The notes below the pieces were generated by a model. The model did no database searches and had not been told where the DNA came from. It was given only the letters and a program-made list of their open reading frames with translations. A program made the position numbers and the translations under genes. Positions 1 through 64,000 of a stretch of DNA of 64,000 bases are shown here, piece by piece. The number at the start of each line of letters is the position of its first letter. Positions within the stretch are counted from its first letter, which is position 1. The stretch lies in contig FMBT01000360.1 in the NCBI GenBank assembly GCA_900095095.1, forward strand, positions 62,001-126,000, written 5' to 3'. This DNA is from Fragilariopsis cylindrus CCMP1102 (Eukaryota; Bacillariophyta; Bacillariophyceae; Bacillariales; Bacillariaceae).

Positions 1-9
1 TCATTTTGG

Positions 10-2063
10 TCACTTCCTTGAGCTCTTTTTTGGCTTCTCTGATATTTTCTTTAGAAAATGAGGAGCAGCAAAAGGTGTTGAAGCGCTAGCAGAAGTTTCC
101 ATCGCAGCTTCCTCTATTACTTCTTCTGTTCCATAACGATCAATCAATATTTCAGAATCTTTTGTTTTTTTGGTCTTCATTCTAATTTGTTGAGAAGGGG
201 GTTGAATTGCTAAACTTCGTTGTATCATAACTCTTTTCATTGCCTCGTACACACCAAATTGTATTCCAATCATCGGAACGACACTCATTAATCTTGGGGT
301 AAGCCCACGGTAAAACGTGTTGATTCCCTCCTCTCTCGCAACACGAAGTCCACAGTCTATAATCCCTTTGTATGGTATATTGCCTTTCATTGCTACCTGT
401 GTGACCAATCTGGTCTTGATAGTATCCATGGGGATCATAATACATACGCATGCGGCACTAGCAACACAACCCATGATTGTATTTTCGTAGTTTTTAGCCG
501 GTCGATCGGACATGATGTTCCGAACTCGTTTAAGTTGTTGAAAGAAAGTCCATGTCAAAGCATATGATGGAATTTTTCCTACCAATCCTGGCCACCAACC
601 GGTATAGAAGCCCATCACCTATAATAATAGCATACGATATTGAGGATAATAAGAGAGATGGATGAGTAAAACAAACATGATGCTTTTCTCGTATATATTA
701 CAGTATGTATGCATTTTCGGTCATAACTTACCCCGCGATCCGTATATAGACCACTAGAGGCAGAAATCAAATTAGGATAATTCCCCGCCATAATATTCTG
801 GCAAAAATAAATAAAAGAAAAAGGTCAACCTGGTGAGGAAAAAAAAAACTTCAAACAGCGACAATCAAATCATACATTTACTTCGTTGTGTTTGGAAGTC
901 TTGGGGAAGTCGAAAGTATAGTATAATAGCAGTACTTACATCTGTAATCATCATTTGTGGAGTTGAAACGACGGAACAACAAATCGTTGCAATGGCACTT
1001 GAAATAAAATCAAGACCGGGTCCCATTTTTTCTTTATTCCGTTCCAATTTTGGATTCGATTCGACTAAAGAACTCATTTGTGCACGAACAGCTTCAAGCA
1101 CAGCGAAATTAAATGCACCACTGTTATAATGTATTTTTAAAATATTAGAAACAAAACAAAGAAGAAGAAAATCAATGAGTAAAATATACTAATTTTAAAT
1201 AAATGCATGATGCACTCCGAGGATTGTCAACGAAACAAGAGAAGAATTTAGAAAAAAAAAAACGGCGAAACATAGAAAAACTTACTGTGGCAATGATAAA
1301 ATGAAATTTGCCCCTGCTCCGACACTCAATCTACGAAACATCTGAGGTTTTATCAAATCCCTTAGGGTTAATCTAGATGGCCCCACAGTGGATTGCATCA
1401 TAGTTTTCATAGTATTTGCAGGATGCATTACGGTTTGTGCGATACTCCTTGAAACAGCTCCACTAACCATACTCTCCCAAAAATATAGAGGACGCATTGC
1501 TGTTGCTGCTGTTGTTGTAGCTGCTGCTGCTGTTGATCCTCCACGAGGTGTAGTAGTATTTTCATCTTCATTATTGGTAGAACTACTAGTAGCAGATGTC
1601 ATTTGGGTAGTTTTAGCATTGGTTGCAATGCTGCTGCTCTGACTCCTTCTTTTTCTCATAAAAGAAGAAGAAGAAGAAGAAGCCTGTTCTAACGACGATG
1701 ATAACGACTCTGACGGCGATGAGATATGTTTCAAATGTGGTTTCATCGTCAATGCAATTTCTGAAGCTTCTTCTGAATGATCTATAAACGCAAATCTAGT
1801 TGCACGTGCTTCTTCGTCGACACCATGGTCGTAAAATTCTCGTTCTCGAAGCTTACTATTGTTATTATTATTATTACTTAACGATGCTGTTGCTGTTGAT
1901 GCTACTGTCGCTATCGACTTTGATTTCGACTTGGCAGCATGTTGTAGAATACCCGGTCGGGATAAGGCTCTTTGAAGGCCAAGAGCGACTGGATGAATAG
2001 TACTACTCCTGCGTTGTTTGCTACTACTATCACCCTTTTTATATTATTTCGTGACAATCCCAT
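10..2063 (-). CDS. Mitochondrial carrier family (SLC25-type) transporter, four exons, N-terminus uncertain
   Basis: Inner-membrane solute carrier; the substrate cannot be told. Exons read 1286-2063, 940-1120, 732-797 and 10-618, with GTAAG donors and AG acceptors that keep phase. All three carrier repeats carry the signature: MHPANTMKTMMQ in repeat 1, a weaker STPQMMITD in repeat 2, and IPMDTIKTRLVTQ in repeat 3. The 22-codon third exon encodes NIMAGNYPNLISASSG, which joins repeat 2 to the GFYTGWWPGLVGKIPS segment. The N-terminal extension, rich in Ser, Asn and Thr and about 170 residues or more, is longer than usual. Its frame is open only to position 2046; one extra base in the T run at 2036-2040 would connect it to a Met at 2063, which I chose tentatively. 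The last 60 residues are charged (Lys/Glu/Ser). The gene is divergent from PPIL4. Family certain, start uncertain. Confidence 0.85.
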
Positions 2064-2717
2064 CCATATTCCTCCTCCTCCTCCTCCGCTAACATTAGCA
2101 AAACAAGTTTCGATCGAAGTTGATATCAGTATCACGAGAATCAACATCAATGATGATAATGACGATGATGATGATATAAAACGACTTTTCTTTTTGTTAT
2201 TTATCATCGTCGCATTCGGCGTCGCATTCGTCATCGCCGTCGTCGTCATCGTTGTTGTTACACACATACACACTTATGCTTGCAACCTATCCGTCTATTG
2301 CAATTTCAATGCCAGTGCAGTGTTGCTTTCTTGTATTGCTTTCTTGTATTGCTTTGAATCGACTAAATAATATTATTATTATGATGTTTCTGTTCTTTGT
2401 TCATCTTGCTCATACAATTGTGCCGAACAGCTGGGTACGAGGTCGCACATAGAAAACACAACATCACTAACCACAAAATAGAAAATTCAAAATCAATTTA
2501 TGGACGATGACTGCCGACGCGTTCTCATTTTACGTGAATGAATGGTGAGATTGAACTCAACAAGATTCAAGATTTAGATACGCCGAAAAGAGTCGAGTAT
2601 CTGTTCGTCCTTCGTTCTGATTATAAAATAATTTATTCTTGAATTTCTAGAATATTAATTAATTCGCAACACAACACAACGACCATGGCAACAAAACAAT
2701 AATTACAGTGCCTTACC
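2064..2717. promoter_or_regulatory. Divergent intergenic region between mitochondrial carrier and PPIL4
   Basis: This holds the 5' sides of two genes that point away from each other. The open frames here on both strands are low-complexity (GAT/ATC, CCT runs) and look spurious. In the carrier frame a hydrophobic stretch (LMLILVILIS) lies just upstream of 2063, so part of this region may be coding if the carrier starts further upstream. No clear core promoter motif was recognised. Confidence 0.35.
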
Positions 2718-3507
2718 ATGTCTATCTTATTAGAAACGACACTCGGAGACTTGGTAATCGATCTTGACGTGGATGGTTCTCCTGCTCTATGTAAGAATAT
2801 TGTGAAATTGTGCAAGGTACGGTACTACACAGAAAATCTAGTTTATAACGTTCAACCGAATCGATTTTTTCAGTTGGGAGATCCTCGTGGAGATGGGATC
2901 GGAGGTGCCTGTATTTATGGTGTTTTGGATGCTTACGATACCGCACGGAAAATAAAAATAAACAATGCTGCCCAACAGAAACAAAACCAAAAACAAAATA
3001 ATAGCACTAAACCAAATGTTATGCTTAGCAAACGTCGATTCCTTAAGAGTGATATGGGACGTCCCCTAACCGAAAATGAATGTCAACAACGAGGAATGGT
3101 AGTGGCAACAGAATTAGGTGGAATCGCTGACACAATTGGTTCTCAACTTTTAATTACTATCGCTGATGGTCCTGATCGTGCATTAGATGGTTTTCGTAAC
3201 AATCACAACAACAGCAGCAGCAGCAGCAGCAATAATAACAACTTGACAACAACAACATCATCAAACGAACCGTTAACGGCACAAATATTTCGATCTGTTG
3301 GGACAGTAGTAGAAGATGACAATGATGTATTGACTAAAATGAACTCCGCATATTGTGATGCAAATGGTCGACCTTATGCAGACGTACGAGTAATTCGTGC
3401 ATTGGTCATTGACGATCCATTCGATGATCCGACCGGGATGGATCAACTACTTGTGGATCGTGGTGTTACCGTCATCAAAGTCAATAACGATGATGATAAT
3501 AATAATA

Positions 3508-3552
<45 letters not shown>

Positions 3553-4854
3553 GCAATAAACAAATGGACGACGATGACGACGACGACGAAATCATGTACA
3601 AAGTAATGGCATCTCCTGAGTATGAACGACCGCCTGAAGAGATTGTAGAAACACGAATCCGAGCTGATCAGATTGATGATGATAATGCTGACGATGAGAT
3701 TGATTTAGAAAAAATTCGAAAACAAGAAGAGGAACGCTATAAACGTGAAGATAAATCAAGAGCCGTGGTACTAGAAATGTTGGGAGATCTACCTAGTGCC
3801 GATATGACAGCACCAGAAAACGTCCTTTTCGTTTGTAAGCTTAATCCTGTAACGGAAGACGATGACTTAGATCTTATTTTTTCTCGCTTTGATGAAAAGG
3901 TTAAGGCTGATATTGTCCGAGATTCGAAGACGGGTGCGTCTCTACAATATGCTTTCGTAGAATTTACTACCAAGGAGCGAGCCACGGAGGCCTACTTTAA
4001 AATGAATAATGCGCTCGTCGACGATCGAAGAATTAAGGTTGATTTTAGTCAGAGTGTCTCTAAGGTTTGGGATAAATTTAATCAAGTCAAACGGCGAGGT
4101 TCTTCTTCCACCGACAGGAAAAATAACAATAACAACGTCATGCCTCGAGATCCTTTCAAGGAACAGAAATTGCCATTGGGGCGACCGCACCAGCATCAGC
4201 AACAACAACAACAACAGAAGCAGAAGCAGGCACCACGCCGGGACAATCGCTCTGGAAATAGCAACAACATGAGTAACGAACAAAGAAGTGGGGGAAATTC
4301 AAGCAACGACCATAATCAACGCCATCACTATCAACGTGAGGACATACATCATAGTTCATCTAATAATAGGGAGCGTAACCGCGATAGGAATAGCGCCGTC
4401 GATGGTAACAATAGAGAAAGGAATAAATCTCATCGTGATGATGAACGTCATCGATATCGTGATGATCGTCGTGATGATCGCCGTGATAATCGTACACATC
4501 CAGCACAGAGGAATCGTGATCGTGATCATCACAGTAGAGATGACGAAAATGATAGAGGAAGACCCACACGAACGAGGCAAGCATCTCCCGAAAACAATCA
4601 TCGTAGTGGGTCTAAATACGAAGAAAGATATAGAAGGGACGATAGGGATCGACGTCGTCGCAGTCGTAGTCGTAGTCGAAGCGACGACGACGACGACGAA
4701 AAAAAGGGAACGAAAACGCAGTAGAAAAAAGAGCAGCCATCGTAAGCACGAAAAACGGGATCGCAAGCACAGTCGTCACCGCGAAGTTCGCCATCATAAG
4801 GAAAGGGACTCAGGATCGAGACATCGCCGACGCAGTCCAAGTAGCTCTGTATAA
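2718..4854 (+). CDS. PPIL4: Cyclophilin-type peptidyl-prolyl isomerase with RRM (PPIL4 family), frame break near the 3' end
   Basis: A nuclear, spliceosome-associated cyclophilin. The N-terminus (MSILLETTLGDLVIDL, residues 1-170) is a cyclophilin-like domain with FFQLGDPRGDGIGG. A long acidic insert follows, including a run of Asp encoded by GAT repeats (3510-3552). The RRM at about residues 365-450 has RNP-like VLFVCKLNP and YAFVEF. The tail is rich in Arg, Ser, Asp and His like SR proteins. The uninterrupted frame stops at 4724 (ending KKGTKTQ). Directly after a run of seven A (4699-4705) the +1 frame continues as an RS/RK-rich tail, KRSRKKSSHRKH to RRRSPSSSV, ending at 4854. An extra A in the sequence is therefore likely, and the protein is about 710 residues rather than 668. 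The 3' end lies 90 bp from the convergent kinesin gene. Confidence 0.9.
3490..3552 (+). repeat. GAT/AAT trinucleotide microsatellite inside PPIL4
   Basis: An uninterrupted GAT array preceded by AAT repeats encodes an Asn/Asp run in the acidic insert between the cyclophilin and RRM domains. Length variation would stay in frame. Confidence 0.85.
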
Positions 4855-4944
4855 ATGCGGAGAGCACAAAATAGCCAAAGTAATAATAAATTTCGTCTAC
4901 TTTAGATTTTATACTAGTTTACCTTCACCACAATTAGGAGATTA

Positions 4945-7900
4945 TTAAGTTTTGTTTTCGCGTAATTTACGCATGCGATCCGCATGTCGCTTCGCGGCAA
5001 GTTCGCTACGGGTCATCCCGCTTTCATCTGCACCAGCACTATCTCCTCCGTCACTTTCATAGCGTTGCGTCATCTTCTCCAATAGTAGATGCTCTTTCCC
5101 TTTAAATTTCTCCATGATAATATCAATACGATTGACCTTGCTTGTGTCGTATTTTTCAAGAAGTGTTAATACTTGTGTGCGGATTTCTCCTATTTCTTCA
5201 GTGGCTACAGTCGAAGTAGCACTTGTCGCACTCGCGCTGCTAGTGGTCGCTATAGATGAAGAACCAGTAATTTTTGAAGGGGTGCGTCTAGTGGTAGTGG
5301 TTCCATTACTGCTTGGTCGAGCACGAGACCCAAGGACTTGAGCTTTACGAGCACGAAGATTAGCGGCCGAAGAAGCCTCCTTCGCAGTACGAAGTTCAGT
5401 GGTCCTCTTTTCCAGCAGTCGTTCCTTCTCCACCAACTTCTGCTGTATTGACTCCTGCTCTCTGGACAATGATTTGACATTCTTCTGCAATTTTCCCATT
5501 TCCTTTCTAGACTTCTCTAGTTCTTCCACAGCCTCCTCTCTTGCATTCTTCTCTTTCTCCCAACGTTTCGCCATTTCGTTGTTGTTCTTGCGAAGTACTT
5601 CGAGAGTTTTGTTATCACTGGCTTGGGATTTTCGGTTTGCATTTAAACCCGATAGCTTGTCTTGAATACGAGTATTATCCTTCTTCAAAATGTTCAACTG
5701 GCTGTCCGTCTTTTGTTTCTGTCTCGTAAGTGTCTTCATCTCGTCGGTGAGCGCCTTTACCGTTTCTTCCATGTTTTTCGATGAAACATTTCGCTGTGCG
5801 GCTCCTATGTTGATACGACGAACACGAGTCGCAAATAGTAACGCATGGATACTCTCATCGTATGCTATATCAACAGGAGTTACAGCCACAATCATCATGG
5901 TTCTAGAATTTCCTCCTAGGGAATCCTGTAGTAGATATGTTAATTTACTGTCACGGTAGGGAATGTGCGACGATTTACGATCAAGCGCTTCCATCACATT
6001 ACCAAGGGCGGAAAGGCTCTTGTTAATGTGTCCAGCCTCCTTCATGTGATCTCCTGCGACCTCGCTCTTCTTCACACGTTCTGACCCTGCAAGATCGACC
6101 AAGAATAAAGTACCCTTGTTGCCATCTTGTCCCTCGAAACCTGACGTAATATCAACCCAAAGAACCATATGTGAACGACTACTAGTTTCGTTAAGGCTGG
6201 TAGAAGCTGTTGCGCGATTCTTGTTACCTTTCCCAAGTAGAGTGAAAACGTCATCGATCGAATCGACTTTCTCCTTCGTGAGATTTGGTACCTCAATGCG
6301 ACCTTCCTTACTTCTTCGGATATCCAATGATGATTTTCCACCAGCTTTTTGTGCCTCCTTTCTCTTTTCTTCCAGCGAAGCACCACTAGAACCTAGTAAA
6401 TCATAGCACTCGTCATTGTAGATTTCAAGCTATGTGGATAATAAGGAGTAGAGTGGTGAGTAGATGCCTAGCCGCAAAGCATACGTACAATATTATATAT
6501 GTCCGATCAAATAACAAAAAACTTACCATTCCGATTTCAACAGAGTAAACAAAGTTAGCAGGGGCTTCTTCTCGCTCCTCTTGGGATTTGAATAGAATAG
6601 AATTCGTTTTTTCTTGTTGTTGCTTGAGGGTTAACAAATGGAAGACCTTTTGAATAGTACGGTAACTAATACCCCGTTGGTTGTTCTCAGCAACTCCCTC
6701 CATGGTGTATGTTTTTCCACTCCCTGTTTGACCGTAAGCAAAGATACACGCATTGAATCCATCAACAACAGAGAGCGCGATCGGCTCGACGTCCTGAAAA
6801 ATGCTTTGTTGTCCCTGGTCCTGCCCCCATACACGATCAAAGGCAAAACTCTTCCATTTATTGGTTCTGCTATCAAAACAACCAAGCTCTGTTTCACTGA
6901 GAGATTCAACAACATTATTTGCTCCGTTTTGTATTTCCTTAATACTACTAGGTCTGATACGGCAGAAAACCTGGATATTTCCTTGCAGACTGAGCATCTT
7001 CGAGAGTAACTGATTGTTGTAGTCACGTTGAGCGTTACATCTTTTCTGGAGCGTTCGTAATTCATCTGTCATTTCTTCTGGGTCTCCGTTCGTAATAATA
7101 TCTTCTATTTTAGTTGCGGTGTCATCGGACAAAAGATTCTCACCAGCAGAAGAGTTTCCAATTGCGGTGATACGAGACATTTGTGTAGACACTCCAGTCT
7201 CTCCACTCGCATAAAGTTGTTTCTGAAGCACCTTGATATCTTCCTCTAATCGTTTCACATGTGTTTCTCCCATCCTTCGTTGCTCCTTCAATTTACCGTA
7301 TTCAACCTCGAGTTCTTTGTATTTCTTTCTTTCTTCTGAAAGTTTTAATTCTAATCTTTTAATTGAGTTCGGAGAGTTTGATCGAACTCTACGAGACCTG
7401 CTCACCTTATACACGTCTTCCATATTCATAATATCTGAATGATAAACGGAAGAAGAGGCTGATCCCCGACTCCTCATGGATGTATCATCACGGATTTTTC
7501 TTCGAGAGGCTTGCCTTGTGATATCATGGGACTGTGCAACCTCTGTTTCTCTCTTGCTTACAATCAAGTGTGCTTCTGCTTCAGCAAGTTTCCCTTGGTA
7601 GTCGATAGTTCTTGTTCGAGTGTTGTCACGTTTTCCTCAGCCTTGGTAACACGTTCTTCCATGCCAGTTACTAAGACAGCCATTTCCTTTTCCTTCTTCA
7701 TCACATCCTCCTTAGAACGACGAAGTTGTAACTGCAATTGTTTAACCAATTCACTCTGGACCTCCACCCCTTCTTGATTTCTGGTTTGAGAGTCCTTGGT
7801 GACCGCCATCGACATTTCAGCATCGTCTACCATCTGTTGAAGGGATGCATTTTCTTCTGCCAATATATCGAGTTGATCCTTAAGTCCGGTAATTTCTGCT

Positions 7901-9202
7901 TCTCGTTCCTTAGCGAATTCTGCACGAACATCGGCTGATGCAAGATCTCTTCCTCTCTTTTCTGCCTCAAAACGAGCCTCGTCGAACCGTTCATTAACGG
8001 CCTCTAATTCTTCCACTATTGCGTCCCGATCTTTTTTGGCATTCCTTAGAGCAGCATCCAAACTAGTAATCTCATCCTTCAATGCATCTGTTTCCTCGCT
8101 AGATGCAACCATTTGCCCCATAACTTTGGATGCATTGGCATTGCCTTGCGCAATACTCTTTAGGTTGTTCACTTCGTGTCTATGTTGTGCTCGGATGTCA
8201 TCAAGTTTGCTCGTAACTTCTTGAGCATCAAATTCAACGGCCTTCAGTTCTTCTTGCGTTAATAATAGTTCCTCCTTGGTCAATTCGAGCTCCTCGCGTA
8301 GTTTGTGTTCTTCTTCTAGTCGTGTGACATTCTCTTCCTGCAAGACTTGAATGAGTTCTTTGTCTTTTTCGGAAGCCTTCATACCTTCAGACATCAATTT
8401 TCCAGCTTGTGCTGAGACAGATTTGGCAGCCTCCGAATTATTAGTTTTTCTTCCGTTTGAGACAACAATGCCTCAGTTTCGATAAGTTGCTCCGTTACTA
8501 ATTCTAATTCATCTTCAAGCTTTTTGACATAGGCTTCGTCTACGTCACTAGTGGGAGATTTTGTATAATTATTTTGGCCTTTACCGGGGGTTGATGGGTC
8601 AAATGCATTGTCAATCGCTGCTTCTGCTCTAGCATCTTCTAATTCGACGATGTGTCGTTCTCGCTCAATCTCCAATTCCAAACGCGTTTCTTCAAATTCA
8701 CTTTCCTTGAAGGCTAATTCTTCGTGTACGGCATCGCATTCGTCTCGAAGCGCTGCAAGGTTTCCCTCAATCTCCCGATGCTTTGCCTCATCGTCGTCTT
8801 GATCTTGTTCAGCTTGACGACGAAGTTTTTGTTCTACCTTAAGTTTGGACCGACTGTCACTGAGCGCTTTCTCGAGAGAAGCCAATTGGGGTGCGATATT
8901 TTCGAGTTGACCGGATAGTGCAGAATTTGCGGCGGACGAATCGGAAAGCTTTTCCTCTGTATATTGTTTGGTCACAATCAAGTAATGTATGTTAGTAAGT
9001 CAGTTATTTATTTTACTTCACACACAAAATAGGACACACATCTCACATATCGCTTTTTGACAAACTTACGCATTTTTGCCAATTCGGCATCTAATTCTTC
9101 TTCCAGTTCACGAGAGCTAGCAATATACTCATCGAAGGCAGATTGCAAAGCAGCAAGCTCCGCCTCCCTTTCCTCCATTGTCGGAGGCATATTGACCGGC
9201 AT
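4945..9202 (-). CDS. Kinesin-14 family motor with long N-terminal coiled coil and C-terminal extension
   Basis: Microtubule motor, probably minus-end directed. Exons: 9070-9202, 6527-8956 and 4945-6429, joined by GTAAGT/AG introns; the first join gives ELAKM-QEKLSDSS and the second gives VEIGM-LEIYNDECYDLL. The N-terminal half of about 700 residues is almost all charged coiled coil. The kinesin-14 neck SLQGNIQVFCRIRP leads into the motor, with P-loop GQTGSGKT (near 6735), switch I SSRSH, switch II DLAGSE and HIPYRDSKLTYLLQ. After the motor there are about 250 more residues with coiled coil and a basic C-terminus, so the motor is internal rather than strictly C-terminal. Two one-base gaps break the frame, in the T runs at 8455-8459 and 7589-7591 (plus-strand letters); the frame after each continues the coiled coil smoothly. 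Subfamily by neck and motor only. Confidence 0.9.
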
Positions 9203-9705
9203 GATTATATATAGATGTGTCCTCCTCCTACCAGAAAATTTCCAATGAAGACAGTATCTTGGTTCTTAGACCTGATAGCTTAACAAAGCAGAGACTTCGG
9301 TATACAATTTAATTCTAATGGGTATGTCGTCGTCACCCTACCGTAATGCAATATTTACAAGTTCAGTAGATAAATAAAATGACATGAAGTGACGAGTGAT
9401 GTTAATGAAAATAAATCCAAAGTCGAAAGTCGTCGTTTTGCATTGCTTCGCGCGCCCCGGCATTGTGCTGTACAATTTGACCGTTAGACAGCACGAACAA
9501 AGTCTCCTTTAATTAATTAGTCCCGACACGAACCGAATGTTTATTGAACATTATTAGGGACGACCCTGCCGAAATTCAAAATAAAAAGCAATAAAGCTTT
9601 ATTATTCTTATGTGTATGAAATCGTGAAATACGCTTGATAGCTTGTAGCTTGACTTCATTTTGATGCTAGCTAGCACAAACAAGAAACAAGCGAAACGAA
9701 CAACA
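9203..9705. promoter_or_regulatory. Divergent intergenic region between kinesin and MED31
   Basis: About 500 bp shared by the 5' ends of two divergent genes. Moderately AT-rich; no coding potential and no recognised regulatory motif. The second half contains ATTAATTAG and AATAAAAAGCAATAAAGC stretches. Confidence 0.35.
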
Positions 9706-10173
9706 ATGGCGGATACAAGCCAAGCCAATGAGGCTGATGAGACGGTAAAGCTACCGGAAAATCGGTTTGAGTTGGAATTAGAATTTGTTCAATCTCTGGC
9801 GTCGCCAGCTTATCTTCACTATCTTGCTAGTATGTCGAACGACGAGGGCCAATCTTTGCTATTGGATCCTCAATTCAAGGCATTCCTATCGTACCTACAA
9901 AAAACATGGAGTCAACCCGAATATAGTATTTATATTACATACCCACATTCACTTTATTTCCTCGACTTGTTGATAAACAACGACGCCGTATGTCGAGAAT
10001 TGGCGCAAGTTTCATTTCGAAACTTCTGTCATCAACAACAATTCTACGCATGGCAAAATCGATTCATTACGTTATACGGTGGTGGTGAGAAAAAGGATAC
10101 ACCGGATGAACATAATGCGTCCACGACAGTAGCTCAACAGCCTGATGTCGCTATGACTCCGAATGTGTCATGA
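9706..10173 (+). CDS. MED31: Mediator complex subunit 31 (SOH1)
   Basis: A subunit of the middle module of Mediator, linking transcription factors to RNA polymerase II. The core is diagnostic: RFELELEFVQSLASPAYLHYLA, then FKAFLSYLQKTWSQPEY and FRNFCHQQQFYAWQNR (the Med31 fold, about 100 residues). I start at 9706 (context CAACAATGGCG); an in-frame ATG at 9664 would add 14 residues. The C-terminal 30 residues are polar and not conserved. Single exon, 155 residues, close to the usual length. The 3' end is 180 bp from the convergent ALG12 gene. Confidence 0.95.
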   Translation: MADTSQANEADETVKLPENRFELELEFVQSLASPAYLHYLASMSNDEGQSLLLDPQFKAFLSYLQKTWSQPEYSIYITYPHSLYFLDLLINNDAVCRELAQVSFRNFCHQQQFYAWQNRFITLYGGGEKKDTPDEHNASTTVAQQPDVAMTPNVS

Positions 10174-10353
10174 CGAAAGGACTATTGTCTCATTCATAAA
10201 AAAAAATTAGATGCACACGATGTACCATTAAAAATAAATATGATCATATTATTATGAAAATAAAAAGTAAAGTCAGTAATTAGTCTATGAACAATTTATC
10301 TATATATTGTATTGTTGTTATTATAACAAATATTGTACATCCTTAGTCCCCTC

Positions 10354-12424
10354 TTACGTCCAATTTCGTCTCTCTAAAATAAAAATTGTTTCTTCTGTAA
10401 CGATCTTGCGCTCACGAAGGCTCAGTCTAGGTTTTCCTTGCTGCGTGTGAATCACATTAAATATTGACGGTAAAATATTTGGATCTTCTGAAAGCAAGTG
10501 CGTAAATTGCTCGTATCGATCATCTTGTCCCACAGACATACCCTCTTCGTAGCCATCCTTACTGAACTTCCATTCAATACTTGGTGATGTCACTGTTTGA
10601 GCTGCTGCTCGCTGTCCAAAGAGAGAAACACCTGACATGGCCGCAGCAACATCAACATGAACGTATATCGGTGATAGATTATTTTTCGACACATCATCAT
10701 CAGAAGAAGAAGAAGACGATGCAACATTCTGGACATGCAAAGATAATTCCCTAAGAGCGTCACCACCACTATAGTTTGATTTGCTCACAGCAACAAAGGC
10801 TAAACTCCCACATAAAGTCAAGATTAAACAAAGTAATCCACAACCAAAACCGAATCGTGCAATAAACGAGACAACATAAGCTTTGTCCTTATTATACAGT
10901 GGTGATGGAAATGCAAGACGCGCCAGTTTGGACAAACCGACAGCAGCTCCCAAGTTTAAAATAGGTAAGGCAGGAAATCTATTTTTTAAAAGAATTCGTT
11001 TACATCATGTGAGCAAAGTTGGAGTTTTTTCTTTTTCTGAATGAATCTAATCAGATGCATGCAATATACAAGGTAGTAAAAGAATAGCATAGACTTACAT
11101 GAATCTCATTTCCTTATGACCTAAAAAGGAGTATAGTCCCACAAACCCAAAGATTGGTAGTATGAATCGTGACCATTGCGTGTCAACCAACATAGACGTT
11201 GAGACGGGAAGCCAGTTGGAACCATTGACGGCGCGATTATTATCATTATTATGATTGTCTTCCTTGATTTTTGGGTCCCTCCATCTTTGCTCCATAGCAA
11301 CAAGAACTTCTGCTATTCGAAAGATTGATAAAGGCACCAACAAAAGTGTGAACAACATAGCCTTGGGTAAGGCAGTTGTGAAGTACCAATGCCATGGTGA
11401 CAAGCCATATTCCTTCGACTTGCCGAGCACTGTATTAAAATAGAGAACTTCTCCCTCTGGCCATACTATTCGTTGCCATAATAGGCTGTCTATAGGTACC
11501 GTAAGGATCAGAGATACGATACCTGTTAAAATTCCAATCTTCAATGCGGTAGGTATGGATATTTGCCGATGAAATAACCAAGACATTCCCATAGACCCCA
11601 AGAGCAGTAGTAAATCACATCGAAAAATAACAGTCCCTATAACAAGTAATGCAGCCGCAGGTTTGATTTTATTCTGTATCCAATATGCGTATGATTGTAA
11701 AACTATAGACAATGCGAATGTATTCGGTAGCATCCGACTTGAGTAAAAGGGTATATGGAATTGACTTGCAGTTATAAGCAACAACCATGAGCCCGTTGTA
11801 ATATTGAATGGCGACGACGACGTCGACGATGATGATAATATTCCTGGTATTCGATCAACAACCAATGCAAGCCGTACCCATCCAAAGACATTAAATAACA
11901 TAAGACAAAAACGTGCAAGGAATTGGACAAAATTTGGATCGACTTCAATATTTAACAGTGTACATGGTAACAAAATGAAACGAGAAAGAAACGATAGAAT
12001 TATCGGTCCTGCAAATGTTCTTGGAACAACTAACGTATGTTAAAGGAAGAAAAAAGTGGTCCATAAAATGAGAAATCGAGATGACAAACAAAAAGAGCAT
12101 TTACGACAATTAATTATTAAATGGAATAATTATTTTGTATTTTGTTGTATGACACAAAAACAGAAACAGAAACACCTTTTATTGCAGCGTACCTCCTGGA
12201 TACTGTATATGGTCATATGGAAGAGTTGTATCATTTTCATCTCCCAACCAGAGAGTGTATTGTCGTTGTAGAGCGGGACTAATCCCATGATAGTATAAAT
12301 CATGGGTTGCTTGCAATTGAAATGATTCTTCGACCTTGCTATGTGGACAACTTATCAGATCATAGAGACACGATACAAATAAAAATGTTATCGATAACCA
12401 CAATCCTATTCGTCGTGCTGCCAT
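10354..12424 (-). CDS. ALG12: Dolichyl-P-Man:Man7GlcNAc2-PP-dolichol alpha-1,6-mannosyltransferase
   Basis: ER-membrane GT22 enzyme that adds the eighth mannose to the lipid-linked N-glycan precursor. Exons 12193-12424, 11099-12029 and 10354-10978; phases agree and give 595 residues. The first exon has the family hallmark [22 protein letters not shown] (lumenal catalytic region). The first splice join restores [12 protein letters not shown], and the second restores [17 protein letters not shown], the conserved HKE-RF motif that PIG-B, ALG9 and ALG12 share. Many hydrophobic helices follow the typical multi-pass plan. The KVEESF plus YDH-YPGVVPRTF combination favours ALG12 over ALG9, PIG-B or SMP3. 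The C-terminal domain after the last helices is about 150 residues and poorly conserved. Confidence 0.93.
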
Positions 12425-12904
12425 CCTAATAATTATTGATATGCTTGTATACTATATACTGAAGATCTCGTCGTCGTGGTATCGTCATATTAAATCCCAT
12501 CGTTCAAATACATAGTAAACGTTACGTTAATTTTAGAAAAAAAGATTTAATTTCTTTTTGTGAGATTAGATTTTAATATCGAATCACGAGTTGAGCTCCT
12601 GCAACATTTTTAAAAATTTTAAATAACAGGTACGAACACAAACACACAAACGAATATCACAAACATAAAGTAAAGTAAATGGATGTCGGAGTGATGGTCA
12701 ATTTCTTCGCTCACTTTAGGAAACAGTGTATTTTTTAATCTTCTACTTAATGAATATTACTCACAAGTTGCGATGTATGTCAGATTTTTGCTGTGTTAAT
12801 TGAAGTTAAATGCATACATATCGAGTTTGCTGCCGTTGTAAATTGTAAATTCTGTAGAATAATAACGTCAATAGTATCATAATGCACAAATACAACACAT
12901 CACC
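12425..12904. promoter_or_regulatory. Divergent intergenic region between ALG12 and the Smr-domain gene
   Basis: About 480 bp, AT-rich, no open frame of note. Contains a CACAAACACACAAACG stretch near 12637. Probably a shared promoter region; no motif could be assigned. Confidence 0.35.
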
Positions 12905-14208
12905 ATGGATAATCGGCCGACTAAGAAACGACGACAAAAACAGTACATATCGATGGGTATCAACAACGACGATGACAATGTAGTTGATCTCACAATCACT
13001 ACAGGTAATTCTCCCCTATCATTGTCAGCTCGAGGATCAGCATCAGCAACAGCAGCAGCAGCTATTTCAACACAACGAAATGCTATCAATATTAATAATG
13101 GACGGAGACGTTGTCGGTTCGACATCACAACAGACGAGCATGGTGTTATCTCGTTGCTTGACGATTCCTCTGATGACGATGATGATAATAGTAGTGGAAA
13201 ATTACCTCCATCCTCGTACAATGCCAAAAAGCGGAGTAGGAACCAATTGCCAGATGATGATCAAATATTTATCTGTTTTGACGACGACGATGCTGATACT
13301 GGTATTGATATTGATATTGATACCGATCTCAAGAAATCATCTAGTCCTACATTGTTGGTAGCAACGGGATCATCATCAGCAGTAGCATCGCTAGTGAATG
13401 AACCGATACAACCTACCTCTCCTCCCCATAATAATGATTCCACTCGACGGGAACATCGCGCCGTACACCAATCATCTCCGTTCGCTACTGAGGCCGAATC
13501 ATATCTCGATACGACTCGTAATTCTTTAACACACGAGGAAAAGACAAGAAATTATGATGATGCTCGACGTCCACAGGAAAATTTATACAAAGATCTTAAT
13601 CATCTAATAGGACAACGGAAAATTCTCATCCGTGGAGGTGATGTAGAATTACACAATGTTTGTCAAGGTGAAATCAATAGGCTTCAAGGTGAGATTAATA
13701 TTGCTCGAAAAAATGCTCGTGAGGATATTTTTCATGCTAATAATTCGGCTGGTGGGATGGGGATACAGATAGATCAGGGTGATGATTATGATTATGATGG
13801 TAGTACTACTACTAGTAGAATTAACATTGATTTACATGGACAGTACGTTGAAGATGCAAAAATTCTATTCGACGAAAAAGTTATGCCCGTACTACCAGTA
13901 CAAAAACGAATCGGGGTAGTAACTGGACGAGGGAAACATTCAAAAACAGCCAAGGGTCAATCCAAGCTGCGTACGGGACTGGTTGATCATATCCGTCGTA
14001 TGGAAGATTATCGAAGTGGTCGGATGCGTTATGTAAGTTTCTTGTACAAATACAATCTTTCTATTGAAGCACAATGAGACAGATGTGATTTCCACATAAA
14101 ACATTTTTCCATCGTGCTGACATGCCTTACATGCATTCTACTTGTATTTTGTAGCAAATTGATCCAAGAAATAAGGGTAGGTTGTTAGTCGAGTGGATCG
14201 GTAAATAA
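12905..14208 (+). CDS. Smr-domain protein with DUF1771
   Basis: Smr domains bind or cut nucleic acid; eukaryotic relatives act in mRNA surveillance or in repair. Exons 12905-14032 and 14155-14208; the splice (TTAT-GTAAGT to TAG-CAAATT) gives GRMRYQIDPRNKGRLLVEWIGK, the normal Smr end, and 393 residues. The first 200 residues are low-complexity and acidic with Ser and Asp runs. A DUF1771-like helical hairpin (about residues 225-280, EINRLQGEINIARKNAREDIF) precedes the Smr core with INIDLHGQYVEDA and GVVTGRGKHS, the two motifs expected of an active-type domain. Basic KKRRQK near the N-terminus may be a nuclear signal. Confidence 0.88.
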
Positions 14209-14464
14209 ATAATAATACGAAGTCCTTGGTGATAGCAAGATAATTGCTTCTAATAAAGGTGGAACAGGATATGAATGATGTATCAGAGTATTTAATGGTA
14301 TTATTTTATATCAAATAAAATATGTATGTACAATGTACTGTCGTTCCAGATCCTCTTTTATTTTCTAGGAATTGACTCGACAACACCATTTAAAAATTCG
14401 CAACCGTAGCTTTTCTTGGACTCCTTTAGTAATATATCGTTCGATTTATTACTGTTCTTGGTCC

Positions 14465-15975
14465 TTACAACTTGTTTGATGATCCCTTGAAAGCTATTCC
14501 CGTTTTCTTTAGACGTGAATATTTGGATCCTACTTTCGTTTTGCGTTTTGACGTAGGAACAGCCGACGCAGCAGCTGCTTCAACTGCATCGGCATCCGGA
14601 GGAATCTCTTCTCCCTGAAGATTTTTCCCGGTTGACGTTAACATTTTTTTTGTACCCGCTGTGGCGGCTGCTGCTAATGCTTCGGCACGTTTTGCTGCCG
14701 CTTCGGCTCGTAATTTACGTACATCAATTTCGTTACCATCCTTATCTTTCAATACAGATGGAGATTTTCCATCCAATCGTGAACCATCTCCAGCATTGAC
14801 GGCCCAATAGTCTACTTTTGGTGCCACTTGAGGAATGGCAGAATTTTGTTGAACACCGGTACCTCCTGTTTTTTCTGCCATCATGGCCGTTGATGATTGT
14901 TCTTGTTGTTGTCCGTCCTCATCCGGCCGTACAATCTCTCCGTTTACTATACGCGTTCCTTCTGGTTTTTTATCGCCTTCGTCGTCAGCAGCTGTATCTA
15001 GATTTGTTGCGGAGGATGTTGTCGACATTGTTGTAGGACTTGGACATCCCGATGATTGATCTTTACTAACATTTGCACTGTAATCTGGTTCTACGTACCC
15101 AACAGGAGCGTCAAAGTCTACGTTACAATCCGTTTCAATAATACAAGCTGCATCTTGAGGTTCAACCTCTTTTAGTTCGAAATGATAATTTTTATTGTTG
15201 TATGGGAGTTGGATGACATCTCCCTTGGTGACACAACTATAGTTTCGTAATGCGTGTTCCAACACGGCACGTGGATTGGATATCTCCAAAAAATCAACCG
15301 ATTGAGGTTGCAACTTCACAAATGTCGCCTTGGGTAAACTAATATTGGCAACTGTTATAACTGTTCCCTCTTCGATTAATAAATTTTGCATCATCCAAAA
15401 TGGGATGTAACATGTTCCTTCCTCTGCAGTAAATTCTAGAACACCGCTATGAGTCGTTTTGTTGTCTACACTAGACGTAAGACGGAATAACATCGGATAA
15501 TCGACATTCAATCGTGCTAAGGTATCAAATGCAGATGGTGGTAATAAGATTTTGTCTCCTCTCTACGTCATTACAAAAAAGCATCAGGAGAATCAGCACC
15601 AGAGGTTCGGTATCGTTGTTCAAACAATATAAGTAGTCATAGATTCGTTAGTACGGTCCAACCACGATAGAACGATCGACAAAATGAAAAAGAAAGAAAA
15701 AATCAATACTTCTTGTGAAATTCTCAGTCACTATAAATTTTATCCGTTATCCAATACATTTGTTGGTTTTCACGACATATTCATTATATTCTACTATAAT
15801 CTAAAATAATAATACGTAACTACTAGCTTGTACGTACCTCCAAATGTGATTTGCCTGCATATGCTACACTATAACAGTGATATTGTTCTTCGAAACGACG
15901 ATTGCTACCGTAACCCGCAGGTAGGCCACCACCACCACCATAACCGCCCCCGAAAAAACCTCCACCTTGCATCAT
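14465..15975 (-). CDS. UFD1: Ubiquitin fusion degradation protein 1
   Basis: Partner of NPL4 and CDC48/p97, which extracts ubiquitinated proteins, for example in ER-associated degradation. Exons 15838-15975 and 14465-15562 give 411 residues. The join restores [33 protein letters not shown], the conserved start of the double-psi-barrel UT3 domain. The domain continues with TCYIPFWMMQNLLIEEG, LPKATFVKLQPQSVDFLEISNPRAVLE and LRNYSCVTKGDVI. The second half is a variable, Ala- and Thr-rich tail with VDYWAVNAGDGSRLDGK, matching the p97/NPL4-binding part of relatives. The N-terminus has an unusual Gly run (GGGYGGGGG). Convergent with the Smr gene, 256 bp apart. Confidence 0.95.
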
Positions 15976-16753
15976 ACTTCTTTTTTATTTAATCTGACTA
16001 TCGTTGTCGTATTTGTTGTTTTTATTGCGTATATTTATTTGTTGAATCAATTCTGTTGTTGTCGTTCTTGTTGCTGCTGTAGTGCAAATAAATTATGAGC
16101 TGCCACTTTTGATGCCCGAGAAGAGTTTTTCACTTTCATTCTTTGACTCTCTTTTTTACTAAGTTAAACAAGTCTTTATACAGGTCCCTCGAATTCAACC
16201 CCTTGAAGTTAACCCTTTTTAATTCTCTTCGAATTCGGGGGAGACGATTTGATATTCGAATCATCAGCTCATCAGGGGTAATAAATTTTATGACCTTAAA
16301 CGTAATCCTTAAATACGTATTATGCGCAAATCAATTGCTGTTACTAGTTCCTCTTTTTTTTATCCGTAGTCAAACATCGTTATGTTGTTCACTTTTCACT
16401 AGTGGTGAGAAAATCAAAAAAACAGAAACAACTAAAAACAAGTAGAACGTGTAGAACCTGGCGAAATCCTGTGCTAAAAATATAGTTACGGTACTTACAC
16501 TATTTTCAATATATTTATTTTTAGAATAGAACTCTCTCTCTTTCATTTTCTCTCTCTTTTCTTCTCTCTACTTAAGTACTTTTCACGCAATGAACTTAGA
16601 CCCCCTCGCGCCAGCAACATCATGTTTCATTTGAGAGAACATACTCTGTATCATATTATATTATGTCTTACATTTGGATCACAAACAGCCACAAAACAAA
16701 ACAAAAAACAAGCCATTATTTCTCCCTCTAACGCCTAGGTAGGTAAAGAAAGA
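15976..16753. other. Non-coding gap with left copy of a dispersed repeat and a pyrimidine tract
   Basis: Upstream of UFD1 and of the GC-rich orphan gene, so it should hold two promoters. It contains the left copy of the 70-bp repeat (16224-16295) and a CT-rich tract (about 16530-16572) close to the orphan's start. A 100-codon open frame at 16143-16445 runs through the repeat and has no recognisable protein features. Confidence 0.4.
16224..16295 (+). repeat. Dispersed direct repeat, left copy
   Basis: The sequence TTCTC-TTCGAATTCGGGGGAGA, then CGATTTGAT, TTCGAATCA and AGGGGTAATAAATTTT-ATGACC recurs at 19443-19513 in the same orientation with only a few substitutions and indels. The two copies lie about 3.2 kb apart and bracket the GC-rich orphan gene. 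Confidence 0.85.
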
Positions 16754-18121
16754 ATGATGAACGAGTTGGACGATCCGTGGTGTCGGGCATTGCACGAATG
16801 CACGGTTTGCTTGCGGGATCAAAACGCAGAAGATGCCGACACCTGTTTGGCCTACCTCGGCGTGCTGGAACAGACACTGGAACGGGAATTGATCCACAAT
16901 GTCGGTTTTGAAGTCGAGGGTGATGAGATTGAAGCCGGAAATGATGCACCGTCGAACTATCCTCCCGGATGGCGCCAATTTTGTTCCATCGTGGCCCAAA
17001 CCGCCGATCTGGATCTCGCCATGAACCAGGGATGGATCGAAGAGATAGCAAAAACACAACAGACGCAACAACACCAAATCAACAGCTCTGGTATTCCATC
17101 GCAGACACGCATATCGGTACAGCGCCTGCAGACCCGTATCTTTACCTTCCAATCGGAAGTCTTTGCCATGAAGGCAATGCACACGGCCAAGAATCTCAAA
17201 GACTGGACGCTGGCGGCGGCGGCATACGAAACCGCCATTCACAATATCCACCGGGCACTGGTCGTCACCGACACGGCGATTTCGAGGTGGTGGGGCCGCT
17301 GGGAGACCGGCGTCCACACCATGAACCAACACCAACAGGAATCGCTCGTGGAGGACGCTAGCATCGTGGTGGTGGCGTTGGAATCCCTCATCGACCGCCG
17401 CGATATGCTCTTGTCGATGAGCAAGAGGGAGGAATCCAAGTTGCTCCGCAAGCTCCAGCCCCAGTGGGAATCCCGCGACGAGGTCAAGCAGCGGATGGGA
17501 ACGGATCGGTGGAATAACAACCCGAGTGCGAAACACGACTATTCCAATATGCGTACCGACCTCGAGGCGGAACTCAAGGACCTCCAAAAGGCCATTATGT
17601 CCCTCGAGGAGCTCGATCCGAGGGAGACCCTGGAAAAGGCCAGCGACCTGCAGGAGCAAATGCGGACCAACAATAGAAACATCAACAGCAACTCTGCTGT
17701 GGGTAGTTCGCGTTCGCTGGATCGCAATAGTGGCACGGCGTCACAGCAGCAGCAGCAACAGCAACAGCACCGATACAACATGGCGCGACCCTCGCCCGAA
17801 TGGATGGCACAACGAGTTTCGCTCCAAGACTATCCCGACCCGGTCGATTTTGAATGGATCTTTACCGGTAGTTGGGAGGCCGTCGAGTTTTTCGAAAAAA
17901 CGGTGACTCCCCGACAAAATCAAACCAACAACAGCAACAGCAAGCTCGTCAAGCTGGATTGGTACTTTACGACCGCCACAATCAAGACGTCTCTCGACCA
18001 CCCGGTCCAGGGAAAGACCCAGCTCTTTGCCAAACAATGCGATCCCCGCCAATACGTGCAGGTCCTGACGAATCCCCGAACCCACACGGGGAACCGGTAC
18101 CATCGAAAACCAAACCACTGA
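16754..18121 (+). CDS. GC-rich orphan protein, coiled coil with Gln run
   Basis: I do not recognise the family. The 455-residue product (MMNELDDPWCRALHECTVC start) is intronless. It has a helical, Cys-containing N-terminal region, a long charged middle (residues about 220-300, EAELKDLQKAIMSLEEL, likely coiled coil), a run of nine Gln encoded by CAG/CAA, and a C-terminal block with DPVDFEWIFTGSWEAVEFFE, KLDWYFTTATIKTSLDHP and YVQVLTNPRTHTGNRYHRK. That tail looks conserved in style, possibly a heterokont-specific motif. Codon use is strikingly different from all other genes here: third positions are mostly G or C (CTC, GTC, ACC, GCC) while neighbours favour A or T. It lies between two direct repeats. 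No signal peptide or membrane segment. Transfer, or an element-borne gene, is possible but unproven. Confidence 0.75.
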   Translation: MMNELDDPWCRALHECTVCLRDQNAEDADTCLAYLGVLEQTLERELIHNVGFEVEGDEIEAGNDAPSNYPPGWRQFCSIVAQTADLDLAMNQGWIEEIAKTQQTQQHQINSSGIPSQTRISVQRLQTRIFTFQSEVFAMKAMHTAKNLKDWTLAAAAYETAIHNIHRALVVTDTAISRWWGRWETGVHTMNQHQQESLVEDASIVVVALESLIDRRDMLLSMSKREESKLLRKLQPQWESRDEVKQRMGTDRWNNNPSAKHDYSNMRTDLEAELKDLQKAIMSLEELDPRETLEKASDLQEQMRTNNRNINSNSAVGSSRSLDRNSGTASQQQQQQQQHRYNMARPSPEWMAQRVSLQDYPDPVDFEWIFTGSWEAVEFFEKTVTPRQNQTNNSNSKLVKLDWYFTTATIKTSLDHPVQGKTQLFAKQCDPRQYVQVLTNPRTHTGNRYHRKPNH

Positions 18122-18656
18122 AACAAATCAAATCAACAACAGCTACAACAACGTTCGTAACAAAACAAAATAGACGATATTATAATGTTAGGATACCACA
18201 TTATTGCACTATTGTTGCGTCGCATTTTTCTTTTTGTTCTCGAACGCTGTTAGAAAAGGATTCCTGTCTCTGCAGCTAGTCATGTTCTGTAAAGTGTGTT
18301 GTCGAGCTCGAACCGAACTTTTCCAGTCGCTCCAACTTTCAATGCTGTTTTTCACAAAGAGAAACAGTAATACGACATCAAGAATTGGTAAAGAAAGCTA
18401 GAGATCGGAAGGCATTCGATTCAATGAGTTTGATGCAACGGCATGTTGTTCAATGGTTCCAAGGACTGCAAGATGCCATCAGTATTCGACAAAAGAATTT
18501 CTTTCTAATCAGGATAAAAGACGAGCCAGTAACAGATATGGACCATTTCTTTGCTCATTACATCCTGATAAGATGGCGGTATACTATCACAAGAGGCTAT
18601 CACTCAACGCTGGCAACCGTGTGTTATGTTTTGTTTTGTTGTATTGGTGGAGACTC

Positions 18657-18815
18657 GTGGAGTGGGTTGGGTTGGGACAAACACACACAACCTATGGGTA
18701 ATACCAGCAACAAAAGCTCGGCTATTTTTCCCGTTGCAAGCTCCGCCCGTGGATTGGGTTGGACAAACACACAACAACCAATGGTGATAATTTTTTCCGT
18801 TGCAAGCTCCGCCCC
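18657..18815 (+). repeat. Diverged tandem duplication, two units
   Basis: Unit 1 (18657-18748) and unit 2 (18749-18815) both start GTGGA-TGGGTTGG, go through ACAAACACACA, and end CCGTTGCAAGCTCCGCC. Unit 1 has about 20 extra bases (CCAGCAACAAAAGCTCGGC). GC-richer than the surrounding DNA. Confidence 0.75.
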
Positions 18816-19442
18816 TATCCATTATGGATGCGTCTTATTGCTGCTTCGGTTGATTCGTCTATATTGCTGCTTCGGTTGTATGACCAGAGCCTGTGTAATT
18901 CCGTTTTTGTGCCAAACCAAAATGTTGCACCGATTGCCAGTCAGCCTTGCGGGACACTACTAGTACTATTACTAGGTAGCTAGTAGTAATACTAGTAGTG
19001 TTGGTAGCTGATGCAGCTAATATGAACAGAATAGGAGAAGAGTGTGCTTGTTCCCACCAGAATCATTGACTTTCGAACCCTATATATATTGTACTAGGAC
19101 TATAGTATAGTATTAGTATTACTAGCCTAGTTGGAATGCAATAGCACACGAGAATATAAATGGTTTCTAGTTACTAGGAAATGGAAAAAGTGGAAAAGGA
19201 AAAAAGAATTTACTGACTTCTACATTAGTACAGTAAGTGATCGAAAGAAAATCTCATAACAATAGAACATGAAATAATAATAGTAAAAATTCAATATCTT
19301 TCTCGTTGGCTATACTAAAGGTTCAGTTTTTATTCAGCATAAAGATGATCTTAACAAATAAATAGTGGTTCATTGTCAATATACCATTATCAAATTCTGC
19401 TTTTTGTTTTATACCATCATTTGCGGTTCTAAAGTTTTTTTT

Positions 19443-19513
19443 TCTCCACGAATTCGGGGGAGACGATTTGATGTTCGAATCAGCTCATTCAGGGGTAATA
19501 AATTTTTATGACC
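19443..19513 (+). repeat. Dispersed direct repeat, right copy
   Basis: Second copy of the repeat described at 16224-16295. Shared core: CGAATTCGGGGGAGACGATT, TTCGAATCA and AGGGGTAATAAATTTT. Similarity ends abruptly after ATGACC. An internal TTCGAA palindrome sits at the centre. Confidence 0.85.
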
Positions 19514-19735
19514 CTGCCTGGTTCGAATGGATGGAAAATTTAAAAAGTGGATCTTATTTGACATCTTTGTTTCAAGTTTCAAACGATCAAAAAGCAAAAA
19601 TAGAAGTAATACTAGTAACGTCACAACAACAGACACATCAATGCTACAAGTGAACAATAAAAGGTATTCCCATCTAGCTATATTTAATATCGCCCGTTTA
19701 ATTTCATTATTATAAAATAAAACGTTGTATTCAAT

Positions 19736-20356
19736 ATGGGGAAACAATCTTCCTGGCTAATTTTCCTGATCCTACTGGTATTCCCTTTTCTTTCGATGAC
19801 ATGCCACTCCTTCCAGATTCTGAACAACAATCATCATCACAAGTCCTCCTCCTACGCGACAACACACAGAGAAAGTAGAAAGGAAGTCTTCAAAAAGAAT
19901 AGAAATATCAATAGATCAGTTGCTACTTATCTCCTTACAAATAAACAAGATATATCTAATAACATCAACAATGACCAGAAGACGAAAAGTAAAAATTATA
20001 ATGACGATGCATTCGGATTTGTATTTTTGGGTTGCTTTCTTGTATCGGAGGATCCATTCTTTGCTGGGATTTTTCTTATATTTTCAACACTGGCTACTAT
20101 CGGTACACAGAATGGCATCCTTCCAGCGAAAAATGCTGTACCGGCAGCAGTTGCAGGATGTACATTACTCGTTTCGTTACTAATTCCGAATGAACAACTA
20201 TACGAACTACTACCCTTTGTTGATGGAACTTTTGGTTCGTCATCACCTTCACCGGCTCAGCAAATGGGCATAGATCCATCCTTGATCGAAGTAGGATTTT
20301 GTTCTGTCTCAATGATTTATGGATTCTTCTTCTCTTCTGATGGAGAAGAAAGCTAG
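19736..20356 (+). CDS. Small multi-pass membrane protein with signal peptide, function unknown
   Basis: The 206-residue product starts with a strong signal peptide (WLIFLILLVFPFLSMTCHS) followed by FQILNN. A Phe just after the predicted cut suggests import into the diatom plastid, although the usual Ala-Phe context is absent. A polar, basic linker follows (residues 35-90). The C-terminal part has three or four hydrophobic segments: FGFVFLGCFLVSEDPFFAGIFLIF, AVPAAVAGCTLLVSLLIP and VGFCSVSMIYGFFFS. No family recognised. Intronless, convergent with the S28 peptidase gene. Confidence 0.7.
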   Translation: MGKQSSWLIFLILLVFPFLSMTCHSFQILNNNHHHKSSSYATTHRESRKEVFKKNRNINRSVATYLLTNKQDISNNINNDQKTKSKNYNDDAFGFVFLGCFLVSEDPFFAGIFLIFSTLATIGTQNGILPAKNAVPAAVAGCTLLVSLLIPNEQLYELLPFVDGTFGSSSPSPAQQMGIDPSLIEVGFCSVSMIYGFFFSSDGEES

Positions 20357-20777
20357 TATAATTATCATCAATAGCAACGAAACAGATCAATACGTCACGA
20401 GCTGTTCTATTATGAAGGATGGTTTATCGAAACATAGATATTTACTGACCTAACATTTAGAATGTAAGTCGCAACTAACTAGACTTTAGGCTGCAGTAAT
20501 ATTTGTATCATTGATACGCCCTCTTTCTTGGACCAAGTTGATTGTGTACGGTGGTCGTCGTCGTCGTCGGAACTCTTTCGATAAGCATTGACCACATCCC
20601 AAACGGCGTTTGGTGAATGACAAAAGATCTGCGCTGATAAAGTATAGAGTGGGAGCTACGAATACCCATATAGCTCTTATCAAAACTATTTCCTATGATT
20701 CGTGCAATCATCGCTCATCTTTAAACGGTATGCGCGATGCTCTGTTGGAATACCACCTTGGTCACGTACTTTATTAA
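20357..20777. other. Convergent 3' intergenic gap
   Basis: About 420 bp between two converging 3' ends. Short frames on the minus strand (20486-20711) show no protein features. Nothing else seen. Confidence 0.4.
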
Positions 20778-22302
20778 TTAATATACCATCATGTAAGATA
20801 GAGCTCCAACCACATTTTCCATAATGTCTCCATCGCTCTCTACCTTATCATATTCGTTTCCACTCTTGGTTGCATAAGCACGCACCCATCCCATAATTAT
20901 CTCCTCCTCTTCGTTCCGAGTGGCTGTTACATTAGGAGGATCTGCATCATTCCAACCACGAAGATCGAGATGGTGGGCGGCATCCTCCATGGCGAAGAAG
21001 TAAACACCCCGTTCTATCGCATCATCGCCTCCATCTTGTGCAGATATCCCTGCTCCTCCCCATGGATCAATGAGTCCTGTACTGAAGATTGTATTCGACG
21101 TCGTCCGGCCGATATCAAAGCCCCCGTATCGCATCGCTAGGACATCGGTATTGGGAACTTGATCGTAAAGATCGATGCAAATTTGTTTGAGCTTAGCAAT
21201 TTCGTCATCATAGGAAAAGTCACGAACTCCGTTACCTCCCCTACCGTTAGAGTTGAAGACATGGATTGTTTCGGTACATGACTGGTACCCCCATGACGTA
21301 AGACCGGGCCCGTCCCCAGGGATATTTCCTGGTCCTTCTTCGGGAGTGTTTAGACAATCTCCATCGAGGGCGTATCCCATCGATAAAGCAGTTACAGTGG
21401 CGGCTCTCTGTAGAAGCGGAATTGAATCATCAGTTAGGATGCTGCAGGAATAATTAACTGGCCAGGCTGGCATTGATCCGATGGGATATGGATAATTACT
21501 TTGTGGAAGTCCCTCCAGTCCATACGTAAAGATGGAGGATTTCATCTGTTTCAAGGCAGAAACGTTGCAGAAATTGAACGTCGCTAAGATAATTTCGTCA
21601 TCAGTAGCATCAATTAAATCGACGACGTCCCAGATCGCCTTTAAACAGCCCTCAGTTTTATCGTACTGTTTTCCGATAATTTCAGAAAATGTAAGACTTG
21701 TGACGTTATGTGCTTCCCAGCCTGCAGTATCATAGTATCCTAACTCGGACGACGAAGCAAGGGCACCCTGAATACTAAATGGGTAGGCGAGTCTCATATA
21801 AGCGGCAAGGGTTGCACCGTAACTTCCACCGAAGGCAATTGTCGGACAGGCTACTGCATTGTAGTCCTTCTTAACCTGAAGGAGAAGTTCAACATAATCT
21901 TCCAATACCTGCTGAGTAGTTAGATAGGTGCAACATTCCTCCGTTGGTATCGACTCGCCATAATAACGCTCCTCGAAAAAGAGTAGAAGTCCACCATATT
22001 TTTCGGCTAGGTATTTCATAAAACCATTTGAGTTCCAAAAAGCAGTGACAGGTCCTTCATTTCCCGTATATAGAAAAATAGGACCGGGACAGCCATCGGA
22101 TAACGGATCTTTTTGTCCGAAGAAATCATCATTTACGAGATAGCGCTGACTATACGTAGGCTGAGAAGGTTGGAAAGGCGCAAGGTGATCTAGGGTGTTG
22201 TTAAAGAACTTTATTTGGTAAGTTAGATCTTCGTACGACGCCGCGAAGGCTGTAGTTATCTGCAATAGGAATGAGTAGAAGTATTTCAGGACGGAGTTTC
22301 AT
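20778..22302 (-). CDS. Secreted or lysosomal serine carboxypeptidase, family S28 (PRCP/DPP7-like)
   Basis: Cleaves after proline near peptide ends in acidic compartments. The frame 20778-22265 has no ATG at its start; it contains LDHLAPFQPSQPTYSQRYLVND, the S28 opening, IFLYTGNEGP, EERYYGES, the nucleophile elbow FGGSYGATLAA (Ser about residue 148), TGLIDPWGGAGI with the Asp, and EDAAHHLDLRGW with the His, so the triad is complete. The signal peptide lies upstream in another frame: an ATG at 22302 reads MKLRPEILLLIPIA and runs into the mature frame after a one-base shift. Removing one A after the ATG would instead give MNSVLKYFYSFLLQITTAFA, also a good signal peptide. So one extra base or a missed short intron is likely. 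Several N-glycosylation sequons fit secretion. Divergent from the CREG-like gene. Confidence 0.9.
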
Positions 22303-22815
22303 TTTTTCTAGCTGACTTTGATATGGAAATTTTACGTGGTTATATGGGTTGAATCGATACGAATTCCCTTCTTGTACACAAAAGATTATGTTGGAACTCT
22401 TCGTCAGCCCTAAACATCGCCGTAAGAAGTACAAGTAAAGATCTTCTTTGATTGTTGTTGCTTGTTTCATTCTTAATATTATTCTGATTCTTGTTGGCTA
22501 CTCATTGTACGGTATGATGGATCGTTATTACTGTACGTGTTCACTTTTTAAGTGTGATTCAACCTAATTCGACCACTTCGACTAAAACCTTGACTAAATT
22601 AGAAGAAAAGAAAAAGATTGTTGTGTCGCCTAGATCGCGATGACGAAATATATGATACAGAAGATAAAATCCGTGAATAAAAGCAAAAACATAAACTGTA
22701 CCAACAAAAGAAAACAGTCCACGGTCACACCACATCATCGATCATCGATCATCAATAAACAAAAGGTGCTTACCAAGATATTAAATTCCTTGAAAAACAG
22801 AACTATAACTTTTAG
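22303..22815. promoter_or_regulatory. Divergent region between S28 peptidase and CREG-like gene
   Basis: About 510 bp shared by two genes for secretory-pathway proteins. It contains GATCATCGATCATCGATCATCA near 22735 (three direct copies of a 7-bp GATCATC unit) and no coding frame that I trust. Confidence 0.4.
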
Positions 22816-23823
22816 ATGATGGTGATGACCAGAAGATCTTTGATTAACAAGATGATGTTTTTGCAGTTGTCGTTGTCGTTGCAGTTGGTGCTACTTCTTA
22901 TTTGTATCCTCACCGGCGAGCACGGAGGAATCATTGCTATATCGAGTAATAGTGATGAACACGAATGCGCATGTAAGTTAGAGGAACGACCAGATCTTAC
23001 CAAGAAGGCTGAAACAGCTAGATGGATGGTCCATTCACTTAATTGGGGTGTTATATCATCTATATCATCAAGATTAGTAGGATCAGAAGAAGAGAAGTCT
23101 TCTCCGGTACCATTCGGGAATGTATATTCATTTGTGGATGGATCATGTGATAACTCAACTGGTATACCATATATATATGGTACATATTTGGATCAAACTT
23201 TTAAGGATACAATAAATAATAATATGGTTTCATTAACATTATCAGAATCATCATTGTCATCTGTTTGTTCTCAAGAACGTCATGGATTTGTTGATTCGTG
23301 CATGATTGGTACTAAATATGGTGATCCAGAAAATCCTGTTTGTGCAAGATTAACTTTAACGGGAAAATTAATTCCATTAAAGGAAGACGGAGATGACAGT
23401 AATGAATACGAACTTGCTAAGAATGCATTATTTGAACGTCATCCTAGTATGGCAGATTGGCCTGTCGGACATGGGTACGTTTACTCTTACGGTACAATGT
23501 ACCATTCATCTTCGTTGTTGTTGTTGTTGTTGTTGTCGCTGTTATTCTTGCGCATCTTATTCTAAACTTCTATAAATGCATTTTCGAATCATATCTCATA
23601 AAATACCTCTGTGTTGCTATTGCATAATAATCGAATAATTTGTACAATACTTGTACGTTGTTGTTTTTGTCTTTTTAGTTGGGTAATAGCTAAAATCGAT
23701 TTACAAGATATATGGTTAATTGATTACTTTGGTGGTGCAACGATCCTTGATCCAAAGGAATATTTTTCAGTATCAGTAGGATCAGCAGGATCAACAACAA
23801 AATCAGTTGAAATCACCAATTGA
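22816..23823 (+). CDS. CREG-like secreted flavin-fold protein
   Basis: Relative of the animal cellular repressor of E1A-stimulated genes, a lysosomal glycoprotein with the FMN-binding split-barrel (PNPOx-like) fold but without known enzyme activity. Exons 22816-23474 and 23679-23823 give 267 residues. The splice (ACATGG-GTACGT to TTTTAG-TTGGGT) restores WPVGHGWVIAKIDLQDIWLIDYFGG. Matching CREG blocks are ARWMVHSLNWGVISSIS, FGNVYSFVDG, GIPYIYGTYLDQ, PENPVCARLTLTGKL, ALFERHPSMADWP and the end DPKEYFSVS. A basic start and a long hydrophobic signal segment (FLQLSLSLQLVLLLICIL) precede a mature part with one CxC. Alternative ATGs lie at 22819 and 22825. Confidence 0.9.
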
Positions 23824-24134
23824 TGGAATGATATCAATAATAATATATATATATAACTAGATAAATATAGCGACTTTCTATTCGTAGTGTATCGGTCGGT
23901 ATAGATACTGTAGTAAGTTATAATAAAAACTAGAAGTCTAATTTATACTGTATTATAGTATTATACTATATTATATTGCATTACATTACATATCGATCCA
24001 GATGAGCGAAGTAGTATCGTATTATGTACAAAGTGTACTATCATCAATCATCGTGTAACTAACAACCACAAAGTAATTTTTTCCCATTTAACATCAAAAA
24101 ACGAATCATCATCGTAATTCTTATTGATCATTCA
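23824..24134. other. Convergent 3' gap between CREG-like and thioredoxin genes
   Basis: About 310 bp, very AT-rich, with TATATATATA and TATACTGTATTATAGTATTATACTATATTATAT-like runs that could fold into short hairpins. Nothing else seen. Confidence 0.4.
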
Positions 24135-25097
24135 TCATCTATGTTTTTGCTGTACAAAATCAATGATTTCATTTGACATGTATGCACCTTCTAATCGATC
24201 AATAACATTGCCATCTTTTATAAGTAATAATGTTGGTAATCCCTGTACTTCATATTGTGACGCCCATTCCTGATTTTGATCTGAGTCTAACTTCACAACA
24301 CGAATTTTATTATCTAATTGTTTAGCAACATCAATTAATTGTGGAATGATTACACGACATGGTCCACACCATGTTGCAAATACGTCCACAAGAATTAATC
24401 CATTCTCATTAGTAATTTCTTGATTGATTTGTTCTCCTGTTAGTTCAACCATAGTACCTGGTCGGATTAATCCTGTTATAGTATATTCCATATCCTTTAG
24501 TATAGAATCAATATACTCTTCTTGATTCTTCTTCGATACAAATTTTCCATATTGTATATTCCGTTTTGAACATTCTAATTTTAATTCAATTATACTCATC
24601 GATTGAAGTTTAATCAATTGATCATTGTCTTCTTTTGTTGTAATAGGAGGACTTTCTGCGGTTGTGGTTGTGCTTTCGGTGCATGTATCCGCATCTAATT
24701 GACGCACAACAGAAACTGAACAAGAAGAACTACGCCGTCCCGCTTCCTTTCCTCTATTTCTTTCATCTTGGCTATATTGTTGTGCGCGGTTAAGTTCTTT
24801 CATTGAACTATTAAAATAACTACTACTACTACTACTACTATCGGTGTAATCATCAGTAGGCATAGGACATGCAACGCTCGCTGACTGGAAGAGTTTGGTT
24901 TTTCCTGTTGTGATTGATGATGATGATCGCGTAGATGATGATGACCACTGGATTGGAGTAAACGAATACACTAATTGCACGTGTACCTCGGTTGTAGCAA
25001 CGAATGCCAATGAAATCAAGGCAACGACTTTCATCGATAGATTGTTGCTATTGCTATTGCTTTTGCTGTTTTTGGTTTTGTTCATTGTCAACATCAT
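24135..25097 (-). CDS. Plastid-type thioredoxin with SAP-like segment
   Basis: Disulfide reductase. The C-terminal 100 residues are a full thioredoxin domain: LVDVFATWCGPCRVIIPQL with the WCGPC active site, VVKLDSDQNQ, the cis-Pro loop GLPTLLLIKDG, and GAYMSNEIIDFVQ. The N-terminus (start at the ATG at 25097; 25085 is an alternative) has a hydrophobic signal segment MKVVALISLAFVATTEVHVQLVYS directly followed by FTPIQW, which fits the signal-plus-Phe plastid address of diatoms. Between them is a Ser-rich linker and, at about residues 190-225, MSIIELKLECSKRNIQYG..EEYIDSIL, resembling a SAP/LEM-like helix pair. 320 residues, no intron. Divergent from the hypothetical gene at 26544 across a long repeat-bearing gap. 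Confidence 0.9.
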   Translation of the reverse strand: MMLTMNKTKNSKSNSNSNNLSMKVVALISLAFVATTEVHVQLVYSFTPIQWSSSSTRSSSSITTGKTKLFQSASVACPMPTDDYTDSSSSSSSYFNSSMKELNRAQQYSQDERNRGKEAGRRSSSCSVSVVRQLDADTCTESTTTTAESPPITTKEDNDQLIKLQSMSIIELKLECSKRNIQYGKFVSKKNQEEYIDSILKDMEYTITGLIRPGTMVELTGEQINQEITNENGLILVDVFATWCGPCRVIIPQLIDVAKQLDNKIRVVKLDSDQNQEWASQYEVQGLPTLLLIKDGNVIDRLEGAYMSNEIIDFVQQKHR

Positions 25098-25342
25098 AAT
25101 TAGTGTTGTCTGCTGTGTAGTTCTTGTTATAAATAATGTAAGTAAATGGAAATAAAAAAATTTCAACAACTGGTTATCTTATCTGGTTGACAGTGTATTT
25201 GTGATAATGAGAATGTTGGCCTGAGGCAGAATAGATCGAGAATAGCGTAAAAATCATAAAAAAATCTGCAATTGCAAATGTGCGTAAATTAACGTCACAA
25301 ATGAAGCATGATCGAAATTCTTTTGTCCGAAATTAGGACAGA

Positions 25343-25459
25343 AGTTCGAAATTACAGTTTGATCGGTTATTTAATTCTTCCGCGACTACTTCGAAGTATC
25401 CAATAAGAAATTAATCACGCACGACAAGTTACGTTCGAAATTACAACTTGAGCGGCTCT
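25343..25459 (+). repeat. Diverged direct repeat, unit about 89 bp
   Basis: GTTCGAAATTACA-TTTGATCGG-TAT (25343-25370) and GTTCGAAATTACA-CTTGAGCGG-TCT (25432-25459) match at about 22 of 28 positions. Both are followed within some 15 bp by CCGCGAC-ACT, so the duplicated unit is probably longer. Confidence 0.6.
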
Positions 25460-25755
25460 TATGAACCGCGACACTAGAGATTTTAAAAACCTATCATTTT
25501 GCCGGAACTTGGAGTTTTTAGAATTGCCATGGAACAGGTTGCTATATTGTAGTGGAGGGGATTAAAAACAAAAACAACATATTTGGTATTCCTACTAGGA
25601 CACATTGATGATGCCCTCTATTTGCCTTCCTTTTTGCCATGGTTGCCATGTCGTCACAAGCTTAGTGGTACGTGCAAGATATTTATAATCTTACATATAA
25701 TGGTGAATTCATTCCTGATCGTGCTAATATGATCATGTTGTTGTTTTCTTTAATT

Positions 25756-25880
25756 GTAGATAACCCACCAACACCGATCTGGTGATATGAGTGTATGAGG
25801 GCCCTATACTCTTCTATCTTCTCTAATGACTCTTCTCCCATATCATTTCATCATTGATTATCTATAGGATTGGTGGTTAA
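25756..25880. repeat. Imperfect foldback (inverted repeat)
   Basis: Outer arms GATAACCCACCAA (25759-25771) and TTGGTGGTTAA (25870-25880) are complementary. Inside them GATATGAG (25784-25791) pairs with CTCCCATATC (25835-25844), and the centre has GAGGGCCCTATAC. It resembles a worn miniature foldback element. Confidence 0.5.
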
Positions 25881-25921
25881 CTTTATGGGTGGAGGAAACT
25901 TTAACTTTTCAACTTTTTTGT

Positions 25922-25934
25922 GGGGGGGGGGGGG
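25922..25934 (+). repeat. Homopolymer of 13 G
   Basis: A run of thirteen G in AT-rich DNA, flanked by TTGTGT and TTCAG. Its true length is uncertain in any assembly. Confidence 0.9.
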
Positions 25935-26042
25935 TTCAGAAAAATATAATGTCTCGCTCAATTTTTGTTTATCGTGGTTTTGACACGTGTTTGTTGTGCG
26001 TTGCTGTAAGATCTTGGCTTATGAGAGCGCTACCTTATTTTT

Positions 26043-26148
26043 GAGGTAGGCTGCCTCATTTTTTAAATTTTGAGGCAGGCTGCTTCATTATGATTGTTTT
26101 GATGTAGCCTGCCTCAAAACAGTCATAATGAGGCAGCCTGCCTCAAAA
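26043..26148. repeat. Nearly perfect 33-nt hairpin built from GAGGCAG palindromes (foldback/MITE-like)
   Basis: Arm 26068-26100 is complementary to 26116-26148, with only two differences inside the 29-nt core, and both can form G-U pairs in RNA. The loop (26101-26115) is itself GATGTAGCCTGCCTC, a further copy of the motif. An extra direct copy, GAGGTAGGCTGCCTCA, stands just upstream (26043-26058). GAGGCAGCCTGCCTC is a perfect odd-centred palindrome. No coding sequence is attached. Confidence 0.9.
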
Positions 26149-26543
26149 AAATTGAGTCGTGCATATTTTCAAAATAATACTGTATATATGTTTGCGACGA
26201 CGTTTTTACGCGCGCCTCAATGGATTGGTGTGAGCGATAAGTCAATATTTGTCCGTTCAAGCGGTATGTGCATCAAGAGAGGGTTTTTTGTTTTTTGCTT
26301 ACAATGTAGACAAATGAATACTCCTTTCGTTCCCAAGAAAACTTGAGTTTCTCAAAGTGCAACGGATAGGTGCCATGGAAGAGATGCTATTCGAATGCTG
26401 CCGTGGACGTAAGATAAGGATAAGACAAGACAAGACAAGAAGGATACGTGAAAAAAAAATCATAAAGTCGAATAATACCTACCATCGCACAAGCACAAAG
26501 GTGCAACGACAATAAATAAATAATAAATAGCCAACCAATAAGG

Positions 26544-27056
26544 ATGATTTTCTGGACCAGCAATACAATGTTGTTCTTCATGTTATTATTATTAGTTGCT
26601 GCTGATGAATCATCGGCTTTCGCTTTTGGTTCCGTTAAGTACAGCAGGAGTTATGCCAACAGTAAACTTCCTTTTTCTACAAATCGCAGTAACAACAACA
26701 ACAACATTAACTGGTATGCATCTTCCTATCGTGAATATCACGATTCAACTTTAATTAGATCTCGAAGACTGAACGTATTGTTATCGTCCCTTTCTATTGC
26801 CCCCACCTCCGATCTCGACACGACTGGTACTACTATTACTACTTCTACTCATTCTGAAACAAGACAACAACAACGACGACAAAAAAATAAAACAGGATAT
26901 AGAATCGGTGGTCGTAAACGAAAATCACAACAAGTAACAACAAAGAAGCATAATCTGCGTTATCGTAAACAAAATCCACAGAGAACAACAGTATATGCAA
27001 CTACACTTATTATCCTTGTGGTACTGATAATCCAAGTATATTCTCAACTGTGGTAG
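26544..27056 (+). CDS. Orphan protein with plastid address and C-terminal membrane anchor
   Basis: The 170-residue product begins with a signal peptide (NTMLFFMLLLLVAADE) followed by SSAFAFGS, a textbook diatom plastid-import motif with Phe at the cut. The middle is low-complexity (Asn, Ser, Thr) and then strongly basic (GRKRKSQQ, KKHNLRYRKQNPQR). One transmembrane helix ends the protein (ATTLIILVVLIIQVYSQLW). No family recognised; a tail-anchored thylakoid or envelope protein is one possibility. Intronless. Confidence 0.7.
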   Translation: MIFWTSNTMLFFMLLLLVAADESSAFAFGSVKYSRSYANSKLPFSTNRSNNNNNINWYASSYREYHDSTLIRSRRLNVLLSSLSIAPTSDLDTTGTTITTSTHSETRQQQRRQKNKTGYRIGGRKRKSQQVTTKKHNLRYRKQNPQRTTVYATTLIILVVLIIQVYSQLW

Positions 27057-27500
27057 AACGTTTGCAAAACTATAAAGTGAGATATATAGAATACGACGAA
27101 GCGAAGACGGGTTTGAGTTGCTTTTGTGATGGCCATTGTGACTGCGTTCGTTCGGTGCAATTATTTGTTTGACAAACAAGGGGAAAACATTTCACCTTGT
27201 TTCAAAGTATATCACCCCTTTTACGAACATGCCCCTTTATTTAATGCCGAATGCACGTTGCTACTCGGAACCGATAATGAAAAATTATTTTCGCCGAAAA
27301 TGCCGTTTGTTACTAACGGAAGCTGTATGAGAGCGCTGACTAATTCATAAAATCGAAAATCAAGGAAGATATCACGAATCAATAGAATTGATTGTACTGC
27401 AGCTGCGGTTGCACTTGTAGTAGGATCCCACAGTGTTATAATATAATTTTAACAAACACGACAATCTAACTTATCCTCATCAAATAATTAAGAGTGAGAA
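27057..27500. other. Intergenic gap upstream of the MsrB-like gene
   Basis: About 440 bp in a head-to-tail arrangement. A 74-codon frame at 27126-27350 shows no recognisable features. Otherwise nothing seen; the 3' part is the likely promoter. Confidence 0.4.
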
Positions 27501-28130
27501 ATGAAGCTTCTAAATTTAACCATGCTTAGTTTAGTAGGAACCTCCTTGTTGCGATCCTCGTCTGCCTTCGGTCCTGCTGCCTTCAGCAGAACCTCGGCTT
27601 CTGCCAACACAACTCAAAGAAATATGTTCAATCGTCTATTTGGTGCTAACACAATTAGCTCGGAGTATCCAATCATGGCCGAAGAAAGTGCTATGAGTCA
27701 AAAAGGTCATGGAACATCTGAAGCTCCCGTCCAAAAGGAATTAAGATGGAATTGTGACAATGAGACTGCTGATAGAATTTGTAACTTTAATCGTCATTAC
27801 GCCGAGTTTGGAGGATACTGGGAAAGTACTACATTTTTAAAGAGTGAAAAAGGGGATGAACCTATTAATTTTTATGACTCTGTAACTGGTGAACTTTTAT
27901 TCAAAGCACCTATTGGACGTACTATGGATGAATTTGTAAAGGAATCAAAATCTCATGGCTGGCCTTCATTTCGTGATGAAGAAGTAGTTTGGGACCATGT
28001 CCGATGCTTAAAAAATGGTGAATGTATCTCAGATAGCGGTACCCATCTTGGTCACAATCTACCAGACGGATCTGGAAATCGTTACTGTATTAATCTTGTA
28101 AGTGTTGCCGGTAATTCAAAGGATGAGTAA
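27501..28130 (+). CDS. MsrB-like methionine-R-sulfoxide reductase domain protein, plastid-type leader
   Basis: Family members reduce methionine-R-sulfoxide in damaged proteins. The leader MKLLNLTMLSLVGTSLLRSSSAFGPAAF is a signal peptide plus the SSAF-type plastid motif. The C-terminal 100 residues follow the MsrB order: SHGWPSFRDEEVVWDHV, then GTHLGHNLPDGSGNRYCINLVSV, which keeps the catalytic Cys of the RYCIN motif and the HLGH strand. Differences from canonical MsrB are that the Cys before GWPSF is absent and the zinc CxxC pairs are not intact (RCLKNGECISDSGTHLG). Activity or regeneration by thioredoxin may therefore differ. The N-terminal half has ADRICNFNRHYAEFGGYWEST, which I do not recognise. 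209 residues, no intron. Confidence 0.8.
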   Translation: MKLLNLTMLSLVGTSLLRSSSAFGPAAFSRTSASANTTQRNMFNRLFGANTISSEYPIMAEESAMSQKGHGTSEAPVQKELRWNCDNETADRICNFNRHYAEFGGYWESTTFLKSEKGDEPINFYDSVTGELLFKAPIGRTMDEFVKESKSHGWPSFRDEEVVWDHVRCLKNGECISDSGTHLGHNLPDGSGNRYCINLVSVAGNSKDE

Positions 28131-28287
28131 AAAAATAAGAGGGTCCTTTACCACAATCACAACATGATGTAACTTTTGATATTAAACAAACCGTTTACTG
28201 TACTGGAAATGAATAAATAAATAAATGATCGTTGTAATAAAATATTAATTAAAATGTTTCACATGAATATAAAAAATCTAAATTATA

Positions 28288-29370
28288 TTACGATATTTCT
28301 ATGTCATTCGTACAAACTTTTTCTTCCTCAAATGGTTTTTGAAATCTACCCTGGACCCAAACACGTCGTCGTGCTTGAGACATAGCTTTGTTGTTATAGA
28401 CACGACGAAGATACTTGAGTTCAATCACATTCATTCCTAATTGAGTACAAAATAATTCTTCAAGGTCATTACTCGTAAAGTAAAAACATTTTGTTCCGTC
28501 ATGTTTGCGATAGAAATTTTCTTTTATTCGTTTTGATCGAGATGTTCCAAGCTTCATTTGAGCCTCGTCGTATCTACCGTAGTCTCTAAATACTAATATT
28601 CCACCAGGGCGTAATGTATCGATTACGTTCTTTGCAGCATCCGCGTGGTATTGCGGGTCAATTGCTGAAAGACAAAATATTAGTGTAGTAACATTTGATA
28701 CTCCCGAGCAGATAGATGGCAAGCTTAATGTCTTCGAGATATCACAAACATGTCCATACACTTTTTTCCTTGGTCCCATTTTATTAAATGCTAAGAACCG
28801 TAACTCTTGTGACATGATATCGATTGCTGTTTTCGATATGTCAAGACCATGAACCACATCCCAATTTCCATCGTCATTATCATGTTCTTCTGATACTTCT
28901 AACAATGGTAAAAGCGCATTACCCACACCACATCCAATTTCAACAAGTGTTTTCGTTTCGTTAGGAGATCGATGTTGAGCAGGTGGACGATTCTTAAATT
29001 CTTCGGGAAACTCAGTCGAAAAGTAGTGACGGTCTTTGAAGAACCGATTCCCGTGATTGGTATAAAATTGATCCCACGCATTTGCATCCTCTTCTTCGTC
29101 GTCGGGTTGAGATATCTGTAATCTTGTTAAGCTAGCTGATATAGAACATTTTTCTATATGATTGTCCAATACCTGTTTAGCGTTTTCTTCATCGGTCGAC
29201 GTCCAATTATCTTCTGCCCAAATTTTGTGTGGAATCGCTGGGTCGACGAGTGATGATAACGATGCTTTCGAATCATCCCGTCCCTTCGTCGGACTACTAG
29301 TAGTATTGTTGTCGCGACGAAAATATCCAAAGTAAGAAGCAGCGACGCTAAATTCATTCTCTCGGGTCAT
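28288..29370 (-). CDS. tRNA N3-methylcytidine methyltransferase, METTL2/6/8 (TRM140) family
   Basis: SAM-dependent enzyme that makes m3C in the tRNA anticodon loop. Diagnostic blocks in order: AWDQFYTNHGNRFFKDRHYFSTEFPEE, the SAM-binding motif I VEIGCGVGNALLPLLE, LDISKTAIDIM, LIFCLSAIDP, GGILVFRDYGRYDEAQMKL and ENFYRKHDGTKCFYFTSNDLEELF. All family signatures are intact. 360 residues, one exon. Motif wording is between METTL6 and METTL2/8, so I give no single symbol. Convergent with the MsrB-like gene, 157 bp away. Confidence 0.92.
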   Translation of the reverse strand: MTRENEFSVAASYFGYFRRDNNTTSSPTKGRDDSKASLSSLVDPAIPHKIWAEDNWTSTDEENAKQVLDNHIEKCSISASLTRLQISQPDDEEEDANAWDQFYTNHGNRFFKDRHYFSTEFPEEFKNRPPAQHRSPNETKTLVEIGCGVGNALLPLLEVSEEHDNDDGNWDVVHGLDISKTAIDIMSQELRFLAFNKMGPRKKVYGHVCDISKTLSLPSICSGVSNVTTLIFCLSAIDPQYHADAAKNVIDTLRPGGILVFRDYGRYDEAQMKLGTSRSKRIKENFYRKHDGTKCFYFTSNDLEELFCTQLGMNVIELKYLRRVYNNKAMSQARRRVWVQGRFQKPFEEEKVCTNDIEIS

Positions 29371-29831
29371 GATGGTTCAGGCAAATAAATAGAGGTCAAA
29401 AGATGATAATGATTGCTATGTTTGATTTGTTTGTGCTCCCTCGTCATCCCCAAGACTTGTAATAAGCTTTGTCGTTTTAAACCACATGATGTGCGTTTTC
29501 TCTATTGTTTCGCAATTTTTATTTTAACTTTTTCATGACAATCTGAAAAAAAAGCAAAAATTAAGGAAACCTCGCATCCCCCCACAGAATCACCCAAATT
29601 TTGAAAATAGCTAGCTATTAGTAGCTAGTTTGTTTTCACATGTTGCTGAATGAAAGCAGTCAAGATGACATCAATATGACATCAGTAGAATGTCAAAAGA
29701 ATGCAGTCAAGTTGTTATCTGATCAAATGCAGTCAAGACGATTTGCAATAAATATTCAACAAAGGAAGTAAAAGTCTTCGTTTTTGATGCATTATAATTA
29801 TTAGTAGTTAAGTTTGTATTCTAATTAATGC
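29371..29831. other. Intergenic gap with three copies of a short direct repeat
   Basis: About 460 bp between the transporter's 3' end and the METTL start. GAAAGCAGTCAAG (29653), GAATGCAGTCAAG (29700) and AAATGCAGTCAAG (29724) form a small irregular direct-repeat cluster together with two GACATCA copies. Otherwise nothing seen. Confidence 0.5.
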
Positions 29832-31798
29832 CTATTTCATTATCGAAGTTATAAATGGCAAATTGCCAAGGATTCCTATTATGATTGAAACGCTAGCAAA
29901 CGCCAAAAGAATTCTTAGGGCTGTTCTTTGCGACGTTATCGATATCACACGCCATGGTTTATACACGTTCACAGACCCTTCATCGTTCCCTGTTTCAAGA
30001 GAATGCAGTGATAGCAATAGGGGAAGAATGAAGGCAATCAGGCTGGTGAATATTATTCCTCCCCAAGAAAGAATATTGGTTACAGCATCGCCCTGGTAAA
30101 AAATCCACGAAGTCAAGAATGGCAGATAAACTGCGAGCCCGTTGGAAGTACGCATAGACAAAAATCCGCTACCAGACAAATTCATGCGGACCAATATACT
30201 GAAAAGTGGACAACCCAAACCAATGATAACGAAGGCAAAGATGGAAGCACATAGCTGCATAGCTGTACCAAACGACCCGGACATTAGACCCTCCAACATA
30301 TTTTGTGATACGTTCGGCATCGTTATCGCACCAAGGATGCCAATGACGATGTAAAGGAGGGCTGCTAATATAGATGAGGTATGAATAACTTCCGACACAA
30401 CCACACTAGACTCTTTTTCGTATAACCAAGCCGGTATCGCTATCACTAAGGCAAAGTTAAAAAGAACAACTCCAAAGAGAGAACCCCACTCATCTCCCCA
30501 CAACGACACATTGTCCAAATTAATTCCCTGGGCCAAAAAGAGAAAAATAAAACCCATCGAGGTTACCAAAAGGGTTACAAAACAACCTACTTGCATAATG
30601 GCATTTTCCTAAAAATAAAGAACGACGAACACTTCATGGATGAGCGATAAGTACTACACGTGTGGTAGATTTGTTCCAAATGTTCGATTATGAAGCCATC
30701 GTATGAAACACTCACTTTTAAGTCCATCAATGCCATCGGTAGGAATACCAATACTGTAACGACATATCCGATTGTGAGCAAAATTCCTCCTTCTGAATCA
30801 AAGAATGGGACACATTCTCCGGATATCAACAGTTCTTCAGAGCAAACGCTGTAATCCCAGTTGATCCAGCGGACGTCAACCTTGTTATCGATCCATTGAA
30901 AGTTTACTGCACTGGACCCATGTGGCACCCAATGACCGAAAAATGTATCGACGACTTGAGCAGTGTCCACGATAGATGATACATTTAGACACGTGACACA
31001 GCAAAAGAATAAGACCTGTAATCAAGTCAGAAGTTTGTTAATCAGTGTATGTATTCCAGGTTTTTTCTTTATTTCTTTTCCATTCGAACCATAACAAATA
31101 GATTTTCTCACCTGTGTATAAAAATAACTTTTAGGTCCCCAAAACTGCTGAAAGCACTCGCTATAACCAACCTTTATCAATACATACAGATTTAGTTGAA
31201 CGAATAGTTAGTTTTGATCCTGAATTTTTTATCATAGATTTTATATGATGATATTTAATTTTGATACTCATTTTCCATGCTGACTTACATCTAAGCTGAA
31301 ATGCTTATTGTTGTGAACCTTTGAAATTGTATTCGACATGTGCAAGCAGCAAAGAGCCGATAATATACAGACAAAGATAATTACAGCTGCAAAACGGTAT
31401 GTATTGGAGTTAGATATCGAGACATTGATTAAGATAGCAATGACGACAATCGACGAACGGCGATGGCGATGAAAACGACAAGGAACACCAATAGAAATAA
31501 AACAATAATTATGGCATGTATATGTACCTGTCGTGGGGATCAAACCGGAACGCTGGTACGTATCGGGGAGATATAACATAGCTGGTCCTATTAAGGAGTT
31601 CACACCAATCGCTGTTGAGCCCAAGAATCCGATCCGGCTTAGGTCCTCCGAAAAGCTTTTGGATATAGATCCAGCTGATTCACGTAGTCCTTCGACTGAA
31701 AATTTCTTTCGGAAGCTGGTACTTCTAGTAGAGGAACGATTTTTATCATCTTTAGTAGTATTATTGACGAACGGTGTTGTTTCATCTACCGCAGTCAT
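29832..31798 (-). CDS. Amino acid/auxin permease family (AAAP) transporter
   Basis: Multi-pass amino acid transporter. Five exons: 31528-31798, 31289-31386, 31112-31171, 30716-31015 and 29832-30608; all phases agree and give 501 residues, a normal length. The N-terminal cytosolic part is polar. The first helix carries IGFLGSTAIGVNSLIGPAMLYLP, typical of the family. The joins give LIPTTAVIIFVCILSALCCLHMS, SLDVGYSECFQQFWGPKSYFYTQ and ALMDLKENAIMQVGC. Eleven or so hydrophobic segments follow, including LFGVVLFNFALVIAIPAW and a late GCPLFSILVRMNLSGSG. Substrate unknown. This gene has more introns than any neighbour except the aminotransferase fusion. Confidence 0.88.
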
Positions 31799-32574
31799 CT
31801 TATTGAATATTAAGCTTATGTTTTTTAAATCTGATCTCGGCGGTTAAGCGTCGATTTCGTTTCAGCTGAAGTAGTTCTGTAAATTCCACTCAAGTTAGTT
31901 CGATTCTACTTCGGTGAGTGAAAGAGAGAATGTGAGTGAGTGACAAGTGTGTAATGTACTTCAATATGTATTCGAGATCAAAAATCACATAAACTTATTT
32001 GTCGACAGCAGGAGGTGAGCGAAAGCGAGTCTGGCGCGGGAAAAAAGGCCTTTTTCGCTTCCGGCACTGTATATTCGGGTTGGTCGAAAACTAATAAATA
32101 TGTTCATTTTTGCAAAAGCGGCTAATCCATACCTGCTTTTTAGGAAAGCGGGTAAGCAAAGCGGGTAACCCTACCGCTTCAAAACCTCAAATTATTTAGT
32201 TTCTACCAAAACCCCAAAAATTATTAGTGCCGCAAGAAGGCCCTAAAATCTTGCGAGCGTGGAGGACATGGGAAATTTTCAACGCGACCAACTAAACATT
32301 TAGTAACATTGGAAAATTGGAGAAGAATAGTCGAGTTTAGAAATCATGCAAAGATCCAATATTATGACCTAACACATTCGAACAAGCAAGTTTTGTCAGG
32401 AACAGCAATCACAGCGAAAGCAAAATTTTAGTATACAACTCTATCATAGCTATCTAGATATATTTTTGGACAGAAAGGCAATAAGATAATCTGCAATATA
32501 ACCAGAATTTTCGGTATACAGAATAAGCTACAAGTAGTGATATGGGTGAAATTGAGAATTTTAGATGATGCGAT
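31799..32574. other. Intergenic gap between transporter promoter and KRI1 3' end
   Basis: About 780 bp, no open frame of note. It contains a GAGTGA-rich tract (31915-31945) and AAAGCGGGTAAGCAAAGCGGGTAACCC (about 32150), a short direct duplication of AAAGCGGGTAA. Likely holds the transporter promoter. Confidence 0.4.
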
Positions 32575-35044
32575 TTATAGGCCATAGGAAGCGAGTCGAG
32601 ATTTGGACATTCCTGCAACTGATCCTTTTGTATTGTTCTTGTCTTTCTTTTTCTTCTTCTTCTTTTTCTTCTGTTTCTCCTCCTCACAAGCTGGGGTTGA
32701 TTCTACATTGCCCTTCCAGTCGTCACTTTCTGTTACTCTGTTCTTGTTCTCGTCTGCTTCCTTGTGGTTGCTGTCAAGCTTTTCAACGATTCCTTCTTCA
32801 TTAGTATCTTTATCCGCAGATGATCCCTTTTTTCCATTCTTCTTTCTTCTACGTTTCTTTGTCTCTTTTGATTTTCCACTTCGTCATTCAAATTTGAATT
32901 CGTATCTACTTTCGTCGCCTCTGATTTTTCAGTCAAATCTGTACTAGTAGGTACCAATGTATCATCCTTTGACCTCTTTTTTCCTTTCTTAAGTCTTCTT
33001 CGTTTTTTCTTTGGCTCCTCGACTTCTTCGGCGGCAGCTTCTCCATTATTTTCAGCATCATCTTCTAGAGATTCCTCTTTCGGTGGCGGTTGATCTGCTT
33101 CTAGATCTTTCTTTAACATTTCTCGGAATTTTCTACGCTTTTTACTTCCAGCATTGAATTCATCTTGCTCGTTGTATGGGGCCATCTTCTTTAAAGAAAC
33201 AAATTGCTTCAGTGTAGTATCACGAGCATATAGAATTTCTTGAGTTGTAAGCCCATAATCATTGGATTCTACTTGGCGATACTTAAAACGAGTTGGCATC
33301 CCTGCAACAATATCTTCGTAGTCTAGTTTATACAGTTCATCTTGCATTTTTGTCTTAAGTTTCTTCTCCAATTTTGTTTCATCGTGTGATCCATCATAAG
33401 CATCGTCATTATTATCATCCCATTCTGCCGACTCGTCATAGTATTCTTCTTCTTCCATAGCGTTCTCGTTTCCTTCTCCTTCCCCTTCTTCTTGTACGTT
33501 GTCATACATACCTCCATTAACATCATCTTGTCCAACTAAGTTTTCACCATCGTCATCGCCTTTGAGAGTCTCCCGCACATCAACGTCAGTCTTCCATTCG
33601 TTATCTTCTTTTTGGTAAAATTCATCACCGTATGCCTCCTCCATTGCCTTTTCAAACTTCTCTGGATCGTAATCTCCTTCCAACATTTTCATGATCTGGG
33701 CTTCATCGATCGCATTTTCTTCTATGCCACCAATTACTGATTTGACCTTGGAAAGTTTTTGATTCATTTCTGATTTCTTGGCATTTTTTAATCGTTTTAG
33801 TTGCTCCTCCTTAGCCTTGCGTTCTGCGACCTTTCGTTCCTTACGGCTTCTCGTTTGTCCTTACGGGTGGTATCCGTTCGTCTCACTGTGTTCATCGTCT
33901 GACCACGTGCATAGGTTTGTACAGAAAGATTCGCTCCAGAATTGGTAGTAGCCCCCTGAGTCGCTTGTTCAAAACGAAAATTATATTGAGACTCATAATC
34001 ATCAGCACGATCGACATCGTCAAGAGAGGATTCGTCACCTGACTCGTTTTCATTTTCATATTTATCGTCGTACCTGCCCCGATCTATATGATTCGTATCG
34101 ATCCATTTCTTATTCTGAATGAAATCGAGCAAGAATTTTTCCCCATCCTCAACCTCTCCTCTCGGATCTTTAAAAGTATTGTCACCTTTCTTTTTGTTGC
34201 TATTATTTTTGGACAGATCTTCAATCTCTTTTAATTGTTCGCTGGCCTCTTTTTCTAATTGATTTAGATCTTGTTCTGGTACTTTTTTCTTCACAACCAT
34301 CCATTCGTCATCTTCGTCGCTTTTTCCTCCATCAGTTTTTTCGGAAGATTCCGTCAAAAATGCTTTTCGCAACTTGTTTTGCTGCTCATCATAGCCCAAC
34401 TTCGAACGGTGATCGTCAGACATGTCAACATTCGTGTTAGTCTTTTTATTACCACCTTCATTCTCTTCATCCTCCATTTGTTCTAGAATTTGTTCACGGA
34501 CAACATCTTTGTATCGTTTTGGTTTTTGTTTTTTCTCTGTATCGCCATCGTTTTTGTCGTCGCCTACGGCATTATAATTATCATCATCGAAAAATCGTGA
34601 ATTAGGATCGTAAATTTTATCATCCTTCTTTCGCAATGCTTTAATGGTTTTTAGAAATTGAACATTCACTGATGGAGTGAACAATTCACCAACTTCATCT
34701 TCTTCCTCATCGGATGAATCAGATTCAGAAGAATCACCGCCTCCTCCTCTTCCATCATCTCCCCCTTTTCGTTGGCGTATTTGTATTAATTCTTCACGTT
34801 CCTTACGATTTTGATATTTGGTTGCAAAATTTTTATTAACAGTAAGACGTAGGTCTTCATCTTCCCCGTCATTATTAGCATTATTACTTTCATTCATCTT
34901 TGTAATAGATGTGATATTCTTTTTCTTTGTCGGAGTTGTCGACGACGATGATGATGACGATGCCGAGCTATCGTCGCTACTAGACGACGAATCGGAAGAC
35001 GACGACGCATTGTCGTCGAAAAGATCCTTCTTCGCTGGTCCCAT
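32575..35044 (-). CDS. KRI1: KRI1, ribosome biogenesis factor of the small subunit processome, two frame breaks
   Basis: A nucleolar protein needed for 18S rRNA production. Start MGPAKKDLFDDN at 35044. The N-terminal block LRLTVNKNFATKYQNRKEREEL and the core KLDYEDIVAGMPTRFKYRQVESNDYGL with YARDTTLKQFVSLKKMAPY are the KRI1 hallmarks. The protein is very acidic and lysine-rich elsewhere. The frame is broken twice, each time as if one base were missing: near 33844-33848 (TRKDKREA then RKERKVAERKAKEEQLKRL) and between 32852 and 32884, probably in the T4 at 32872. With both corrected the protein ends KGSVAGMSKSRLASYGL, the conserved KRI1 C-terminus, with the stop at 32575. About 823 residues, no intron. 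Confidence 0.92.
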
Positions 35045-35616
35045 GGTTGTATTGAGATATTGAGAGAATTGTTATCAAGTTTGAAGATGATATGTGGTGA
35101 TTAGACGGCTACTAGGAGCATTTGTTTTGTCCGATAATGTTCTACTTTTCGATGTCCAATTCGATTATTCGAGATTTTAGATCGGATCTGTAAAATTGAT
35201 CAAACTTTCATCTCTCACAGGAGCACAGCAATTGTTACATTTTTCGGTGGTGTTCGCGACGTCTCGTCCGTACGTTAACCGTGTGACTTTTTTCCTTGCA
35301 GGGCCACGCAGAAAATTGAGGAATGAATTCGTAGTTCGCGGGGAAAAAACGCCACGTCATTCAAATTCACTTATGGTTTTACGAATGGGAATGAGTTCGT
35401 CCTGATGGCTTTTTCTATCACATCAAACCGTTGAGAGATGTGTCAAAGATCGATGTCGAACAGATGCGAGTGATATGACAATCTGTGCATATCTAACGTT
35501 ATCTATCTACACCAAAAAGTTTTTTATTCAGCTTCGACACATTTACATTCACAATATAATCTGTAATAGTATAATACATGGAAAAAGAAGGAAACAAATA
35601 AACGATTATAAGTATA
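35045..35616. promoter_or_regulatory. Divergent region between KRI1 and phosphoglycerate mutase
   Basis: About 570 bp holding both promoters. One weak plus-strand frame (35196-35405) is judged spurious. No motif recognised. Confidence 0.35.
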
Positions 35617-36872
35617 ATGAAAGCGACAGCATTTTGTACTGCAACAGCAGTCGGTAGCTACATATACCGAAATATTGCTAAAAACGCTACAATTAAAAGT
35701 AGTAGTAGTACTCATAGTACTTGTAAGAAGATGTCATCATCATTGGCATTAGGTTATCAAGAAATCCAAAATCAACCAGCACAGAAAAACCAGGAACAGC
35801 AACGGGAATTTACTAGTATCAATGCACAATCGCCGTACAATTTATGTTTCTTACGTCACGGTCAAAGTACATGGAATCGTGATAATAGATTTATTGGTTG
35901 GACAGATACACCCTTGACTGATGATGGCGTCTTGGAGGCACGAGTGGCAGGTAAAATGCTTAAAAATAGTGGTATACTATTTGATGAAGTCCATACCTCA
36001 CTCCTTCGTAGATGTATCAGAACGACTAATCTTGTTTTAATGGAAATGGAACAGGAATATATTCCAGTACATAAGGTGAGATAACAACGAAACTGCATCT
36101 TGTGCTTCTTTTTTCTCTCTTTCTTGTCGTGACAGTAAAAAATTTCCTACGTCTATTCTAAACATTTTACTTCTATCTGCTTGTATTGTATTATTAATTA
36201 TATTAGCACTGGAGATTAAATGAACGTAATTATGGTGAACTAGTTGGTTTGAATAAAAAAGAAACTGTTAAGATTCATGGCACAGACCAGGTAAAAAGAT
36301 GGAGAAGATCATACGATGAGCCTCCACCTCCTATGTGCAATCGACATCAGTATCATCCAGCTAAGGATCCAAGGTATCGTCACATGAAAGATCTAATCCC
36401 GAAATCAGAATCACTCCAGGATACTAAAGCACGATCTAGAGTATATTGGGATGATATTATTGCACCCGAACTTCGAGCTGGTAAAACATTACTAATCGTT
36501 GGTCATGAGAATAATTTACGTTCACTTATTATGAGACTTGAGGGTATCTCAAAAGAGGATGTTATAAATCTATGTCTGCCCCGAGCTGTGCCATTGGCAT
36601 ATAGGTTAGATGAGAATTTAAAACCACTTGATCGTCCAGATGGAAAATTAGATGAAGCAACTGGGTTTTTAAGAGGAGAATGGTTGGGTGGTGATCAAGC
36701 AGTATCAGATATATTAGAAAGAGATCATAAACAGGTCTACGATACTACCATAACCAAAAATATGGAAACTTGCGACGTTGACAAAAGCAGATGGAGAGAT
36801 TGGATGAATCTTGTCGTTGGAGAAGCTGATCCAGCAGCCAAAGCTGCTAGTGATTGTCGAACAAAAAATTAA
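35617..36872 (+). CDS. Cofactor-dependent phosphoglycerate mutase
   Basis: Interconverts 3- and 2-phosphoglycerate in glycolysis and gluconeogenesis. Exons 35617-36075 and 36207-36872; the join CATAAG-CACTGG gives VHKHWRLNERNYGELVGLNK, and the total is 374 residues. The catalytic LRHGQSTWNRDNRFIGWTDTPL has the phospho-His; YGELVGLNK and the second His in VGHENNLRSLIMRLEGIS are present, as is RRSYDEPPPPM. The N-terminal 75 residues are not part of the enzyme fold and may be a targeting leader (ATAVGSYIYRNIAKNA); the destination is unclear. The C-terminal 60 residues (ERDHKQVYDTTITKN onward) exceed the bacterial length. Confidence 0.92.
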
Positions 36873-37188
36873 GTCGTATAAAGAAGAATGCACAATATGA
36901 AGATTATTTCGTACAGAAATTAGGTCAACAACAACCACATAAACTCGCCGCGCTAGATACATACAATACACAAACAGTTTGACAATACAAATATACTTTC
37001 ACCACCCTGTAAGATATGTAACATAAACAAAAGAAGAAAAGAAGCATAAAGATACTAGACATATATATATATATATTATCCACTGATAACCGTAGGTATA
37101 TATCTTCTATTTTAGTCTCTGAAGCAATCATTATGTAAATCAATATAGATTTCATTTTATCGTTATGTACAATTGTACTAATTACTTA
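36873..37188. other. Convergent 3' gap
   Basis: About 315 bp between converging 3' ends; very AT-rich with a TATATATATATATA run at 37062-37076. Nothing else seen. Confidence 0.4.
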
Positions 37189-39632
37189 TTAATTTTCAGA
37201 AAATGGTGGAATATCTGTCGCCCAACCAGGCGTTTCTGGTAGCTCTCTGTATGCATCTTGAAGACGTTTCGTAATCTCACCCCTTAATCCTGTGCCAATG
37301 ACCCGTCCATCTATTTTCGTTACCGGTGTCAGCTCACCCATCGTACCCGTTGTGAATACCTCATCAGCAGCATGGAATTCGGACAGACTAACTCTTCTTA
37401 CTTCACACGGTATACCCAAATCTTTAGCAAGCACTATTACTGTACTACGGGTGACCCCAGGTAGGCAATGATCTCCATGCGGAGTCAACAAAATGCCTTC
37501 ATCGTCGACCATGAAAATGTTAGTTGCATTCGTCTCACTGACAAATCCATCAACATCTAACATGATAGCATCCGCCACGCCTGCAAGATTGGCTTGCATT
37601 TTTGGTAAAATATTGTTTATCATATTATTATGATGGATTTTGGAATCACATGTAGCAGGAGAATTGCGTCGCGTCGATGCAGTAATTAATGCGATCCCTT
37701 TTGTGTTGTCGTAAGTTGTCGCTCCCTGTTTTTTTTTTAAGTTCATTGAGACGATGTAAAATGAGCGTTAGAAAAAAAGTGTGTACAAAACAAATTGGAC
37801 AAAGTAGAACATCAATCGATGTCGGCAATTGTTGACGTCACGAACCTCTGTGGGCTTCCACTCAGCAAGAACAATTAATGTAGTGCCGAAGACGTTGAAC
37901 TTTGGATTCATGCTAGAGGTACACTTCTCTCCACGGGTTAGGGTCAATCGCATATGAGCATCATTTCTCATACCATTTGCCGCCAAGGTAAGAAATATTG
38001 CTTCCTTCACTTGATCTTTCGTGTGAACATTTTCAAAGCCCAAAGCCTTAGCAGATCGGAAAAGCCTACGCAAATGCTTGTCAAGGGAAAGAATTTTTCC
38101 TCTGTAGACTAAAAGAAACGATCATAATAAAATCGAAGTATATAGAATTATGGTCAGAATTACGTGATCATAAATGAATGAGAAAGGATTCAATACGTCA
38201 TCATCATCCCTCATCAAATGCCCTCTAGAATCGACATACCTCTTAATCCCTCCCAAGCACCATCTCCTCCTTGCACAGATGAATCCCAAGGACTTACACC
38301 AGCCATAGACCGGGGTAGTAGACGACCGCGCTTGGGAGCTCCGATCCATACAAGTAAGTTTTCATTACGTGGATCCTCGTATATTTCAATGGGAGGAGGA
38401 CCACGTTGCTGATACGATTGCGTTAATTGAGATAAGAAGAGATAGGCAGGTAATGAAATCTGTAATGCAGGCATCAGTACTGGATTCAATGTACGATACT
38501 TTTTCGTTCGTTGCGTATTTTGAGATGATGGTAACCTCCATCCATCAGACTCGTGAACGCTATGGTACCACCACTTTGCCCACGGACCGTCACATTTGTG
38601 CTCCCCACTTTTCCAAGAGAGCATAGATTCGCTGTATTCTATCGATAAGCATTGACATAAGTAGGAAAGCATGTTTTTTGGATCGTTAGCAAGTTCATTT
38701 GAATCTACCACCATGGGCTTAACCCCATTGAGCTTACTCTCCAATTTACTATATATCGCAAGCAATGAGCAAATACCCAGTTCATCTGATGTTGGGTTGT
38801 CGCCATGTACATCTTTATTTGCCCCCCAAGCTGAAAGTACTTCGACAGGATCTCTGATAAGGAGCATATGACGATGGATCAATTCCACATCTTCCAGCTG
38901 GTATTCGCTGTCAAAATGGTAAAGAAAAGAATGCTGAATGACGAACGACGAATAATAAAACAAAAAAGGAACGATAAATAAGAATTTGATTTTTGTTGTA
39001 TAGCTGCTCACTTGGAATACTTTTGGTGCAAAATCAAATCATACCTTCGCCATATGTTTACAAAAATCACGCCACCTGCTTTTAGCTTAGCAGATCCCAT
39101 AGCATCCTTTCCTGAAGAGATAAAAGTTCTCTTTTCCATTGCTCAGGATCTGAATCATGATCCTGAGGCGGGATTCCTTCAATCATCTCTTTCATGTATG
39201 AACGAGTAACGACATCTTTTTTCTTTACGAGGTATTCTCTAAAGTAATGAGATAATAAAAATTCAAAACAGCAGATAAATACATTGAATTAGCATTCCGG
39301 ATATGTAATACAATGTAATTAGCATCGATAACGACAACAATAAATCACTTACCTGTACAGACTGTAGAATTTTAATATCCATTCAAGGATGGAAAGAAAA
39401 AAATAATGAGTGCAACAATTAAAGAGAAAAAATATTTAGATCAACAGTAGCGGAAAAGGGGAGATATATGTTATTAACATTAACAATGTATAAATAACAA
39501 AAAAAAATCCTTACGGTTCATCAATTGCTACGCAGAGTCTCCGAGTCCTTCAAAGGAGTAAAGTAAGGCAGTCGAACGGCTCCGAGGTGCAGACCAGCAG
39601 TGAATGACGTGAACAGTTTTCGGCTTGTTCAT
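37189..39632 (-). CDS. Fusion of a P-loop (sulfotransferase-like) domain and a class IV PLP aminotransferase, with a 9-nt micro-exon
   Basis: Same architecture as the plant branched-chain-amino-acid aminotransferase-like proteins. Six exons: 39515-39632, 39353-39361, 39045-39238, 38240-38933, 37846-38108 and 37189-37725. The N-terminal P-loop part reads VIHCWSAPRSRSTALLYSF, VAIDEPLYREYLVKK, VKHMAK and HRHMLLIRDPVEVLSAWG. The aminotransferase part reads VSPWDSSVQGGDGAWEGLRVYRGK, LTLTRGEK, RRNSPATCDSKIHHNNMINN (PLP lysine in DSKIHH), SETNATNIFMV and TTGTMGELTPVTKIDGRVIG. Three one-base gaps break the first and third exons (about 39549, 39133 and 39058). Filling each makes every splice phase agree, for a product of 605 residues. 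Reaction unknown for the whole family. Divergent from the SPX gene. Confidence 0.88.
39353..39361 (-). CDS. Micro-exon of 9 nt in the P-loop/aminotransferase fusion gene
   Basis: TCTGTACAG stands between a CTACAG acceptor and a GTAAGT donor. Joined to GAT GAA CC on one side and A GAA TAC on the other it reads DE-PLYR-EYL, filling exactly the conserved gap of the family. Without it the flanking exons do not share a phase. Confidence 0.75.
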
Positions 39633-40907
39633 CGTGTAAAATAAATGAAACGCTGAAAGTTGATCAAATATATTCTTTGTCTACGGTCGTTTTCAAATTC
39701 GGGTACCTCTCTGGAACCTTCTCTTTCTTTCCCTACAAGCTAGTTTTATTCCTTCGGGTTGTAAAGATGGAAAGATAGGAAAATAAACACAAATAAGAAT
39801 TTCGCGAAAATGATGCCTTTTTGAATGAATCGAATACAGTATCAATCATTGATGCCGAATGCCGATTGAATGAGATTTAGGATTTGGATCATACGAATAA
39901 ATCATGTGCTTGCCATATCATACGAATGATACCTATTAGACATATGAATTGAGCGTCGAACAACTACTGCCACGTCATCCTGGCCTGCCATACGCACGCT
40001 TTACGCGTAAAGAATCTTACTATCTATACACGACTCGGAAAAAGAATTCTTAATATTCTCATTGAAAAATGAGCAGCTTTCTCAGAACTTTAATGTACGG
40101 ACAATACAAAACAAGTTCCAAATTCCAAATTCTACAGTGTTGTATACAAAGCCTCACAAAAACAACTTATCACACTCAAGTCTAAAGACGACAACACAAT
40201 CATAATCTCTATCGGATCGGATCGGATCGAATTTCCCCTAAAGGTAGGTCAAAGATCAACGAGAAAGCTCCAATAATAAATTATCGTTTCAGAGTTTTTT
40301 CTTCTTCGGAAGTCGTCATTAGACATACTGTATTGCAGTGCATTCGTGAGGTGAAATGGAATGGGAAATTTGGGTTTCGACAAGGAAAAAGAAAGAGTCC
40401 ATTTCAGTATTCAATAATCGAGACAACATACCGAAAATCAATCGATTCATTCATTCATTCTCTCTTCCGATTTTTGATTCCAAGCAACATCATTAATCTA
40501 GTGTTTTACTCTACAAAATACGATATCAACACGGCGAAACATCATTCGGAAGAGAGAAGTAATAAATTAAATTATATTGCTCAGCTCAACAACGGCATTT
40601 AGTTTTATTTATTGTTTCGTCTACTCGACTCACATCGTCTGGTCAAAAAATAAATAAAGTCATCGTTCTCATAGCAATTCGTGTGGCTGCGTGCGCGCGG
40701 TCTTCAATGGCATTTAATTATATTATGATGTCGATCTGGTCGTAAAAGTACGCGCATCACAACATATTAGACTTCGCCATGAAAAAAGAAAATATTATCT
40801 TCTTACTTTTTCTTTTTTCCCCTTCAAACAACACAACACTGCATTGTTCTCTATTTCATCTACCTTTTCTTGGCACCCATTATTTTTGTCGTCGTCAGAA
40901 GCGAAAA
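39633..40907. promoter_or_regulatory. Long divergent region between the aminotransferase fusion and the SPX-cytidylyltransferase gene
   Basis: About 1.27 kb, the longest clean gap between two divergent genes here. It contains ATCGGATCGGATCGGATCGA (40212-40231, overlapping GGATC units). Two open frames (40333-40602, and the in-frame extension from 40779) look non-coding; the latter could lengthen the SPX protein but would bury its conserved N-terminus. I could not find a convincing GNATATNC phosphate-response site by eye. Confidence 0.4.
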
Positions 40908-42286
40908 ATGAAGTTTGGAAAGACTCTTGCGGAGCGAACCTTGAAAGAGTGGCGATTTTACTATGTTGACTACAAAGAACTGAAGAAGACTATCAAGAAA
41001 GCAAAAGGACTTTCCATTCCAAAAGAGGAATTGCGAACCTCATTCGATGCAATTATTGATAATTCTGAGGAGAAACTCAGCCAATTCTATCACGATAAAT
41101 TGAGTTGGGCTACGAGCTACATTACTACTCTGGAGAAACGAGTCGAAGATTTGCGTGAATCTGCATCGGAACCAGGATCGCCTACGTCGAGTTTGAGCTC
41201 CGATGCGTCCGCATTTTCTATCGATTTTGACACCTTGTCGGGTTCGAGTCCAACTGGAATCGCCGACAATCTTCAGATACGACTAGATAAATTGTCTATG
41301 AATGAAAAAAGAAACGGAGATGGAGCCTATCTAAAGGATGCATACCGACGAATGGGTGCATCGAAGCATTTTCAAGACTATATTTATGCCAAAAAATCGT
41401 TGGTCACATTTGCACGTGAAATTGATTTACTTCTTGAATTCTTGGAGATTAATAAAACGGCCTTCTACAAAATTCTGAAAAAATTCGGCAAACATACTGG
41501 GTTCAATCTTCTAGAGGAACGTCTTGAGAAGATTCTCGAAAGAAACGCATTTCTCAATGGAGTTGATCTACGCAACTTGAAAAACACGGTTCAAAAATAT
41601 ATTGATGAGATTTCTCAGCTCAAGCCACGACTCCCCAATGGATGGGAAAATCGCAAGGTATACACTATCGGTTGCTTTGATTTATTCCATCGAGGACATC
41701 AAAATGTCCTTCTTTCTTTGAGAGAATTTGGAGCTTATGTCATTGTAGGAATCCACGACGACAACAGCTATTTTCAACTCAAAAATAAATACACCATCGA
41801 CAACATTGATACTCGCATGAAGAATCTCAAACCATTTGCTGACCAAATTTACGTCATTCCGTCGACGGACCCACTGCAATACATCCAATCTATGGTATCT
41901 GATCAGGACATTGCTAACGGATCCTGCTGCTATGCTAGAGGAGACGATATGCTTAATTTCCCATCACGTGGTAAGTTTTATATTATTTATTTGCTGTACG
42001 TATACCTTGATTTATTTATTGTCCTATTAATTTTGATTTCTGTGGTTAAAACACATGTCTCATGAACGAATTATGTTTTATCTCTGTTTCTTTCAATCTA
42101 AAAAACAAAATGGCAGAGTGGGTTGAGTCGGTCATGCCGGTCCATTTTGTTCCGAGAACTGAGGCATGTAGCTCCACTCTCATTAGAACAATCTATCATG
42201 CAGACAGTGATGAAATCGTCAAAAGGCTGCGTTTGCGAAGACAAGATACGATGGAAAGCCAATTGACGAAAACGGAAATGTGTTAA
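40908..42286 (+). CDS. SPX domain fused to a cytidylyltransferase
   Basis: Exons 40908-41970 and 42117-42286 give 410 residues; the join CACGTG-AGTGGG reads FPSREWVESVMPVHFVPRTE. Residues 1-235 are an SPX domain: MKFGKTLAERTLKEWRFYYVDYKELKK, an acidic/Ser linker, and NKTAFYKILKKFGKHTGFN with the lysine cluster that binds inositol pyrophosphates. Residues 250-385 are a nucleotidyltransferase of the CCT/ECT type: YTIGCFDLFHRGHQNVLL (HxGH at 261-264), VIVGIHDDNSY, YARGDD, and PRTEACSSTLIRTIYH, the counterpart of RTEGIST. It would therefore make a CDP-alcohol (ethanolamine, choline or similar) under phosphate control. I start at 40908 because SPX domains begin at MKFGK; an in-frame ATG at 40779 would add 43 hydrophobic residues. 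Confidence 0.92.
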
Positions 42287-42495
42287 GCTCACGTTTGACT
42301 ATTGTATCATCTATTTTTCTTTCATTCTTTTTGCGTGTATTTTATTGGATTAATGTTACCCAAAGATAATCTTATTAAGCGTGTACTCTTTATTATTTTT
42401 ATTTAACCTAGTTTATTTTTATTTACCTAGTTTATGGTTTAGATCACACCATTTATTCAACAAGTATAGATATTAAATAAATCAATAGTGTAGAA

Positions 42496-44915
42496 CTATG
42501 CAAGTAATCGGTTCTTGGCTTGGTTAATACCTCTTCGTCCTGCTTTCGTATATTCTCGTCTGAGATTTTTCTGTCCATGCCTCATCCATTCGCTAGGACT
42601 ATTGCCAACCATTTCAATTAGACCAATTGCACTCTCAATTCCTTTCTTTCTACACTGAGATCTTAGCTTCGACAAGTATGCTTCACTTGGTGCAGCACCA
42701 TGCTTAGCGATGCATTCCTTCAAAAACAATACAGCGGATCCTACCTGTTCGTGCCTACTATAGTATTGAATAAGAGATCCATAACTTGCGATATCCAAAT
42801 ATCGACCATCTTCTTCAATTTTTTCCTTGAATTCTAGTGCTCGAGTTAGCCGTTTATTTGCAATAAGCATCTGAAGGACCAATCGATCGCTGTATGCAGA
42901 GGGTGTCTAAAAGAAGCAATCAAAAGAAAAGAAATAAGTCAGGTAAATCGTTTCGTTTCATATGCACATATATATCCATATTTCATTGTAGCTGTACTTA
43001 CTAGCTTGTGTTTCGCAAAATGGTCTGCATGATGTTCGAGAGCTTCGTTGAGAGACCCAGAGTTCGCTTTCACTTGTAACATTGAATTGAGTAGGGCCGA
43101 ATCCACCAGGCCATCTTCAGTTGCTTTGATCAATGCAAAATCCGCATTTTTCTTGTTATTCCTCTTCAGCCACCCCGACGATAATGTGTCGGGCATCGTT
43201 TCTCTGAGAATAGGTACAAGTTTCAGCATTGATGGATATCCTAACGTTTCTTCGTAAGCATCAACAATCTTCTTCAATCGACTAAGAGGCATACCAGGAA
43301 GGGCACTCTGTAGATCTTCTATTTTTGAGAGTTGTGCGGGGTCAATATTAGCTAGAAAAGCCTTCGAAACTTTATCTTCCGGGAAAACCAAATTCTTGTT
43401 CTCGTTAGTTGTAAGTTCATTACCACCGACTTTGTCATACGAAGCAATATCACGTTTGTTCTCATTGGAATCGTCGACGTGTTCATTCTGCATCATATCA
43501 AAAAGTTCTTGGACCTGAACGTCATTCAGATCAAATTTTTCATCATTATCTTCTGATTGTTTCTTCAATTCTGCAAGAAACTGGTCGTATTCTTCTGGAA
43601 TAGACGGCCCGTTTTCGTCGTCGTCTTCATCGTCATCTGATTCCAAAAATTCATCATGCATCATGTCAAACAATTCTCGAGCTTCTACTTCACTCAAATC
43701 GAACTTTTCGCCGTTTTTGGTAGCCTCGTCTTTGAGTTCAGATAGAAATTTTTCAAACATTTCCGATTGGGTGTATTGAGGTACGGAGTCTTCCTGTTGT
43801 TCGTCATAATTATATCTGATGTTTGATATTCAAGAAGATTCTGGAGCGGCTCGTTATCGTCCGAGAATAAATCATCGTCGCCGACCAAAGTACCATTCTC
43901 GTCATTCCAGCCGGTTGACTCTCTTCTTCTTCAATATCATCTTCTTCTTCAAGATCATCTCTAGTAATCAAATCTTCGTCGTCTATATAAAGACCACGAA
44001 ACTTCTTTCTTTTTCCAGGTTTTAGCTCTTCGTAATTGTCGTTTTCGTCCAGTCGACGAAGGGCACCAATGCCAACTTTCGTACTGCTTACTCCTGGTAC
44101 GCTTGTATCAACATAGCTGGGTTCCCAGCGGGTGGTAATCAAGCGTAATGAATTTTCATCAAGAGATCCCAGATTTTCTCTCCCTGCCCACATAGTACCT
44201 ATCCCGTTCTTGTTCATGGCCTGTGCGCAAGAATGCATCAATGCTGAAATCACTCTTGTATCTTTTCCGTATTCCCTTTCAGTAAATGTCGAGATGTCCT
44301 TATTGTTATTATATGACTTATTTGACTTATCTCCGATTGCTAATTTTGAGTCGATATTAGTCGTCGTCATCGCAGTCGTCCTTTCGCCAGATTCCAGCTC
44401 TTCTTGTACGTTTAACAGATGCAAATCATCAGCGTGGTCTTCAAATTTTTCCTGTCTTGATCCTCCGATCGTCCGAAGATGATCCATTTTCCGTACTTCT
44501 GACGCAAGGAGTACTGCCTTGGTAGTTGCTGAATCTCCTGCGGCTGCCGTACAGAGCATCAAAGCCGAGATAAAACCATCATCATGTTCAACTTCTGCAA
44601 CTTCAGCTAGAATAACAATTTGCCGTGCCATTTTCCCATGATGGGCGGCAGTCTTTTCTCTCAGCATGTCTCTTCGTGACGATCCTCGCTCAAACCGAAT
44701 GGCCGTCTCATGACTTCTAGCAACCGATCGAAGAGCAGCCGAGAAACAAAGAGTAGTTGGTTTCACTTCAAAGCGTTCCATATCTTCTAATAGCCCAATG
44801 GCTCGTTCCGGTTGACCCCGTGCTGCACATAGTCGAAGCATGGCTCCGTATGCCATGACTTCGTGAGTAAAACATTAGCAAGTGTAAGTTTCGTGTTGTA
44901 AGACGAAATGTTTAA

Positions 44916-44958
<43 letters not shown>

Positions 44959-45854
44959 CAGATACAGAATATACAAGATTTGGTCATCACTGAACAAATC
45001 ATGACTTACCATCGGGTTCAATCCCAACAATACGCATCTGCTGCCAATGCTTCCAGCCGAAGGCCCCGGCCTTAGCTCTGACAGCGTGGGGTATCCGGCC
45101 ATCATGGCAAATCTTGTAACATGCCGCTAAGAGTGAAGTATACGCAGGCTGTGTCGGCGCATGTCCTCCATCAGATGCCATCTCCTTCAAGACTTCACCA
45201 CAACCTTCGAAGTCTCCCAATTTAGCATGGATCTGATATTTTAAGAAATGTGAAAGGAGATATTAGATAGTACATTAGTCAGAATCGCGTACGTATAGCA
45301 GCAACAAAAAAAGCAGCTCGTTCGTTTGAAAAATATAAACAATACAAGCTTATATATATATAAATATATATATATGTATATATATATGTATATATATATA
45401 TATATGACGTACATCTACTAGAATCGACCAGCTGTAGGAAGAAATTTCATGATTGTGATCTCGCATTAATTTGAATATTCTTCGACCTTCCTGGGGTGTT
45501 CGACAACATGTCAATAATGCCGTAAAGGAGTATTCACCAAAAGCAGTAGCAGGAACTTTTAAATCTTGCAACAAATGCTGCAGGCCCTTGACAATACCAA
45601 TCGGTTTTTGTCGTGTACCATGACGATCTCGATGCGCCCGTAAGGTGTTTGAAATATCTCTATCCGTGGGAAGTGGAACAATAAGCTCTAAACTCGTCCC
45701 ATCTTCCTCGTCGTGTTTGTTGTCAATGGAGCCTCGATATGCGTCCATCTGATCGGCGACTCGATTATAAAACCTGATTGTGTTATGAAAATATGAAGGG
45801 GGGTGAGAGAGAGAGAAAGAGAAAGAGTTAGATATCGTCGTGTCGTGTTAAAGT

Positions 45855-45890
<36 letters not shown>

Positions 45891-46446
45891 TGCTAAACCA
45901 AGATCGATGATATTTCTTATGATCTTACACTCTATGTCGATGACCTAGATAGACAGGTTCGGGTGTTGGTTGACTCGTCAAATGGCTGGTATTACCCATT
46001 AGGTCTTCTAATATGGCATCTTCGTATGTATATTCTTCTTCCTCTTGTACTGCTGGTAGTAAATTGTTAGCATCAGAAGTACCATGGGCCAATAGCTGTT
46101 GCCAACGATCTTGGGCCCATTGACGTCTCGGTCCTGCCTTGGACCCTGGTGGACTTTTTCGTGCTTCTTCGTCTGATTTACGTTTCATTTTTCGATTGTA
46201 TTCTCGTCGTTTTTTCTTTGTGGTAGGACGAGGTTTGTCAAACGCCGAAGCACGATCATGTCTACGGAATCGAAGTTGCTGACGATCGATATTTAATACT
46301 ACATTATTTCGTTGAAATTGTTGATGGGCGCAGTTACTAGAGGTGGATGTCAAGTAAGAAAATTCCCTCCGATCTATTATTTTATTGTCAAATGCACGTC
46401 GTCGCAGCAACGATGATGTAGCCTGTGATAGGCAACGACGGTTCAT
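42496..46446 (-). CDS. Large pentatricopeptide-repeat (PPR) protein, probably organellar
   Basis: PPR proteins bind organellar RNA. Five exons: 45929-46446, 45413-45773, 45010-45232, 43002-44858 and 42496-42906. The start MNRRCLSQATSSLLRRRAF is Arg/Ser-rich and amphipathic, as expected for mitochondrial import. PPR-like units: FGEYSFTALLTCCRTPQEGRRIFKLM, QPAYTSLLAACYKICHDG, PDVMAYGAMLRLCAARGQPERAIGLLEDM, and IASYGSLIQYYSRHEQVGSAVLFLKE. Exon 4 also carries two similar acidic units (KFLSELKDEATKNGEKFDLS and QFLAELKKQSEDNDEKFDLN, each followed by ELFDMM). Two one-base gaps break exon 4 (about 43912 and 43813); with them filled, all phases agree and the product is 1123 residues. The repeat number is lower than in plant PPR proteins. 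Confidence 0.85.
44923..44956. repeat. (CA)n(TA)n microsatellite in PPR intron 3
   Basis: ACACACACACA followed by an uninterrupted TA array inside the intron between exons 3 and 4 of the PPR gene. Confidence 0.9.
45350..45406. repeat. (TA)n microsatellite in PPR intron 2
   Basis: TATATA array with occasional G or A interruptions, ending about 7 bp from the exon 2 splice donor. Confidence 0.9.
45859..45887. repeat. (AT)n microsatellite in PPR intron 1
   Basis: Pure ATATAT array within the first intron. A GAGAGAGAGAAAGAG tract stands nearby at 45805-45825. Confidence 0.9.
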
Positions 46447-46911
46447 ATTGTACTGCGGCCTATTTCTTTTTTATTTATTGCGTGAATCGAATCAATCGGA
46501 TTCGATGTTTGTTTTATGTTGTCAATGATTTTGTCAAAAGTCACATCCAGTGTCAATGATATTCTCAGCTTTACAGAGACGCCATTGCCGATATGTGATA
46601 TTTGAATTTTGATTTACAGTATTTGAAAATGATTTGTGATTTAAGAAAGATTGATTGTTTTTATATTCAAATTAATTTTGTGGTGGGCATGATGGAAAAA
46701 GTTGGTAGGGACTGTTATTGAGTCAGTCCCGTTTCTTTTTTTTTCGCGGAAAAATTTAGTGTAAAAGTATGCATCGTGCGTTCAAGTTATTACAACAGTA
46801 CAGGACACTTATTGCTACTACTGTAGTAAAGATGAAGGAGAGAGAGAAAGACAGGAGAGGAATAGGAAAGACACGTGGGAGTATTTTGTTTTTAGTTTTT
46901 GCTTTCAAATC
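46447..46911. promoter_or_regulatory. Divergent region between PPR and EAPP genes
   Basis: About 465 bp between divergent starts, AT-rich. TGTCAATGATTTTGTCAAAAG and GTGTCAATGATATTC are a short direct repeat (GTCAATGAT, 46519 and 46551). The AGAAAG-rich tract just before the EAPP start may be 5' UTR. Confidence 0.35.
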
Positions 46912-47862
46912 ATGGTCGAAATAGTAGAGGAGGTTCGTGTTCATCCTGTTCCTGTTCCTATAATAGGTCAACAACGTCAACATAACATAGTTTCGGGAGA
47001 ATCTGAGGATATATTTTCGACTGATGACGATGATGAAGAAGATGAAGAAGGTCAAGCATATCTTAATTCTACAAGAAGCAAGAGGAACGATAAAGATAAT
47101 ATCAATAATGATCATGATCCTGCTGATTTGTTGTACGATGAAAATTTAGATGACCTTGACGAAGCATATGTGTATAAAAATATGAGGGGTGGAATCAGAG
47201 AATCCGTTACGGTCTTGACGGGTCAATCTACAACAACTAAATCTGGATCTAGCTCTAATACTGCTACTGCTACTACTGCAGCAACTGAGGATAATCCAGT
47301 AGCTGATGGTGAAAATGGTCAAGGTCAGTGTCGTCAATCTGTCCAGGTGTATAAACCTCGATCGTCCGATGCTGTTCTTAGCTGTCCATGTTGTTTTAAT
47401 ATTGTATGTATGGATTGTCAAAAACATAAAAGATATCCGAATCAATATCGAGCGATGTTTGTTATGGGTGTTGTCGTTGATTGGAACAATATTTTAGTCT
47501 ATGATGATACACATCGTGCATTAGTACCAAATATTGTATACCAAGAAGAAGGAGAAGGAGACAACAACGGAGAGCAAGGAGAACATCATCAACACCAAAA
47601 TCAACAACAACATAGCATATCATCTTTTGGAGCTACTGAAGTCGAAAAATCTTTGAAATTGGATGCATCTCAAACAACATCGACATCAACGTCGATTAAA
47701 CAAAAACAAAACAACAACAACCAATCTAATTTTCTTCGAGCAAAGTGTGGGGAGTATTATTCCGTTGAATGTTCGACTTGTCGGACACAAGTAGCAGCAT
47801 TAGACATGACAGATGAAGTATATCACTTTCATGGTTGTCTTGAATCGTCTTCAGCATTTTAA
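46912..47862 (+). CDS. EAPP: E2F-associated phosphoprotein (EAPP) family protein
   Basis: EAPP family proteins are conserved nuclear proteins; the animal member interacts with E2F. The conserved part begins DLDEAYVYKNMRGG. The core has SSDAVLSCPCCFNIVCMDCQKHKRYPNQYRAMFVMG (two close Cys pairs, likely a zinc ribbon half) and, after a Gln/His-rich insert, AKCGEYYSVECSTCRTQVAALDMTDEVYHFHGCLES with the second Cys pair. The insert of about 90 residues between the halves (EEGEGDNNGEQGEHHQHQNQ, then Thr/Ser and Asn runs) is unusual. 316 residues, no intron. Confidence 0.9.
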   Translation: MVEIVEEVRVHPVPVPIIGQQRQHNIVSGESEDIFSTDDDDEEDEEGQAYLNSTRSKRNDKDNINNDHDPADLLYDENLDDLDEAYVYKNMRGGIRESVTVLTGQSTTTKSGSSSNTATATTAATEDNPVADGENGQGQCRQSVQVYKPRSSDAVLSCPCCFNIVCMDCQKHKRYPNQYRAMFVMGVVVDWNNILVYDDTHRALVPNIVYQEEGEGDNNGEQGEHHQHQNQQQHSISSFGATEVEKSLKLDASQTTSTSTSIKQKQNNNNQSNFLRAKCGEYYSVECSTCRTQVAALDMTDEVYHFHGCLESSSAF

Positions 47863-48507
47863 ACACATGCACATAAATATATATATATATATATATGTAC
47901 GACTATATATATAACATGACTAATATATATCTTAAATTTTTACATATACATGAGAAACCATGTTTCTATTCCTTTTGTGTTATAAACTAGCAGTGTGCCT
48001 TACCAATTTAACATCAAGTCCACTCGTTAAGAAGATATACATGGTACGTAGAGGAAGTATTTCTTTGTGCTACTCAAGATAGATGATAGAACTTCCTTGG
48101 AAGAAGACGAATATCGCTTAGTCCCAACTATGCAGTACGAATAAGTAGGACCTAGTAGTACTGGTACCAATCTACAATATACTATACTATACTGTAGATG
48201 CACTGATATGTGCGTTATATTTGTATATTCTACTATTCAAAACAAAAAAAAGAAAGAGACATCCTATTCAAAATAATAATTTGAAATTCTTTATTTATAC
48301 AGCAGGCAAAACTTCACTTCTACATTTATTTATTTACCTACAGTGTACATAATAGATATTGTACTATATCCTCACATATCCTATCATATATTGATTAGGA
48401 AACTTTTCTATACTCCTGCAATAAACCAATCATTAAACCGTAATTCAATAGATGTAATTCAATCATAAATACAATCCAAATAATGAAGTCATTCTTTACT
48501 TATTTAT
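47863..48507. other. Convergent 3' gap with AT repeats
   Basis: About 645 bp between converging EAPP and eIF3k. A TATATA array lies at 47877-47926. AATATACTATACTATACTGTAG (about 48175) is a small tandem CTATA array. Nothing coding seen. Confidence 0.45.
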
Positions 48508-49208
48508 TTATTCTGTTGTTACTACGTTGGACATCATATTGGCAATCGCCCCATAACTTACCCCTTCTTGGAAGACACGACCACGTTTGATATTGTCAGT
48601 GGTTGCAACAAATGTTACAGTATCGGCACTAACAGATTCTACACATGATGAGATTTCTGTCAACGACGATGCTGATGATGAATCCATATTCAAATTTGCT
48701 AATACTGTATCCAATCGAGCACTTCGATACGTAAGTGACATAGCTTGAAGGATACCATTTTGAAGGGTTTTCTTAGCACTACCATCCAAAAGTGCCTTTG
48801 CATATTTATCTTCACCACATACAGATGATAATGTATCAAATGTTTTCCAAAATTCAACAAATTCACACCCATCAAGTAAATTGGTACATTGTAATACGGT
48901 AGAACATGGTTCAGACTTTTGAATACGTTCAGGAATAAGATACGAAATTGCTAACCAATCAACACTCGCCGATGGAAATTCCAACATGGAGAGTAATAGT
49001 ACCAATGCAATTTATTGGTATCAGCTGTATTAGGTAAAAATTGATATATTTTCAATAATGCCTTGTTTGCCTCAAAGTAATAGGAACCTTCCCCCAATGC
49101 CTGCGCTTCAACGTATGCCTCCAATGTTGATTGATTTGATGTCTTGTACGGACCCTTCACCATCAACGATTCGACAAATTCTCTTGGAGGTTTTTCTTCG
49201 TCACTCAT
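48508..49208 (-). CDS. EIF3K: Translation initiation factor eIF3 subunit k, one frame break
   Basis: A non-essential subunit of eIF3, bound with eIF3l at the edge of the complex. N-terminal part: SLMVKGPYKTSNQSTLEAYVEAQ then YYFEANKALLKIYQFLPNTADTNK, matching the eIF3k HAM-domain pattern ATLERYVETQ...DLEANLAVLKLYQFNP. The rest lies in the next frame: ALVLLLSMLEFPSASVDWLAISYLIPE, CTNLLDGCEFVEFWKTFDTL and the winged-helix-like C-terminus ending NIKRGRVFQEGVSYGAIANMMSNVVTTE. One base seems missing near 49007-49013. With it, 233 residues, close to the animal length of 218. Confidence 0.88.
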
Positions 49209-50336
49209 AATTGGTTGCTTTTTCTTTCTTGTATATTTGATTAACTATTGATGTTTTGTAGCTGTTGGATAGATGATACGGTAGCTCTTGTATTAACACT
49301 CCAGTTATTGTCTATCCCCGTCGTTGAATACATAAAATATGGCGCTGTCCGTGTTTGCATTTTCTCCCTTTGAAAATAAATAGAATCAAAGAGGTCCGTC
49401 CGTCCCTCGTAGTCGCGACGATGGATGGCCTTAATGAGTAGCACTGACCATGCAAGACGATAAAATTTGAACTGAGGACAATATTTTATAAAGAGAAAAA
49501 CTATGCCATAGCAGCAGTTTTATTACTGGAGATGTTTTTATATTATTTATCATGCATCCCTCCTCTATTTTGCATCTCCTACAATGAGTCTAGTAGTCAA
49601 TATTTGACTCGAATCAATGGTATATCTACCAGTCCTATCTTCGCTTCACAGCATAGCAAACGCACCTCATTTCCTTTTTTATTGGTCTGCATGTGTGTAT
49701 AGATGCATATTATAATGTAATATTATACAAACTATGTTTCATTGTTTATAAGGTTTACACTATATGACTGAACTATTAACTCACATACTACTTTATACCA
49801 AAATTATACCTATGCAATTCCTTTATATGAATTAGGATTTTTTCTAGTCAATGAGAGATAGTAGGGAGTACATAATTGTGATACAATATAAAAATAAAAA
49901 GTTTCATATGGTGTGACCCTAGTTAGTAGGTGTGAAAACTTTGTCATAAAACAATAACAAGATAGGTAGGTCTATATGCATATGTATGAACAACAGAAGA
50001 AAGGTTCCAAAAATAATCATTGACTGTTCCAAATGTCGATGATGGCATTGCTCCCACTTTATGAACTTAAGATTAAACAGACTGGACAATGCTTTAAAGC
50101 TTCCAGGTGGACCTAATGATAATAAGTTAGTTATCTCAAGAAAGAAATAGAGATATAAACTTTAGTGAAAATGTGTTTGGATCGAAATATATAACCAAAT
50201 GTCAAGACTTTGAATGTAAGAATCAACAACTCATTTAATTTTAGCAAGTTTTTTTTTAAATAGTTTACATTAAGATATTATACAATAATTCAATAGTATT
50301 TTTACGACGCAGATTCCTAAATACTATTAGTTCAAT
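49209..50336. other. Intergenic gap between VPS13 3' end and eIF3k start
   Basis: About 1.1 kb, strongly AT-rich, no credible open frame. Serves as eIF3k promoter and VPS13 3' flank. No repeat or RNA gene recognised. Confidence 0.45.
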
Positions 50337-53300
50337 TCAGAAGCGATTTTCGATTTGTTTCATTTTTTGCAGCACTTGCTCTCCAAAAAGACGAGGTACA
50401 AATATGGATTTGCTGTGCAATACATCAATACCAGATGCAAGGTTATTGGCATATGCATTTGCCTTGTCGACCTTGTTCCCTTCAGAAAACTCTGGATCCG
50501 ACAGATGCCAAACAATGATCTCATCAAATGGAAAAGTTGATGCTTCTTTAGCTGGTAAAAGGTCCATATGGATTATGTTTGTAAAGTAGGCCTCCCATTC
50601 GACTGAGCAAAAATGCTGGTCCAATTTCCCTGTTAGTAGAAGAACTCTATCTAAGGTTATCATCAGGATTAGGGGTGCGGGATTCAGGTCGATTTTGGAT
50701 TTGAAGTATAGCTTTCGTTGCCGCACTCCTTCTGCATGGTAGAGGTATCCCTCGCCTAAATGAAGACCAGCACGCACTCTTGACAATAAAGCCTTTCCAG
50801 CATTCTCGCCTTCAACGTATTCGACCAGGAGGTCCTTTCCGTCTAGATGCGCAAACAATCGTGGATTTCTTGAACGCACCAGACCTCGCGTATGCCGTGC
50901 ACTACTACTCTTGGGACTGTATTTCATTTGCAAAGAGAAAAGGGAAACTACTAGTGATGTGTTCTTCAAGACGAAAACTGTACCATTGACAAATGGTGCC
51001 GAGACTTTTTTCAAAAATATCGAGTGCTGCTTTATCTCTTGGAGAGGATTACCGTCATCGTAAATTGGAAGAAATTTAGAGTCCCGTGGTAAAAACTTCG
51101 TCATTTCTGAAGAATAATTTTCCAGGTATAATGCCAAAGAATCAAGGATAGAAGCACAGCCTTCTCTAAAGGTGTGGACGACCGCTCGAAATAAAAACGT
51201 TGGATTGGACGAGGTTCCCATCAATAAGTCGACAATTCTCCAAACACTCATATAGTGAGACCTCAAAATTTGGAGGTGATCCTCAAGATTTCCGTATGCA
51301 TGAGAATTCGAGAATGGTCGTAGTTGCATAGGGAGTCTCTCGAAAGTCAAGGCTTTGAAGAGCGACGACGAAAGAAGTCCAGGGAGAGCACCCGACCAAC
51401 TCAAGTCAACTTTGGTCGTTGATATCTTCAGTCGCTCTATGTAAAATTTGTGCTGGACTTTCGACAATGGTTGCTTCTTTTTCTTTTTTGATTTGTTGCG
51501 GAATAAATAGTTCGTTGTTGGCTGATTAAACGCTGGACTGTCCCTAAGTTTGGCAGCTATTGCTGCTGTAGTTGCGAGTTCTCCCGCTGCGTCATCCTGA
51601 AGCGAATTAGGTGCCCTTGAAGAAGCATCGCCGTCTTCAGCATATTCACCAGCACCGCTTATTGTGAGAAGCGATTTCAGTTCCTCATCACGAGATTGAA
51701 AAGTAATGACATCTTTGCCAGAAGAACTGATACCCGCAACTTGACGGGCCATACGAAACAGCAATCCTGCAAGCTCGCCGTCAACATTCACGAAAATTGG
51801 TTCAAAGATACTTCTATCTTATCCAAAAGAGTAAGATTCCCATAACCGCCATGAGTGTTGAGTGAGCTACACCATGATATAGATACTGCGCTGTACCGTC
51901 TATTTCTTTTACGGATGCTAGTCTTCCCGTTTTGACGCCGGCCCATCTTTAATAGGACTGGATACGGTGTGACCCACAATTGATTGTTCAGCTTGATGTT
52001 TCCGATCGAAAAATGTACACCATCTTTCTTGCTGTCTGTTTTCTTGTCTACCTCGATGTCTTCAAGATAGATATAAAGCAATTCTTTTGGTGTAAAATCA
52101 ATTAGACTGATACCAACTCCGTGCGTTATTTTGATAGAAAAGACATTGTTAAAGGCTTTGAAACCTCTGGTATATGTCGGAAGTACTCGAATTCGCCATT
52201 TCGAATACTGGATATTCGGGCATCGATGCATCTGAGACACGGAATACTCTTGTTGGTCCATCCGCTACTACTTCAGCAGTAAATAGGTCACTGTCAAGCT
52301 TGAGCACAGTCCCAGGAGCAATTTTGTCAAGCGGGAATCTTCCAAACACAATATCCGTGGCTTATCATTGGACCCTGAAGCCTTGATGATGAGTGCTCGA
52401 CGATGCAATTCTGGCTCATCCCAAGCGAAATCTTCATTTTGGTATTGAAGAAGTAAGGAGTCGTAATCATTCTCTTCGGCCCCTAACCTTGATAAAGCTT
52501 GCCCAAATTGAGTGGGTACATGGTGTGATTTTCTAGACGAAAAGGTGGATGGCTTGACTCGCGGAATACAATGAGACTGGTGGCAGATTTGTTGGTAACT
52601 CGAGCTTCGACAGTAACGATTACAGTCTGCCCTTTCATCTTATGACGTAGTCGCATGGTAACTTCCCTTCGATTCAAGCGGATCTTGAATAGACCAGACC
52701 AGGCCCATCCAAATTCTTTGAACCGAAACCTTATGGACCGAGAGTCGTCGAAATGAAAAGGTTGCGGCGATGATGTTGCGTTTATAATGAGATTTGAACC
52801 TGATCCAGCATCTGAAGAAATTTCTATATCACGCCCAGTTTCATTCGATATAGAATACCGATTAACAATGTGTATAAGTTTCGTTCCTAGATGTCCACCA
52901 AATCTATCGTTCGCATGCATAATGCTTGATCGCAGGACAAGGCGATCCAAAACATTGTTGTCATCTTTATTCGTGTTGTTATTACTAGAGATTTCATCTG
53001 GTGTCAGAACAGTAAGATCGTGTCTAGTTTTTCGACCAACTTGTAAAGGAACCGAGTCAGACCAAGGTGAAGCGTTTCGCTCCATCAAAGATCTGCCATT
53101 TCTTGCCAATCTCTTTCTTACTGTCAGTCGATTGGAGTTTTCATCTCCAATCATTAGCACATCAAATTCAGACCGCGATGAAGTACTGAGAAAGTTATGA
53201 TTGTCCATAAGTTCAGCGAGTCCCAAAGTGTTTCCAAACTTTTGACCACCGTCGTTGCCATTATTTTTTCTGAGCCCCCTGTCTAATTGACCAGAAACTG

Positions 53301-56300
53301 GAGATCCAGCAAAAAATTCTAGATCTTGGTGAGTTCCGTCAATGATCCAGTACGGGACAAAGATACAGGCAGCCCTGGTAGCAGAGGAAAATTTCTGACA
53401 GTAATGTCTGATGCTTTCATCCTCGGACTGATCAGTACCACTCGTGCCATTCCCAAATTCGAAAGCAACCGAAAGATCCAATGCCACATTATCGGCATCT
53501 GCTACCCTCATTTTTGCAAAAGTTTTTGCGTTTTCTGATCTTGTGGCCATTGCGCTATTTTCTCGTGCTGGAATATCCACAGGAGAACTCCATCCCGGGT
53601 AGCGGCGAGAGTTGTCGCCATCCGTGCCAACAAATCGTACTCTAAGTTGGACACGATCTGATGATAGAGATCCTGTCCAATGAGCTGATTCCCCACAGTC
53701 CAGTACACCAAGTTCTTCCCAGCCGGTCAGCATCACTGTGCGACTTCCGTCATTACCATTTGTCTTACCGTTGTTTGAGATCTTAGAAAGCATTTTAACT
53801 CTCACTTGTACCGCAATTGGCAAAGCGAGAAAGTTCCGGATCATCAAAGGAGATCTGAAAAAGATCATTCGTTGTTCTGGGACTTCAATCGATGAGTCTA
53901 CATGTGAAAAGCTCGCACTTCCAATTCTAACTGCGCAGGCAGTTAGGTGAACCTTCTCGTTCGAATCAACAACGGCGTCGGTCTTACGATAGGTTGCACT
54001 TGGTGGGACCAGAATGGGCAGAACAATTTCTTCTTCCCCAATCAACCCTCTTCCAAAAGATTTAGGGGAAAATGGAGGAGGAGTTGATATCTCGATGGAT
54101 TTGTCTACCAGCGAAACAATCTCTGCCTCATGCGAATATGATGAGTCACGAGAGAGTGCAGTTACAGAGAAACGGTATGACCCATCGTGTATGAAAGGAA
54201 CGATGTCTGCTGGAACTGACACAGTCCCATCTTTTCTCCCGACATTATCGCTGCCTTCCTCCTTCGGGACTAAACAGCGCCACAAAAGCGAAAGCCCACT
54301 TTCATCTCGAACCTCACAAAGAAGATCTGAATCTGCTGCACTTTTTAGAACAAACGGTGATTCTATTGAGACGACTTTAACATTTCCTCTGAGTGCAACA
54401 CGCACGATGATCCATCCCAACGCCCTGGAATTGGAGTTAGATTTTACATCAGATCTTGTCTTTACGTTCCGATCAAGAGGGTACCGATGCACCCCTACCG
54501 CATCTACTGGTATCTTAGCAGTGGCTTTAAACAAGAAATTTGTCGATCTTTTTCCTTTTGGAACATCAAAGTCGCCGTGATTTATTCTCCCGACAGTATC
54601 TTCGAAGTCACCAAGTTCAAGATAAATGTATGCTCGATGAGGATCACAAGTCTGTGAGAGTGATCTTTTGAGTGTGAGTGGTGCCTCTGAACAACTAGCG
54701 AGTATTATTTTAGCCGCATCTTCCCCACGTTTCGACCTATCATTATCCAGAACTTCTCTGAATCGTAAAGTCTAAAATATAGAGAGAAAGATAGGGTTAA
54801 AGAAAGTTCATGGTAATCGATGTGGAGAAGGTCTGAAAAACGGCGATACGATGACGTACCATTCCAGAGGCATTCCGGATTAAATGTGGGACAACCAATT
54901 TCGATCCGGTTCTTTTAGCGTTGTCAAGATAACCCATAACATTTTCGATCAAAGCACCGGTCAAATTTATGTTAAGAGGCATTCTATCCGACAGGACAGC
55001 AGAGATCGAAAACGGACCACAGATGTCGCGAGAATCGATTGTTTTTGTCGGTTGCCCAAATCCTTGGAGCCACTCCAGAGGGACCTGGGAAGGCATAGTA
55101 TCGAAAAGTTTTGACTCGGTTTCAGACTGAGAGTCAGATGATGGATACAGCGCAGATGATATTGTAGTCCGAGCTGAACTTGAAAGCATCAGATAGCATA
55201 GGTCCGAATGCGAGATAAATGTAGACCCTTTCCCATCGGCGTTAGAAGATTGAGAACTTTGAAGAAACGGAGAACGAATGAGGCGTCTTATTTCACGCAA
55301 ACGGTCCTTCCCTATCTCTGGTGGCTCACTCTCTGAGTTCTCTATACAAGACGATTCAGTTTGTACCAGTGTGCTTGATATATCTGACTCATTCTTCGTT
55401 ATTGGTTTCCAACGGCAGGCTTCTACTAAATCGACACCAAAACATACGTCTGCTGTCCAAGGCTCAATGAAGGGCTCCCAGGCAACCAAACGACGATTAT
55501 GATAGTAACCAGTAACTTGGCATGCGATCCAACCGCCAACTGTAACGCTCATTACTTCTGAACCTGAGTTGTACTGCCTTGGAGAGCCATTTTGTTGGTT
55601 TGTCCTCCTTCTTGCTATCATATTCAGATTTCGATTAATCGGAACAGCTGCAATACCCGACGACACATTTGACAATTCAAACTTAATGATAGGTGACTCA
55701 TTAAGGCGCGTCGCACCTCCTGGTACACACGTCACCAGAAATCCTTCGATCTCCATCCGACAAACCGAAGGCGAACTTTTCATCAAATCAATCAGCTTAG
55801 GCATCTGGGAATGTCTGGGGTTGATATTCGGTGCAGGACTATCCGTATCGTCTGCGAGTCTTCTGCTATCTTTCTGCTTCAGCATATCCAGAATTGGCTT
55901 GATTGAAACGCGGTAAGAATCGCTAAATCCTCCAGAGCTCTTCGAAGCAATGTAGAGCAAAACATCCACAAAGTTAGCTTTTAGATGTAAAAGTTGAGAA
56001 AACTCGACGTGGTATTCAGTACATTGAGTAGTAGCAGTATCTGCCATGGATGTGCCTGCTGCCCTGTATAAAAGCTCGAAATCGATGGGATTCGTTATCC
56101 GCTGTTCCCCGGCCACTGGCTGGCTTATTTTGAAATATATCCTTGGTAGAAGCGTGAATCTTGTTTGAGGTGAGTTATCGAGGTCCATAAGGATTATGTT
56201 GGTTCGAAGAGCTTGAAAGTTAGAAAGCTTGTAGTTTATTCTTGCCGTAAAAGCATTAACAAGTTTATAACATCTCTCTTGATCTTCAAAAAGTAATCCT

Positions 56301-59300
56301 GAATTCTGCGCTAAATATCTCGTAGAGAAATCCTTGAAGAGATCTACGTCGCCATCATCCGTAAAATTCCCATCGAGATTGAGAGTGAGCCAAGGCATTG
56401 ATGAATCATGTAAACAATCAAGAGCAAGTGCCAAGCTAAGTGATGCTTTCCACCTAAATGTTACCACACCGCAGGGATCTTTGTCACCGTTCTTGACATA
56501 CTCAATGATATCTCTTGATGACAATATGCACTCAAAAGTCTCGGCATCAGCAGATAAAATAAGATTAATATCGTTAGGATGGTGTAAGAAACGAGCAAGA
56601 GCATTGCCTTTCCCTTTCTGTTCTGAACTTGATCTCCTACTGAATCCATGCGTTTTCTTCAACCCCTCTTTCAGATCTTGAATTGATCGAAAAAATGAAG
56701 GCAACACAAGACATTGAATCTTACCCCAATTGATATGCAGCCTGATTGTCTGGACCCCATCCAAATGCATATAAAACTTGACGCGAACAAAGTACGGGAA
56801 GTCGAGACGAGCCTCTGGATCTTCGCCAATTACTCGAATCCCCTTCCCAGACGATAGGTCGAACAGAGCAGAATCTCGAATCAAAATAGATGCAGTTACT
56901 TGTTCTCCTTGACTATAGTCAATATTGACATCAGTCATCGTAAATGAAATCAGGCGTGATGCATATGCAATAGGTTTTGAGTCATTCTCGCTAAGTAGCT
57001 GTACCTCCGCATCTTCAATCAAGATTTGAAGCCCAAATTGATGCCTACCTATCATACTATTTGATGATGGAAGGAGATTGGTGGCTGAGTTGGACTCAGA
57101 ATAATCTTCTTTTCTTGATCTCGTAGACTCGGGTGTCCTAAACGATTGCGAGATATCAGCAAGCAGACCAATGATTGAAACCGATATGTTTATCTTCAGC
57201 GGCGCTACTTTTAAAAATAGCGTCCACGTCTCGTCATTTGTTTTTCGAGATTGTATTGAATTCCATCCGTATCTTGTCATCACTGCATCTATCTCGTTTA
57301 AAGAAGAATCAGCTCTCACAAGCAAAGGTAGAATGTCCTCAATGGATTCTTTAGTCGAACGAGAAATGAACTGGCTCATCAAAACAAGTTCAAATATAAC
57401 AGAGAATGGTTCTAGAATCGGCCAGTCATCATAAGATCTGATCAAAGTGATATCAGTGACTCCCATTCGAAGTGAGACACGACCTTTATATGCAGACGAT
57501 TCCTGAATACTTGTGACCACGGTAAATGCCATCAACATCTTGCTGCCGATGTCATCTGAAACATTCCATTCGTTTTTATTTTCCTCGGGAAACTTAATAT
57601 TAATTCTCCTTAAGACAACATCGATACGCCATCGTAATGGAGCATCACTAGCCAGTCGGTTTATAAAGGACATTTCGGACTTTTTTTCCGACGGTATCCC
57701 CGAATTCCCAGTCGAGATAATTTGACGTAGCTCGCGTCCGCTCTGAAGTAGCTTCGACACAGCTTCGGGGGAAGCAAGTAGAGATAGGGAGCATATTTTA
57801 ATGCCTAAGTGAACATTTCGGACAGCTCGAACAACATGTTTAGTTTCAATTTCCTGCTTCACAACTCCAACAACCCAACCTCCCCTCTCTTCAAACGGGA
57901 CAAGCTGACTTCTCAGTCGTAGTTGAAATAATGAGCTATATGGATCTCTGCGCCCAAAAAGTTCACAGCCACGACCCATTTCTAAGTTTGCAATATCCAG
58001 AATCTGAGCATTAGCACACCGAATATCAATTTGAATTCTATTCCGATCTTGTGAAGTCAGTTGGAGTAGTCGAAGCGACGATTCTGTGACAACTACGGCT
58101 CCGATGACTTGATCTTGACAAGTTAGTGCGAGTCTTATGGAAGTCAGACGAAGCGCAAGTTCATAGTATTGTTGAGATTTTTTACCTTCTCCACTTTTTC
58201 GTTAGCTTCTACGAGCGAGCTATCAGTTGTATATGAGGGGGATTTAAACAACGCCATCGCAGCTTTGACGCGACGAATACACTGGCAAATTGGAATTATA
58301 CATTTGCGAGACGGCGATACCTCGACATCCCCGACGACAAGTCGAAGTCTACAAGACTTAGTAAGATGACGGAACGATTCAGCTGATCGATGCTTCCGAA
58401 TATCCATGACACCCCGAAGAAAACGATCCTCCATAGAGTGAGCGACCAGATGTGGCAAGTGTACGGGCAAAGCAGTGTCGCTGCTCCCACCCGAAAAAAG
58501 TAATGCTGTCGAGTTGTCACATTCATTCGACATATTTGAGACGGTTGCTGTCGCCTGGTCCAGACTGAAATACAATTTTGTGTCATTCGCATAGTGAAAC
58601 AGCGCAAGTGCTACCTGGTTCACCACGAGCTCACAATCGGAAACAACCTCATCATCTAGACCATCGCAGGATTCTTTTCCAGTACGCAACGTTATTTGTA
58701 TCTCTTTTATAATAATTGAACCTTTGAACAACTCGCGGTTCAGATTTTTCATTATCATATGGCAAGCTTGATCGTCTGCGGTAGAATCGCGGCGTTTCTT
58801 CTCTCGTATGAGAGCTTTAGCCGTTCTTGCCTGTTGCATTGCAGTCGCGACAAGTGCCTCTTTCTCTAACCCTGAGTTAGGATTATCATGGTTGTCAGAC
58901 AGAAGAAAGTCTAAATCATAGCATAGAGCCTTCAATACCTTCAGCTCTGCTTTGGATCGATCGAGCTCTTGCTTTATTTTCTTTCGTTTAAGTCTACGCT
59001 CTTGACGTTCTGCGTCAGTGATATCTGAAAAGTATTGCGCATTTTCTACCAGTATGGCCGATAATTTTTTGATCATTACCTCTGACTCTTTGACACTTTC
59101 CTCTAAATCTCTTGAAAGCTTTTTTTGACCTCCAGTTGACATTGCAGAATGAAAAGAATCGTCATCAATTTCTTTACCACTTTCTGCAACGGAGTCGTCT
59201 TCTCCGACGTCTTCCTCTAATCGTGCTAAATTTTCAGCATTAAGGTAGCCATTTTGACCACCTCTACGATTCTTGGAATGGTCGGACATCGACGATACGT

Positions 59301-62300
59301 CAGATATCGATGGTTGTCTACGACGATGTCGACGGTCGTTCGAGGACCCGCCACTCTCTCCATCGATAACACTCTCTGCGTCTGCTATCCAATTATCTTC
59401 GAACCAAATACCCGAGTTTTCTCCACCTACAGATTCAGAACCTTCACGTGCATCGAAAAATTCACCCTCGTCGATTTCACTGTCTGTCTCGGAACTGTCG
59501 CTGTTATTTTGGAACGAAGTCTTTGTGAAATCGTGAATATATGGACCTCTCTTTCCATTTAAACTCGTTGACTTATTTGACGCACGTCTATATGTTTGCG
59601 AGGCTACATCAGCATGGACCAGCGATTTCCATATCTTCACTGCGACCCCAAAACGCGAAAGTAAGTCTTCGTTCAGGACCAGTTTCATTCTACCAATGAT
59701 TGTATGAGCCTTGAGTTTGCACAGAGTGTGATCTGTTGGAATAACGGATTTTTGAATTGTTGTCCGCAATTTGATCCCCGTGGATATATCAAATATCTCG
59801 GTCTCTCCACAAAACGTAACCTTGCCAGTCTGAAGACGCAACAGGTACTTATCGTAGAAGAGTTCTTCTATGTTTGATTCTTGTTGACTATTCTTTCTCT
59901 CAGAGTCTGGCTGTTTAGATGGGAATGCATCGTCAAGATCGAAGCTACCAGAGAATGATTGATTTCCTCTTTCACTAACCTGAAGAGTTCCTATAGACAT
60001 GGCCGATGAAATCCTGTGATTTTGAACCGAATTTCGTAAGGATTTGGGTGAACGAAAGATAGAGGATGGTATCCTAGGCGACCTGGAACCATTGAATGAG
60101 CTTTCATCTGTACTGTTTTGTCGTAGTTGTGGTAAAATGAGATCATCTAGAACCGAGTCTTCGTATTTTATCAAGGGAAGCTTGTTGAACTTGTTCCGAG
60201 AGATACCTGCTAGCCTGTCAGTCTTCAAAGATAATACCCCCAAGTCAATTACTAAATCAGAGGTATCTCCCATGCCTATTCGAAGAACAGGACAATGCAT
60301 GTTGATGTCAACATCCAGATTCTCATGATCAGATGCAGCAGACTCAGCCTTAGCCATTAGTCCTAATTTCCCGAGTGTCAGAGAATTGAGATATGCGAGT
60401 GATAGTTCTCCCCAGAATTTTTCCACATTTGGAGCTGTCGTTACTTCTCTCATAACCCCTTCAAGTGTGCCAACCATTGGCAGTCTGGATTCATATTAAT
60501 CTCAAGAGGATTGAGCAACATGCGAAGTTCTTTGTTTACTTCTGGGTTTGTCGGCGGATTTTTTGCAAATGCAAAGATAAACAATGGGTTTTGTTCATCG
60601 CTATCATCAAAAGATCTGGTAGTTTCTTTCTTCAGTTGACTTGCAACCACGTATTGGCTCTTATCCATCCGAATCTCAGATACAGTTAAGTCTGTAACAG
60701 AAAGCTCTAAATCGAATTTCTTGTAGTCACCTTTTAAAGACCCACCTATTTTAGTAACTTGACTATTGAGCTCGAGAAATTTTTCGTGCAGTCGTTTCAG
60801 TTGCGTTTCCTCCGCAGTATATACAGCGGCGAAAAGAGTGCAAAGCGCACTTCTTCCACTTGTATCGTTACTGATATTGCTGTAAGTGAGTCATTCCTAA
60901 CTCCAGGCATATATTCACTATTCGGCACTTCGTCAAGGTATTGTAACAGTCTACCGAATTCGTCTCTTGCTCGATGTCGTCTAATGTAGCATCCCGCACG
61001 GTGTCTTTCCACCACGAAGATCTAGAAGATCGCATGATACTATTACTTCCATCAGGGTTCTAACGCACGAAGATCCTCCGTTTTTCATCCTGACCAGAGC
61101 TCGATATAATATGATATCTGTAACAGACAAATCACCGCGTTCGCCATCTTCCATGTCTTGCATTTCATTGGTTTCTTGTGGGGTCAATGGAGTCGAAAAC
61201 TGATCATCCGTGTCATCTGGCGAGGATTCAGATGAAGTGTTCAATTGTCGTATCCTTCTTTCATAAAGTTTCATATACCGTGATCTTATGGCATACTTTT
61301 TCTGGAATCTACTCCATGACCACCTCAAGAAATTTTCTCTCAATTCAAACTGAATGACTCGAGCGGCATAACACCACCAGGCCTTCGAATCTTCCAATAC
61401 AGAAAATCTTGGACGAAATTTTCGATACTTCTTGACAAAATTGAAATTTTTTCGTTCTGCATATAGTCTTAACATTTGAACACATTGAAAGTCTCTTAGA
61501 TTGGTGGATATGCAGTCGAGTTCGATGGTAACATCGATAGCAGGCCTTAAACTGAGATCTTTCGGGGTGTTGGAAAGCAAAAAAGTGAGCTGACCCCCGA
61601 CCGGTAGAAGTATAAAGGTATGTGTTGGAGTATATGATTCTTTAGAGGGAGAGGACATTAAACTACCCCTCCTTACAATACACAAATCCAGGGCCCCGGA
61701 CATTTTTCCTAGATTGCCAGCACAAGTCTCATGAAGAACCGAGTGTTCAACGGGCAAACTATCTCCATACCCCAGTGCATTCCAATATGCAGCAAAGTGA
61801 TTTATTTGTGCGACTTTTGCGACAACGGCATTATCGTTGGAAGCTTGTTCGTCCTTTTTTGTGTCGGCATGCTGCACGTGCATGCTTTCCATCGTAATAC
61901 CAAAGGCAAATGGATTTTCGGGATCCGATTCATTGTCCTCGATTCGAATATGCAAATCCCGAATATGAATGTGAACCTTCTCCGCAATCTCCTGTATCAA
62001 TCCACTAGTTATTCGTTCTTTCAATATTTCTGTGTAAGTTTTGTTTCCCTCGAGTGAAACATAATTCTCATCACCTATATCTGTTGATGACTTTGCAAAG
62101 TTTTCTGATCTCGACAAGGCCTGCCTTCGCTTTTTGATTTCTTCTGACCTTAATTCCTCGTCGTGGAATGCAAAAGAGGTGCGGAATAAAACATGGACAC
62201 CATCTAAGACCAAGACGACGGCTGCTTCTGGACTGGAAGGCGATCTACCGATACCATTGCCACTGCTGATTGGATTAGACAATTTTGCCCAAGGGATAGT

Positions 62301-62528
62301 TATTTCCAATTGACGTAAGGAGCAATGGACAAGCTCAAAAGGTTGCCCTTTTCCTCGTAGCTTCGCATTAATAATTTCTTTTTTCACCTCCAAATTTTGT
62401 AGGGAAATGTAACCACTCCAAATTCCTAACTGTGCCGATTGCGTTGCCTTATTCTTGGCCAATGATTCATCTGTGAAATATTTCGAGAGGGTTTTGGAGA
62501 GAACATTTCCTGCAAGTTTCTCAAACAT
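50337..62528 (-). CDS. VPS13: VPS13-family bridge-like lipid transfer protein, two exons, many frame breaks
   Basis: Giant rod protein that moves phospholipids in bulk between membranes at contact sites. Exons 54860-62528 and 50337-54771, one intron of 88 nt (GMETHIONINE codon then GTACGT, TTTTAG-ACT). The N-terminal chorein domain is clear: MFEKLAGNVLSKTLSKYFTDES, LGIWSGYISLQNLEVKKE, LEITIPWAKL. Then come the long beta-groove repeats, an acidic/Ser linker (EDDSVAESGKEIDDDSFHSA) and the adaptor/SHR-BD region with DFAWDEPELHRRALIIKASG. After it: KWRIRVLPTYTRGF and EPIFVNVDGELAGLLFRM. I count nine one-base frame breaks (about 61013, 60968, 60833, 60462, 58180, 52489, 52358, 52170-52240 and 51801): eight look like a missing base, one (52170-52240) like an extra base. 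The net correction gives an intact product near 4036 residues, in the family range. Confidence 0.9.
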
Positions 62529-63290
62529 GATGTTATTGATTTACTATGACACAAAGCATTTGACACTAGTCCTACAGATGCGTTAACTGAATTGAAGGCA
62601 TCACATCGAGATAACGACTTCTGTCGCCAATGGTTTGTGTCGTTGTTTGATTAGCTATTACTACAAGTAGCTTATTAGACTTGTTCAATTAATTTGAGCG
62701 TCGTGAAAATTGAATCCTGATGCTTTTCATTGATGTTTTACTCCTTCACAAACATACTTTTTTGATTTACTGCGGTCTAATTGAATACGTAATGTTTTCA
62801 AAAGGCGAACTCTTAAAAACAAATCAAAAGGATATGTTTTTAATTAATTGATAGAAACTACTATACTTCAAAGTACTGTAGTACAAAAACACAATATTTA
62901 AACATACACACAATTGAATATAACATAAGGAGGGCATTTTCTATGCAGTAGAGAGAATAACCCAGACTTCAATACACTGCTACTATGCATAGTCAAATAT
63001 ATTCAAGTACTTGTATTCTTGGCATCAACTGCTTTAAAATGCCCCTCAATTTTGCCCTATTCAGCTTGAGCATGGTGACTCTATGGTACAGTAAAGAGAA
63101 CAGCAATGCTACTCCTTGTAGCTTCATTAGTTTCTCTGTGAGATGAGCGATCAGCTTCTCTACTCGCCCAACCTTATAGTTGAATCTACTATTCGAAAGA
63201 TTTTGATCATATTATTTCGATTCTTAGATTGCTTTATTTAACTTTTTAGCATCTAATAAATGATATTTCGTATCTTGTTATTTTTATATT
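62529..63290. promoter_or_regulatory. Intergenic gap upstream of VPS13
   Basis: About 760 bp between LEO1's 3' end and the VPS13 start. AT-rich with no open frame of note. Presumed VPS13 promoter and LEO1 3' flank. Confidence 0.4.
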
Positions 63291-64000
63291 TTATTCATCA
63301 TCATCATCCAAAAATGAAGATTGCTTCTTCTTCTTATGCACAGTTACCTGTTCTTCATCATCATCTTCGTCAAATACCATTTCTTCCTCATCATCTTCAC
63401 TGTCTTCCTGGACAGGCTTTTTTTGTCTCTTGTTGCGACCTCGATTCACGTACGATTGACCGTAGTCATCATCTGAGTCATCTCCATAATCATCCATCGC
63501 ATCATCATCGTATTTGGAACCCTTCTTCAATGCCTTAATGTTGACAGTATCATAACCTTCATCGTCATCTGCCTCCAAGTACCTACGGTTCATACCAGGA
63601 TTGCGGCCGCGACCACCACCACTACTACCGGTGACTCGTTTGCGTTGTTTAAGTTTTTCAGCATCATCAGTGTATCTGATCCGCTCTTCTTTAAGTCTTT
63701 CGGGATCCTCTTCTGTCATATAAGCCGCAATTTTGGCCTTTTTAATAGTCCTTTGACGAACAGCCACAGTTAGACTCTTGTGAGCCTCGGATTGTAACGA
63801 CGATGGTTTTGTGACGAATCGACTAGCAATGGGTCCGACACATTCCAGAACAGTTCCACCGTTTTCTTGTGATTCTTCTTCGCCCTCTTTCTCGTCTTCT
63901 TCGTTGTTGCGAAAGGTTGCCTTTTGAGATTTGTATAAGTAACCATTTAGACCAGCAAATCCATCGCTGGTTGATGTATTGACGTTTTCAATACCGAATG
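63291..64000 (-). CDS. LEO1: LEO1, subunit of the PAF1 transcription elongation complex (3' part, gene runs off the window)
   Basis: PAF1C travels with RNA polymerase II and supports histone modification. The visible frame is open from the window edge: GLNGYLYKSQKATFR (compare the LEO1 pattern VFKTKLTFRP), then ASRFVTKPSSLQSEAHKSLTVAVRQRTIKKAKIA with EEDPERLKEERIR (matching the MTLSLADR-KTQKIRIL...EKMIKKEEERLR region). NRRYLEADDDEGYDTVNIKALKKG corresponds to ASYLEPDRYDE..SLAAIKNRYKGG. The end is the usual acidic and lysine-rich tail (DDDYGDDSDDD, KKKKQSSFLDDDDE). Assignment rests on block order rather than high identity. The start codon lies outside the window. Confidence 0.75.
   Translation of the reverse strand, partial: FGIENVNTSTSDGFAGLNGYLYKSQKATFRNNEEDEKEGEEESQENGGTVLECVGPIASRFVTKPSSLQSEAHKSLTVAVRQRTIKKAKIAAYMTEEDPERLKEERIRYTDDAEKLKQRKRVTGSSGGGRGRNPGMNRRYLEADDDEGYDTVNIKALKKGSKYDDDAMDDYGDDSDDDYGQSYVNRGRNKRQKKPVQEDSEDDEEEMVFDEDDDEEQVTVHKKKKQSSFLDDDDE

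Follow-up and report, generated by a model that had tools for sequence, protein, structure and literature searches.

The partner domains of SPX have been surveyed in algae and plants, and the surveys name EXS, MFS, RING, VTC, SLC, CitMHS, DUF202, Na_sulph_symp, EIN3, S6PP, Kelch, BET and Sugar_tr (PMC8717665, PMC12388464); the string 'cytidyl' is absent from the main texts of both. In P. tricornutum, five of the six SPX genes are reported to carry another domain, Vpt1 and Vtc4 among them (PMC8233357). The main text of that paper likewise lacks 'cytidyl', and a fusion of the kind described below may be tabulated in its supplementary table. A filtered UniRef set has been grouped by the domain adjoining SPX (PMC10167327), with no occurrence of 'cytidyl' or 'nucleotidyl' in the main text, and three further papers name an SPX domain and a cytidylyltransferase as separate genes (PMC12168105, PMC8299696, PMC5253468). 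We found no description of an SPX-cytidylyltransferase fusion in the accessible portions of the open-licence PMC literature. SPX-fused enzymes are a known kind, and we provisionally regard a cytidylyltransferase-type domain as a new partner among them. Entries that combine SPX with CTP_transf_like may exist in database domain listings, where the architecture could have gone unremarked.

In our judgement, control in cis has been proven for few of the SPX-fused enzymes treated in the accessible portions of the literature. The VTC polymerase, which bears SPX domains, is activated when inositol pyrophosphates break a contact between them; ligand binding is described as moving SPX helix 1 and freeing a distal helix, which relieves inhibition (PMC10167327). 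In Gde1 of S. pombe, mutations in the ligand site relieved inositol-pyrophosphate toxicity, as did mutations in the catalytic site, and according to the authors catalysis might not strictly depend on binding of ligand by SPX (PMC8749416). Phytoplankton under phosphate stress are reported to break down phospholipids and to make sulfur- and nitrogen-lipids, thus cutting their phosphorus demand, and a stand-alone SPX protein of P. tricornutum acts on gene expression to hold this lipid remodelling back (PMC8233357).

Domain order and proposed mechanism

Within the window (the whole 64-kb stretch of DNA that was analysed), one gene places an SPX domain ahead of a nucleotidyltransferase domain (Table 1), and joining its two exons gives a predicted product of 410 residues. 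Judged from the nucleotide sequence, the fusion of these two domains in one gene is close to certain. A preliminary description of this DNA had put SPX and a cytidylyltransferase-type domain in the same exon, and both the open frame of exon 1 and the Pfam matches reported below bear this out. Because SPX and the HxGH motif lie together inside exon 1, the fusion is independent of the splice prediction.

Table 1. Coordinates, within the window, of the gene and of its sequence features.
Feature	Positions	Strand	Residues and remarks
Exon 1	40908..41970	+	1063 nt, single open frame; residues 1-354 and first base of codon 355; SPX and most of the nucleotidyltransferase domain
SPX N-terminal part	40908..41009	+	residues 1-34; MKFGK start, with Y22, K26, K30
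Serine-rich low-confidence insert in SPX region	41163..41276	+	about residues 86-123; pLDDT <50 over residues 92-123 in model
SPX lysine cluster KILKKFGK	41469..41492	+	residues 188-195 (K188, K191, K192, K195); invariant alignment columns
HRGH catalytic motif (HxGH)	41688..41699	+	residues 261-264
Intron	41971..42116	+	146 nt, GTAAGT...GGCAG, 26% G+C; TagD homology continues across
Exon 2	42117..42286	+	residues 355-410 with CTP-site motif; stop TAA 42284-42286
RTEACSST	42155..42178	+	residues 368-375; counterpart of RTEG(I/V)ST(S/T) CTP-binding signature

We propose, with a probability of roughly 0.45, that the protein is a two-module, phosphate-gated cytidylyltransferase that makes a CDP-alcohol and is more active when phosphate is plentiful; we infer its substrate, the gating by SPX and the direction of gating. 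The SPX module would bind inositol pyrophosphates, chiefly InsP8, whose level tracks cell phosphate, and the bound ligand would displace SPX helix 1 together with the helices leading on to the catalytic domain. Without ligand the enzyme would be held inactive, whereas with ligand it would make a CDP-alcohol (CDP-ethanolamine, CDP-choline or CDP-glycerol) for the synthesis of membrane lipids or related compounds. Phosphate shortage would lower InsP8, and head-group activation would fall. The direction of this switch, off at low and on at high phosphate, is suggested by analogy with relief of inhibition in VTC. If true, an SPX-gated cytidylyltransferase would form a direct enzymatic link from phosphate supply to the building of membrane lipids. 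That a heterokont enzyme uses an inositol-pyrophosphate receptor to gate CTP-dependent activation of phospholipid head groups within one polypeptide, without a transcriptional step, is a somewhat doubtful proposition; were it to hold, the SPX module would stand in for the lipid-sensing tail of animal CCT.

The known SPX-fused enzymes resemble this protein in part. In Vtc4 (SPX-polyphosphate polymerase) the SPX domain likewise precedes a catalytic domain, and the Vtc4 complex is reported to be activated by inositol pyrophosphates (PMC10167327). However, the catalytic domain of Vtc4 is a different one, and the protein is membrane anchored and works in a complex with other SPX subunits. Fungal Gde1 (SPX-ankyrin-glycerophosphodiester phosphodiesterase) shares with the query an N-terminal SPX domain and an enzyme of phospholipid head-group metabolism, but it degrades glycerophosphodiesters with an unrelated catalytic domain and carries ankyrin repeats in between, whereas the nucleotidyltransferase of the query is joined directly to SPX.

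Nucleotidyltransferase half and candidate substrates

The catalytic half matched Pfam CTP_transf_like (PF01467; E 5.9e-12, 46.4 bits vs a cut-off of 21) over residues 252-379, a stretch that spans the splice and is the only one of its family in the protein. It also passed the cut-off of the general NCBIfam domain model TIGR00125 (37.9 vs 27.7 bits). When the whole query was compared with solved chains, the best single-stretch matches were to TagD/GCT (29.9 bits, residues 249-378) and to domain 1 of human ECT (28.8 bits), with 19.6 bits for ECT domain 2; the catalytic half alone scored 31.1 bits against ECT and 32.5 bits against TagD. Whole-sequence E values were 2e-12 for human ECT, 2.9e-6 for TagD and 0.0097 for rat CCT. 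We rejected human ECT as the closest solved relative, because its E value of 2e-12 sums two tandem domains and per domain it is no closer than GCT. With the preference for ECT dropped, the candidate product was widened to any CDP-alcohol. Domain for domain, the bacterial GCT and human ECT sequences match the query about equally.

Each of these enzymes also departs from the query. TagD/GCT (1coz, 2b7l) has a similar single-domain size and an aligned PRTE...ST, but it has no SPX, and the query fell under the equivalog cut-off of the NCBIfam GCT model (TIGR01518; E 9.5e-8, 32.2 bits vs 165.4). PCYT2/ECT (3elb, 4xsv) shares the Rossmann fold, the HxGH motif and the single-domain match, but full-length ECT consists of two tandem domains and is not known to carry SPX; both of its domains were matched here by the one CTP_transf_like stretch of the query, whose signature motif differs. 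CCT (3hl4, 4mvc, PfCCT 4zcp) shares the catalytic fold and the plan of an enzyme with an added regulatory module, which in animal CCT is a lipid-binding tail. In contrast to TagD and ECT, CCT gave a weaker match; its RTEG(I/V)ST(S/T) is altered in the query, and SPX is present instead of the tail. Because this signature is called strictly conserved in CCT (PMC6060094), the query is not a canonical CCT. PCYT2 is reported in several diatom genomes (PMC9765203), so this gene would encode an additional enzyme if PCYT2 is also present here.

A different substrate has to be weighed against a CDP-alcohol. The top NCBIfam match was rfaE_dom_II (TIGR02199), an adenylyltransferase domain, at E 6.7e-10 and 39 bits vs a cut-off of 181.5. 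We folded exon 1 with a 47-row alignment (46 relatives) that covered the catalytic half only, and obtained a mean pLDDT of 69.3, with ten-residue block means of 85-97 over residues 251-330 and of 42-75 past residue 330, where exon 2 is missing. A Foldseek search with this model returned 15 matches at E <0.001, all partial-length matches to GCT, CCT, HldC (5xf2) and ECT chains, and a further match to the Fom1 cytidylyltransferase (5x3d, E 2.4e-3). The rfaE_dom_II match, and the presence of HldC and Fom1 beside GCT, CCT and ECT, favour a phosphate-gated nucleotidyltransferase acting on a phosphonate such as 2-aminoethylphosphonate or on a sugar phosphate of the heptose-1-phosphate type; ATP might replace CTP, and the product would serve glycans, phosphonolipids or other compounds. 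The report of PCYT2 in diatoms points the same way, since a second enzyme need not make CDP-ethanolamine. Nevertheless, we consider a substrate other than a CDP-alcohol rather unlikely. R368-T369 agrees with RT in the CTP motif; counting the query, 45 of 165 aligned rows have this RT, and all 51 rows across the deepest split of the catalytic-domain tree lack it. The best single-stretch matches among solved chains are GCT and ECT.

The catalytic-domain loci retained were the best 80 of at least 359 confirmed viral and the best 80 of at least 388 confirmed prokaryotic ones, and their identities ranged from 24% to 52%, with the high values over short stretches. A search pattern around HxGH brought up two viral contigs; the first encodes a GCT-like enzyme, the second a kinase-nucleotidyltransferase fusion that resembles HldE. 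For the tree, 164 locus segments and the query were reduced to 110 rows at a 70% identity threshold, and two solved fragments were added (112 rows). In it the query had a long branch (1.96) and fell between two groups, an HldE-like half and the 56 rows that include the GCTs, with starred branches on either side. Two other long rows and human ECT domain 1 share an open fork with it, and the program warned of long branches meeting at this point. The tree was not counted as substrate evidence.

For the proposed cytidylyltransferase, the published family motifs are HxGH, RTxGISTT and RYVDEVI; in TagD, His14, His17 and Arg113 are reported as essential, and Lys44 and Lys46 contact the phosphates of CDP-glycerol (PMC8262930). 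Residues of the query that agree with those common in the family are HRGH, D258, D285, K292, R303, D347, R368, T369 and S373. The HRGH that the preliminary description had given at 261-264 does begin at residue 261, and the PRTEACSST that it had placed after the splice was recovered in exon 2 as residues 367-375. The two TagD lysines have counterparts in K292, which aligned with K44, was taken as the equivalent of PfCCT K663 and lies in a column where 163 of the 165 aligned rows have K or R, and K294, a position that is K in 78 of 165. The CTP signature RTxGIST(S/T) is changed: RTEACSST keeps the R, T, S and last T, with G replaced by A, I by C and T by S. The dimer-interface motif RYVDEV(I) reads P309-FADQI, with P309 where TagD has R63, and D312 and similar residues are kept. 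With two of the three published motifs altered, the earlier claim of an intact cytidylyltransferase core goes slightly too far, although HxGH, the Arg-Thr of the CTP motif and the lysines that bind phosphate are retained.

These alterations, that is, the three substitutions in the CTP signature and the degenerate dimer motif, would also fit a pseudo-enzyme or scaffold, in which an inactive catalytic half binds nucleotide or dimerises while SPX contacts partners such as a PHR-type factor. This is improbable given that HxGH, K292, R303, D347, R368 and T369 are all kept, and that S in place of the T of the CTP signature is common (75 of 165 aligned rows). We concluded that the catalytic half is probably a divergent, CTP-using CTP_transf_like enzyme, and that catalysis by this half is likely.

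SPX half and its predicted ligand site

The N-terminal half matched Pfam SPX (PF03105; E 1.3e-17, 65.3 bits vs a cut-off of 27.8) in two stretches, the better of which covered residues 1-33. A phmmer search with this half alone matched 17 distinct sequences of solved chains up to E 10, led by 5ijp (1.8e-8; Chaetomium Vtc4 by title) and followed by 7e40 (SPX1) and 5ijj, which is the SPX domain of Gde1 (PMC7810988, PMC10167327). The lysine cluster was included in the alignments, as was the N-terminal part.

We compared the ligand site in a five-row alignment of the query and four solved SPX pieces, all four of which share the MKFG start of the query. AtSPX1 is not a row of this alignment; its residues were mapped by the N-terminal motif and the KxxKKxxK spacing. 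The phosphate-binding cluster (PBC) of AtSPX1 is described as Y25, K29 and K139, and its lysine surface cluster (KSC) as K136, K140 and K143 (PMC7810988). The equivalents in the query are Y22, K26 and K191 for the PBC and K188, K192 and K195 for the KSC, and all of them are invariant in the five rows. Two more residues, K30 and N182, have the same letters as positions reported to be ligand-related in other SPX proteins (PMC10167327, PMC8749416), which were left unaligned. Similarly, the ligand residues Y21, K25 and N139 that were mutated in S. pombe Gde1 (PMC8749416) appear to correspond to Y22, K26 and N182, by eye and unaligned. The intact SPX domain with a lysine cluster of the preliminary description was therefore upheld, both by the Pfam match and by conservation of six of the six ligand residues. 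We concluded that the SPX half is a receptor-type domain in which the residues of a predicted inositol-phosphate site are present.

The exon-1 model gives the SPX part a helical structure that comprises an N-terminal hairpin and two long helices (39-86 and 153-197), although block means there are 32-79; further helices, at 200-237, come before the first strand of the Rossmann domain (250). Folded alone from the single sequence (mean pLDDT 60), the SPX half gave no Foldseek match at <0.001, and the best SPX row was 5ijp at 0.28.

SPX may have a role other than gating. In a 2020 review, regulation of yeast Gde1 by its SPX domain is described as unconfirmed (PMC7381174). One in-vivo effect is reported not to require the inositol-pyrophosphate site of Vtc4, and Gde1 that lacks its site is reported to retain part of its function (PMC8749416). 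On this evidence the query could be an active cytidylyltransferase whose SPX is constitutive or locating, anchoring the enzyme or binding polyanions without gating its activity. We judge this very unlikely, because all six ligand residues are conserved, and the residues of a functionless site would be expected to diverge.

Gene model, relatives and neighbouring genes

Twelve GT/AG pairs would put RTEACSST in frame. The consensus donor belongs to the pair 41971/42116, and the phmmer alignment to TagD passes through that junction. The G+C content of the intron was 26% vs 41% and 45% in the exons. If this intron (41971-42116) were retained, the frame at 41971-42065 would add 31 residues that run into a strongly hydrophobic tail (19 residues with a mean Kyte-Doolittle value of 2.8), and the CTP motif would be lost; the product could be a membrane-anchored, catalytically incomplete isoform, or the tail could be a mere effect of the A+T-rich intron.

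An in-frame ATG at 40779 lies 129 nt upstream of the SPX start, and 40779-40907 codes for a hydrophobic leader (MKKENIIFLLFLFS...). Because use of this ATG would hide the MKFG N-terminus behind that leader, we infer that the start at 40908 is to be preferred. The stretch 40779-40907 is probably 5' untranslated, and would add a signal-like sequence if the ATG at 40779 were used.

The gene model was drawn from genomic sequence, and read-through of the intron would stop the protein after the hydrophobic tail, but it is extremely improbable that the fusion is an artefact of two proteins on separate mRNAs, or of a short SPX protein with an alternative end, since one unspliced stop-free frame of 439 codons, stop to stop, holds both SPX and HxGH (P ~9e-13 in random sequence of the same base composition).

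We searched for relatives of the fused gene in viral and prokaryotic collections. No close relative of exon 1 was found in viral contigs (10 pattern-matching stretches) or in prokaryotic genome contigs (106 stretches). The five-row SPX alignment picked out 115 stretches in viral contigs and none was a relative, where confirmation was by tblastn with the window sequence only, so that a distant SPX would be missed. An SPX HMM run on six-frame translations of 162 loci and the window matched the window only, which is contained in the HMM by construction, and this search had no independent positive control. Against phages, tblastn gave three weak matches, all to the catalytic half. That is, the viral and prokaryotic contigs yielded no relative of the SPX-cytidylyltransferase fusion; these collections contain few eukaryotes, and the result has little bearing on other algae.

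The rest of the window carries further eukaryotic genes. These include kinesin and UFD1, a single open frame at 2703-4721 (+) in which a cyclophilin-type isomerase domain precedes an RNA recognition motif, and a large VPS13-like lipid-transfer protein in several frames at 54800-62540 (-), with VPS13_N at 60984-62540 (9.7e-52) and a VPS13_M match below cut-off at 54800-58201 (-). The kinesin, UFD1, VPS13 N-terminal region and cyclophilin-RRM frame indicate a nuclear genome; a diatom origin is likely. Adjoining frames at 42496-46470 (-) look like exons of a single gene; they have acidic low-complexity stretches and PPR-like matches that fall short of the Pfam cut-off. Two short frames at 26520-27053 and 27498-28127 (+) have leaders with SSAF motifs (e.g. 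...SSSAFGPAAF at 27498), which we take to resemble diatom plastid-targeting presequences.
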